Source: Beroe forskalii (Eukaryota > Ctenophora > Nuda > Beroida > Beroidae). Taken from it: a stretch of DNA of 64,000 nucleotides. Location: positions 421,159-485,158 of the forward strand of contig WFMF01000101.1 in assembly GCA_011033025.1 (NCBI GenBank), written 5' to 3'. Of the stretch, positions 1 through 64,000 are shown one piece after another; position 1 is the stretch's first letter; every line of letters begins with the position of its first letter. The notes beneath the pieces are model-generated. The model searched no databases. It was not told the origin of the DNA and worked only from the letters and a program-made list of their open reading frames with translations. The position numbers and the translations under genes are program-made.

Positions 1-714
1 ATTCATCGTTTATTATTATACGCCTTCCAGACTCGTTTCAACGACCATTTTAGTTACGGTGTACGGTGTCGAAAAATTTCTGTGAAAAATAGCTCTGAAT
101 CAAACTTGATGTTTTGTTTGTTTATGTAAATACTTTGAATACAGACGGGGTTCATCACTTGTCCTACCCAAGGGCCAACTGGGAAGGGGCACTTGTTTCT
201 TCGGGGTCTATTATCCGGTTTCATGACATCAGCTGTGATCGTTTACCTTTGATAATGATCTCAGCTCTGCATGCCTTGTCTATTATCCAATCTGGGGTTG
301 AATTGAGAAACACACTCACAAAGTCTCGGCTACGCCTCAGCCACGTAAGTTACGAACAATGAAAACTTCGCCGTGAATAAACTGCTTGTTACATCCTCTC
401 ATTACTATATCCCTCGTTTATAAACCTCCTAATTTGGATATCTCGGTCATGTTTTAATTTTTCTTTTGAAGTTGTGGTGAATTAAATCGCACTGAGATCC
501 TCATTGTTCGTCGCCCCGTTAAAAGGATTCGCGAGAATTCTGCTAAAATCCTCCCAGCAGCAGCCACAGCTGTATAGATATTATACTATTATAAGTGTGT
601 CGACCCCGAGAGTGGTAAAACTGTTTCTCTGGAGTCCGGGATCGGGCTGAGTGTTTTGATTGTTGTCAGTACAGCGTTTATAACTATAAGTGACTACTGT
701 ATAGTCACGCGGTA
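1..714. other. Intergenic, nothing recognised
   Basis: I see no coding exon, RNA gene or clear repeat here. An 82-codon open frame at 114-362 has no recognisable motif and is taken as chance. Confidence 0.5.
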
Positions 715-717
715 ATA

Positions 718-888
718 TACGGTAAATACACACTTGGGTGTGTAATTACCACATTAATTCCACGAGCTTGCGAGTGGAATTCATGCAATAAATGCACGAG
801 CTTGCGAGTGCATTTATTGGAGTAATTGCACGAGCTTGCGAGTGCAATTACGATGGTAATTTACACACCCAAGTGTGTATTTACTGTA
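718..888. repeat. Three-hairpin cloverleaf palindrome
   Basis: An outer inverted repeat (718-750 with 855-888, about 33 bp, one mismatch and one indel) encloses three hairpins. Stems are 756-763/774-781 (8 bp), 787-797/808-818 (11 bp) and 822-831/842-851 (10 bp). The stems differ in sequence, yet all three loops are GAGCTTGCGA and all share the core CACGAGCTTGCGAGTG. The copy at 29.46 kb has the same layout with one loop substitution. Confidence 0.85.
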
Positions 889-1752
889 TTATTACCCTGC
901 CATATATGAATCATTCAAAGGAGACGGTTTGAAACTTAGAAACATACGGATGAACGTATTGCGTATTCGAACCCAATGTTTTATGAACAATAGCTAGGTA
1001 GGGATGAATTTGTAAAAGGGATGAATTTGTAAAAGTCAACATCACATCGTCATCAGGGTCAATTCAGCGAATACTCAAACTCTCAAAAGACCAAAATATG
1101 ATAGAACCAGCGCCCAGCATTGATGCATACTGTTAGTGTATGATGTAGTGTATGTACTTTACAAAAATTTTGTTATGATCTTTCATCGCCATCAAAAACA
1201 TGAATCATGAAAGTTAAGTAGGTACTCAATCAAAAACAAAACAATTCACTCCACAACCATATAAGAAACGAAAACTGACAGATAGAAATGACGGCGCACA
1301 GTAATAATGCAAATGAAATTGATAAAATGGAGCAATACACCATATATATGGCGCCATAAGTCTGCGTTATATCTCTAACACTAGATAAATATTGAATAAA
1401 CATTGGAACCCAGATGGAGTTATCAAGCGCGTCTAGGTGGCGCCATTCAGGTATATACGATAGCAGTCCTTTAATATCTAATTTATATTTAATCTTGTGT
1501 TGCCCTATAATATCGTTAAGATATATTATCGTATTTTATCTATTGTGCTCCTTATTTACTTTATCTTGTGCTACCGAATGTACCATAACATATATCGTAC
1601 CGAACATATTGTGCTCCTTATCGCTATTTTATCTTGTGTCACAGTATACATGCGGTTAAGAATAAATTACATCGAATCGTTTTTTATATGAAAAGTGCGA
1701 TAACAGATATCATGGGAGGTTATTATTATCCTATTTACCTCCTCACATAGAT

Positions 1753-1930
1753 CAGGGACGTAGCCAGAGGGTATGCAGACTATGCATTGCACACTCTGAA
1801 AAAGTTCCTTGCATAGTCTCAAATTTTGAGAAAATTGCTAATTATAGCTAATTAGGCTTAATTTTACTGCCAGATGCATACCCTAGAAACACTTTGCATA
1901 CCCTGGCCTCGAACCCTAGCTACGTTACTG
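1753..1930. mobile_element. hAT-type MITE nested in copy 1
   Basis: This 178-bp insertion is absent from the second copy of the host element, which shows the empty site. It is bounded by a perfect 8-bp direct repeat, ACATAGAT (1745-1752 and 1931-1938). Its ends are imperfect inverted repeats starting CAGGGACGTAGC on the left and CAGTAACGTAGC read inward from the right. An 8-bp target duplication with CAGGG-CGTA type ends is typical of hAT transposons. It has no coding capacity. Confidence 0.85.
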
Positions 1931-2166
1931 ACATAGATAGCAAATAGGTTAGAATCGTGCGAATGGCCGTTTCAGAAAATTTGTAGTAATTCAACAGTAG
2001 TAATTCAACAGTTGGGAATAGTAATTCAACACTTGAATAGTAATTCAATAGTTGAGGTGTAGTAATTACACACTTGACAGTAATTCAACTGCTGGGTACG
2101 GTGTAATTTCATGATTAATATTGCTCAAAAATTCGAAAAGTAATTACACTGCAGGGTAATAATATG

Positions 2167-3688
2167 AGCAACTCACCTTGTCGTTAAAAGTAAACAGTCT
2201 ATTCAATACACGTGTTCAATATGTTGCGTATATATTAAGCCTGTGATATTACTAAACCATGGCCTTGCCGGGATGAAATTTGCGCGGCGTCCACTGCATT
2301 GCACCGAATATCTCATCCGTAGCTCGTGTAAAAGCCATTACCACCTCCTCTCAAAAACTCAGGCATTCTGTGCAGACTCAGGTGAGTCAGGTGGTGGTGC
2401 TGAGACTCCGTCAGCAGTGCCCCAGACAATGAACCCTCCCTGTTTACATTAGAGTTGCGCCACCACATAATGCGTCCCTGCCACACGGCCATATATAACC
2501 ACCGCACAGTCTAGTCTTCATGCTGTCTTTTTCATTGTCAAACTCTCTCACGCAACCCTTTCACCCTCCTCCACGGAAAATATCTCAGACATCATGAATT
2601 GAACTGTAAACAATGCAAGCTGAAAGTATAAATATAATTGGTCAATGATCGGCTACAAATAAATATGGAGCGTCGAATGATTACGCATTAAATTCGATCG
2701 GTATTTCCTTTGTTACTGGAATGGTTCGATCGAGTCTCTGTCCTCTGGTCCCACTCAACTACACAAGTCTTAATGAAATTTTCAAACTTTAAACCGCCGG
2801 TATTTTATTCAGCTTTTGCAACATATTCGTGTTCTCAAGTGACAAGTCCGTCTCACAACAGCATTATATTTGACAACCTTCTAGCGGGGATCGTCGGATT
2901 TGATTTTGCGGGTGTTATAGCCGCTTATTTAATGGAAATCATCGACGTTCGGTCTTGCAGATTCGGCTCAAATAGATTTGTGACCAAGCCAATGAATGTT
3001 ACACATAAAATAATTCCCGAAGGGATATTTAAGAGCATATATTAAGGCATAAGCATATTGTTTAAAACCGAATACCGGTATATCGGAATATATTGGTAAA
3101 TATTCCCTTACGCAATGTGTCCTCCAAAACTCTACTACTATAACATGTTGCCATTAGCAGCTACTTAGATGCATTACCTTAAACACCTGTTGCAATCAAT
3201 TTGTCAGTCAGGCTGACCTGTGCTTTACCTCCTTAAATTTAATTAGCTGTCGAGAACGCATTTGAAAGGTATTTATTTAGAGTTATTCTGGTCTTACGTA
3301 TTTGAATCTTTAATGCAGCTCCATAAACACAGACACTTGCACCTATTGGGTTCAGTTTTGTCCTATCATGTCCATAATGTAGATTGTAATGGAATTTGTT
3401 GCACGAGGAATGTATCGGTTTTAGACCCGCAGCGAAGGGCGAAGGCCTAAAACAATATGGACCCGATCAGGCAAAGGCCGTGTATTAGTGTCACCCATGA
3501 AAACGTCAGTCAAGAGATTAACTGGTAACTGTAAGAGGTATGAGGTTTATTCAGTTTTAAGACGTGTACTTTGATAGAAAGTAGACAGAAATTATATTAT
3601 CTTAGAAAGAGGCCAAGGTTCTTGTACGAGGGTTTGCATCCAAGTTAAGAGGTTCTGTAATCTGTATTCAAGTTCCTGTTCAAGTTCC
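2167..3688. other. Intergenic, no supported gene
   Basis: Only short open frames lacking known motifs occur here, including 111 codons at 2710-3045. A hairpin lies at 3420-3454: GTTTTAG pairs with CTAAAAC around GGGCGAAGGCC. Confidence 0.4.
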
Positions 3689-3835
3689 AAGTGCGTTGTT
3701 ACTTGTTACGGTAGTTGTTACTTGTTACGGTAGTTGTTAGTTGTTACGGTAGTTGTTACTTGTTACGGTAGTTGTTACTTGTTACGGTAGTTGTTACCTG
3801 TTACGGTAGCTGTTACTTGTTACGGTACTTGTCAT
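3689..3835. repeat. 19-bp minisatellite, block 1
   Basis: Tandem copies of GTTGTTACTTGTTACGGTA with few changes. A second block of the same repeat lies at 4214-4322, so the DNA between the blocks probably inserted into, or was duplicated within, one array. Confidence 0.85.
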
Positions 3836-3859
3836 GCCATTACACACTTTTTCGAGCTA

Positions 3860-4200
3860 GTGGGGGCCAAGGCCTCCCCCCTAGATTTTTTCTAGGGGGG
3901 GCTTTTGAAAACTACGGGGGGCCAAAATTTACAGAAGCAAATTTACATTTTCCATAGCCCTACTTTTCACAATTTTGCATAAAAATACGACTAAAATCAT
4001 ATTTTATTCATTGATTCAACTCTAAAAAAGGTGAATTTCAGGAAAATTTCTGTCTAAATGAACTAAATTTTCACTTCCTTTCTATGTTCAAATTTTTGAG
4101 AAAATCTTAGGTAGGGCCGAGGCCCCCCCCTAAGATTTTTCTAGAGGGGGCCTTTTGAAAACTAGGGGGGGCCTGCCCCCCCCCCCCCCTAGGGGGAGCC
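3860..4200. repeat. G/C-run element between minisatellite blocks
   Basis: Two related segments (about 3862-3925 and 4108-4170) each contain a GGCC core, a C-run, a short TAGATTTTTCTAG-like hairpin and a G-run followed by CTTTTGAAAACTA. The segment ends in a 14-C homopolymer. This is direct duplication of a hairpin-prone unit, with no coding potential. Confidence 0.55.
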
Positions 4201-4213
4201 GTGTAGTCCCATG

Positions 4214-4322
4214 GTACTTGTTACTTGTTACGGTAGCTGTTACTTGTTACGGTACTTGTTACTTGTTACGGTACTTGTTACTTGTTACGGTACTTGTTAC
4301 TTGTTACGGTAGTTGTTACGGA
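4214..4322. repeat. 19-bp minisatellite, block 2
   Basis: Continuation of the TTGTTACTTGTTACGGTA array seen at 3689-3835, with GGTACTTG replacing GGTAGTTG in several units. Confidence 0.85.
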
Positions 4323-5517
4323 TGGTGGTGTTTTTTCAGGAACACGAGAGTAAGCCCTTCTGTCACACCTGTTACCAAAAGCTATTTGGGGTAAGCAACC
4401 GAGACCGTTAACTAGTTTGGCATTGGTCCCAGTCACATTGGTCACATTAATAGAAGTGACACCAGTGCTAGCATTGTTTCAATATTTGAACTAGAAAACA
4501 AAGCTTCCCGGAAGGTGGTTCAACCTGGATCCATCAAAATATAATGGAATAGACAAAAAATAGACTGAATCAATTCAATTCCAATTTGGATACTTTTGTG
4601 ATCATTTTATTGCGTTATATAACTGCTATACGTTTGTTTTTTTTTCTTATATATGCCATGTTACCGATAAGGTTTCAATTTTATAAAAAATGATTTCTTA
4701 TTACCATTCTTTTTTATATTTTGTTATTAGGAATACTTAATTAATAAAGGGATCTTTTATTCAATTTCTTTTATAATTTTAAAATATTCATCCAATAAAT
4801 ATAAGGAATATGAATATATGTTAAGTCGACAATATTGCTGACAGTAAAAATTGCAGACGGATATGATTGACAATATGACGCATGATGTTCTTGCAAACAA
4901 GCTTGATTTCCAATTTTTCGTTATGAAATTTACTACAAAAGAATTCGTTATATTGATATTGACAGTTGAAAATGATTAAATATTTGAAAATCGCTACTTT
5001 CGTGCGATATCTCGAATCATCATCACATCTTTCAAAAGGTTTCGAAGTAACTATTTTTTCCGGAGCCGAAGTTGACTTTTTTGACCAAAGCCCTGCAAAT
5101 TTCGGTCGTTTCATGAAATTATCAGTTTATTATATTGCGTGGCGCAGGAATTATGATAATATTCACGGTCACCTGCATGTTAACTTCAGAGGCCACTTCC
5201 ATGTCAATGTTCAATATTCAATGAAGGATAAAAATAGCTGGACAGCCTGAAGTGGCTACAGTAGCATTCATCACTATCACTTCCATTCGTTGCAAGGAGA
5301 TCACCCTATATCATTTCTTTGACATGATTGATACTCCCTTTGAATCAGTAGTTGGCAACAGTGCAACACATTTGAAGACATTCAAAATATACCAATCAAA
5401 ACCACCATTATTATTTTGGGGCTTGGGCGTTTCCACTTTTCAATGCCCTTATATTTGCATCTTTCGTGCTTTTAACGTCCGATTATACATCGTTAATTTG
5501 GTTATACTTAGGATAAG
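4323..5517. other. Intergenic AT-rich stretch
   Basis: No gene recognised. Overlapping open frames on both strands around 4821-5250 (94-97 codons) show no motif and no exon signals. Confidence 0.4.
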
Positions 5518-5738
5518 CCTAGGAACGATACTGAGCAACAATGCACCATCATTTCACCCTAAAATACTCCAATACTAGGAATGATACTGAGCAACCATGC
5601 ACCATCATTTCACCCTAAAATACTCCAATACTAGGAATGATACTGAGCAACCATGCACCATCATTTCACACTAAAATACTCCAATACTAGGAATGATACT
5701 GAGCAACCATGCACCATCATTTCACACTAAAATACTCC
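5518..5738. repeat. 56-bp tandem repeat, four units
   Basis: Four head-to-tail units of 56 bp beginning ACTAGGAATGATACTGAGCA, the first slightly diverged. Units 3 and 4 share a C-to-A change, so the array grew by stepwise duplication. Confidence 0.9.
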
Positions 5739-7736
5739 AAACATATATTGATCCTGATACCGAGTACCGGTTATCTCTACCTGCGTTACTGATGGATTGT
5801 GTTGAAATTTTATAATGTAATCTAGCTTTCTGATACATTATATTTTGATAGACTTTCATATAATTTGTTTTACTTTCCATTTATAGGGCAATTTTGTCAA
5901 ATTTCGTTGCCAAGCTGTTATGCCCTTTGCCCAAACATATTCCATTGTTACAGAAATGACCCTTTTTCTATCATTAAAAACCAATGACCATGCCCTTTGC
6001 CCTATGATTTCACATATGATGCCAAAACTCCGAAGCATCGAAATTGGACTAATTTGCCTTTTCTTTGAATGTAATAAAACAACGTTGGTTTGGTACAGGT
6101 GCTAAATCTAGTGTCCTCAAAAGTGGGGGTTTTTAATGGACAAGATATTCCGTTTGCAAATGAATCAGCTTCAAAAGTTTAATGAGGGGGTAGGGTACGA
6201 ACTACGATAAAAGGGCGAGGTTTGAAGAAAGGAGGTGAAACGTCTTGTTTTTTCAAAAGCCAGAAAGAGCCAAGAAAGGAATCAAAATTCAGCAATTTAG
6301 CTATATATATCACATGCAAGCATGCCTCAGCTGACGTAGAAATGTGTGAGGACATTAATTTGAGAATTTTAACTTCTATAATTCCACCTATGTTGGATGA
6401 CTTCAGTCTTTCAGGACTCGTGCCTTATTATACGGTTTGATGTGGTACCACAAGATATGATGGCCTGAATCATGAATGACAGTTGACACCTCTATAATTC
6501 TAGCAATAGCTGTGGCAGGCTGTGGCAGTTTTTATTAATATTCCCGCAATCTCGCAAGGATTGAAACGGCTGCTAATTTTAACATATCGTCATAATATAT
6601 CGTAATATGAAGTCGTCTATTATGCATCATGACAGGTAATACGTTTTCTGACATCGTTTGAAATTATAGCTTCTGGCACGTGTCAGTATTCATAAGTTCA
6701 CAGCTGACCAAACTGTAATTTTCGGTATACCGAATTAATAGTTTTTGGGAAATCTCTCCACGCCTACTGGTGCAAAAGCCTTGGTCAAATGATAAATGAT
6801 TCCGGAGCCCATTGGACATTTTGATTAATGATTGCATATTTGTTATTCGTTATTGTCTGGACGAAAAATATTTGTGGACAACAATGTGGTGGTGTTTCAT
6901 CCACCTTGCCATGAAATTGCTTTACTATACTAATAAACTTTTAATACCTATATTCGCATTTAAGTACAACCATGAAGTACAGTCCCTTAGTATCGTCCTG
7001 TATTATATTTTCCTGTTTAATACAATCCCATAATAAAGTATGGTTTAAATTAGCTTAGAGCTGATCAAAAGAATAGGTAATCCCTGACTAAAAGTTTCTT
7101 GATATCATTTCTGGTTTTTGAGCTTTGTAGCTTCTTAGCCACAACCAGTTCTATTTATTCCTCTACCACTTATTCCTCTTAGCTCAAGCTGTTACAACGT
7201 GAAATTTGGGCAAATCATTGCTTTGTGTAACCACCATAATCCAAGGCTAGATTTTCTTAGACATATGTGTGAACTTTTGAGTGCGCTTGGATCGATTGAA
7301 TTTGAATTGGGGGTCGACTGAGATGTGCAAAACGCTATTTACTGTTCGCATATATTAACATTCAAAAGAATTCATGTCGATCTATGAGTATGTGGCCCGC
7401 CTCCTCCTCCTCCTTCTCCTCCGATTAATACGTCTACCCTGCCTGATTTTATTGGTTTTGCGTATATTATAACCAGTGGTTTATAGATGGTAATACAATT
7501 TTACCATGAAATGTCGACGTTGACGTTATGTTTTGTGTTTAAAATATCCACAAGCATATTAACCATTCTCTGGACTTTGGCCACACATCTCGATGACTTC
7601 CCCCGACCAGGGGCGTTACGAAAGTAGGATCTTAGTTAGGGCAACTCGATGACACTCCTTTAACTTTACTCCCCTTTAGCGATCAATAGCTGCACTCTCA
7701 GAGAGGTCCAGTACTGCCACACACAGTGGTGTTAGT
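5739..7736. other. Intergenic, no supported gene
   Basis: Short unrecognised open frames only. A local duplication repeats ATGCCCTTTGCCC at about 5919 and 5990. Confidence 0.4.
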
Positions 7737-8190
7737 ATCTCACGTGATCTCTGACACGTGACCTCTGACACGTGATCTCTGACACGTGAACTCTAACACG
7801 TGATCTCTGACACGTGATCCCTGACGCGTGACCTCTGACACGTGAACTCTAACACGTGATCTCTGACACGTGATCCCTGACACGTGACATCTGACACGTG
7901 ATCTCTGAAACGTGACCTCTGACACGTGATCCCTGACACGTGACCTCTGACACGTGACCTCTGACACGTGATCTCTGACACGTGACCTCTAACACGTGAT
8001 CTCTGACACGTGATCCCTGACGCGTGATCTCTGACACGTGAACTCTGACACGTGATCTCTGACACGTGATCCCTGACACGTGATCTCTGAAACGTGATCT
8101 CTGACGCGTGACCTCTGAAAAGTGACCTCTGACACGTGATCTCTGACACGTGATCTCTGAAACGTGATCTCTGACGCGTGACCTCTGACG
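7737..8190. repeat. 14-bp CACGTG (E-box) satellite upstream of a GPCR
   Basis: About 32 tandem units of roughly CTCTGACACGTGAT. Most contain the palindrome CACGTG, the E-box bound by bHLH factors of the MYC/USF/MITF class; some are CGCGTG or AACGTG variants. The array ends about 80 bp before the receptor start codon at 8269. The period is not a multiple of three, which explains long open frames in all three minus-strand frames; these are not genes. A regulatory role is inference from motif and position. Confidence 0.9.
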
Positions 8191-8268
8191 CTTGAACTCG
8201 GTTACACCTTTACTCTGTTACACCTGTACTCTGTTACACGTTTCTAACGTGGGATTGTCTTGGATACC

Positions 8269-10698
8269 ATGGCGGGGAACACGACTACAGATTGGCCCAC
8301 AACACTGACAGCTCTTGACTTCTCACACAGCATTACTGCGGGAACGACCCTCCTTGGCAACCACAACCGATCCTTAATGTTCCTCCTGACCGTGGTCAAC
8401 ACTTGCATCTGTGTCATTGCTGTCGTCAGTGAGTTTAGTTTTGCTTGAACAGAATTTATATCTCCGATCATTTCTATGAAAATTTAACATGCGTGACCTA
8501 TTCAGCCCGAATTGTTTTATCGAACATACCCATCAGTATATGTCGATATCATCCAACTTATTTTGGAAAATTAGAACAGCAGAATTGAGAATTTGAGAAT
8601 GTGTTTTCACCCCCCCCCACACACCAACTCATCACCCTGCTATCCTCAGCTAACTGCTGGGCACTGCGTTACCTGAACTACCTGCGCGTGAGGGGTGGCG
8701 CGTGTCGGGCGACCACTGTCGTCCTGGCGTGCCTCACTCTCGTGGACCTGACACGGGGTGTCACGGACTCCGAGTTCCTGCTCTTCTACCTCTTCGTGGA
8801 CAGCAACGCTCTCATCATTGAGGTATGATGCTCACTTTAAGATGATTGCAAATGGGGGGGTTACAGGACTCAATGGGTGGTATGCATAGCTAGGGAATCT
8901 CTTATTTAAGATGCTGAGATGCTGGCAACTGGAGGGGAGTATAGGACTCATCATTGAGGTATAATTCTCACTGTAAGATGATTGCAAATGGGGGTGGGGG
9001 GTACGGGACTCATCATTTAGGTATAATGCACTCTGAGATGATGGTAGCTGGGGGTATAGGACTCATTATTGAGGTATGATGCACTGAGATGCAGGCAACT
9101 GGAGGGAGGGGTGTATGATACTCGTTCCCATCTCAGAATCTGAGTCAGTCCTCCCGGGCTGAGGATGACATGCCCCCTGGGGCAGTTTCACCGGGAGACT
9201 GGCTGGAGCTCTCACAGATCCCAACTCCCCTTGGATGATGAAATCAGTGAAAAAGCAAACAATCCAATTCATGTTTTTCATTTTGCTCCAAATTAATTTC
9301 AAGTGACAAGTACACATCGATCTTAATTCACAAATAGAATTTTTGCAGACATTTGTCTTTCTCTAAAGCACAAAACATTACCAGTCATGTGATATTATGA
9401 TTGTTAATATCAGATTATGATTTTCAGAACTGGTGCCCCATGTTTGCGATGATGGAGTGTCTGCCTGCGATTACCCTCTCCATCGCCCTCTTCCTTGCCC
9501 TCCTCAAGTCTGCTGTGATGGTTGCTCCTTTCCAGATCAAGAGATACCTCACCAACAAGAATACCTGCGCTATCCTATTCTTCATTTTCCTCTCCAAGGT
9601 AACATTCCATAAGTTCTAATGTGTTTCGTTGTAAATGAAGAGCGTATAATGTCTTTGTTCACGAATTAAGTTCCTGATTCGTGAGAATCATCTATATCCG
9701 TCACTACAATGTATTCAATATATCTGAACATTCCAGATGCTGTACACTGGGATTAGGATACGGATGTGGGGCGTGACGTTTAACCGGTTCTCAGTCGAGT
9801 GTATGATCAACGACCACTACACCACTATCCAGGTACTGATTAGCCTCACTCCCGGTCACCCCCGGTGGTGACCGGGGGTCCTGATTAATTCCTGATTAAT
9901 TCCTGTTTTATAATTCCCCTGGTGGTAGACTCAAGTTCCTTGCATAGTTTCACCTTCGAAACATTATATTTCACTGACAGAGTGAAGTGTCATAATTCGT
10001 AGGGTGTATCTTTATATCCACGATCAATTCTGAGAATTAATTCGATATTGTTGAGTTTTTTGAACCCCCGCTATATCCTAGGTTTTTTGAACCCCCGCTA
10101 TATCCTAGGTTTACACATCATTCGTTCTGAACTACGAGTTAGTTCTAATCCTCCTCATGATAGCAACAGTGTTCATTGTCTACAACCAGAACAGAGCTGG
10201 ATCAAAGATGCGACCACCAAACGGTCGGTATTTTTAGTAAAACTTATTGCTTATTTGAATTTTACGTTTATAGTTTCGAAAATTTTGCGTCAGACGACGT
10301 CATATAAAATTTATTGAACTAGCTCTTCAAAAACCCTGTTGTGTTCTCACTTTACATCACTGCAGTGTTCCCTGACCTGTCCTTTCCCCACAGAAGCACA
10401 GCGAGTAACGATGATCCGGTGCGCGGTGTTTATAATCTCCACGTGTATAGGGTGCTACAGCATCTTCATCGCGTGGCGCATGATCCTGATCCACAACATC
10501 ACGCTGCCTCCTGTCCTGTTCTACAACCTGAAGTACATCAAGCTGAGTGCTGACCACATCCTCCTGAACTTTAACGCGGCCATCAATCCCCTCATGTACA
10601 TCATAAACAATCACTCCATCAAGACAAAGCTCTCCAAGATGCACCGACAAGTACAGCAGGGCGTGCCAAGGGTCCTTAACAACGCTTCCAAGTTATAG
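8269..10698 (+). CDS. Orphan rhodopsin-like (class A) GPCR, six exons
   Basis: Joining 8269-8428, 8650-8822, 9428-9598, 9737-9832, 10109-10223 and 10394-10698 gives one frame of 339 residues with GT-AG junctions and matching phases. The short N-terminus carries glycosylation sites (NTT, NRS), and seven hydrophobic segments follow. Class A signs are an Asp in TM2 (LTLVDLT), Cys114 at the start of TM3 paired in principle with Cys190 in the second extracellular loop, and NPLMY (303-307) in TM7. The DRY motif at the end of TM3 is replaced by Lys-Ser-Ala (138-140), and TM6 lacks the usual CWxP proline, so G-protein coupling may be unusual. The ligand is unknown. The start is the first ATG in frame, just after the CACGTG satellite. 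AATAAA lies near 10,884. The donor of exon 5 (GTCGGT) is weak. Confidence 0.85.
8808..9110 (+). repeat. Tandem copies of the exon 2/intron 2 junction
   Basis: The exon 2 end with its donor (CTCATCATTGAG|GTATGATG, 8811-8828) recurs within the intron at about 8948, 9008 and 9060, each followed by similar DNA (GAGATG...GCAACTGG...GGGG). The intron therefore contains decoy copies of its own 5' splice site at irregular spacing. Confidence 0.75.
9849..9885. repeat. GC-rich hairpin after exon 4
   Basis: CCCGGTCAC pairs with GTGACCGGG around a C/G-rich loop, starting 15 bp after the exon 4 donor. The RNA could fold next to the splice site. Confidence 0.6.
10055..10108 (+). repeat. Duplicated 27-bp splice-acceptor segment
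   Basis: Two perfect 27-bp copies (10,055-10,081 and 10,082-10,108), each starting GTTTTTTGAACCCCCGC and ending in TATATCCTAG. The second copy supplies the acceptor of GPCR exon 5. Using the first acceptor would add GTT TTT TGA, an immediate in-frame stop. Confidence 0.85.
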
Positions 10699-10756
10699 CT
10701 TTGAAAGGGCGTATTATGCACCTCAGACCTTTATAGTTGTACCAATCATTTACTTT

Positions 10757-11165
10757 TTGGCACTGTAGTGCGTTTTAAACTTCATTACGCACTGTTGTGC
10801 GTATTCATCACTTGGTTGTTTTGCTTCAATGAAGTCGATATCATTTTTGAGTTTGAATCATTATTTACTGCAGAAAAATTCGAATAAATATCGGAAATCA
10901 ATTTGTTTGATTATTTGCTTAAATCAATTTATTTATTTATTTAATAACTGTATAATCGACAATTAGTGAAAGTGATCACTTAGTCATAGTGATAGATTAT
11001 GCACCTATCGAGCATGTTTTTGCAGTGCTTCAATTTCAAAATCCCAATCCGGTATAGGCACCAATGTACCGTTCGTAATAAATTATTACGCACTGTAGTG
11101 CTATAATCCTGATTTATTACGCAATTTAGTTCATAATAATTTATTACGGTGCAGTGGAATAGTGC
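10757..11165. repeat. Cluster of GCAC-TGTAGTGC palindromes
   Basis: Short palindromes of one type recur: GCACTGTAGTGC (about 10,760), TACGCACTGTTGTGCGTA (about 10,786), ACGCACTGTAGTGC (about 11,089), and a weaker form near 11,150. They flank AT-rich DNA downstream of the GPCR. Confidence 0.6.
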
Positions 11166-11290
11166 GTTAAAATTTTATTTACTTCGCTCGATACGATAGA
11201 GCCAGTTATACCTTCATATCATCATTTAAAACATTTCCTTGTGTTTGAAAATATCCCCATTTTAACGAGTTAGGTTGGTGCATAATGAAG

Positions 11291-11432
11291 GGTTTAGTAA
11301 CGAGTAAAAATTGCTAACCGTGATATAACACACGAGGGCCAAAGGCCCGAGTATGTTATATCGCATTAAGAACTGAGGCCGAAGGCCGAGGTTTTTATCG
11401 CAGAGGTTTGCAATTTTTACGAGTTATTAAAT
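11291..11432. repeat. Two-hairpin palindromic element
   Basis: An outer imperfect inverted repeat (about 293-316 with 408-431 of 11 kb, AGTAAAAATTGC against GCAATTTTTAC) encloses two hairpins. The first has stem GATATAACA/TGTTATATC with inner GGGCC-AAA-GGCCC (11,322-11,362). The second is CTGAGGCC-GAA-GGCCGAGG (about 11,374-11,392). The layout matches the three-hairpin units at 0.7, 16.1 and 29.5 kb. Confidence 0.65.
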
Positions 11433-11847
11433 TTAAACTGAAGTTATAACATTCCAATAATAAATGCGTTTTGATACAACTTTCAACTTGATTAACAACT
11501 TTATCTGCATTCCGTTATTTCTTAGATAGAAAATTAAATGCAGAATGAGAAACAGTTGACCGGAAATTATTTGAATTTGATTCGGCTTACTGCTTAATAA
11601 TAATAACTTTCAGTTTAACTTTAAGGTCGGTATTCTTCAGACTCGATTTTAATTAATTTTGATTTAAATTTGCCCATATGTGTGCACATGGATCGATCGA
11701 TAGAAACAAGTAAATTTCGATGAATTCTATGTATAGTAAATTGCGTGCACTGTAAAATGCACGTCTTTGACTTTATCAATCCCTTAAACTTCAAGTTAAT
11801 CGATCGATGCATGTTTGTCATTGTACAGTGTGCACACATATGGGTAA

Positions 11848-11987
11848 GGGGCCATCCTTAAAGGACGTTCGCTTAAAGGACGTTCGCAAAATTTTGGCTA
11901 TTTGAGACCCTCCCTCCTACGTCCGCTAACGTCCGCATTGGCCAGGCTCCCCCTCCCCCTTTTGCGGAAGTCCTTAAGGATGGCCCC
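11848..11987. mobile_element. 140-bp MITE with TAA target duplication
   Basis: Inverted ends GGGGCCATCCTTAAAGGAC and, from the right, GGGGCCATCCTTAAGGAC are flanked by TAA on both sides (11,845-11,847 and 11,988-11,990). A 3-bp TAA/TTA duplication with GGG ends suggests the PIF/Harbinger group. A diverged relative lies at 48,542-48,843. It is non-coding. Confidence 0.7.
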
Positions 11988-12199
11988 TAACCCAATTCCA
12001 TATGGCTAACACCCGTATTGTCCCGTACCTAGTATGAGTAGCGTACCAATGTACCATTTCAAATGTATAGCATTAATTGCTCTAAATTTGTAATTCAATT
12101 GCATTTTCAGCCCGGTAGTTTGTCATTGTGATTTGGTTAAATTTTGAATTTAATTTTCCGTGCGGTCTCTCGACTGAATTCAAGTGTGGCGTATTCTGT

Positions 12200-12290
12200 T
12201 GTCTGACGTAGCGCGCGCGAGGGGGTCAGGCAACGCCTGACAAGTATTCTGTACTCGTAGGATGTTACCCTACCCTCGCGCGCGGCGCAA
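12200..12290. repeat. CpG-rich nested palindrome
   Basis: GCGCGCGCGAGGG near 12,211 pairs with CCCTCGCGCGCG near 12,272. Inside lies a perfect hairpin GTCAGGC-AAC-GCCTGAC. The run of CpG in an otherwise AT-rich region stands out. Confidence 0.6.
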
Positions 12291-12320
12291 CGTTCCACAT
12301 TTGGACGTCACTTTGCGCCG

Positions 12321-13315
12321 TCCAACAACAAGTCAGAAGAAAGGGACGGACATCGCCCGTTAGTGGAGACGCTTAGGGACATAAAAAGCAAAATGTAAAA
12401 TTTTTTCTAAAATAGACAATTTTGGTACCAAAAGAAAGCTCTTGTTGAGTAGATTACGAGATCGACTAGACGCAAGCGTGATTCCCTTTCTATGAGTCAC
12501 AATACCTTCCGAAAGGTTTTCACACTTTTGCCCATAACTCGTGATGCTTTCGGCCAATCGTAAAAACTTTGATACCTACGGAAGCAGAATTTTAAGCGGA
12601 ATCCGATGCAATTCTCAAATTTATGATTAGACGCTAATTTGTTATCGTTATCGCCGATTTAAAAAATCGACGCGCATTCATACAATGCTGACAAAATGTG
12701 AAGACCTCTTAAGAGCTGCGTCGTTTGGCGCGCGCGTTCGGCGCCACTTTATTGATTTTGTGACATGCGCGTTACAAATTTTACGAGTTGAGTGACGAAG
12801 GTAGTTTCAGCACATGCATGATTGCGGGGATAATAAACGTGGAAAACACCACGGAGAAGTCACAGATAAGGAAAAGGAATAATATTGTGCATCATTTTAC
12901 AGTACAACGTGAGAACATTAGTACAATGTAATCCAGCCATTAGTTCCCACTTGCCAGGGATGGTGGCAACAGAATTTGAATGAGGAGTGGTAGTTTGAAT
13001 ACGCTTCATGGCAATAATAAGGAGAATAATAAGCTTCATTTTGATTTGATCAAAACAATTCAAATAATGATAAAATGAGAAGCAATATCACAATTCACAA
13101 TAGGTACTATCAAAGTATTCCTATCATGTTTTCTGTTATACATTATATGATCTATGTATATTTAAATTTCGATATCAAAACAAATAATACTTTTTGATTA
13201 TCTAAGGATCAATCATCATGTATGTATGATAATCAGCCGAAATAAACTGGTTAAAAGAGTAGTCAAACTGGGAGGTATGTGGTGACTGGTGTTGCTGGGG
13301 AGTTAAACATTGTTT
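12321..13315. other. Intergenic, nothing recognised
   Basis: No exon or repeat that I can support; open frames are short and lack motifs. Confidence 0.4.
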
Positions 13316-15529
13316 CATATCGCCGGCTGAGTTCAAAACAATCTGAGTGCAAAAAAATCCTATCTCCATTTTTTGTGTACAGCCTCCTGAAAGGCCCCTC
13401 TACCCTTTAGAATCGATTTCAATATCATAGCATGCTATTTAGGCATGTTATACAATTTTGAAAATTATCTTAAATCCACCTTTTAAATATTTTGAGTGTA
13501 AGAAAAGCCTAAGGTACCTTAGGATAATTGATAGATTGATATGCAAAAATAATTGATTCCAACTAAGGAGATAGGATACTTTTATCCTTGACAAGTATCC
13601 TATCTCCAGTCATGTTATAATATTTTTGTCGGTCGTTCTTCTTAACACCTATATTAAATTTGGAGATAGGATACCTAGATGCAAAACATCTTAAGCAAAA
13701 CTTTTACGCAGCATTGTAATACGTAATAGTGTTATTATTGTCCCATTAATACTTAAAAGCTTACTTTCAACCTAAAGCTTGAAAAGACTAGGTACGGTAT
13801 GATTACTCAATCTATATTCCAATAAGCATCATGGACAAGACAGGTATGTTCTTTTTAAAGTTTTAAAAAGGTCGCAGGTGTAACCTTGTTCTTTGATAAT
13901 GAGACTGGGGCACTTCGATGGGTCTGTTAAGTGTTGTGCCTTGTGGTACAACCAGGTTATCAATCTCTCCTGAGGCTTATATCACTCGACTTCACCAAAG
14001 GGTATTCAAGTAAATGAACCCACTCTACCTCAATTCATAAGTAGTTCATGAGGGAGAGTGTCGTGTTAGCAATCAACAGGTTGCTGGTTTGATTCCCACC
14101 CTGACTACTGTGCTAAGGGAGAGGGCTCTTACCTACAGACGCACACGGTTCACTCAACTGTGGGGGGATTGTAACCCCAAAATACCTAGCCCAAGATCCC
14201 AAATTGAGGGTAGGGCTTGTTTTTTTAATGTTTTTTTAGGTTTGGATTTTTTGAACTTTTCGGACATTTCACATCAATGTGTTATTTGTGTTACTCACAT
14301 GTTCTTATTGATACTCAATGGTTTCCAATCGTTACAGATGGCTTAAATCAATATTTTAAGGACTTTCAATTAGCATTTTAGGAGCATTTTAAGAGCCCTC
14401 AGTGCTTTTTGATAAGGATCAACGGAAAAACATGATATAGCACGGGACCTTGGTCCAACAGTGATTAGATAGGAACAGCAAAGGATCAAAAGGTGTCGAA
14501 TTAGACGATACTGGTCTTAACAAGAGAGCCCCGGCCACTCATTACCATGTAGGGGTTAGTCAAGACCCGAGGGTTCTTCAAAATATCGTTCTTGCTTCCT
14601 TGGCTCACTAGGGGCCGGATGACGAAGGGCCAGGGAGTCACCAAGAGTTTCATTGCATCTCAGAGCGAGATAAGAGTCAGGGTGGAGGCTTCATGAGGAT
14701 GCAGGACTTGTGTCACCAGAGGGCCAGGGAAGTGTTGCAGGGAGTCAAATGGGAGTCACTAGGGGAAGGAAAGGACCAACACGGCACCAGGTGAAGGTCA
14801 ACAGATGAATTTCGGCCAGTTGAGAGCCATTTAGCATTCTTGCTTCAATGATGATTGACAAAAGTCAGCCACAATGATCGCCAGAAGACCAGTTTGTAGT
14901 CACTTAGTCACCAAGCAATGATAAAGGCTTCATCAGTCAGCAATGCTTGATTATTGATGCTCAGCATATCTTTCATGAGGTCACAAGGTCATCTGTATGG
15001 CTAAGAGACACCAGCTTCTTGCGAGAGTCGACTTGTTGATGAACCGTGTCCAGTGGAGTCATGATTGATAAATTAGGGTCAGGAGACACCAGCTGTAGGT
15101 CAGGTAGGATCAGGACACGCCAGTTAAGCAGTTATAGGTCAGGTTGGAACAGGAGACGCCAGTAGTTCACTTACGATCAGGAGACACCAGTGAACAGTAG
15201 TGAGAAGGTCAGCTTGACCTGGCCAGGTAGTATCAGAAGACACCAGCTGTAGGTCAGGTAGGATCACGACACGCCAGTTAAAGAGTTAAGCAGTTATAGG
15301 TCAGGTAGGATCAGGAGACGCCAGTAGTTCACTTAGGATCAGGAGACACCAGAAGGTCATGTAGGATCAGGAGATGCCAGTAGGTCAGGTACAATCAGGA
15401 GACGCCATTAGATCAGGTACGAACAGGAGACGCCAGTAGGTCAGATAGGATTAAGAGGCTCAGGTAGGATCAGGAGACACCAGCTGTAGGTCAGGTTGGA
15501 TCAGGACACGCCAGTTAAGCAGTTATAGT

Positions 15530-16281
15530 AGTCTCACGACAGGTTTAGACCGATTTAAAGGGTAGTACTATATCCGTAGAGTCGTGTTGCCACACGCGCT
15601 TTATATCATGTGTTTGTTATGACACACTGTAATTTAATACCAATTTAAATACACATCTACGCGACCTTTGCTTTTGCGTTACAAAATGTGCATATCTCCG
15701 AGGTTTTTGAGCAAAACTTGATGAAACTTTCAGGATATCTAGAGCTTCATAAAAAGCAACATCTCAGCGAAGTTTAGATTCATTTTTGAGCTCCAGAAGC
15801 GGAGTTAAGACCGAAAAGTTCAGTTTTCAAGTGATAACTTAAAGAAACAAAAGACCGGTTTATTTGCCATATCTCAACTTCTGCGAAGGTCAAAAATGTT
15901 AGCTACTCCAGGATTATATTGGCCATATGTTGCCCGTGATATCCTGAAAATTTGATCAAAATTAGCCAAAAAACGGCTGAGTTATGCGCTTTTGTTATGT
16001 GTAAACAAGCATTTTGCTTATTACCATATAAGGTAATGTGTGCTTGTTGTGTTAGGGGTGTGTCTTGTATACACCGTTCGACTACTATAGTACTTTAGAG
16101 GCTCAAACTCACCGCAGAAATATGATTTAGAGCACTCGGCTCAGCTTCGCTTCGCCTCGCACTCTAAATTATTTAAATGTCTCCAGCTACGCTGTCGACA
16201 TTTAAATATTATATAGAGCCCTGCTCTCGCAGGGCTCTATATTGTCTGCGTGTTCGTCTTACGCCTCTAAAGTACATATAG
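15530..16281. mobile_element. Insertion of about 745 bp inside the minisatellite
   Basis: The satellite text ..AAGCAGTTATAG / TTCAGGTAGG.., continuous in the other higher-order copies, is interrupted here by unrelated AT-rich DNA. TATAG lies at both junctions and may be a 5-bp target duplication. The right end is the three-hairpin unit at 16,085-16,281. There is no coding potential. Confidence 0.65.
16085..16281. repeat. Three-hairpin palindromic element in the satellite insertion
   Basis: Outer inverted repeats CTATAGTACTTTAGAGGC (16,085-16,102) and GCCTCTAAAGTACATATAG (16,263-16,281) enclose three hairpins. Stems are ATTTAGAG/CTCTAAAT (125-132/162-169 of 16.1 kb), ATTTAAATGTC/GACATTTAAAT (171-181/197-207, with inner CAGC-TAC-GCTG), and a perfect 14-bp stem with TCTC loop at 211-242. 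The architecture is the same as at 718-888, but the sequence is unrelated. Confidence 0.8.
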
Positions 16282-19200
16282 TTCAGGTAGGATCAGGAGA
16301 CGCCAGTAGTTCACTTAGGATCAGGAGACACCAGAAGGTCATGTAGGATCAGGAGACGCCAATAGGCCAGGTAGGATCAGGAGACGCCAGCTGCAGGCCA
16401 GGTAGGATCAGGAGACGCCAATAGAGCAATAGGTCAGGTAGGATCAGGAGACGCCGGCTGTAGGCCAGGTAGGATCAGGAGAGGCCAGTTATGGGGTAGG
16501 TAGGATCAGGAGACACCAGCTGTAGGTCAGGTTGGATCAGGACACGCCAGTTAAGCAGTTATAGTTAAGGTAGGAACAGGAGACGCCAGCTGTAGTTCAC
16601 TTACGATCAGGAGACACCAGTACACACTAAACAGTAGTGAGAAGGTCAGCTTGACCTGGCCAGGTAGTATCAGAAGACACCAGCTGTAGGTCAGGTAGGA
16701 TCACGACACGCCAGTTAAAGAGTTAAGCAGTTATAGGTCAGGTAGGATCAGGAGACGCCAGTAGTTCACTTACGATCAGGAGACACCAGAAGGTCATGTA
16801 GGATCAGGAGATGCCAGTAGGTCAGGTACAATCAGGAGACGCCATTAGATCAGGTACGATCAGGAGACGCCAGTAGGTCAGATAGGATTAAGAGGCTCAG
16901 GTAGGATCAGGAGACACCAGCTGTAGGTCAGGTTGGATCAGGACACGCCAGTTAAGCAGTTAGAGTTCAGGTAGGATCAGGAGACGCCAGTAGTTCACTT
17001 AGGATCAGGAGACACCAGAGGTCATGTAGGATCAGGAGACTGTCAGGTAGGATCAGGAGACGCCAGCTGCAGGCCAGGTAGGATCAGGAGACGCCAATAG
17101 AGCAATAGGTCAGGTAGGATAAGGAGACGCCAGCTGTAGGCCAGGTAGGATCAGGAGAGGCCAGTTATGGGGTAGGTAGGATCAGGAGACACCAGCTGTA
17201 GGTCAGGTTGGATCAGGACACGCCAGTTAAGCAGTTATAGTTAAGGTAGGAACAGGAGACGCCAGTAGTTCACTTACGATCAGGAGACACCAGTAGTCAC
17301 TACAGTAGTCAGAAGGTCAGCCAGACCTGGCCAGGTAGTATCAGAAGACACCAGCTGTAGGTCAGGTAGGATCACGACACGCCAGTTAAAGAGTTAAGCA
17401 GTTATAGGTCAGGTAGGATCAGGAGACGCCAGTAGTTCACTTAGGATCAGGAGACACCAGAAGGTCATGTAGGATCAGGAGATGCCAGTAGGTCAGGTAC
17501 AATCAGGAGACGCCATTAGATCAGGTACGATCAGGAGACGCCACTACGCCAGTAGGTCAGATAGGATTAAGAGGCTCAGGTAGGATCAGGAGACACCAGC
17601 TGTAGGTCAGGTTGGATCAGGACACGCCAGTTAAGCAGTTAGAGTTCAGGTAGGATCAGGAGACGCCAGTAGTTCACTTAGGATCAGGAGACACCAGAAG
17701 GTCATGTAGGATCAGGAGACGGCAATAGGTCAGGTAGGATCAGGAGACGCCAGCTGCAGGCCAGGTAGGATCAGGAGACGCCATTAGAGCAATAGGTCAG
17801 GTAGGATCAGGAGACGCCAGCTGTAGGCCAGGTAGGATCAGGAGATGCCAGTTATGGGGTAGGTAGGATCAGGAGACACCAGTAGGTCAGGTAGGATCAG
17901 GAGATGCCAATTGGTCAGCTTGACCTGGCCAGGTAGGATCAGTCTAAGACACCAGCTGTAGGTCAGGTTGGGTCAGGACATGCCAGTTTAGCAGTTATAG
18001 TTTTATAGGTCAGGTAGGATCAGGAGACGACAGTAGTACACTTAGGATCAGGAGACACCAGAAGGTCATGCAGGATCAGGAGATGCAAGTAGGTCAGGTA
18101 AGATCAGGAGACGCCATTAGATCAGGTAGAATCAGGAGACGCCAGTAGGTCAGGTAGGATTAAGAGGCTCAGGTAGCATCAGGAGACACCAGCTGTAGAT
18201 CAGGTTGGATCAATACACGCCAGTTAAGCAGTTATAGGTCAAGTATGATCAGAAGAAGCCAGTACGTCAGGTAGGATCAGGAGATGCCAGTAGGTCAGGT
18301 AGGATCAGGAGACGCTAATGGCTCAAACGGTTACCTATTCAAATGTCACTAGTAGGTCACGCAAGAAGTAACAGCTGGACCAACACTCAACAGGAAAGAG
18401 TCTGCTGTCACATATGGTCAATGGTCAGGCTATGGTCGAAAGTCGGAAATTAGGACAGGTAAGAGTTGCCATTAGGCCAGATAAGATTCGTCAGTAGGTC
18501 AGGTAAGAATCGTCACTAGGCCAGGTAAAAGTCGCCAGTAGTTCAGATTAGATTCCTCAGGAAGTCAGGTAGGGTCGTCAGTATGTCAGGTAAGAAACGC
18601 CAGTAGGTCAAGTAGGAGGCGCCAGGAGATCAGGTTAGAGTTTCCAGTGGTTCGATGGGCAGCTGGATCATGGGGAGTAACCAGTCAGTGAGGCATTCAG
18701 GCAACATGCAGGTCACCCGAGGTCACGATTTGGTCAGGCAAAAGTCACCACCTGGATCGGTTAAGGGTTTTCAGTAAGCCAATAGGTCAGGCAAAAGTCA
18801 TCATTCAGTCAGGCAATAGAGCAAGAGGCCCTAGTTGGTCAGGTCAGAGTCACTGATGAATTTGGCAAGAGTTCCAAAGCTTGGCAGCACTCAGCAGGTC
18901 AGCCAGGAGTCACAGTCGATTAGGCAAGAGGTCCCATTGAATAGGTTATAGTCACCAGTGAGTTAGGCAAGAGTTACAAGATGGGGCTGGTATAAGTCAC
19001 CAGTCACTGAGGCAAGAGTCACCAGAAGGTCATCAAGAGTTTCCAGTTAGGCAGGCAATATTGTGCATTTCACTGTTAGGTGATACCTTAGTCCTTCAAG
19101 CTCTGGAAGCATGAAAATAACCGTTTCAAATAAACTTTAAGAGCCACTGAATGTAAAATATAAGTTCAAAAACAACTGATTTTTAAGTTAAAATTCATTG

Positions 19201-19859
19201 GAAAAAGCCCAGAAATTAATAAAATGTAACCCAAAAAACTAAAAAAAAAACCTAGCCCAAGAATCGAAAAAATAGGGTAAGGCTAGGTTTTTTTGGGGCT
19301 AATCCCCCCAACTGTATATTTATTGAATCTTGCCATAGGTGATATTCTATACAAGTCGAGTATACTAACTCCAAAGTAATATACTCAGAACAGTGACTGT
19401 TTTGTATGTTTCTCATTTTTTGACTCCATTTGTTTCTATCTTAACTCCGACTAATATCATTGAAATCATAACTCTGATCATTCTTAAATCCACAGATATC
19501 CTATCTCCAGATAATTGAAATACTGATTATCCTAACTCCAAATACTATCATTAAAATCAGTAAATTTGAACTATCCTAAAACCACAACTATCTTATCTCC
19601 AAATAATTAACAAACCAATTATCCTAACTCCAATTTCAAAAATTCAAATGCTGATTTTCCAACCTGCTTTAGCATTGATAAAAAGGCAATGATTGAGATC
19701 CATAGACAATAACCCAATATAGAATAATCAATGCTTAAAAAATTTCCGATCAAGCAGTATTGGAGGATAATAAGTTTTTTTTGATTATCTCGAAAACTAA
19801 AAGTGGGTGGAGATAAGATAGTTGGATATAGGATTGTTTTGAACTGGACCGGCGATATG

Positions 19860-20629
19860 ATAGATTACGATAAAAAGCAGTACAAAAAGCAGTACAAAAA
19901 GCAGTTCAAAAAGCAGCAAATTATTCAACCGATCACGACCCTTTTCTATATGGTTTTACTTTTATGAATTTTCTGTATTGTATAATTCAAAGTGTTGCTT
20001 TCGAGTGAGCTAATGTATACGTAAATCATGAATTGTGACACTTTTTAACTCGTGCCTTGTACTTTGTAAGTAATTCATCTCACGGCCTCACCCGATACCA
20101 CAAGCATGTTTTCAACATGCGCCATAATCGATGATTATAAGTAAACACTGTCTGGCGTGTAGCACACTATGAACAAATAAGGGACCGAAGTCTCAGTTCG
20201 TTGGAATCCTCTACAAGACGTAGATGTGATATCTCCTGTATACTCCCTTATAGAATGTAGATCATGGCAGATGGCATGGTTTCGAGTGGAGCTAATATTT
20301 CAAGAAGTTGTCCAAAAAGTTCCTATTGGCCCGTCTTCCTTTGAATAGGGGCAATTGAGATGGGGTGAAAATGTTTTAAATATGGGTAAATTTATTTTTT
20401 TAACTTTTAAAAAACTTTTAAAATGTTGTCGGCTTTTGTGGGGGGAAAACTCCTTTTTTTTGGAAAACCCCTTTATGGGCCCGTATTTAACTTTTTCATT
20501 TGAAAAGTGCTTGAGCAGATAATACGTAAAAAAATTACATTTTTAAAAAATAGAATCAAAAGCAGCGCAGGGGTTTTTAATAACAGGTTTGTCGAAAAAT
20601 TTACTGGAAACATTCGACACTATAATTTA
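19860..20629. other. Intergenic, nothing recognised
   Basis: AT-rich. A short AAAAAGCAGTAC tandem repeat lies at about 19,873-19,915. No gene seen. Confidence 0.4.
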
Positions 20630-23380
20630 ATATTCTTGAAGAAGGAGAGGCTGTTGATGTTTTTTTATTTTACTTAGATTTTCTCAAGGAGGCCTTTGAG
20701 TGATACAGAATGCCTCATTATAGACTTTTGAGCAAGCTAGAAAATTTAGGTATAACAGGTAAACTTTTGAGCTATTTGAGGGTTTTCTAAGTGATAGAAG
20801 TATGAGAGTTTATGTGAATGAAGTACTCTTCAGTCAGGAAAGTTTTGTCAGGGTACCACAAGGGTCTGTTCTAGGCCCTTTATTGTTCATTCTATTTGAT
20901 TGATTTGCCTGTTATAAATTAATACTGTTAAAATTGTTTGCTGATGATTTAAAATTGATTGGCAGGGCAAACAGTGCTAAGACAATTAATGATGATTTGA
21001 GACAATTAGAAAAGATGGGAAAACTTATGGCTTTTGAACTTTAATGCATCCAAATGTAAAGTTATGCATTTTAAACTACAATAATAATCAATGAATAGTT
21101 ATAGTTTGAATGAGCAGAAGTATGGAAATATCTCATCCAGGAAAAAGATTTGGGGTTTATAATCTGACTCCCTTCTTTGGAATGATGAGATAAACAAGTC
21201 TATTAGTAAAGCTAATCAAATGTTGAATTGGATAATTAGAAATTTTACTCTTCGAGAAAAGAATGTTATGCTTAAAGGACCAATACACTATACTGAAGTT
21301 GCCGATTTTATTTTACTACCAGCTTCATTTCATAAAATTATGCAGATTAGTGAAAACCCGAGCTCTCTATCTGCTTTCTACACTGAGTTACAGCGATATT
21401 AAGTGTACGTAATTTGATCATGCTGCTACGTCATAAATCACTGATTCGCAGGAAGAGGAATGTATCACCGCACTGCGTAATATCATAGTTTGTGCGGCGT
21501 AGTCGGAAATCATTGTTTGCTTGTCGTGTATTGTTCCACCCTGTTTACTAATATTTTTGAGGACAATAATTATATAGTTTGGAATTGATATTGAAATTAC
21601 TAGGGATCAACTAACTAATAAGCTAACAGTATATTTGCATTACTGATTAATATGATATATCAAAGGGAAGTGAGCAGCTGAAGCACATTAACTTTTATGA
21701 ATAGCACCGTACAGATAGGAAATTAACTCCTACTGCTCTAGTGTTTTACTGGCTCACTTCAAAAATCAGTTCCCGGAACTCAGTTTCCTAGAGTATGAAC
21801 TAGAGTATGAACACTGTAGGTACTGGTCTGGAGTCCATGGAATCATCAGAATGGTCAATGGACATGTCAAGTTCATCGTCATTGGAATATTGAACTTATG
21901 ATTTCGAATGTCCCTCATTGGATTTGATCATTAACTGTTAGTTTCAATCCTATCAGATGGTTTTATGATTACGCTTGGACCCATCAAAATTTTAGATTAT
22001 AGGACTTATGATGTTCATCGGACCACAATTACCATAATCACATCAACATTAGCTGAATTTTCTTAGCCAAGTTAGATTTGCCCAGAACACATTGCTAGTT
22101 TGTTTAAGAAGTTAAAAAGTTAGAAACATATTAATATTGCAATGAATATTGTCAATAAATCACTACATTGTCAACCCACATTATACCACAATCGGACCAA
22201 ATTTTTGGGAATCAAACAAAGGGGTGTCAATAATTGGACAATACATCTATATGACTGATGTTTCAATTTACTCCACAGAGTGACTTAAAGATCAATATTT
22301 AATGATACGCTGTATAAAAAGACAAGATTTGCTAATTTTTACCATGCCCAATATGTATGATCCAGAAGCATTTTGCTTCATCATTTTTCAAAGATTTTAC
22401 CAAATTAGATAATTAGCACAATAATAGAAACCAGTTGATATCATCCATAGTCACCAATTTGAGTAAACAATGCACCCCTGAACCAAAACAAAACAACACA
22501 AAACACATCATTATACAGTGTTTATACACAGCGCTCAGAGGCGTAGCAGCACTAATTATGTCGATATCAGTGATTCGTGACATCATAGCTTGAATACAGA
22601 GTTACACTTTTACACGCTTGTATCTCAGAAATTAGATCACATAGAGAGATCGGAATTTCACTAAAGTGTGTGTAATAAATTGCTGCGTAATATTGGATGA
22701 TTAATCATTTAATTTTTTAAACTCGATTCTATAGTGTATTGGTCCTTTAAGATATACAAAGCTTTGATAAGACCACATCTAGAATATGGAGTTCAGCTGT
22801 GGTGCCCATCTCCTGAGCATGGGAACTGGTCTCTGATTCTTGGACTTGAAGGTGTCCAGAGGCGTTTCACACGCCTCATTGATGGGATGGGCCACCTCCC
22901 TTACTCAGAGAGACTTGGGTGTCTACAGCTGACAACTCTTGCTGAGCGCCGTTTCCATGGTGATCTTATTGAAACTTTTAAGGCTTATAATGATATAAAT
23001 GGGTTGAAGCACATTTTTTAAGTTCAGTAGTCATAGAAGTAAGATTGTTTCCTGTTTGAAAACAAGCAATAATGTTTCTATTGGTGTCAAAAGTTACATA
23101 GAAGGTTTCTAACAGAGAGTAAGAGAACTTTGGAACAAATTACCCTCATATGTCCGTTTGTCAGATTCAGTGATCAAGTTTAAATGTAACCTAGAATTGT
23201 TTAAATCCATTTGTTTGAGTGAAGGCATTTCCTCTGAAGGGTATTATTGGAATGTTTCAAATGAGTTATTATCTAAGATTGAAACTCCTGGGTATTTATT
23301 GAGTAGATCTAGACAGGTTGATTTTTTAAGAGAACATCCATTCATTGCAAAGAAGAAGTATTTCAACTTACGGTATTAGT
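20630..23380 (+). pseudogene. Decayed CR1/L2-type LINE, split by a TTAA element
   Basis: Translation with several frameshifts and stops shows reverse transcriptase blocks in order: YLDFSKAFD-like at about 20,665, GITGKLLSYLRGF at about 20,750, VPQGSVLGPLLF at about 20,850, and the catalytic FADD at about 20,942. After a 1.47-kb insertion (21,276-22,746) the thumb region resumes in frame (IYKALIRPHLEYGVQLW at about 22,752, then LEGVQRRFTRLI), followed by the C-terminal VRELWNKLPSYVR near 23,120. The order and motifs fit the CR1/L2/Jockey side of non-LTR retrotransposons. The 5' end and endonuclease are missing and it cannot be active. Confidence 0.85.
21276..22746. mobile_element. TTAA-flanked 1.47-kb DNA element inside the LINE
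   Basis: Perfect 17-bp inverted ends AGGACCAATACACTATA and TATAGTGTATTGGTCCT are flanked by TTAA (21,272-21,275 and 22,747-22,750). Removing the element plus one TTAA rejoins the LINE reading frame, which proves insertion. TTAA duplication is the signature of piggyBac-type transposition, though the TIR does not begin CC. No transposase is visible. Inner parts near both ends (ATCACTGATTCG-like) are also partly complementary. Confidence 0.85.
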
Positions 23381-24378
23381 AAGGTCTTATCTTTCATTGT
23401 TGCTCTGGTAATTAAGTATTTACTATAATCAAAATTTTTCATTTTTTTGTATATGAGGCAAACTTTTTTATTTTTATTTATAATTTCATAACAGTACTAT
23501 TAATCTCTGACTGCTCTTTAATTTATTTGAATAATTTAATTTATTAATTCTCAAGTATTTATTTTATGCATGCTCATGGTAAAAGCTTTTTAACTTTTAT
23601 AATTTCATAAGTTTGTGAGTTCCATAATGAATCTGGTACTTTTGTTAGCTGTAGGCTTGCCTTTTTTTCTAATGTTAATTTTCTATACTTAATGTGGTCT
23701 GGAAGATCCAGTTTAATGCCTAGTGAATCATAGAAACAGTTGTGTGACATTTGTTGATGTAATATCAAAATTGTTTATTTTTTTTTTTTGAGTGTTGATG
23801 TCAAATCAAAATTTTTTCCCTCCCCATTGGCATTTTTGTGAATACAAAAAGGCAAATGAGAGGGTTGGCAGAGATCGTGGTTTGGGAAGGTGAGAAATAG
23901 GATATGTGTATATCAGGTCGAGGTTTGCAATACAACTACTGTAATTTCTGGAAAGTGCCCGGATTGCTCCTTTATAATATCAGTCGCGAAAATGTCCCTC
24001 CGTCCCTCGTCCCTCCGTCCCTCCGTCCGTCCCCCTTTCACACAAATCTTCAAAATCACGAATTTCTTATTCATGAAGCTTTCGGTTGTCAAAAATTTTA
24101 ATCTCATACGTTGACCAGGCCCATCCGTGCCACATTCCCAGTCACTAAAGTTTTCATATCGACCAAATCTAATGTCTGGAAATTGATTTTCATTTCGACT
24201 ATTTCAAACAAAAAAACACGATTTTTTTCGCCAAAAAAGATATTGACCGAGTAAATGTGAAGAAGGCTTGCCAAATTTGACTATTCTCTGAGAAATGATG
24301 TGGAAAATTGAATCAGTATCACAATAAAAAACTGAAATTTCACACGTATTGTTACACATAATTAACATGTCATTTCTT
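23381..24378. other. Intergenic, LINE tail and AT-rich DNA
   Basis: AT-rich DNA follows the LINE fragment. A GTCCCTCC pyrimidine-rich tandem stretch is at 23,994-24,030. No gene found. Confidence 0.4.
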
Positions 24379-24461
24379 GATTTCGTAGCTCAATCGGTTA
24401 GCGCGTCAGACCTTGTGGTGCTGGCACGCTAGAGGTCACGGGTTCAAGCCCCACTATAGTC
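24379..24461 (+). tRNA. tRNA-like sequence (pseudo-tRNA or SINE head)
   Basis: TAGCTCAATCGG (24,386-24,397) fits a pol III A box and GGTTCAAGCCC (about 24,441) fits a B box with one mismatch. A T-run follows at about 24,474. The D arm folds imperfectly. CTTGTGG could be an anticodon loop with UGU (Thr). The acceptor, anticodon and T stems each have mismatches, and 83 nt is long for a Thr tRNA, so this is more likely a decayed tRNA or the head of a tRNA-derived SINE than a working gene. Confidence 0.5.
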
Positions 24462-24720
24462 AAATTTCAAATTTTTATTTTCTTAGCTTATCTTCAGTTT
24501 TCTGATAGCAAAAAATGATCCTGTACAGCCCAATCAGTTCATCAGAAAGGTTTTAAATCAGGTCACAGAAAATTTTCAGTGATAAGTTTAATTCAGCAGT
24601 TAGATTTCGAAATACACGATGGCACGATACTCAAATAAGCATGTTGCCCAGGTCGTTAAGACTAGAATTTCCAAAATGTTGAGTTACAAGACATCAAGCA
24701 TCGCGGGGGAGGGAAATTAA

Positions 24721-24806
24721 GCGCCTGCATACGGGAACAATGGACAAACAAGAATTGTGTCGGCAGGCGCAATTCTTGTTTATCTTTATCTTTATCTTTA
24801 TCTTCC
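24721..24806. repeat. Interleaved palindromes followed by TTTATC repeats
   Basis: GCGCCTGC (24,721-24,728) pairs with GCAGGCGC (24,763-24,770), and ACAAGAATTG (about 24,748) pairs with CAATTCTTGT (from 24,770). The two stems interleave, a pseudoknot-like order. A (TTTATC)n run ends the segment. Confidence 0.55.
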
Positions 24807-25040
24807 GAAACTGTCAGTCAATTTGCGTGGTTGTGTGAAATTGTTTGATTCATTCTTTTCATTATCATCATTGAGTTTCATTCATATCTTTGACTTGATA
24901 TCATGAAGGATCACATTAAAGGCAGGGAATGTTGTATAATTTATTGATATTTTTCAATTCAGGGCCCTTTTAATCACCATTCAGATGCGTTTTTCAGTAC
25001 CGAATATTATATTCCTTAACAAGTTTATTTGCCATTTCCA

Positions 25041-25835
25041 TAGCTTCATCCCCCCCCCTAAGAAAAGGGGGGGGGATGAAGATTTTGGGTCAGATGAGGT
25101 AGGTGGGGGGTTGCCCTAATTTCAATGATTCTGGGGGGACTTGGACTGGAGGGGGGAGTGAAAAAATTAAGGGGGGGGATTGGGATCTGGCAGAGGAATT
25201 TCAAAATTTGAGAGGAAAATCCTATTTCCGTGAGAAATATTTTTTCTCCAACCCTCTGGCTTCTGGGGGCTGCGCCCCCAGACCCCCGCTATCTTTTTGT
25301 AAGACTGCCAAATAACTACAATACTTCAATTCCCTGCCATTTTCAAGTGATATCAACTTAACTAATGTGTTTCTATGATTTAATATTGTGTTGACAATGT
25401 CCCTGAGACTTGCTTTCATGCCATGATTCCCTTACAAGTGTCACTTCATAGCTTTAATTATATTCAAGGATTAATTTAGATTAAAATTGAACTTCATTAC
25501 CATTTCAGTCATTAGAAATATTATATGTTAAAACTCAAAATTGACTAAATTTCTTGTCTGTCAGTCACATTTCATAGTTTACATACTTTCATCTTGTCAT
25601 TGTCCATTGAGTTTCTAGTTTCGATTGATTCTGTTGTAAACATTTCAATGGGCATATCTTAGAAAAATTTTCTAAGTTTTTAATGGTGGGGGGTTGGTCG
25701 AATTTTTGAAATTCAGGAGGCGGGTGGCCAAAAGGGGGGGGATTGAGGATTTTGAAAATTCAGGGGGGAGGTTTTGTCAAGGGGGGAGTTGAAAAATTCA
25801 GGGGGGGGGGATTGGACCCAGGATGAAGCTATGCC
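25041..25835. repeat. G-run foldback element
   Basis: Inverted ends TAGCTTCATCC (about 25,041) and GGATGAAGCTA (about 25,822) bracket 0.8 kb with many runs of five or more G on the plus strand. The right part repeats GAAAATTCAGGGGGG several times. A hairpin CTTCATCCCCCCCCC/GGGGGGGGGATGAAG sits at the left edge. The runs could form G-quadruplexes. No coding seen. Confidence 0.6.
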
Positions 25836-26232
25836 ATTTCGGGAAATGAGATTGTTCTGAAATTTCCAATTGTGTGGCACCTTATACATACATGAATATA
25901 CTGTTAAGTCAGTATCATGCACATACGAATGGCAGTTTTGTTGTGATACACCATTCATTATGAGTGTTTTGTGCTTTCTTGATGTATTTCATAATATTTG
26001 ACTCTCTTTTGAAATTTTTGGAACAAATATCATCTCTGTCATACTTGATTTGAATTAAAAAGATAACTTTCTTCAAGACATCAATCTGCAAGACTCTGTC
26101 ATACAATAACCAAGTCATGAAGCTAACAAGGATGTTTGCTGAGCCCTTTTTACCTGTCCTTTCCACCTGCTTTTCAACCTGTTGCTTTTACAAACCTGTT
26201 TAAGTTTCCCAAACTCCCTATGTTTGCACTTG

Positions 26233-28636
26233 ATGGGCAATGATTTAGCCACCTCTGTACCAGTTTTATCTCAATGGTATTTAACAAGACAAATTCTGTT
26301 ATCTGAGGATATGGCTATAGCTTTATCAGTTAGTCAGGTCAAATATGTCTGCCTTGGTTTCATTCTAGGACAAATATTAGCACTTTGCAATGCAGGAACT
26401 GGAGTCACTAGTCAACTTTTAACAGATAAGTTTAAAGTAAGATGCAAAGAATTTATCTCCTTCAGAACCCTTAAACTGAAAAATTATCTGCACTGTATTC
26501 TACATTAATATTTTTCCTTCTCCCAATTGCCTTATTGTTTTACAAAAAATGCATTGAAAAAGGGTTAGCAGAGACTGCGATGAATTGGGGGTAGGTATGT
26601 TACAAATATCCAATTAAATCTGTAATAGGAAGTGGTAGTCATCATTGTCCATTTTATGTCATTGCCTGTCATTGGTTATGTGGAACATTTTCAATCATTC
26701 AACTGCTCCTATATCAACACAATATAATTAACTTTTTACAATTGTCAATTCTTGAAGTTTATGGATGATAAAACTTATAATCTGACATTGAAATTGTAAT
26801 GATACTCCAGTTGTTATGAACAGCTGGAGCTTTCTCAGCTATTTATTCAGGTTCTATGCTCTGGTCATCCTACACATGGAAAGACACCAATTTTTTATTG
26901 GAATTCATTCAGAAAAACATAAAATAGTTGTCTTTAAGCTTGAGACAATTGGCAATAAGCAATATATTATTTGAATGTGCTGTAAAAATTGAAAATTGAA
27001 ATTGAAATTGAGCAATTTGAGTTCAATCAAAATATTGATGATGACTGATCAAAAGAATTATGTATTACTAGCAGGCCCATTGGGCCTGCAAATACACAGC
27101 TCAATCGGCACTGCTACTCAGCACCTCGTTCGAAAATTTCAAACCCCAATATTAAAATTGATCAAAAAATTACCCCATCAAAAAATTCCAATCAGATCAA
27201 AAGTTACGAATGCATAACGTACTCAAAACAGAATTAAACAGAACTGAATGCATGCAATTAATCTGCTATGTATTTTTCCTCATTGTGCGGGCATTGCCAT
27301 GGGGTGTGATGTACAAAAAACAAACACAATCTGTGATTTTATATAAGAGATTGAGGAAAGGAGAGTAAGGGATAAAAATCGCTTGGTACCTAATAATATC
27401 TGAATACATGTTACAAAAATAGGACTCATAGTCATAATTATGAAACTCAGAATGGTGCTTTAAAAAGTGCTATGAATTGGCAGGAATGCCGGTGAAAATG
27501 CACAGAAGCATTTGGCACATAGAATGAATTCACTCATGTGTTATTATCCACAAAAATAATTGTTTTATTAATTCAAGCTTATAGGAGAGGGAAATCAAGT
27601 GCTCACAAAAGGAAGCAAAATGCAAAATTCTTTTTTACATCAACATGAACAATCATTTTAATTTGAGATTGTAATTTTAATAAACATTGATAGCAGCTGT
27701 TTAAAAAGTAATTTAGTTATTTCATATTGAATTCAACAGGTGAATATACCAACAACACAATCTTTCTTGACTTATGGATTGGTTTCTGCTACATATGGTG
27801 TGTACCACCTATGGCATCATGGACTACACTATTTCAAATCAAGAATAGGATTATGGTGTATATTTTTGGCTATGACTGATTTTGCTGCCACTTTTCTCAC
27901 TGTTAAGGCATACCAATATACCTCCTTAGTCAGCATACAGCTACTAGATTGTATAGCCATTCCAACTATAATGATACTTTCATGCATATTTTTCAAAACA
28001 AGATACAGATGGTTACACTATGCTGCTGTTGTGATGTGTCTTTCAGGAGTTGCTGCCATGGTATTTGTTGACTCACATGAAAAACAGTCATTGAAAGGTG
28101 ACCTCATTGTAATGTTGGCAGCTGTAATTTATGGTGTGAACAATACATGCCTTGAATGGCTTGCCAAAGACATAGGTTGCTTCATTTATCTTGGTATTTA
28201 TTGTTGGTTTGGCTTATTAATATCCGGAATTCAGGTTGCTATTGTAGAAAGAGAAGCAATTTGCAATCTCCCTCTAAATGACCCTTACTTCTGCCTGACT
28301 GTTTTAGGCTTTGTAATATTCCTATTCATTTTTCTTTCGCTGATGCCTTACTTGATGATGAAGTACAATGCCACAATTGCTAATCTCAATCTTCTTGCTG
28401 CTGATGTCTATTCAGCAGTTGCTGGGTTCCTGATATTCTCTCTTACGTTTAGTGCCTTATATATACTGTCCATAGCACTCATCATATGCGGTGTTTTGCT
28501 TTACATCCACCAAACTCACTTGGCTGAACAATCTAGCTTATCAATAATGAATCCTAGTGCAAATTCTCAAGAAGCATTAGTTGATATTACAGGTGAATAT
28601 TCCAATGCTGAAAACAATCATATTCTTCCCAAATGA
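26233..28636 (+). CDS. SLC35F1/F2-type solute carrier, two exons
   Basis: Exons 26,233-26,436 and 27,740-28,636 join in phase 0 (AAA|GTAAGA ... CAACAG|GTGAAT) to give about 366 residues, close to the usual 370-400 for this family. The protein is nearly all transmembrane helix (about ten segments) with a short hydrophilic C-terminal tail. Diagnostic stretches are LGFILGQILALCNAGTGVTS in exon 1, then TVKAYQYTSLVSIQLLDC and LSGVAAMVF in exon 2, all typical of the SLC35F1/2/6 branch of the drug/metabolite transporter superfamily. Known members are membrane transporters, some with poorly defined substrates. The chosen start is the first ATG in the open stretch; an upstream exon cannot be excluded. 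AATAAA at 28,918 is its likely poly(A) signal, only 42 bp before the ETFRF1 start. Confidence 0.85.
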
Positions 28637-28917
28637 TGTTTTAAAGTTCAAAAGCTCTATTGAGGTTACAGATTAATTCATTTTTGCAGCTTTTCAAATT
28701 TAAGTTCAATGTAAATTAATTTATTCACCAGTTTTTGTAACAAGGCTTTGCGTAGTGCTGTAGATTTTTCTAAATAATATGAGAATTGAGCATGTATAAT
28801 TCCTTTTCTGTCATAGTTTGAATTTTAATCCTTCAATTAATTCTTTGTATGGACTTGCCTACTGCAATGTACATTTAAAGTAACCCTGGTTTTCCAGTTG
28901 CATGAGTAACTCCAATC

Positions 28918-28923
28918 AATAAA
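28918..28923 (+). promoter_or_regulatory. Poly(A) signal of the SLC35F gene
   Basis: AATAAA 282 bp after the SLC35F stop. It is the only canonical signal between the two genes, and the next start codon follows at 28,966. Confidence 0.6.
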
Positions 28924-28965
28924 ATATAGATAGCCATCTAGGGATATGTTTTGCTATGAACAGTG

Positions 28966-29268
28966 ATGTCTGGAACTCTACGAAGGACAGTGATACAGTT
29001 ATACAAGGAACTTCAGTACATGGGTAGAGATTACCCTGCAGGAAGTGAGTACTTCAGCACCAGATGTAAAGCAGCATTTCTCAGAAACAAGGATGAGACT
29101 GACCCTGAAAAGATACAGATGCTGGTTGATAGGGGTCGCTTTGTTCAGAAGGAGATAGAGGCTTTGTATGGTTTAAAGAAATATAGGGCAATGAAGCAAA
29201 GGTATTATGATCAAGATGAACTAGACATGCAAGCTAAACTTATTGAAAAGTATATCAAAGATCTGTAG
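28966..29268 (+). CDS. ETFRF1: ETFRF1 (LYRM5), LYR-motif mitochondrial factor
   Basis: Single-exon frame of 100 residues. It has the LYR-family N-terminus (VIQLYKELQYMGRDYP, with Leu-Tyr-Lys in place of LYR) and the conserved C-terminal block ALYGLKKYRAMKQRYY characteristic of electron-transfer-flavoprotein regulatory factor 1. Known members bind ETF in the mitochondrial matrix and modulate its flavin-dependent electron transfer. The length matches the family (about 90 residues) plus a charged tail. The ATG follows GAACAG|TG, an acceptor-like site, and lies 330 bp after the SLC35F stop in the same direction, a spacing that would fit an operon resolved by trans-splicing. Confidence 0.93.
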   Translation: MSGTLRRTVIQLYKELQYMGRDYPAGSEYFSTRCKAAFLRNKDETDPEKIQMLVDRGRFVQKEIEALYGLKKYRAMKQRYYDQDELDMQAKLIEKYIKDL

Positions 29269-29453
29269 AACCAGTAGTAAAAGAAAATTTGCCCTTGATC
29301 GGCCTTGATGGCTTAAAGATTATTTGCCTTGTTGAATGTATATTTTAGTAGGTAGACCTATTAAGTCTTATCAATCATGACGTGACTCATCCAGAAACAG
29401 ATCAAATTCAGAAGATGTAAGCTTTCAATTGTTCCTTTCCTAAGGATTGAATT

Positions 29454-30734
29454 ATATACGGTAAATACACAGTTGGGTGTGTAATTACCACATTAATTCC
29501 ACGAGCTTGCGAGTGGAATTCATGCAATAAATGCACGAGCTTGCGAGTGCATTTATTGGAGTAATTGCACGAGCTTACGAGTGCAATTACGATGGTAATT
29601 TACAAACCCAAGTGTGTATTTACTGCATTATTACCCTGCCATGTATGCAGCAATCAAAGGAGACGGTTTGAAACTTAGAAACATACGGATGAACGTATTA
29701 CGTATTCGAACCCAATGTTTTATGAACAATAGCTAGGTAGGGATGAATTTGTAAAAGGGATGAATTTGTAAAAGTCAACATCACATCATCATCAGGGTCA
29801 ATTCAGCGAATACTCAAACTCTCAAAAGACCAAAATATGATAGAACCAGCGCCCAGCATTGATGCATACTGTTAGTGTATGACGTAGTGTATGTACTTTA
29901 CAAAAATTTTGTTATGATCTTTCATCGCCATCAAAAACATGAATCATGAAAGTTAAGTAGGTACTCAATCAAAAACAAAACAATTCACTCCACAACCATA
30001 TAAGAAACGAAAACTGACAGATAGAAATGACGGCGCACAGTTATAATGAAAATGAAATTGATAAAATGGAGCAATACACCATATATATGGCGCCATAAGT
30101 CTGCGTTATATCTCTAAGTCTAAAACTAGATAAATATTGAATAAACATTGGAACCCAGATGGAGTTATCAAGCGCGTCTAGGTGGCGCCATTTAGGTGTA
30201 TACGATAGCAGTCCTTTTATCTAATTTATCTTTAATCTTGTGTTGCCCTATGATATCGTTAAGATATATTATCGTATTTTATCTATTGTGCTCCTTATTT
30301 ACTTTATCTTGTGCTACCGAATGTGCCATTAAGAATATATAACATATATCGTACCGAACATATTGTGCTCCTTATCGCTATTTTATCTTGTGTCACAGTA
30401 TACATGCGGTTAAGAATAAATTACATCGAATAGTTTTTTATATGAAAAGTGCGATAACAGATATCATGGGAGCTTATTATTATCCTATTTACATCCTCAC
30501 ATAGATAGCAAATAGGTTAGAATCGTGCGAATGGCCGTTTCAGAAAATTTGTAGTAATTCAACAGTAGTAATTCAACAGTTGGGAATAGTAATTCAACAC
30601 TTGAATAGTAATTCAACAGTTGAGGTATAGTAATTACACACTTGACAGTAATTCAACTGCTGGGTACGGTGGAATTACATGATTAATATTGCTCAAAAAT
30701 TCGAAAAGTAATTACACTGCAGGGTAATAATATG
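29454..30734 (+). mobile_element. Cloverleaf-headed element, copy 2
   Basis: Matches 715-2166 end to end without the nested MITE, so it preserves the empty site. The head (29,457-29,627) keeps the outer inverted repeat and three hairpins; one loop reads GAGCTTACGA. A few small indels (for example extra AAGAATATATAACA near 30,330) separate the copies, indicating moderate age. Confidence 0.88.
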
Positions 30735-32302
30735 TATAATCTTGTACAGTATCATTTTAAAATAGTGTGGTGTAGCTCTGGTTTCAACAAGTTGTTAACA
30801 ACAGATTTGCTACTTGATCAGAAGACAGAGTGCCCTCCAAATGTCAACATGGCACAAGGTTTTATGATAAAAGTTGGTGACTACCATCCAAGTAGGTCTT
30901 CACCATATATAATCAAAGTGTAGCCAGAACCAGTAGCCAGTACCAACTACCAACTACCAGCAAAGCTGCAAATTCTCAACGGTTTCAAGATTCTTCATTC
31001 TTCAATTAAAATATTTGCCTGTATAGACACCCTGTAGTGACACCTCTTTGACAGCATATCCCATTTATCTTGTTATCGGTATTGAAGCCCTTGGAATACA
31101 GACAGTGACCCTGTCATTCTGCAATACGTCCGCACAACATTTACCATTGAGTGGTGCAAGATGTATATTTTGGTTATCATCAGCCACCCAACTAATATCT
31201 CCTGTCTCTGGTAATTTTACTGATTCCACCAGAGTTTAAACTATTACGTAATGACACAAACCACCGAAGGTCAACTTCTGTTTAACATTTTCCGTTGGAC
31301 AATCATGTAAATATATATGTTATGTTGTTGGTATCTGTTGTGTAGACCTATTATGCTTTATGAACTGCTGTGTACTAAATATTCCTGAGTAATAAAATAC
31401 GTACACTGTTAAACACTCACGATGATAAACAGACAGCTCACTCAGCTGGTGGGTCGTGTAGTACTCAAGTCACTGGTGTTATTACTTGACAACCATCCCT
31501 ACCATTTGCTACCTTTTTTCACACACACGATTTCAATACCAGTCACATGATGCGCTCACTGTGCAATGTAATATGACTCAGGTGCACGTTTGTTGAGGTG
31601 TATACATAATAGGATTTGCATTGTAATACATATAGAATTCCCATTGTGTGGACTGGTGAGTCTCCTGCTCAGCTGATTTAATATTATACTGAGTACTAGT
31701 AGTAGAGAGAGGGTTGTTGTGTGACTAGCACTACTCGTATTACACTAGTCAACACCAGCCCACTCAGTATATGTTATTTCTGTGGAGTCCTCAGAGGTGT
31801 TGTGTCGTGGTACTGCTCGGCGTTCTCACCTTTGCTTCTGATGTTCTGTATCAGATGTTATATGCTGCTGTTACAAACGAATTTAACTGAATTGTGATGT
31901 TCCGCTTTTGTTAAATTAATGTTATTATGATTTGTAATCATTGCTTAGAGTAATAATATTGGCGGCGTTTTAGCTTACCCGTTGGTACGTTTGACATCGA
32001 CCAATCAGTACGCAAGTTGACAACAAACTAACGTTCTCACTGGCCCTCTGGTCAGGGTCCTATGGGTAAACTAATATGCTGCCGATATGATAAATTGTAA
32101 TAATGTATTGTATGATGAAACTTTTCCTACCTTTCACCAAAAATCATTTCCTGAATTCGTACGAAATTTGATATTCCTTTATCATTGTCATAAATTCCAG
32201 CACACACTGAAAAATTTTGAAACTTGACCGGGCACTTGAAGTGTCATCAGTAAAATAAGAATTTGCTGATCCCTAACCACCTCACCTGCTTGTAGAGCTA
32301 CT
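30735..32302. other. Upstream region of the Rac gene, no gene seen
   Basis: No coding exon recognised. A promoter for Rac may lie here but no core motif is distinctive. The last bases, CACCTGCTTGTAG|AGCTACT-ATG, form an acceptor-like site 8 nt from the start codon. Confidence 0.4.
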
Positions 32303-35300
32303 ATGCAGAACATAAAGTGCGTGGTAGTGGGTGACGGAGCGGTGGGTAAGACTTGCCTCCTCATATCCTACACTTCCAATGCCTTCCCTGGCGAGTATGT
32401 GCCCACCGTGTTTGACAACTACTCCACTAACGTTATGATAAACGGCAAGCCCATTAACCTCGGTCTCTGGGATACAGCTGGCCAGGTATGTGTCCGCCTT
32501 GTTTACCTAAGTGGATTTTAAATGGTTAATCGAAACAATGCTTTGTCGGCCTGTATCCAAGCATAAACGGCATAACTCATGCTTATATTCAATATAATGA
32601 TGTTGCATTGGAGCAAGATTTCACATTTCCGTATACGTATACCATCAAAGTTCGTGGCGCATACCCACATAACTCACCCCCTGATTGCAACTCAACCCCT
32701 GATTCTTCCTCAGGAAGACTACGACCGACTGCGGCCCCTGTCCTACCCTCAAACGGACGTGTTCCTCGTGTGCTTCTCCATTGTAAACCCTCACTCCTAC
32801 GGGAATGTGAGACAGAAGTGGCACCCGGAGGTGAGATGACTGATGTGATATGCAGATCTTATCGTGTTTCATGGCTGTTATAATAAGTGTCATTCAAATG
32901 AAAGCTGTTATTGATACTTATGCGCATAAAATAAGTGATATGAACGAAATTAATTATTTTTCCCTCCCCATGATGCCTATTTATTTCATGCAGTTGAGGC
33001 TTGAGCTCAAGCTGCTTTAGTGCGCTGCATCATGACTGCTCAAGCCGGTTTGTTGTAGTCCTCCGTATCATGTACCGACTTGACCCGGCTTTACCGCCTC
33101 ATTGACTGGTTTGAACACTCCAGCATTCCCATCACTTACCGTACCCACGGCCCCAGGTCCGTCACCACTGCCCTAACACACCGATAGTGCTGGTGGGAAC
33201 TAAGCTGGATCTGAGGGAGGACAAGAACACCCTGGATAAGCTGAAAACCAGCAAGCAGTCCCCCGTTACACCTGCTCAGGGCTACTCTCTCGAGGTGAGC
33301 ATGCTAAGATACTGAGCCACTTGTCGTGAACGTTCCTTGCCTAGTGGGGGGCTTATAGTATGCTGAGATAGTCCTCACCTGTGCTCAAAGTTCATTGTTC
33401 AATAGGGGTGGAGAGGGGAGGGAGGGTTGTAGATTGAATAATACCGTGGAATTTGATCAAAAACCTTTTCATGACCAGAACAATTTATTAATTATTTCTG
33501 ATTCATCCTTTCATTTTAAACATAGCAAAGCTATCATTGCGGTGATTCTCAAGTCATAGGTCGCACAAGACAATTTAATTTGCAGTTCACTTGTACTAAC
33601 TGCGCAGTAATGTCGGATGTGCAATAAACGTGGATTTTAATTTAAAATTTAATATGTTTTATTTTGATCATTAGCAAGACCTCTGCCTGAGAAGTGGATA
33701 TAAAATTACTCTGTAAATTAAATATTCTTATAGGATAGCCAAAAACAATTGAAAATTGTTTGGGTTTCGCAGCCACTACAATACCTAAAATAATACGATA
33801 AAAATTATTGATATGAATTTTAATCGCAGCCCGGTCGTGGCGGTGCATTTCGATTTGACCAATACGTTCATCACATTTCTGTGTTTAGGTACAGCTCGAT
33901 CTTGACAAAGTCAAAGAGGGATTTACACAATGAATTAAAGAGCTGTTATTCCATTACTACATTGAAATTGCAGTGGTCTACTACCACCGTGCACCGCCAC
34001 GACCGGGCTGCGATTAAAATTCAAATCAATAATTTTTATCGTATTATTTTAGGTATTGTAGTGGCTGCGAAACCCAAACAATTTTCAATTGTTTTTGGCT
34101 ATCCATATCACTCTTTTTTGGCAAAAAAACTTACTACATCCAGTACAAGTTGAGATAATGGCGTTTATTAGTCAATTATTTCATTAAAGCAGTTTACAAC
34201 CGGTACTCAAATTTAATGTACAAAACGTAATTTCGGCTCTAGTAAATAATACCGTTAGAATTAAGTCGGTATCATTTTCAATTTTTGAGCTATACGAGAT
34301 AATAACTTTAATTGGCCAATTATTCAATTACGCGGTTGACAACCTGTACTCAAATTAACGTATAATCCGTAATTTTGGCTCTAGTTAATGATGCCGTTAG
34401 AATTAAGTCGTTATCATCTTTTGTTTTCGAGTTATACACGATAATTACTTTAATTGGTCAATTATCTCATTAGGCGGTTCAGAGCCGGTACTCAAGTTAG
34501 ACGTATAAAGCGTTATTTTGGCTTAAGTTAATGATATCGTTGGAATGAGGTCGCTATCATTTCTACTTTCTGAGCTATAAGCGATAATTACTTTAATTGG
34601 CCAATTATCTCATTAGCCGGTTGAAAACCGGTACTCAAATTAAAAGCATATAACGTTATTTTGGCTCTAATTAATGATACCGTTGGAATTAAGTCGCTAT
34701 CATTTCTACTTTCAGAGTAATACGCGATAATTACTTTAATTGGCCAATTATCTCATTAGGCGGTTGAAAACCGGTACGCAAATTAAACACATATAACGTT
34801 ATTGTGGCTCTAGTTAATGATACCGTTGGAATTAAGCCGCTATCATTTTTACTTTCTGAGTTATAAGCGATAATTACTTTAATTGGTCAATTATCCAATT
34901 AAGGATTTGGCGAAAATATTTTTAACATGCCCTAGTGCACGCACCTCATTCTAGAGTTTCAAATGCCGTTTAGATTACGGTTCTATCCTCAATGGTTCTC
35001 CCGTGAAGTGTTTTCCCGTTTTGTGGTGGGAGGAGGAGGAGGAGGAGGAGGAGGAGGAGGAGGAGGAGGAGTCTTCGTCGTCGTACCGTCCATAACACTA
35101 ATTTTTGGCAAAACAGGATTTTTTTGATAATTTATTGTGAAAAAACGGTGCGACCGATTTTCATGAAATTTTCAGGGATTGTTCTTTATACAATGGACTA
35201 CAACTGTGCAAATTTTCATGTCCAACAGAGCTCGTTAACATGTCTTAAACGCGACTCGAAAATCGCGTTTTTCGCAAATCACTGTATTTTTATATATTGG

Positions 35301-36438
35301 GCGCTGGCAAACTCATTTTTCAAAACACGAAAATTGGTTCCGCTACGACTTTCAGCACTTCGTGCTGGTACTGCTGGCTCTTTTACTGTGTCTGGACAGC
35401 AGTCCCGGCCCTTCGGGCCGGGACTGCTGCCATCGGCCCTTCGGGCCGATGGCAGCACCCCCGCCCTTTGGGCGGGGTTGCTGATCATTCGGAGATGCCC
35501 TCGGCCCTTCGGGCCGAGGGCATCTGCCCTTCGGGCAGATGCCCTCGTCCAGAGACCCCATAACGTGGCCGCGAGCGCTTGCCAGCGCCCTGATTTGTCA
35601 AGGTTATAATAAGAAGTTAGAATATCAATTTGTCTAGAAATCTTGAATATTCATAGCACTTAGCTGTGGGCCGAAAATGAGTTTACTTTCATTGAATATT
35701 GAATATAGAACCTCAAACCTACCAACTTGAATGAAGTCGTTTCATTTGCTAGATGTATCACTCATGTTCATTAGTTCATCATTGTACTACTTAGCATTTG
35801 AATGATATTCAGTGTTCATGTCAAATCCTCGCTCCCATTGATTACTCAGCTGGGTCACGTGTTCACACCACAGCCTCATCATAACGGTGACAGTTGGAAC
35901 TGCAGTTTGCGCGTCTTTCGCGCGCGGCTTAAGTTTGCGTGGCGTATGCCGTATAGATATATAAATTAAACATGTGTGTACGCCGCGCAAACTTAAGCCG
36001 CGCACACTACAGACGTGCAAACTGCAGTTCAAACTGTTTCTGTTACACCGCACCGCCTCGCGTACAATACATATTGTCCCTCGCGGTTTGTGGCTAAATC
36101 AAAATGTTTGCTGCATCACATAACTCACCTCAAATTAGGTGGTTTCTTCCCTACTCCCGTGGTTATTACACGGGCTGAATGTTAACATGTACATTTTATT
36201 TTAACCTAGTACTAAACCAGTCATTCAACCATTAGCATATATCTACACATTGTTTATTATTTGACCTAGTAACCAACCATCCCTTCCCTCCCATCAGAAA
36301 GAGATAAACGCAGTGAAGTACGTCGAATGCTCGGCTCTAACTCAGAAAGGTCTGAAGCAGGTCTTCGATGAAGCTATCAAAGCCGTGCTGGAGCCTAAGA
36401 GTAACAAGCCAAAGAGAGACCGGTGTTCCCTGTTATAA
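32303..36438 (+). CDS. RAC1: Rac family small GTPase, four exons
   Basis: Exons 32,303-32,485, 32,714-32,830, 33,157-33,294 and 36,298-36,438 join in phase 0 at every junction and give exactly 192 residues, the length of Rac1. Visible motifs are the P-loop GDGAVGKT (10-17), switch I around Thr35 ([11 protein letters not shown]), DTAGQ (57-61, with the catalytic Gln61 at the exon 1 end), the TKLD base-binding motif (115-118), a basic tail and the prenylation box CSLL. Rac proteins switch between GDP and GTP at the plasma membrane and steer actin assembly, adhesion and NADPH oxidase. The hypervariable region before the CAAX box has fewer basic residues than vertebrate Rac1. Intron 3 is 3.0 kb and filled with repeats. 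The symbol reflects best family fit; orthology to Rac1 rather than Rac2/3 cannot be meaningful outside vertebrates. Confidence 0.95.
33733..34104. repeat. Near-perfect 115-bp inverted repeat in Rac intron 3
   Basis: Arms 33,733-33,847 and 33,990-34,104 are reverse complements with about one mismatch, separated by 142 bp. In the pre-mRNA this would be a 115-bp double-stranded hairpin. Such identity implies recent origin or gene conversion. Confidence 0.92.
34150..34905 (+). repeat. 143-144-bp tandem repeat in Rac intron 3
   Basis: About five units, each containing GATAATTACTTTAATTGG, a CGGTACTCAAATTA segment and TTAATGATACCGTTGGAATT. Phase markers at about 34,434, 34,577, 34,721 and 34,865 give the period. 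The first units are the most diverged. Confidence 0.85.
35029..35071 (+). repeat. (GGA)n microsatellite
   Basis: About 14 uninterrupted GGA triplets followed by GTC-TTC-GTC-GTC, in Rac intron 3. Confidence 0.9.
35353..35554. repeat. Six-hairpin CCC-TTC-GGG array in Rac intron 3
   Basis: Successive perfect hairpins: 353-367 (CAGCAC-TTC-GTGCTG), 397-429 (15-bp stem), 429-453 (11 bp), 453-483 (one bulge, loop TTT), 494-524 (14 bp) and 518-544 (12 bp), offsets from 35,000. Five have the core CCC-TT(C/T)-GGG while the outer stems all differ. The last two share the arm GGGCATC and so cannot form together. TCTGGAC (391-397) and GTCCAGA near 35,547 may close the group. The palindromes create open frames in several frames on both strands; these are artefacts. 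Confidence 0.88.
35887..36048. repeat. Inverted-repeat MITE-like element in Rac intron 3
   Basis: Arms of about 60-70 bp (GTGACAGTT...AACTGCAGTTTGC...GGCTTAAGTTTGCG and its complement) around a spacer of about 33 bp. It ends about 250 bp before exon 4. No target duplication is evident. Confidence 0.7.
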
Positions 36439-38883
36439 GACACCGTGTTCGCGCTGTGTATGTATATTATACATATTGTGTATGTATATGTATACACTCC
36501 CTGCAAGTCCCTCTCTGAGGACACCCATCATCTTCATCTCTCATGTGTTTGATAATATATACAATATATATGATACCATTGTTGAGGACGTATTAATTTG
36601 TTACTGAGCTCTCATTACAATATATGACTTATAAAGTGTGTGCGTGTGTGTGTGTCGACATATATCCATTATCCAATTGGTACAGTGTACATACAATTTA
36701 CCTTGTGCTGCCCATGCAATTGGGTACATGAGCTATACATTGCATTTGTACAAATACGTCTAAAGTTGGTCGGTGTCTTTGCATCGTGTAATGGAATCAC
36801 TGCGTTTTCTTACAGCCAACGTTTTTGATATAAATGATAACAATACAACGCTTGTGATGTGGCGGTGATTTTGTTCCGAAAATAACTATGTATTGAACTC
36901 GCTTCAGATTCATCTGAACGTTTCAATTGATTTTTGTGTGTGTGTGGATAATTGATATATAATTATAGTTATTATTAAAGCCAGAGAACTATTTGATTTA
37001 CCACATCACTGAGAATGAAGTGGTGTTTTACATAATGATAATATGAACTATATCCATTTAAAAATTCATAATTGGGGATTCATGACCGAAATAGACACAC
37101 GATTTGTCAAGATCTTAAATATCTTTAAAATATCTCTTAAAGATAATGTTTGTTGTAAGATGTGCACAAAATAGCTGAACTCAAAGTTCGAAGCTGTGCT
37201 TGTTTGCTTGAAAAACGGACTAATGCGATCTGTCAAAAAGTTCGCGAAAAGGTGTTGTATTTTGTATTCTTTGTTAAATTTTCACCAATTTTTACTACAA
37301 TAACACTCAAAGTTTGAACGAACGGTATGATCGTAATATATTTATTTCGCTTTCAGATTACATTCAATATTAAATCCTTCAATCTAGAAACTTTGTATCC
37401 ACTATTCCTTAAGGTTTACGAAAAAGGATTGTACATATTATATCTTCTGCAGTAACCAACTGATATTTCCTGCCATTATTATATCTGGATAGGTTACCCA
37501 GATTAATTAGTGATAGTAGTGGATTACTCCATGATTATATCAGACAACCACGTGGCATTTAGAGTGTGACAATCAGTTAGCAACTTCCTGATGATATAGA
37601 CAATGATAGACAATACTCTCACACAACCATGTGACATTTAGAGTGTGACAATCAGTTAGCAACTTCCTGATGATATAGACAATGATAGACAATACTTTCA
37701 CACAACCATGTGACATGTAGAGTGTGACAATCAGTTAGCAACTTCCTGATGAGATAGACAATACTTTCACACCAGTGCATGAGGTAGCTGGCGTATGTTT
37801 GCATTATAATTGGTTATGATAATAACAATAGGCTTTTGACCTTGTAAAATATATGATATGAGCTACATTCTCTATAATATTAATTATTATTTTATTATCT
37901 ATGTATGATTTTTACAAATCTAAATTTTTATGTTTAGCTTTCAAATAATTGTAATTAAAGCTGTTCATGATTTTCGTTTTATACAAATTGTCTATATAAT
38001 TTTGTAATTAGCCACTCCCCAATAAGTTAGGTGATTGGGTTTGATCAATTATAATATGATACACCTTCTAGTAATTAGTTCCATATAATGATAATAATAT
38101 CTTAAAACTTAATGACCGTTAAAATGCACTTGGTATGTATGTGGGTATGATGCACATTGTCATGACCTCGTCATGGTAGAAGTAACGATTGTTTTAATTG
38201 TAATTTGGTATTTTGATGTATCTAAATCTTATTAGATTGCTGTTTAATTGATTACATGTCAATTATTTTCATGATTGAGATGACTGGATACTGAAGTTCT
38301 TTAAATTTTTAAGATTTCTACTCACTAAAATAATACTAGATTATAAGGTTGGTAGAGTATTGGAAGGGGTTATAATCAGTTGGGCATTAATAACACAAAT
38401 AAAACTTAATAACTTTAAGAGCTGTGCAGCGCCCTCTCACGGGACGGACGTGTACGGATCTCATTGTGATTCACGGTAAGCCGTAGACTGCAAGGGAAGG
38501 TGAACAAAATCCTCTTTAACTTCGTAAAATATTCCTCGGTTGACCATTAAGTTTGAAGTAAGAGTTATAAGCGTATTAAGTGGCCAGTGTGGGGAGAGTA
38601 TGACTCTTGGAGACGTTCAATCATTCACCAGATCTATGATCCACTGTCCTGTATGACAATTGACAAGCCAAATTTGATGTAGGGAAATGTTCATTTAACT
38701 GGTCCAATGTATAATTATCAAACTTCACAGGATGTTAATATTATTGATCTTTTATTGGGAGTAAATTGCCTAATTGGTTATTGCAGCAACATATTGGCTC
38801 AATGTCCATTTTACTTCTATTGAGATTTGAGACGTGTAATTTAATCCTCCAATTAGTACACCAATTGGTCATGTGATTATAAG
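36439..38883. other. Rac 3' UTR and intergenic DNA with an 80-bp tandem repeat
   Basis: No further gene is recognised. At about 37,545-37,772 nearly three copies of an 80-bp unit (ACAACCATGTGACATTTAGA, then GTGTGACAATCAGTTAGCAA) follow each other. The remainder is AT-rich. Confidence 0.6.
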
Positions 38884-39021
38884 TGAAACATTGAGTGATC
38901 TGCAATGTACAATAATCCTTAATAAAGTTTGACCGTCTCACTTCTTTCCTTTTCACTCTTTCTGGCTTTCTTCTTTGTTCTGTTTTATAAGCTGTCCTTA
39001 TTGGACCAGACATCAGATAAT

Positions 39022-39510
39022 ATGTCTCTTCTTCCTACGATAACCATACTTTTCTCTTTCTTCCTGTTCCAGTGTTCTCTGTCTGCTGACACTGTTAATA
39101 TGTGTATCACGGTGAAGAACATCAATGCGTCAGAAAGTGAAGTGGCACACTTGAAGCATATGTTCGATGGGTGCAGAGAAACGGAAACTTGCCATCCTAA
39201 GACAGACGAATTGGAGCTTTATAGTGGATATTTTGTGTTGGCAATTTTAACGTGTGAAGTCCCCACTGCAGCTCCTACTCTTCCCGCCACTACTACACTT
39301 CCCGCCACCTCTCCAAGCCCTCATTCCTGCCTCCTAGACTGGATTCCTGACCTGAAAATTACAGTTCCGAGGGAGGCTGTCTTCGGTGTGTCAGTGGCTG
39401 CTATAACCCTAGTATCCGCTGGGATTATTCTCGCAGCTTTCAGATGTTTTGTTCGTGCCCGGTCTTCCTGGTATGCCCAACGATACCCGCTTGGTGGGAT
39501 AACAGTTTGA
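39022..39510 (+). CDS. Small type I membrane protein with Pro/Thr stalk, copy A
   Basis: A 162-residue frame from the first ATG after a pyrimidine-rich ACCAG site. I do not recognise the family. Visible parts are a signal peptide (LLPTITILFSFFLFQCSLSA), an ectodomain of about 60 residues with several cysteines and NxS site NAS, a Pro/Thr-rich stalk with repeated LPATTT-like units, an SCLLDWIPDL segment, one transmembrane helix (VFGVSVAAITLVSAGIILAA), then a short basic cytoplasmic tail ending YPLGGITV. The tail has no ITAM- or ITIM-like tyrosine motif. AATAAA lies at about 39,609. The paralogue at 61,730-63,779 is almost identical in the membrane and tail part but differs widely in the ectodomain, which suggests a receptor or recognition role; this is inference. 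Confidence 0.75.
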   Translation: MSLLPTITILFSFFLFQCSLSADTVNMCITVKNINASESEVAHLKHMFDGCRETETCHPKTDELELYSGYFVLAILTCEVPTAAPTLPATTTLPATSPSPHSCLLDWIPDLKITVPREAVFGVSVAAITLVSAGIILAAFRCFVRARSSWYAQRYPLGGITV

Positions 39511-41804
39511 CTGGTTACTTACATGTTGTTTTCTGCAGGAGATCAAACTTGAGAAGATACTCTGTTATTTTGTGTACTTCTTATACGACCGCTATTTAGA
39601 TTACTCATGGAATAAAGCTCAATTTATGAACATTGGTTTTTAGAGTACCTTAGAAGGTGTATTTATGTGGGATAAAATTTCGGTGTTTCAAATTTTGGTA
39701 AGTTGAGAATATGGGGATTTTTCCATTCATTACTCTTGTTAACATATGATAATGATATCATTTTGAAACTTCGTGGTGGGTGAAAAAATGAGGATTTTTC
39801 TGAAAAATCCCCAAATTACAACCTCCTAATCCAAAGTCTCATCTATAAAGGTGTATGGGTATATGACAAACATAAATAAATTCTGAATCTAACTTCATCA
39901 AATGTATAGATAAGGGTTTATGAAACGTAATAAGATAAAAGATCTACTTTATGATACGTGTTAACTATTTTGTTTTTGGCTTGTGCCTTAGTACTTCAAT
40001 TTGTTTAATTCACCCGAATTTGAATTTAAAGGTTCTTCCTCAATTTCTTATCGAGAGATTTCAGATTAGTGATCAACTTTATAAATCTCTAACCTCTATT
40101 AAACTAAAAATCATTGTTATATTGTGCAATGCTCATATTCATATAGAAGTATTTGATTTATTATGAACTTATATTAACTGTTTTTGATAAAGGTATTTTC
40201 ATTTGAAAAGGGGTGAGGGGCATTTGGATTATTTTGGAAGAAGTTTTTGTAAGGACCTAGACCTAAGCTTCTTTCGAAAGATTTATCCAGTCGCCGTTGA
40301 AATCCCCCGTTTGAATGCTTGGAGTTTGGTCTCGTAGGGGATATGCTAAATATCATATTGCCATCTTCCTCCTACCAGGGTACATGAACAAATGATCCCG
40401 GAAATAGTTAAATCCCCGAGTGCGCGAGTAAAACCTTCTGAATAGTGAGTGATAATTATTGAATTCTATTGCAGCAGGAGCTCTGTTGAGGTATTGTGAA
40501 TAGTGAGGGGCGGTGAATGCCATTGTACCTTTACACCAGGGGGCCTCTAATGTCTAATGGGCTGAGAAATCTATTCAGCGTGTTGGTTATTAGTCCACAG
40601 CCAATTCCAGTGCTCTTGAACATGAACAAAGCGAATTCATACTCTGGTCTCTGACAATAAATCGTACGTTTATTATAGCATACGCCAAACATCCATGATA
40701 AGTAATATGCCTATGTGCATAATATATTCTGATTATGACCTGAATATTTCTCACAAATATCTTGCTTATGTTGACTGTTGAGTCGCACAGGATTTAAACG
40801 ATTTGCAATGTTTAAGCGGTGAGAAAAGAAATGATTCCAAGATCCAAATTTATTTATTTTTGTCACATTTTCTATGTTCCACTTCCATTAAGATAAGATT
40901 TGTTGGGTTTGCTGCAATCACGTACCTTTTAAAGTAACCCAAATATGCCAAAGGATTGAGTTGTGCCAAAGGATTGAGTTGTGATTACGTAGCTATTGTC
41001 AGTTTTAAGGCTCAGTGCATATGAGTAGAAAAGTAGAAAGTTAGAAATGGGTGGCGACCTCTGACCTGAGTGCGATAGAATGTGCATTAGAAAGAGAGAA
41101 GAGAGTGGTGAGTTCTGTGTAAGCGGAAGTTAAGATAAGAGATACCCTCACAGTCAATGTTAGATCACAAACCATATCAGGTTACCAGTACTGTGTGTGC
41201 GTGTATATTTTATTGACTGACGCACGGTCACTTACAATTACTCATTAGATACTCACTGGCTTTTCTTTCTCAAGATCCATCATCTGATGTAATATTCAAA
41301 GTAATATGTCATCACATGAACCACCAAGTGATATAAGTCCCATTCTAAGGTAATCTTGACTCTTCAATGACCCTTTATCTCATTGTAAATCACCTCTTAT
41401 CTCAATGAATATTTGATACGAGATCATCTTGAGTCAGCTTGAGCCATGAGTCCCTTATAGTTTTGAGCCATATTACGTCAGACTGTATAAACTATGATCT
41501 GTTCCAATGATGGATGAGTAGCATTTATGGTCGCTGATACGGCTAGAGTTTAATAGACTTAGTAGTCTGTGGGATTTCTTTAGCTTACTATGGACCATTA
41601 GAAACTAGGTATACTATAATATGTGATTCATTTTATAGTCTCAATTCTCAAAATAATGCAGTATAAACGTTTCACAATGTACATTACCTACACGTATAAT
41701 ATGTACAATGTGTAAATGAAGTGCTACATGAAGTGAAGACATGATATATTCTATGTTTTCTTCTGAAAATCTCACCCTCCTCCACACTCAGGTCTGTTTA
41801 GGAC
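39511..41804. other. Intergenic within the left arm
   Basis: No gene recognised. The sequence is conserved in the right arm (59,552-61,729) with scattered differences; open frames at 39,951-40,166 and its mirror at 61,306-61,521 are matched but lack motifs. Confidence 0.45.
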
Positions 41805-42416
41805 ATGGCAAACCCGTGGGCGACTGAGTGCCCTGAAGGAACCCTCCTCAGCATCCTCGCCTCGCAAGGCTGTCAAAGTGACGTCATAGTGGATGACGTA
41901 GCAGACAACCCCTCCCTCAAGATAATATCAGCTCTAAACGAGATCTCAGCGCTGTCCTCCCAAATACACGCGGGGGAGCTGGAAGTGCTCCAGCGGAACC
42001 TGCACCGTGACAACAAGGAGCTGGTAGGGGTAGACAGTCTGGCGCAGATAGCAACGCTTGCGGAGGAAGTGGCGCAGACAGTCACCCTCGTCCTAGACAA
42101 CAGGGACTCCCTGCTGGAGCGGATACGAACACCCCACGACCCGGGGAGACTAGTGGTGGAGGCCAGATATCAGACGTACGCAGTGAACACGTTCGAGAAG
42201 CTGGGTCGGGTGTGCACGCAGCTGGCAGGCCACCTCTCCGAGGTGGAGAAGTTCAAGAGGGGTCGGGTATGTGAGGAGAATGTGACAGGGTGTGTTAGAC
42301 AGATCACGGAGCTAGCAGCCGGGCTGCAGACTTTGTATGATAACCTCAGTGCGCAGCACAGGGGGCTGGGGCAGGGCAGGGAAGCCGTGTCACAGTACAC
42401 AGCCCTGCAGATATGA
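41805..42416 (+). CDS. HAUS2: HAUS2-like augmin subunit, copy A
   Basis: Single-exon frame of 203 residues. It resembles augmin subunit 2: N-terminal NPW, a long helical region (ISALNEISALSSQIHAGELE onward), the central LLERIRTPHDP...VEARYQTYAVN block that matches the family's hallmark region, and a C-terminal coiled coil. Vertebrate HAUS2 is about 235 residues. Augmin recruits gamma-tubulin to spindle microtubules to nucleate branches. The ATG follows CTCCACACTCAG|GTCTGTTTAGGAC, an acceptor-like site. AATAAA lies at about 42,469. A second copy in the right arm differs in only a few residues near the C-terminus but at many silent positions. Confidence 0.75.
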   Translation: MANPWATECPEGTLLSILASQGCQSDVIVDDVADNPSLKIISALNEISALSSQIHAGELEVLQRNLHRDNKELVGVDSLAQIATLAEEVAQTVTLVLDNRDSLLERIRTPHDPGRLVVEARYQTYAVNTFEKLGRVCTQLAGHLSEVEKFKRGRVCEENVTGCVRQITELAAGLQTLYDNLSAQHRGLGQGREAVSQYTALQI

Positions 42417-43813
<1,397 letters not shown>

Positions 43814-44848
43814 TACAGTGCTAGAGGGGATATTTAGAGAGGGGATTTATATGGCTTCAGGAGATTAGTACTTTAGTAGTTTTAATAGTTTAACTTATTC
43901 TTATATCGGTGTGAAGGATATGTGGAATTTATGATGGTGTTGATTGGATTGCGTGCATTATTTTCTCTTTTATTTAATATATTGTTAACTGGTTAAATAT
44001 TTATTTGCAAGGGCGTCATTATTCATTTGTCATAAAGAATGACCTTTACTATGTGGATGATACAATTTTCAATTTTCATGTATCATCGCTACATTTGCTT
44101 TTGAGTAACTTTTTTTTAAATTTCGACAGGCTTGGGGATGTGATATCACATCCACCAGTTTAAAAGATATTACTGCACATGTTGAATTATATACTTTTGT
44201 CCATCATATTTTTCAAATTTCAGCTTACTATAAATGAGTAAATGCGCTTTTCATTTAATTTCGAATCATTGAACTCTTCTTGTACAGTTTTCGTACTCAA
44301 CCATGATTCAGAATGTATCATTGAAAATCGTAGTCATTATTTGATAATCGATGATCAATTTGCCAACTTGTGGATGCATGATCATGACCGCATACATAAT
44401 GAGCACAGAGCATAATATTTTTGCATAATATATAACTACATCATAAGTAATGATGTTTATTGACTAGGAAAGCAATAACGAATGGCATGGTCTGGGATTC
44501 TTGATGATATTCATTTTTTCTCTGATATTACAATCTGAATATGAGTAGAATGTTACATAGAATTCTCAGTCCAACGGTGTGAGATACATTCCGCCATTCT
44601 GACACATGATACTGATACGAATTTCTGTAGGAAGTCAAAGTGTATACGAATTTTGTTATCAAAAATCAACTCAATGCTTTCCGTCTTTACTTTCATAATA
44701 GCTAATTCATCTTTCATGCAACCCCCCCTCCCCCGATTCAACCCCCCCCCCCCCCCGATTCAACCACCTCCTCAATTCATCCTTTCCTCCCTTCCCTATA
44801 TCACCCGTTTCCTCTCCTCCCCAACTCACCCTTCTCCACCCTATCTAG
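43814..44848. other. Intergenic
   Basis: AT-rich, then C-runs at about 44,719-44,756 (15 C) and a long pyrimidine tract leading to CCCTATCTAG directly at the NDUFA2 start codon. Confidence 0.5.
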
Positions 44849-45157
44849 ATGGCAAGTCTGCGACTATCTGGAGCTATCAGGGAAGTCCGGTTGATCCTGT
44901 GTCAGAGCTCAGCAGCCAGTGCTGGGGCCCGGGACTTCATAACCTCCCACTACGTGGACCTCAAGCAACACAACCCCTCAACCCCCGTACTGATCAGGGA
45001 GTGTAGCGGGGTGCAGCCCGTGCTCACAGCCCGCTTCTCTCACGGCCGAGAGAAGAGAGCGGTGGTAGACAACCTGTCTAGCTCCGAGATCCTGGAGGAG
45101 CTGAAGAGGATGGATGAGACAGGGCTGCAGAGTGCTTCCCAGGGTGGGGTGGTGTGA
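44849..45157 (+). CDS. NDUFA2: NADH dehydrogenase 1 alpha subcomplex subunit 2
   Basis: Single-exon frame of 102 residues. It matches the CI-B8 family: REVRLILCQSSAASAGARDF, HYVDLKQHNPSTPVLIRECS, VQPVLTARF and a C-terminal helix. Cys18 and Cys52 correspond to the two cysteines of the thioredoxin-like fold. The protein is an accessory subunit on the matrix arm of mitochondrial complex I. The ATG stands immediately after a 60-nt pyrimidine-rich tract ending CTAG, a strong 3' splice-site look-alike, so the mRNA leader is probably spliced on, in cis or trans. Confidence 0.93.
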   Translation: MASLRLSGAIREVRLILCQSSAASAGARDFITSHYVDLKQHNPSTPVLIRECSGVQPVLTARFSHGREKRAVVDNLSSSEILEELKRMDETGLQSASQGGVV

Positions 45158-46531
45158 TCTGTGGCAATTCTATATCAGACATTGTTTGTAGAACAGTGAG
45201 TGTTTGCAGTCGATTGTCAAGGATTCTAGAGACTGTGCGTGTGTCTCGAGACTGAGTGTGTGTGTGTGAGTCTACGATATATAATGCTCGTGTGTTTACA
45301 ACACCAAAGTTAGCTGTCACATGATCATGTGATTTCTGAGGAGGAGGAATATCTTAGGATCATGTGGTTTAGGAACCTAGATATCGTGTCACGTGTGACA
45401 GTTTTTACTACTACTATAAGTACTAAACGTTAGTATTCAGGCGATAGGAAGTTTGTTGGAATGGGTTTCATTAATGTTTCTTCTGAGGAATGCAACTTGA
45501 AATATTTATTGTTAAGAGAGAGTGTTCTGTAGTATTTATATTGCACACTATATCCGATTTACTCTATAGAATATATCATGTCTGTTCATTTCCAGGACCG
45601 AGCTCAATATAATTCCAATTTATTCTATAAGGTCACACACCACCCACCACTACTAACCCACAGTGCGATGTTAAGTTATTAAAAGCTATATTTAGGAGGA
45701 TTAGAGGGTGTGCCGTGGGGTGGTTGCTATTTATATAACGGTGTTTAACGTGTTTCTCGCTAGGCAGTGGGCAGCAGTGATTGATCTCTTATTAAAAGCA
45801 CCCACACACACCTTCTCGAGAGTGCAGCTATGTGTTTAAGCTGTGGTCTCTAGAGATTAAATACCCAATTACCCTCTCCATATGATTATCAAGATTGCCT
45901 GCTGCTTTACACTGTGTTTATATAGCATTTTGAGAAAATGATTTATGTTTTAATGAACTCTGAAATCGGTCGTATGAAAGTATACGCATGCGGCATGCCC
46001 CTGGCTGGACCCGGCCAATCCATGGCTTGCCCTCTGGTCACCCGCGACTGACCAAGGGTCATGGACCGTATAGTTTCATACACCAAATATTCATTGTCTA
46101 TTTAGTAAGCAATTACCCCTATAGTTATTGAATTGGCGATATTAGATTTTAATAGATGCGATGTATTGAGCTTTTGTTATTTAAGGATGTGGCTAATTCC
46201 AAATTTGTACATAACAATTTAACTTATAAATCGTATTTCAATAACCGCTCGTTATTATTCCGTTGTAAAATTCTCTCAATGTTTAACACTTCAGCCAAAA
46301 ATGTCTCAAAAATTTCAATTTTCTAATTCAAACCCCAGTTTAGAGTGATCTTAAACTTACAAATTCAAGGCCCACCCATTAAAAACATGTGTTCTAATAT
46401 TCGCCATCTGTGCTAGGATGGTATCAAAGTAGTTAAGGATCATGGATCTAAAAATGCAGGACTCTGATTAAAGCTTTGAAGAAAGCCTCCCAAGCCACTT
46501 TCCCGAAGCCACTTTTGCCCTTAGCGTACAA
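45158..46531. other. Intergenic
   Basis: No gene recognised. A palindrome GTCACGTGTGAC lies at about 45,388. Confidence 0.4.
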
Positions 46532-46546
46532 ATGTACCTGAACTGA
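46532..46546 (+). promoter_or_regulatory. Minimal uORF overlapping the TRMT13 start
   Basis: ATG TAC CTG AAC TGA, with its stop overlapping the main start as TGATG. It lies just after a CTTTTGCCCTTAG acceptor-like site, so it would be the first ATG of a leader beginning there. Such a stop/start overlap permits re-initiation. Confidence 0.6.
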
Positions 46547-47964
46547 TGGCTGAGCCTCATCCTTCCATCTTGGAGCCTGTATGTTTATCAGGCAATGCCG
46601 AGGAAAATGGCCCTACTGAGAATAATACCACAGAAAATAGTCCCTCAAAACCACCTCTCTCAGACACCAGTCCCCTGGAGACGCAAGGTGTAACGTGTGC
46701 CCACTATGTGGCCAGGAAGAAGCGACGGTGTAAGCTTCAGTCCCTGAAACACAGTACCTACTGTGCAGAACACGTGATACACCACGTGACTGACAAGACT
46801 AGTCACGTGAACCAACCAGAGAACGAGCACGTGCCCTGCCCACTGGATCCTGCTCACTTCATTCAACGATCAAAACTTGCAAAACATCTCAAAGTGTGTA
46901 ATGCCAACAAGTTCGTTTACACTGACCAGCTTTACTACAAGGAGAATGTCAACGTTCCAGAAAAAAGTGCAGACAGTTTGTCTAGACAGCCCCTGTCTGC
47001 GCTGCCTCTGCAAGACTTGATAGACACCTGCACTGCTCTTGCTAGATATGGCGCAGACAGTAAAGTCTGTGGAGTGAAAAGAGGAGGGGAGATCTTAGAA
47101 GAGGATCTGGCGTTTTACCGACCTCTGTCTCGAACACAGGGTGAACAGTTAGGTTCTACTGCACACAAACACGCGGTACAGCAAGTGGCTCTCGTCAAAG
47201 CATTCCAAGCATTCCATAAGCAGCATACCGGGGAGGATTCCATGTCTGGGAACTGTTTCGTAGAGTTGGGAGCTGGGAAAGGGAACCTCAGTCAATGGTT
47301 TGATTTTAGTGAGAAGGGAAGCTTCTATGCCCTGGTCGACCGGCAAATGTGTCGTAGGAAAGCTGATGTGTACTTCAAGAAAGAGGAGACGAACTACGTG
47401 AGACTGAAGATGGACATTAAAGATGTGGATATTTGGGGCATATCCCAAGTCTCGGGGTGTAGGAATGTGTGTGTTACCTGCAAGCACTTGTGTGGTGGGG
47501 CTACTGATTTAGCGTTAGTAGCAGCATCTAGGATAGTACACCACAAACCAACGTCTGTTCTCATAGCCCTCTGTTGTCATCATTTGTGTTCTTGGGACAC
47601 ATTCACAGGGAAGTCTTACTTTCTCAAACATTTCCAACTAACCCAGTTTTACACGCTGTGTTCCATGGCAGCGTGGGCTACCTGCTTTAAAATGGAAACC
47701 ATTGAAACTGCCAATCAGGAATATCTTGACAAGCAAATTGAGCTGTTCCTTGACAATCCGTGCCAATTTGTGGAGAACGACCATCTTGTTCTGAACAAAA
47801 CCCTACAGTGGTATTTGGGGAGGTGTGCTAAAACAGTCCTTAACGATAGCAGAGCGGTGTACATGAGAGATATGGGGTTTCACGTTGAGTTTGTTACGTA
47901 TGTCGAAGTGGAAATATCCCCGGAAAACACTGCCCTCCTCTGCTTCAAAGACAGGACTTATTGA
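46546..47964 (+). CDS. TRMT13: tRNA:m4X modification enzyme TRM13
   Basis: Single-exon frame of 472 residues. Three domains in order: a TRM13-type CCCH zinc finger (Cys51, Cys62, Cys73, His76), a U11-48K-type CHHC finger (Cys98, His104, His114, Cys118), and a methyltransferase core with the SAM-binding VELGAGKGNLS (239-249) and the family signature CKHLCGGATD (312-321) followed by ALCCHHLC. The length is near human TRMT13 (481). The enzyme 2'-O-methylates position 4 in the acceptor stem of tRNA-Pro, tRNA-Gly and tRNA-His. AATAAA lies near 48,093. Unusually, four CACGTG sites fall in 75 bp of coding sequence (46,761-46,835), each encoding or spanning His-Val. Confidence 0.95.
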   Translation: MAEPHPSILEPVCLSGNAEENGPTENNTTENSPSKPPLSDTSPLETQGVTCAHYVARKKRRCKLQSLKHSTYCAEHVIHHVTDKTSHVNQPENEHVPCPLDPAHFIQRSKLAKHLKVCNANKFVYTDQLYYKENVNVPEKSADSLSRQPLSALPLQDLIDTCTALARYGADSKVCGVKRGGEILEEDLAFYRPLSRTQGEQLGSTAHKHAVQQVALVKAFQAFHKQHTGEDSMSGNCFVELGAGKGNLSQWFDFSEKGSFYALVDRQMCRRKADVYFKKEETNYVRLKMDIKDVDIWGISQVSGCRNVCVTCKHLCGGATDLALVAASRIVHHKPTSVLIALCCHHLCSWDTFTGKSYFLKHFQLTQFYTLCSMAAWATCFKMETIETANQEYLDKQIELFLDNPCQFVENDHLVLNKTLQWYLGRCAKTVLNDSRAVYMRDMGFHVEFVTYVEVEISPENTALLCFKDRTY

Positions 47965-48541
47965 TCGAAGGGTAGTTCATCGAGCAATTTTACAAACTTT
48001 TGGTGGATTCATCATTGAAATCTTGCGTCTGATTTGTAATTCAATGAAAATTTACTAGCTTAAAGATTTTCTTTAAAAACACATCAGCTCAAATAAAGAT
48101 CGATAAATTATTCGATCGACGACGAACGTTTGCAAGCTTTTGGATTCATCATTGAAATCTTGCGTCTGATTTGTAATTCAATGAAAATTTACTGCTACTG
48201 TGCCACTTTGTCCCGCATCGTCACAATTTAAATCTAAATCCGGTATTTTATGGAAGGCGCGAAGAAAATTTCGTTGTGCAAAGGTTATACTTTTAGCATT
48301 GTAAGACGCGCACGTACGGTTTTTACGCGTGTTTTGCCGCTTTGTTAAAAATTAACCGACTTGGCCGGCTAAACATCGATGGCCCGCATCCATCGTGAAC
48401 AATTCGAAAGACATGAAAATTTTGAGACGATCACATTTCTAAGCCTGGCCTTAATGCAATGTACACGTTATAGTAGGAACTTCTTCAAAAATATTTTCTG
48501 TGGCTTTGAATGGAATTGAAGTTGACGATTAAGTTTTTGTT
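47965..48541. other. TRMT13 3' flank
   Basis: A 50-bp segment (GGATTCATCATTGAAATCTT...) occurs twice, at about 48,005 and 48,141, so the 3' UTR contains a direct duplication. No other gene seen. Confidence 0.5.
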
Positions 48542-48843
48542 GGGTCATCCATAAAGGACGCCCAAAATGAGGGGGGAGGGAGAGTCTGACCAATGCAGAC
48601 AATATGGGGAGGAGGTGTTTGGCCAAATGCGGACGTCCACAGTTAATGGAAATTTTGGTCGATTTGATAGTCATTTCACTAGAAAAACGTGAAATTTCGG
48701 GGCCCAAAATGATGACTGAATAAGATTTTAAAGAAAAATTCGGACGTCCTGGGGAGGGAAAGGTTTCTAAAATTCAAATGCGGACGAGGGGAGGAGAGGT
48801 TTATAATGGCCGAAAATTTGCGGAAGTCCTTCATGGATGGCCC
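48542..48843. mobile_element. 302-bp MITE related to that at 11,848
   Basis: Inverted ends GGGTCATCCATAAAGGAC (left) and, from the right, GGGCCATCCATGAAGGAC. The interior is purine-rich with GGGGAGG and GCGGACGTCC motifs like the smaller relative. A target duplication is not clear here. Confidence 0.6.
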
Positions 48844-49673
48844 TTCCAAAACCTCCGTAGTTTGCTGTTCTGTCTTGCCATACCCTCTCTTGGTAAACCC
48901 GCTCCCATACAGAATCCCTTAAGAGAGCAATCTCACCCAATCCTATTTACCGGTCATTCTAGTTAATTGTGAAATCCAGAACATGTGCGTCCATAAGATT
49001 CCAAGAATGAGTGACAAATTTTGACGTTCGTATGACATAATTACATTTTATATTAGGGTACAATTTCTACAATATTTAGAGACGTACGCGCGTGGCGTTG
49101 TCAAGGTGGTTTTTGCGCGAGTATCATCATGAATACACTCGACGCGTAATCCAGATAATTCCCTGAAATTTGGTACAAGTGGCAACTATCAACCAGACGC
49201 CTGTTTTGGTAAATTGGACCGGCACAAAAAACAAAGGTGAAACACTTTGATCTCATCAAACAAGATACATTGTTAAAACGATCGAATAAGTTAATATCAT
49301 TTCTTGCATGACCAAGGCACACAGTATACACATGATACACGATAAAACGGTGAACGATTGACCAATAAGCTATCAACTCAAAATTCGTTAACATTGAACG
49401 TTAATCTTCATTGGACATTGATTAAGTTGCACTTTCGCTATAAATTTTATTGAGGCATTGAGATAGATGAAATAGTTAACAAATCATTAAAAAAGAAACT
49501 TAAAACATTGGGACCTGTAATATCACATTCATATTCACGTCTTTTGACTTCAATGAGGGCGCGTTCATCAAATCTCTTATTTAAATCAACAGTCATATTC
49601 GGCCGTCAATAAATCCCCATTATGTACATAGCAATTCTTTCTAACTTCAGTTCAGAACGTTCACATAACCACC
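48844..49673. other. Intergenic
   Basis: No exon or repeat supported on either strand. Confidence 0.4.
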
Positions 49674-50267
49674 CTACGCGATCTGTTTACCCTGATTAGG
49701 GTCCCATGCCTCTATCTTAGGTTTAGTGGTGGTGGACGGTGTGTACCGTTCCTCGAAGGTCCGGGTCATGTTGGCTCTGTGTTCCATGTGGAACTTCTGT
49801 TCGGTAGGAGGCTTGGAGACGGGCGTGTCATCCGTCATATAGTGCATCCAGGGGTGCCATTCTGGGGGGATTTCAGAGGCATCGCTACGGAGCAGGACCC
49901 AGTTGGGATCTTTAAACTGTACCCATCTATTCCTGAGATGGGGAGAGTTTGGGAAGGTCTGTGAAGGAATAAAGTGGTTTCGTACTTGAAAACAGAGTTT
50001 TTACTCAATCAATTTGTCAATTTGGTGGTGAATTGAAGTTAACTCAGAACATCGCTATCAACTTGATAAGAGTTAAGGGAATTATCATTCTCACCTGCCC
50101 AGGAAATAGTTGTTGTTCTCGTAGTACTCATTACCCTTGTCATCCGTTCCCACCAGGGTCCCATACCTCAGTTCATTGCACACAGTAAACTTGTTTATGG
50201 TGTAGTAAAGAGGCGTGGTCGCTACCTTCTTCATAAAGCCCACAAAGGAGCCTATGTTCCCTGACAT
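49674..50267 (-). CDS. NDUFA12: NADH dehydrogenase 1 alpha subcomplex subunit 12, two exons
   Basis: Exon 1 is 50,267-50,095 and exon 2 is 49,932-49,674, joined in phase 2 (GGCAG|GTGAG ... CTCAG|GAATAG) across a 162-bp intron, giving 143 residues (human 145). The family is shown by ELRYGTLVGTDDKGNEYYEN, NRWVQFKDPNW, and the hallmark PPEWHPWMHYMTDD followed by KPP. The protein is an accessory subunit of the mitochondrial complex I matrix arm (B17.2). Neither exon alone is a long open frame from an ATG, so simple ORF finding misses the gene. The ATG follows CACTCAGCATTAG|G, another acceptor-like site. With NDUFA2 it is the second complex I subunit within 6 kb, on the opposite strand. Confidence 0.93.
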
Positions 50268-51881
50268 CCTAATGCTGAGTGGATGGTGTCGAATTAGGGA
50301 TCGTTCACACGATAATTTTATGTGAAATAATTAGCATATTTTTCATTCCTGCAGAAATTTTATAATAGATAATTCCTCAAGATGTCACACACTTTTATAA
50401 TATTGAATTGAACGTTTAGTACTTTTGTAAAAGTGACGGCTGAACAAGTGGTAACGTGTTATGCATACAGGAGCGACATAACATCGCTGTTCATAACAGG
50501 AGGAGTTTTAACAAACACGGTCTAACTGTTACTGTTTGTTAACGTTGCACGGCATGCATATCACTCTTCACTCCAAGTGTCAATATGTCTCAATAACTTT
50601 ATACAAGTTTTATTGTGAATGGATAAGAACAGCAGGTATTGTGTTCTAAAAACAAATTCTACGATTACGAGCGATGAGAATTGCATTATTTGCAAAAAGT
50701 TTCTCATGGGTCCAGACTGATCAAAAGTTTCGTGTAAAAGTTTATTCTTCTTGATTATCCAGCTACCTTTTACAGTTTATTGTTGTACTGAAAGCAGAAC
50801 AATTAACATAGGAATCAAAATGGTAAATTATGACCACTAGTTTTTAACGGCAACCACCAAAAAGTTTTTGTACTTTTGTATGAAGCAAAATAAATCTTTT
50901 TTGCGACTATATAATTTCTTTGATATAATGCTCACATATATAATGCTCATAGCTGTTCAGACACGTGCCATGGTTAATAATTTTAAACTATCCTAACACA
51001 ACTTTAAGAAACATGAGACCACAAAACCAAGTGTGCGTGCATCAGACATCGGCTGTTACACATTATAAAGGTTAAATGCAGGTGGCCTAAAAGAAATTTA
51101 TATTTATTCACGAGCAAATTGTAATAATACGAAATATTGGAAAGGATCAGTGCACTGAAATAAAAGATGTAATCAGTGAGACAAATAAACATTGCAACTA
51201 AAACGATCAATTAATGTAATAATATATTTACAAGTTATGATATGATTATTTATATGTGATATATAAAATTACATTCAAATTTGTAATAAATAAAGTAATC
51301 ATATAAATTACAATATTTCGTATAGTTTATTTCTCGGTACTTCTTGCTCGATGATGATAGATAAATCTAATGGATCTCCTTTCTGGAATTTATAACTAAC
51401 ACTGTTATATTATTAAACATACTACAATTTACATAGTTTAAACATATCATACATTTAATTACAATGTATAAAATCTGAAATTTTTGGAATAAATCTACTA
51501 TCAATACAATTACAACATCAAAATTTCATTCGCACTTTCATGGATTTCATGAGTCTCTGTATGAATACCAAGTGATACGTGCACTGACTGAGATCTGTGA
51601 TTGTTCTGATGAAAATGATTGATGAGTATTGACTATTGGTATCGGCATTGGGGAAGTGATGACTGAGTGATGGGCAGATCAGGGTAAATGATGCCTGGGA
51701 GATGACTGAGTGATGAATGAGTGATGAGTAAGTGATGATTGAGAAATGACTGAGTGATGAGTGTGGTTGAGTTAGCGAGCAGCGTTGGTTGTGCTGAGTT
51801 TTCTGAGGTGAGGTGGCAGGAACCGATTGATGGACACCTGAGAGAGATAGAAGTGAATGAACATGACGTGTGTGCAAAGCA

Positions 51882-51882
<1 letters not shown>

Positions 51883-51921
<39 letters not shown>
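51883..51921. repeat. (TG)n microsatellite
   Basis: About 19 uninterrupted TG dinucleotides. Confidence 0.9.
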
Positions 51922-51922
<1 letters not shown>

Positions 51923-53210
51923 TGTGTATACATATAATATGGAAATATTATTCAATTAAATACGATCATTATGGCTGTGCTGATGCAGTAACTGCTGCAC
52001 CATTAATTCATCTACGATATGATCTCCACTACTGAACTAAAATGTGCGTGGCTACATGCATCAAAATAATAAGCTAGGAGTAGTTCTCGATACTGCAGTT
52101 CACTATTAATTCAATCATCAAGTATACATGTGTATAATGTATATAATGTATACTGAAACGTGTAGTGTATACCTACGCATATAACTTACAAGAACTATAT
52201 CTATCAGGATGATCATGATTAAGTAAGGAGGATACAATTATAATGTAACAATAATATCAGGTGATTGCATAGATGTTGGCCGATCGATCAAATTGATAAA
52301 ATCAAAACACGGAAAAGTGGTCGTGCAGGCTTTCCGCTTTGTTCGTGTTATCGTAAATGTAAAAACAATTGTAAATACATCCACAATACTTAAATCATTC
52401 AAATCCGCTCATTTTCAAGCGTTTAAAAGGTTCAAGCGTTTTAGATTTAATAATTTGTTAGATCGACCGACATCTATACAGGCCCTCACAACACATATAT
52501 AAAAGTGTATTAGAACATAATTTAAGGTTGTCTAAGGATTCACTCCAGGTCACAATAAAGCAATAGTAGTTAATCAAAAGGTGTCTACCCGATATAAGGA
52601 AATTAGTTATGTATAATACAAGTATGATAATAGTTATTGAAAGATAATAGTAGGCAAAATAATCATAGCAAAATTTCGATATAATATAGTCATAGGGTGC
52701 AATTCTCAAGTTCTCAATATTACCAACTAAACATTTAATTCAACTCAAATCGGTGTGATTCATTTCTACTTCACTACTTCTCTAACAAGTTAAGGGGCAA
52801 TGACTTCCGTTTACATTTACCCTTACAGTTGGTTGTGATTCTACATATTTTCAGCAAAGTGTAAACCCAGAAGACCTTTCAGCGCCGATCTATGCCCATG
52901 AAGCCACAAAGGTAATAGACTCGGGGAATCATTGCCGTTTACAATAAAATATTGTACCAACATTCTGTAAGATGATATGATATAACTTAGAACAGCATTA
53001 CTGGATAGGGGTAACTTTCTCACATCCCATCTGTCAACCCATCATGTTTGATTGGTTGACAGAGGTAAATTGAGCGTTATCACACCAGAATCACACCCAA
53101 TCACACCAGTATTGCGCATGTTACTGATAATGGTGTACACAGACCGCTCAACCGATTGGTGAGCTTGAGTAATGCTGCTCTAAATAAGCCACAAATTACA
53201 AAAGATAAGA

Positions 53211-53296
53211 CTACTTCAATTTAACCTTTTTATGAGCACCAATGTTAGTCGCCGACTGGTTAACGTTCACCTCGTGCGCCTTTCTCTCCTGCTCGG
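53211..53296 (-). other. Possible terminal coding exon
   Basis: 86 nt after an ACACACTAG acceptor-like site: two bases, then 27 codons and a TAG. The composition is richer in GC and charged residues than the surroundings, like the nearby real exons. No upstream partner exon was found, and it does not match the phase of the CFAP73/CCDC42-like exons above it. Confidence 0.25.
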
Positions 53297-54119
53297 CTAG
53301 TGTGTGATAGTAGTGAGTGAAGTGGAGACTTCTCTCTCTCCAGAGAAGGAGAGAGAGGAGTCAATTTCGCGGCATTTTCACGTACCGTCAGTAACATGAA
53401 ACATATGCAGTGCATTATATGATAATGTGTTCTTGTGGTTAATATTTCGCACAGCACATAATATATTAACAAAGAGAGCTTGTGAGAAAGTCGGTCATGT
53501 TGTGATGTTTCGCTAATAAGTCAATATAGCAGAAATGAGCATATTCTTGGAGCTCGCAATGTGGTAGGAGGGATAAAGCATACTACCATTACATGAAGAC
53601 ATAATATTTGAGTGCATGTAACACCAGGGCCACCTTCCTACTGTCAGGCTCAAGGTGAGCCACAGATTGACATTGTGCTTTATTTGAGTGCACAAAAAAT
53701 TGAAGACTAGGGACTGCTGACTCAAGCAAATATTGGAAATCGCCGGTCTCATTTCGGATAGAAAATTCTATTCTTTGTGGATTCCAGCGAATTTATCTAA
53801 TGGGGCATTTTGTGGATAATTACATTATTTGGAAGGAGTAGGGGTGGTGGACTGACGGAGACTGGTTGATGCTTTTCCCTCCCAAGCCACATTTAGTTTA
53901 CTGCAAGATGAAGACCATACATTTCAAACAATACCTAATTACTTACCTAGGAATTTTCGTGTTCCTGATTGGATTTTTAAATTAATATACTTGGAGTACA
54001 TCATGGGTTCGTTCATTTTGAATAAATTAATATGATATCATGGTGGATTGAAGATCACAAGAGTGTCTCTGAACGGAACAATATTAATACTTTATACATT
54101 AAAAAGGGGCAGGGGAGCA

Positions 54120-57008
54120 CTACGTCGACTTAGTCTCGCTCTGTCTACCTGTTTCCTGTATAATCTCTGTCAAGTCCTGGATGTAGATCTGTATCTTCTG
54201 AAGCTGCTGCTCTGTCGTTTCTGAGGTCTGCGGAAAAGAACGAAAATTCTAATTTAGGAGCGGAGAAAAATATAAACTTCTCGATTCATTAAATAGTTGG
54301 TGTTTGACTGACATTGCTCTGAACTAGAGTTTGACCAACAGTTTCATTAGACTAGCGAGATTTCTACCCATCTAAAGAAAGTATCAAAGTTCCTATGTAT
54401 TGGGTATATTGTATTGTAAAAACTGCTCTGGCTCCATAAATACCATTGCTTTTGCAACATATAATTGCGGTATGTGATTTAGAATGAGATGTAAGGACCC
54501 ACCTCTGCCTTGGTGCGCATCTGCTTGTGTATAAGCATGAAGAGATTGTGAGTAGCCATCTTAATCCGGCCCAGGAGTAAAGTCTGTCTGGCTGCTGTGT
54601 TCTTGATATGTGTCCACACACTCTCCCACTTCACTGCAGCGCTCTGAGCTGTCTCCAGCTGCATCTGCAGGGGGGATATGGAGTTAGAACACGTAGTAGG
54701 TATCTGGTTTTGAGAAAGTAGATTTACTGACTTTTATCTAGCTGTAAAATGTGTCTGTTTGACTTCAAGCTCTGCTGGCACACATGGTAATGTAGGACTG
54801 TTAAAATCTAATAGTCATTCAAGTTTTCGTCCTGACATTGCTGATTATTGGAGATAGGAGTTATGATTAGTTGAGGTTATAAACTAGCAGTCAATCCGCG
54901 TGTATAATGAGATTGTCATAGTAACGCAGAGAGTCTTTATTGAGATGTTATCTTTGAGTCAGAGAGCAATAGTAACGGCCCGGATTCGTTGTTGTCAGAC
55001 TGAAGTCCTTCAGAGCATGGAAACGCTTTTAAGAGTGATATTTGCTTAGTCGTTACCCCGATAAGCAACCCTATCGCTTTATCAGAAGTTGTTTTATTTG
55101 TTTCCAGAATGGCCACAATTGAATGAAAGCAACCAAAAACCATTGAACTCGAGAGAAGTGATAAACAGAGAGAATTCCTGTTAACACAAATAAATTGCGA
55201 GGAATTTGAATTCTCTAAGTTCTCAAAAATTAGCAACAAAAATATCAATCTTGTTGAAAAACCTGTGATAGATTCCTTTTTACAGTAACTTACTGGACTC
55301 TAATGAATTAACATTCCAGCTATGATATCTACTCCATGATCAACGAGTAACCACAACTAACTGCCTAATTAACTAAGGGCAAATACTGTAACGCAAGTTT
55401 CGTGACAAAATGTATTCGATGTATTTCATCGCTCAGCACACAGCAAAAAGCAACCGATCGCAGAGGAACTAAATGCACAACGGAGTCTGTGTACATATTA
55501 AAAGCATATGTTATGCAGACCACGTGACATGTTTGAGTGAAGTAGCTTGTACTGATATAGCCAATGCAGCAAACATGCTAAGCATCCTTTTGGCATGACT
55601 CTCTCATTCTACATTGCTCAATCTTTCAGACTCTCACAACTTCTCTCATTCTCTAGCTATAATAGTTCGGACTCTGACTCCCTCACACTCGTACCATAAT
55701 ACCATATTCTCTCCACAACTTCACAACTTGTCTCTGAGATTGAATGAGTTTCGCACACATCATGAAGCGTATACTGAATTTAGAGTGTACTACTGCACCT
55801 CACACAGCAGCATCGTCTGCTACACACTCCGAACAAGTTGCGTGTTCAGTGTTCACACCTTACACACCTAACACGTCATGTTCACGGGTTGTACTGTGTG
55901 TCTGGATAGCTAGTACTAGTACTATACACAGTGTGAAGTACTACACACGGCTTGTAGAATGCTGCGCATTGTAAAACTCAGTGTGCAGCTGTGACATCTT
56001 CTAAGTTCAAGACAAAGAGTACTAAATATTACATCATGCAACAAGAGTCAGTCTTACTCAATCCTCTGACAGTCTGACAGTGATTGCATGCTTGGGTGCT
56101 CGTCAGTCAAAAGCATGTCGTCAAAAGGGTAGTTAAAGCGGCCAGTAAAAACAAATCTTTACCGACGCCACGGCCCAGGTACAGACAGTTTTGCTTTCAA
56201 GAGAAACTTTTCGAGTCTATATCCAGTGGAGACTCTCCACTGGAGAGGATCACAAAAATACAATAAAAGGGCTGCACATCTCTTAACTTGGCTCTTTCTA
56301 CCGGCCCTTTTCCCTACCCCTTCGACGCGTATATATGAAAAGCAAAGTCTTATGACCAAGGTGATATAATCACTGGTCTTACAAATTATACAAACTTTGA
56401 TATTGGGTACCAGATGGGCAGATGTTGGCCAGATAAGGTGCAATTTTATTTTAACAAGAGTCGCATACCTGTAGATTAGCGAGTTGATTGTTATAACTCA
56501 TGATGTCGTTATTCTTCTCCTCTACAAACTTCATCAGGTTTGCTTTCTCCTTTTCCAGTCTGTCTTGATTGTCTGTCTCCCGATTCAGAAGGTGCTGGTG
56601 AGTCGTAACTAGAGTGTCGTATCTAAGGAATAGTGAGTCGTTACTAGGGTGTCGTATCTAAAGAATAGTGAGTCTTTACTAGGTTGTCGTAATAGTGAGT
56701 CGTTTCTAGGGTTACGTATCCAAGGAATAGTGAGTCGTTTCTAGGTTGTCGTATCTAAAGAATAGCGAGTCGTTACAGTTCACGGGGTAAACTATCGAGG
56801 GGTAAACTGTCACCCAGCCTAAAAAGGCCGTTTTCGGGACATGTGTATAAGATTCCATCCAGATAGATTCAAGTGCTGTAAAATATAAACGAAGGACACG
56901 AGTCCCACCTGAGGATAGCGTCCTTGTTTTCTGAAAACTCGTCCGCCCGTTCGAGGACACTGTCCATGTACTTCTGATAGACCATGTGGAGAGTTAGCTT
57001 TATCTTCT
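54120..57008 (-). pseudogene. CFAP73/CCDC42-family coiled-coil gene, 5' half missing
   Basis: Four consecutive exons on the minus strand: 57,008-56,909, 56,622-56,469, 54,664-54,503 and 54,227-54,120. Phases agree throughout and give about 173 C-terminal residues. The exon with KWESVWTHIKNTAARQTLLL then GRIKMATHNLFML is the conserved tail block of the CCDC42/CFAP73 family; the preceding RYDTLVTTHQHLLN and EEKNNDIMSYNNQLANLQ fit its coiled coil. Members (about 310 residues) act in sperm flagella and the modified inner-arm dynein linker of cilia. The N-terminal half (DUF4200 start) is absent: immediately upstream lies an oppositely oriented LINE fragment, then the inverted-duplication arm. Either the gene is truncated, its 5' exons lie beyond the window, or the assembly is wrong here. 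The surviving exons have no stops or frameshifts. Confidence 0.7.
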
Positions 57009-58144
57009 CTGTGCTTCCAGATCTTGCTCAGGGCTCAATACTGGGACCACTTTTGTTTATCCTGTACACAAAGGAACTTGAAAATATAGTGACCAAGTAT
57101 GGATTTTGTATTCACTTGTATGCAGATGACACACAGATATATTTTTCATTTGATGTCAATTCTGAAAATCCAGATCTTAAAGACATCCAACTCTGTCTTG
57201 GTGAAGTTAAGAAATGGATGGCTCTAAACTTCATGAAACTCAATGATGACAAGACAGAATTCCTTGACATAGGTTATTATGTTAGTCCTATTGAGAAGCT
57301 TGATTTGGGAAACAATTTCGGCCAAATAGAACTGTCACCAGCACTGAATGCTAAAAATCTTGGATTCTATTTTGATCATCAGCTAGATATGAGTGAGCAG
57401 GTCAAAGTTATATCCCAAATCTGCTACCTCAATCTAAGAGACCTCAAAAGAATTGGATCAAAGCTCAGTTATGAACTCAAAGTCCAACTTGTTCATTCTA
57501 ACATTCTATCAGTAATTGACTATTGTAATGCGTCTTATGGAGGTTTGACAAAGAAAAATGTTCAGAAACTTCAGAAGCTACAGAATAATGCTGTTCGATT
57601 TATCTTCAAACTGTATGGCAAGAAGAAATGGGAGCATATTAAACCATACCTTAAAAAGCTTCATTTCCTGCCTGTTGAATTCAGAATAAAATTCAAAATA
57701 GCTCTCCTAGTTTTCAAATGTTTAAACAACCTTGCTCCACAATACCTCAAGGAAATGATTTCTGTAAGACAAATTAAAAACGTCAGTCTCAGACTTGACA
57801 ATGACTTTTATTTCTTGAAAGTTCCTCAACCACCATGCCTTGCAAAACAGAAGCAGCATTTTCATATTCTGCCCCAAGATATGGAACAACTTGCCATACA
57901 ACATAAGATGTAGCTCAGAACTTGCTACATTTAAAAAACTTTGAAAACTTACTATATTTTGAGACTGCATTTAATGGAATATAACATTGTTATGGATTGT
58001 AAATAGGAATGTTTTATGAATGTCATGATCTGACACTTTTTGATATCAAACTTTGGCCACGCTTTAATGGCAAAATATTTCCGAATGTTATATTAGAGAT
58101 TGTCTAAGCGTGTTAGAAATTCTTTAAATTTATTTATTTTATTT
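57009..58144 (+). mobile_element. 5'-truncated CR1/L2-type LINE fragment
   Basis: An open stretch of about 300 codons (to 57,913) covers the reverse transcriptase from QGSILGPLLFILY through the catalytic YADD (about 57,119-57,130), FMKLNDDKTEFL, and the thumb motif SVIDYCNASYGG...LQKLQNNAVRFIF. The last part is frameshifted: the expected C-terminal block (SYSAPRYG...) lies in another frame near 57,865. The endonuclease and RT fingers are missing. It differs from the LINE at 20.6-23.4 kb, which has FADD. The tail, AT-rich with TTTATTT repeats, abuts the right arm of the inverted duplication at 58,145. Confidence 0.88.
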
Positions 58145-58939
58145 ATATTTCATGCATTTGCCGATATTAAATTCTAAGATTTTAGTAACGTTACATTCTA
58201 AGATTTACTTTACATTTTTGTTGACTGGTATTCTTTACCAGCTCACTACGATAGACAAATCTTAGATCACAAAATATTTGAAACGCTCAAAGCATGCTTC
58301 ACATAACCCATAGCAGTCAGCTAAATCTGTATCAGATTTTGGCAGGACAAACTTGTATTTTAAAACAGTAAGATTTATATTCAGTATCATAATCATTGAG
58401 AAAGGTACAGTAAAATATTAAATCATTTCTATTCTCAACTTCTCTGAGCAAGGCACATGATTACAGGTGATTGTCAGATAGAGGATAGAACGTACAGTAT
58501 CACATTGAGAAGGGGCGGGACGATAACGTCATCAACATTCTATCACTCGCAGTAAATTGATATTGAAAGATAACGAATTTTTGGAGTAAAGCAGTGAAAA
58601 ACTAGCAAATTAATGATTTAATGCTATAAAAATGTTTCAATTTGAAACAAATTTAAACACCGTATATAATCATGAACTTTTTAAGTAGTGCAATGAAAAC
58701 TTCAAATTAAAGATATCATAAATTTCATTTATATACAAACTATTGAAATATATTATGTACATAATTCATCATAATATCATAAATACGAAGACTATAACGC
58801 GTCAGAGGTTTTCACTGTCAAATTCGGTAAGATACTAATTTGAAGTAGTACCAATAAAAAGATGCCCTGAATTGGCCCACAGCATTTAATTGCAATGTAA
58901 TTAGAATATAAAAGTCCACTGAATATTGAATAACACCCA

Positions 58940-59551
58940 TCATATCTGCAGGGCTGTGTACTGTGATGTGGGTGCCCTGCCCTGCCCCAGGCCCCTGTGC
59001 TGCGCACTGAGGTTATCATACAAAGTCTGCAGCCCGGCTGCTAGCTCCGTGATCTGTCTAACACACCCTGTCACATTCTCCTCACACACCCGACCCCTCT
59101 TGAACTTCTCCACCTCGGAGAGGTGCCCTGCTAGCTGCGTGCACACTCGACCCAGCTTCTCGAAGGTGTTCACTGCATATGTCTGGTATCTGGCTTCTAC
59201 TACCAGTCTCCCTGGGTCATGGGGTGTTCTGATCCGCTCCAGCAGGGAGTCCCTGTTGTCTAGGACGAGAGTGACTGTCTGCGCCACTTCCTCCGCAAGC
59301 GTTGCTATCTGCGCCAGACTGTCTACCCCTACCAACTCCTTGTTGTCACGGTGCAGGTTCCGCTGGAGCACTTCCAGCTCCCCTGCGTGTATTTGGGAGG
59401 AGAGCGCTGAGATCTCGTTTAGAGCTGATATTATCTTGAGGGAGGGATTGTCAGCTACGTCATCTACGATAACGTCACTCTGACAGCCTTGCGAGGCAAG
59501 GATACTCAGGAGGGTTCCTTCAGGGCACTCAGTGGCCCACGGGTTTGCCAT
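58940..59551 (-). CDS. HAUS2: HAUS2-like augmin subunit, copy B
   Basis: Intact 203-residue frame. It matches copy A except for a short stretch near the C-terminus (GQGRAPTSQ against GQGREAVSQ). In the 36 codons covering DPGRLVVEARYQTYAV to HLSE I count 12 nucleotide differences, all silent, so selection has kept the protein. Regulatory marks have changed: the acceptor-like CTCAG before the ATG reads CTGAG here, and the downstream AATAAA has become ATTAAA. Both copies could be expressed, or these could be very divergent haplotypes. Confidence 0.75.
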   Translation of the reverse strand: MANPWATECPEGTLLSILASQGCQSDVIVDDVADNPSLKIISALNEISALSSQIHAGELEVLQRNLHRDNKELVGVDSLAQIATLAEEVAQTVTLVLDNRDSLLERIRTPHDPGRLVVEARYQTYAVNTFEKLGRVCTQLAGHLSEVEKFKRGRVCEENVTGCVRQITELAAGLQTLYDNLSAQHRGLGQGRAPTSQYTALQI

Positions 59552-61729
59552 GTCCTACACAAGCCTCAGTGTGGAGATGGGTGAGATTAACATAAGAAAA
59601 CATCTACAAATTGAAACACATCGATGTAAGTCTTTATCAATAGTTTCATGGGTATAAAGGTATAAATCCACTAGAGCTTGAGTACCTTGTGCATTTAAAC
59701 TTCAACACACTCGTAAGAATACATCTAGAATATCATGTCTCCACTTCATGTATCACTTCATTTACGCATTGTACATTTTACGTGTAGGTAATATGCAATG
59801 TACATTGTGAAACGTGTATACTGCATTATTTTGAGAATTGAGACTATAAAATGAATCACATATAGTATACCTCGTTTCTATTGCTCCATAGTAAGCGAAA
59901 GAAATCCCACAGACTGCTAAGTCTATTACTCTATTAAACTCTAACCGTATCAGCGATCATAAATGCTACTCATCCTTCATTGGAACAGATCATAGTTTAT
60001 ACAGTCTGACGTAATATGGCTCATAACTATAAGGGACTGATGGCTCAAGCTGACTCAAGATGACTTCGTAACAAATATTCATTGGGATATGAAGTGATTT
60101 ACAATTCAAGATAAAGGGTAATTGAAGTCGAGATTACCTTAGAAGGAGACTTACATAACTTGGTACTTCATACGTGATGACACATTACTTTGAATATTAC
60201 ATCAGATGATGGATCTTGAGAAAGAAAAGCCAGTGAGTATCTAATGAGTAATTGTAAGTGACCGTGCGTCAGTCAATAAAATATACACGCACACAGTACT
60301 GTAACATGATATGGTTTGTGATCTAACATTGACTGTGAGGGTATCTCTTATCTTAACTTCCGCTTACACAGCACTCACTGCTCTCTTCTTTCTGATAATA
60401 CACATTCTATCGCACTCAGGTCAGAGGTCGCCACCCATTTTCAACTTTCTCCTTTTCTACTCATATATGCACTGAGCCTTAAAACTGACAATAACTACGT
60501 AGGAAGTGAGTGGTTCCAGTGAGTAATCACAACTCAATCCTTTGGCATATTTGGGTTACTTTAAAAGGTACGTGATTGCGGCAACACCTACAAATCTTAT
60601 CTTTATGGAAGTGGAATCATTTCTTTACTCGCCGCTTAAACATTGCAAATCGTTTAAATCCTGTGCGACTCAACAGTCAACATAAGCAAGATATTTGTGA
60701 GAAATATTCATATTGTGATATATTGTGATATATTATGCACATAAGCATATCATTATGGATGTTTGGCGTATGCTATAATAAACGTACGATTTATTGTCAG
60801 AGACCAGAGTATGAATTCGCTTTGTTCATGTTCAAGAGCACTGGAATTGGCTGTGGACTAATAACCAACACGCTGAATAGATTTCTCAGCCCATTAGACA
60901 TAAGAGGCCCCCTGATGTAAAGGTACAATGGCATTCACCGCCCCTCACTATTCACAATGCCTCAACAGAGCCCCTGCTGCAATAGAATTCAATAATTATC
61001 ACTATTCAGAAGGTTTTACTCGCGCACTCGGGGATTTAACTATTTCCGGAATCATTTGTTCATGTACCCTGGTAGGAGGTAGATTGCAATATGATATTAA
61101 ACATATTCAACCCTACGAGACCCCTCATCCCCTACGAGACCAAACTCCAAGCATTCAAACGGGGGATTTCAACGGCGACTGGATAAATCTTTCCAAAGAA
61201 GATTGATAGGTCTAGGTCCTTACAAAAACTTCTGCCAAAAGAATCCAAATGCTCCTCACCCCTTTTCAAATGAAAATACCTTTATCAAAAACAGTTAATA
61301 TAAGTTCATAATAAATCAAATACTTCTATATGAATATGAGCATTGCACGATATAAAAATGATTTTTAGTTTAATAGAGGTTAGAGATTTATAAAGTTGAT
61401 CACTAATCTGAAATCTCTCGATAAGAAATTGAGGAAGAACCTTTAAACTTAAATTCGGGCAACTTAAACAAATTGAAGTATTAAGGCACAAGCCAAAAAC
61501 AAAATAGCTAACACGTATCATAAAGTAGATCTTTTATCTTATTACGTTTCATAAACCCTTTTTTATACATTTGATGAAGTTAGTTAGTTAGATACTCTAA
61601 AAACAATGTTTATAAATTGAGCTATATTCCATGAGTAGTCCAAATAGCGGTAGCATAAAAAAGTACACAAAATAACAGAGTATCTTCTCAAGTTTGATCT
61701 CCTGCAGAAAGGCACATGTAAGTAACCAA
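59552..61729. other. Intergenic within the right arm
   Basis: Mirror of 39,511-41,804 with substitutions and short indels. No gene recognised. Confidence 0.45.
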
Positions 61730-63779
61730 TCAAACTGTTATCCCACCAAGCGGGTATCGTTGGGCATACCAGGAAGACCGGGCACGAACAAAACATCTGA
61801 AAGCTGCGAGAATAATCCCAGCGGATACGAGGGTTATTGCAGCCACTGACACACCAAAGACAGCCTCTCTGGGAACTGTAATGTTCAGGTCAGGAATCCA
61901 GTCTAGGAGGCAGGAATGAGGGCTTGGAGAGGTGGTGGGAACAGTAGGAGTGGCGGGAACAGTAGGAGCTGCAGTGGGGACTTCACACGTGTAAATCGCC
62001 TGTACAAAATATCCACTACTTAGTTTTATTTCTCTTGTCTGGGGATGGCAGGTTGCGTTTTCTGTGCACCATCCATCGAGCTTAAGTTTCAAGGTGTTTG
62101 GTGGGCATATTCTGCCCAAACTCGAAATTAAATAAACTTTACACAAAAATGCAAATAGTTAGCGGCATCAATTTCTCAGTAGCTTCCTAAATATGGCCCA
62201 TTTGAAGGTAGCTCAATTGGCAATCCCCGAGAGTGTTTAGATTTCAGAATATGAAAACACCACTTTTTTGGGCAAATTTGCCTACCAAATTTGCTTGAAT
62301 TTGGGTTGGAGTAAATGCTGCCCAATTGGGCAAAATAATTCTGTGGGCAAGATTTGCCCAACTGTAGTGGGTGAAAAGTGTCCACTCCAAAAACTTTTGG
62401 GCAAATTTCACCCAATTCTTGGGCAAACTGTGACCAATTCTTGGGCAGATCATGTCCAATCCTTGGGTGAATTTGTCCAATTGATTGGGCGCATTATGCC
62501 CATTTCCCTAATACCTCAGAATATGTCTCAAATAATTGGCCAGTAATGTCAAAAGTTGGGAAATGACATGGAAAACGTCACAATTCAATAGATTTAACCC
62601 GTTGCATTTTTAAACAATTTTATGGCATTTGTCACTTTTCTAGCGTTTGATTTGAATTCTCAATTAATTGTTCAACTCTTATCAAGACAGTTCAAGAAGC
62701 AAGGGGTTACTGAAATTCATAAAAGCATTGAAATTGCCTTTGAAGGCATGTAAAATGTGGCGGTCTTTAAATTTGTATACCTAACATAGAAATTAGCATA
62801 AATCCGAATCATGGAGCTACCAAAGAAGTTCGATGCTCAGCCAGCAGATTTTTTAGTCAAGGGAAGTAGAATCGATAATATGCATGAGATTTATGGGGTG
62901 TGGATCGTATCTCATCTGAAGGAGTTCTGCGTTTAATTCAAATATCAACCATAGATGATCATGAACATGAAGTTTTTCACTTTATTAGAACATCCATCAA
63001 AGTGTGTGATATATTTTTCAAAGAAATTTCACTTTTCTTCTCATAAGTCCATAATGATTTAAAAAATGGAGAAACATCGTTGCAATCTATGGAAATACAC
63101 CTTTGAAGTGATTTGGGCAAATAATACCCAAGCAATGAAATTGGATATAAATCGCCCAATTATTTGGGGCACAAATGTCCAAATTCAGCATGGGTAAATA
63201 CAGCAAACCTTCATCAGAATATCTCTGTATTCTTCCCAATTTTTATCCAAAAATTTTTGTTGTGAGTTTAAAGAACAATTTCTAAACATATCAGCATGCT
63301 TTTAAGTTGCAATTTGAGTAATAAGATGTTCAGAAAATACAAAAGCTAAATTTGGTAAAAAATGAGTTAGGCGAATTCTGCCCAATGGGCAGTTTTGCCC
63401 AATACAGTATCACCCATAAAAGTGACCAACAGAGACTCAAAATGAAATATTGTAGCTCCATACTTTCCAATATGCCACCAAATTCGGTTGTAACATAATG
63501 TTTAGATACCTTGTTCTATATTTTTTCCTGTTTTTTAACCTCTATCATGATTTATCTTTCTGATATACGAACTTAAAGATTGGGCAAAGTTTACCCACCA
63601 AACACTTTACGTAAGTTTAAAAGCCAAACACTTTAAGTGTTAAGTTTCAAGGATGCCATATCACTTTCTGACGCATTGATGTTTTTCGTCGTGATGCACA
63701 CCTTAACAGTGTCAGCAGACAGGGAACACTGGAACAGGAAGAAAGGGAAAAGTATGGTTATCGTAGGAAGAAGAGACAT
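61730..63779 (-). pseudogene. Type I membrane protein, copy B, interrupted by an element
   Basis: The 5' part (63,779-63,633) encodes the signal peptide and first ectodomain residues, then runs into a stop within inserted DNA. The 3' part (62,094-61,730) continues the ectodomain, Pro/Thr stalk, transmembrane helix and tail. The break falls between SDMASLKL and KLDGWCTEN at a 13-bp direct repeat; without the insertion the frame would be continuous. The stalk uses VPATPT-like units. The membrane/tail part differs from copy A at one residue (Lys to Asn) in about 60, while the ectodomain differs at many. The AATAAA of copy A reads AATATA here. It is probably a recent pseudogene unless the insertion is spliced out. 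Confidence 0.75.
62095..63639. mobile_element. 1.5-kb GGGCAAA-repeat element inserted in copy B
   Basis: Flanked by the 13-bp direct repeat TTAAGTTTCAAGG (62,082-62,094 and 63,640-63,652), a single copy in a related form in the left arm. Near its ends are inverted repeats TGTTTGGTGGGCATATTC and, from the right, TGTTTGGTGGGTAAAC, the right one set in by about 36 bp with a second CCAAACACTTTA. The first and last thirds carry dozens of TTGGGCAAA/TTTGCCCAA motifs in both orientations. No transposase visible and no superfamily assigned. Confidence 0.78.
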
Positions 63780-63912
63780 ATTATCTGATGTCTGGTCCAA
63801 TAAGGACAGCTAATAAAACAGAACCAAGAAGAACGCCAGAAAGAGTGAAAAGAAAGAAGTGAGACTGTCAAACTTTTTGGATTATTGTACATTGCAAATC
63901 ACTCAATGTTTC

Positions 63913-64000
63913 CTTTTTCCAAAAAAATTTTATTAAAAATTTAAATAAAAAAAAGGGGCCAAAATTTTGGAGAACCAATTGGGGATAAAAAATTTGGTTT
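63913..64000. other. Low-complexity end, possibly poor-quality sequence
   Basis: Runs of A, T and G with doubled letters replace the expected continuation of the arm. CCAATTGG-like remnants of the left-arm flank are still visible. It may be a contig edge with sequencing errors. Confidence 0.4.

Follow-up and report, generated by a model that had tools for sequence, protein, structure and literature searches.

A cloverleaf palindrome with tandem G.A tips at the left end of a non-autonomous element in Beroe forskalii: a possible folded recognition signal

Why should one end of a small mobile element carry several hairpins that differ in their stems and agree in their tips? The question is raised by a 64,000-nucleotide stretch of the Beroe forskalii genome (assembly GCA_011033025.1, contig WFMF01000101.1, positions 421,159 to 485,158, forward strand), which was analysed over its whole length and is called the window here. 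A preliminary description had reported three perfect hairpins of 8, 11, and 10 bp with the common loop GAGCTTGCGA inside an outer 33-bp inverted repeat. The hairpins and the outer repeat are indeed present, with small corrections: the stems of 8 and 10 bp stand, the remaining one measures 12 bp (Table 1), and the outer inverted repeat is scored at 29 nt with 97% identity (717-745/861-889) and is extended by the fold. The common loop is also there, although it is better read as facing G.A mismatches followed by a C-TT-G tip. GAGCTTGCGA occurs five times in the window compared to 0.06 expected occurrences, and the cloverleaf of copy 1 is predicted to fold as a single strand with -60.6 kcal/mol (z -13.7), a value equalled by none of 200 shuffled sequences; chance, already discounted in the preliminary description, is rejected as an origin by the loop count and by the shuffles. 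The second copy at 29.46 kb keeps the structure as claimed, being 96-98% identical to copy 1 outside a 176-bp insert of the latter and folding too (-52.2 kcal/mol, z -11.1).

Table 1. Positions of the palindromes and of the element that carries the cloverleaf, numbered from the first base of the window
Feature	Position	Strand	Basis or remark
Non-autonomous element, family A, copy 1	717..2163	+	ends from ~50 paired copies and three empty-site comparisons
Left-end cloverleaf, outer stem and three hairpins	717..888	+	inverted-repeat scan, fold, body junction 172 bp in
Hairpin 1, stem AATTCCAC/GTGGAATT	756..781	+	hairpin scan; 756-763/774-781, 8 bp
Hairpin 2, stem CAATAAATGCAC/GTGCATTTATTG, centre of the whole palindrome	786..819	+	786-797/808-819, 12 bp
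Hairpin 3, stem GTAATTGCAC/GTGCAATTAC	822..851	+	hairpin scan; 822-831/842-851, 10 bp
Inner inverted motif TTATTACCCTGC, junction of cloverleaf and body	889..900	+	complementary to the right terminus
Right end, direct repeats of ~35 bp (GTAATTCAACA...), terminus GCAGGGTAATAAT	1984..2163	+	copy comparison, genome patterns
Family E palindrome, outer stem and two hairpins	11294..11430	+	-31.4 kcal/mol, z -8.1
Family A element, copy 2, cloverleaf at its left end	29456..30731	+	1276 bp; copy alignment

The cloverleaf marks one end of a non-autonomous element, as had been proposed. The flanks diverge just outside ATACGG in the copies read. Copy 1 is 1447 bp long, or ~1.27 kb without the unrelated 176-bp insert at ~1753-1928. 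At this family A copy, the junctions with the host read ...GGTAAT|ATACGG and AATAAT|ATGAGC, and the right end at 2151-2162, GCAGGGTAATAA, complements the inner motif. Allowing up to one mismatch, there are 193 matches to the left-end pattern and 205 to the right-end pattern in the 216-Mb genome; GAGCTTGCGA has 740 genome matches vs. 73 for the reversed control. In the copies read, the body begins with TTATTACCCTGC, mostly 172 bp from the left end. Among 20 loci, alignments within the first ~280 bp are 92%-100% identical to the window copy, with the exceptions of one copy in locus L064 (86%) and of L072 (88%), and stretches reaching or lying inside the body mostly have 82%-91% identity (93% in L071, an overall close copy). 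Since bodies of other kinds stand behind the cloverleaf in L061 and L076, cloverleaf and body can, judging by these two loci, be separate modules. In L076 (144-430), a shortened family A cloverleaf is joined to the body of another family, D (L088), which is possibly a module swap.

Where and how the element joins its target was read from the flanks of 40 paired copies, kept after removing pairs whose flank is another element end. Their consensus is AATTAT|element|ANNNNTWA, with T as the left-flank base in 40/40 and A as the right-flank base in 37/40 copies. At three empty sites, the joined flanks match uninterrupted units of the surrounding tandem repeat (L026), a repeat that is also present in L026 (L045), and a diverged (82%) repeat (L068), respectively. 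All three place the insertion between T and A, which fits both no target duplication and a duplication of TA. A duplication of 5-8 bp was rejected, as the longest common flank string of the 40 pairs has a mean of 4.85 vs. 4.58 in shuffled pairs, with 7/200 shuffles reaching the observed mean. Six of 89 right ends run into another copy (three tandem, three inverted); in base samples partly chosen by exact patterns, A follows 76 of the remaining 83 right ends and G, T, or C the other 7, while the element's first A is constant in 75/75 left ends. The flank bases thus lean towards zero duplication over a TA duplication. Some head-to-tail copies have one and the same junction, GGGTAATAAT|ATACGG (L019, L029, L061, L064; near-identical in L040). 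The two large copies in L061 are 95.6% identical, and an inner copy in L063 is without its right terminus.

These junctions bear on a rather unlikely reading in which the element is derived from a TA-inserting DDE transposon, with its end repeats of ~34-35 bp acting as duplex transposase sites and the palindromes being only paired half-sites. TA, the Tc1/mariner-type duplication, is readable at all three empty sites, GTAATTNNAC-like motifs were seen by eye at both ends, and the arms of the family A cloverleaf, TA-CGGT.../...ACTG-TA, which we take to be Tc1/mariner-like, were counted in favour of this derivation. However, the real ends have no matching terminal inverted repeats of the Tc1/mariner kind (ATACGGTAAATAC vs. 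ATTATTACCCTGC), the seven non-A right flanks, in that partly pattern-chosen sample, contrast with the constant first A of the element, and duplex dimer sites would not need the variable spacing of CGAG boxes with mostly self-complementary inserts described below.

The proposal that different stems share one loop is not supported within family A. Nearly all exact-loop units carry the same three stems, which come from one founder with compensatory changes nearly absent, and this is largely the situation that the preliminary description had named as speaking against it. Only 16 + 5 exact-loop units deviate next to the loop, several of them by one unpaired change common to a subfamily, and one subfamily spread despite a broken pair in hairpin 3. 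In 34 distinct cloverleaves, taken from loci that had in part been selected by the exact loop and with the label hairpin 1 covering part of its stem, we counted over all stems 119 single changes (95 broken pairs, 24 G.T) vs. four paired double changes (two of them Watson-Crick), along with one unpaired double change, so a covariation argument purely within family A was rejected. The older relatives L056, L057, and L080 (the last retained solely for its family-like context) have AATCCCA/TGGGATT in place of the family's AATTCCA/TGGAATT, and L058 is half changed between the two. A search for the stem AATCCCAC...GTGGGATT found one place, L080 (both strands counted), vs. 5 + 5 matches of the reversed control, and thus no enrichment.

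Scanning the sequence for CTCG...CTCG surfaced other palindromes with the same tip. Their common module consists of a variable arm, the block CAC GA G / C GA GTG, and a short tip, and the arms differ from one palindrome to the next while pairing with each other. One strand reads C-GA-G ... C-GA-G, giving two facing G.A mismatches that lead into a short stem and the tip; the CGAG boxes are variably spaced around mostly self-complementary inserts. In such a CGAG/CGAG block the G.A pairs would be sheared, and DNA hairpins of the GCGNAGC type can be unusually stable. In the genome, CACTCGGCTWCGCCTCGTG has 540 matches vs. 0 in the control, and ACGAGG-N4-14-CCGAGT has 3867 vs. 156 when reversed. Among the first 100 sites listed, there are 64 GNA or GNNA loops, 12 GAGCAGGC, and 8 GCGTGC, the latter resembling the GCTTGC of family A. 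A motif-free scan of the window found eight hairpins with a symmetric 2x2 internal loop, six of which are GA/GA (five in family A and a new one at 16170-16208); five shuffled windows contained nine such hairpins in all, one of them GA/GA. Among the fetched loci, which were partly motif-chosen, 23/41 distinct hairpins are GA/GA. At 16126-16242 of the window, three different hairpins stand in a row, one of them with a TC/TC (GA/GA) loop and a TAC (GTA) tip. A scan of viral contigs returned four stretches without long matching arms, which were taken as unrelated.

Tandem G.A and GNA tips can be stable in RNA too, and the hairpins might act in a transcript, e.g. in silencing or stability. We consider this very improbable: the fold coincides with the element ends, GNNA (not only GNRA) and C-TT-G tips fit DNA better, and a known Rfam RNA was rejected, with no match in the window at gathering scores.

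The plan of an outer stem plus hairpins recurs with other stems in families B (L101), C (L089), and D (L153), of which B and C are related. Their predicted folds reach -69.6 kcal/mol (z -16.4), -66.8 kcal/mol (z -15.3), and -54.2 kcal/mol (z -12.1), respectively; the best fold of C is one long hairpin, not a cloverleaf, and several B and D hairpins have a bulged base. Like family A, the B and D ends begin with ATACG, behind a TWAT-like flank. B and C can be aligned, and between L101 and L089 (leaving out a one-base bulge, and with the hairpin 2 gap placed by hand) 5/27 hairpin pairs differ, all of them on both sides and none on one side only; the rows L081, L085, and L090 of the same alignment have unpaired changes or indels. 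Across families, the idea of different stems with matching arms and one tip therefore holds, in contrast to family A. The check suggested along with this idea, whether the flanking arms are complementary, also came out in its favour. At 51 sites, from nine contigs and 40 stretches around places among the first 100 listed of the 3867, 6.71/10 flanking positions are paired vs. 3.60 with partners shuffled (highest of 500 shuffles, 4.29), and for 18 arm clusters the values are 5.39 vs. 3.27 (highest shuffle, 4.44); some of the 51 sites are chance matches without arms. A run of at least six unbroken pairs directly adjoins the motif in only 11/51 sites and 1/18 clusters, because a mismatch or bulge is common at this position. 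In family E, tandem G.A internal loops are found in the outer stem as well as in both hairpins, so the block is more than a loop and forms a module within helices. As other families build the same fold from different stems around the same tip, a role of the folded shape, in addition to that of the sequence, is suggested.

A further question is how these palindromes arose. The ends are partly identical to their own reverse complements (79% in family A, 74% in window copy 2; 79% in B; 85% in C; 77%-79% in D), and the earlier statement that the three stems are unrelated to each other does not wholly stand, since with this symmetry of the whole end hairpins 1 and 3 are mirror relatives around hairpin 2. 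Fold-back copying around this middle hairpin could make such an end in one step. In L140, two family E copies together make up a palindrome of 266 bp with a mismatch-free fold, either a genuine structure or an artefact of assembly. Given this palindrome and the mirror symmetry, fold-back copying probably built the cloverleaf, with the local pairing kept afterwards; the local hairpins appear to be kept because the stems of A are fully paired though the larger mirror has decayed to 79%. The preliminary description had offered a templating process that creates palindromes as an alternative to selected structure, and a fold-back origin gains support. In its pure form, in which the mini-hairpin tip would be a snap-back primer or template-switch point yielding inverted copies of flanks, with stems differing since the flanks differ and the fold being without function, templating seems distinctly unlikely to us. 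The whole-end symmetry of 74%-85% in A-D and the mismatch-free family E palindrome are in line with it, and so are GC-rich hairpin arrays at 35.4 kb with one tip and different stems. There, at 35390-35555, five GC-rich hairpins stand in a row, the last two overlapping, with four GCCC-TTC-GGGC tips and one GCCC-TTT-GGGC; the tip CGGCCCTTCGGGCCG occurs 597 times in the genome vs. 0 reversed. Yet the pieces lie at fixed places of elements with fixed ends, perfect templating would lose the constant CGAG/CGAG mismatch block, the local hairpins of A stay paired while the larger palindrome decayed, and hardly any recent correction is visible among young copies of family A.

We favour, at a probability of about 0.42, the reading of the cloverleaf as the structured left end of a mobile element whose fold is read by a shared enzyme. 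The folded DNA, extruded or single-stranded during replication, would be the recognition signal, and the enzyme, perhaps rolling-circle-like or recombinase-like, would be supplied by an autonomous partner. It would read the constant part, i.e. the tandem G.A internal loop and the tight tip, and the arms would need only to pair. The end would have been built by fold-back copying around hairpin 2, and each local hairpin would then have been kept by selection or by occasional arm-to-arm correction. Joining would be most like rolling-circle or other single-strand transposition, because duplication is absent or minimal, the target resembles the right end, and tandem joints occur. A wider view, which we regard as doubtful, is that eukaryotic transposition can read a DNA shape, consisting of a G.A loop and a GNA/GNNA or C-NN-G tip on paired variable arms, as a reusable module in single-stranded or extruded DNA, with cloverleaf arrays at the ends of several families. 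Should the fold prove to be the signal, the cloverleaf would represent a eukaryotic chromosomal transposon end that is recognised by its shape. Natural compensatory variants would then be at hand for testing DNA secondary structure in vivo, and other genomes could be searched for related elements by means of the tandem-G.A block. If fold-back copying made the palindromes, they would represent a series of such events of different ages.

Several known systems resemble family A in part. IS200/IS605-type elements have subterminal hairpins, no duplication, and a flank and element end that are alike; these traits are similar here, where no enzyme was found, whereas the cloverleaf is much larger and the host eukaryotic. 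Integron attC sites are recognised as a folded single strand and carry constant structural marks and extrahelical bases on variable arms, which may be an analogous principle, although attC is bacterial and differs in scale and context. AAV and other parvoviruses have a T- or cloverleaf-shaped palindrome at the DNA end. Family A shares such a palindrome, but it is chromosomal, has it at one end, and no viral genes were seen, so that the likeness to viral terminal hairpins is best regarded as an analogy. Angel-type and foldback MITEs are near-palindromic non-autonomous elements able to fold; the constant tandem-G.A tip, the variable stems, the several hairpins, and the missing terminal inverted repeat set the present element apart. 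Foldback elements with long palindromic repeats at both ends were rejected as well, the cloverleaf being confined to the left and the right end being a direct-repeat array. Helitrons insert between A and T and have the termini 5' TC and 3' CTRR, in contrast to the T|A insertion and the ends ATACGG and AATAAT found here. In the literature searched, which was mainly open-access, we found no account of transposon ends that combine variable stems with a constant tandem-G.A tip. Helentron/HINE/DINE-1 elements, in the available portions of two accounts (PMC4067079, PMC7492417), have an AT-rich target, internal tandem repeats, inverted subterminal motifs, and end palindromes. Family A shares the AT-rich target, the internal tandem repeats, and the absence of a clear duplication, and its inverted motif and palindrome may be counterparts of theirs, but, going by the same portions, those elements prefer T-T insertion and their 3' palindrome is small, compared to T|A and a 172-bp cloverleaf here; the T-T rule was rejected on the right-flank A in 37/40 and 76/83 cases. 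The Helentron subterminal inverted repeats of 11-15 bp may have a counterpart in the 12-bp inverted pair of TTATTACCCTGC, although its left copy stands behind the cloverleaf, at a distance of 172 bp from the end. Replitrons, in the accessible part of their description (PMC10741241), have short terminal direct repeats, 2-8 bp duplications, and an HUH enzyme; no such duplication is clear in the family A flanks except for the possible TA.

A partner enzyme was sought with profiles and by translation. Helitron_like_N has 20 matches in the genome, none tied to cloverleaf ends, and no shared ends were seen in five stretches upstream of such matches; in one of the five there is a palindrome of CGAG hairpins, perhaps no more than an insertion at that place. 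The Viral_Rep profile had 0 matches, and the controls were likewise without a match. The long copies in L060, L062, and L063 were rejected as autonomous, having 0, 2, and 5 stop-to-stop frames of at least 90 aa, in which no enzyme was recognised by eye. Seven loci were translated, and two pieces scanned against Pfam gave no match. In L104, a GC-rich palindrome of several hairpins, with CGAG blocks, occupies 930-1230; it follows a coding-looking stretch and lies upstream of a Helitron_like_N match by ~1.8-2.1 kb. The second Helitron copy, on contig C847, did not align as an empty site for this palindrome. Finally, the window contains a large inverted duplication (38881-43215 and 58145-63915, 89%-94% identical in pieces), each side of which encodes a near-identical 203-aa frame; the one that was scanned matches HAUS2.
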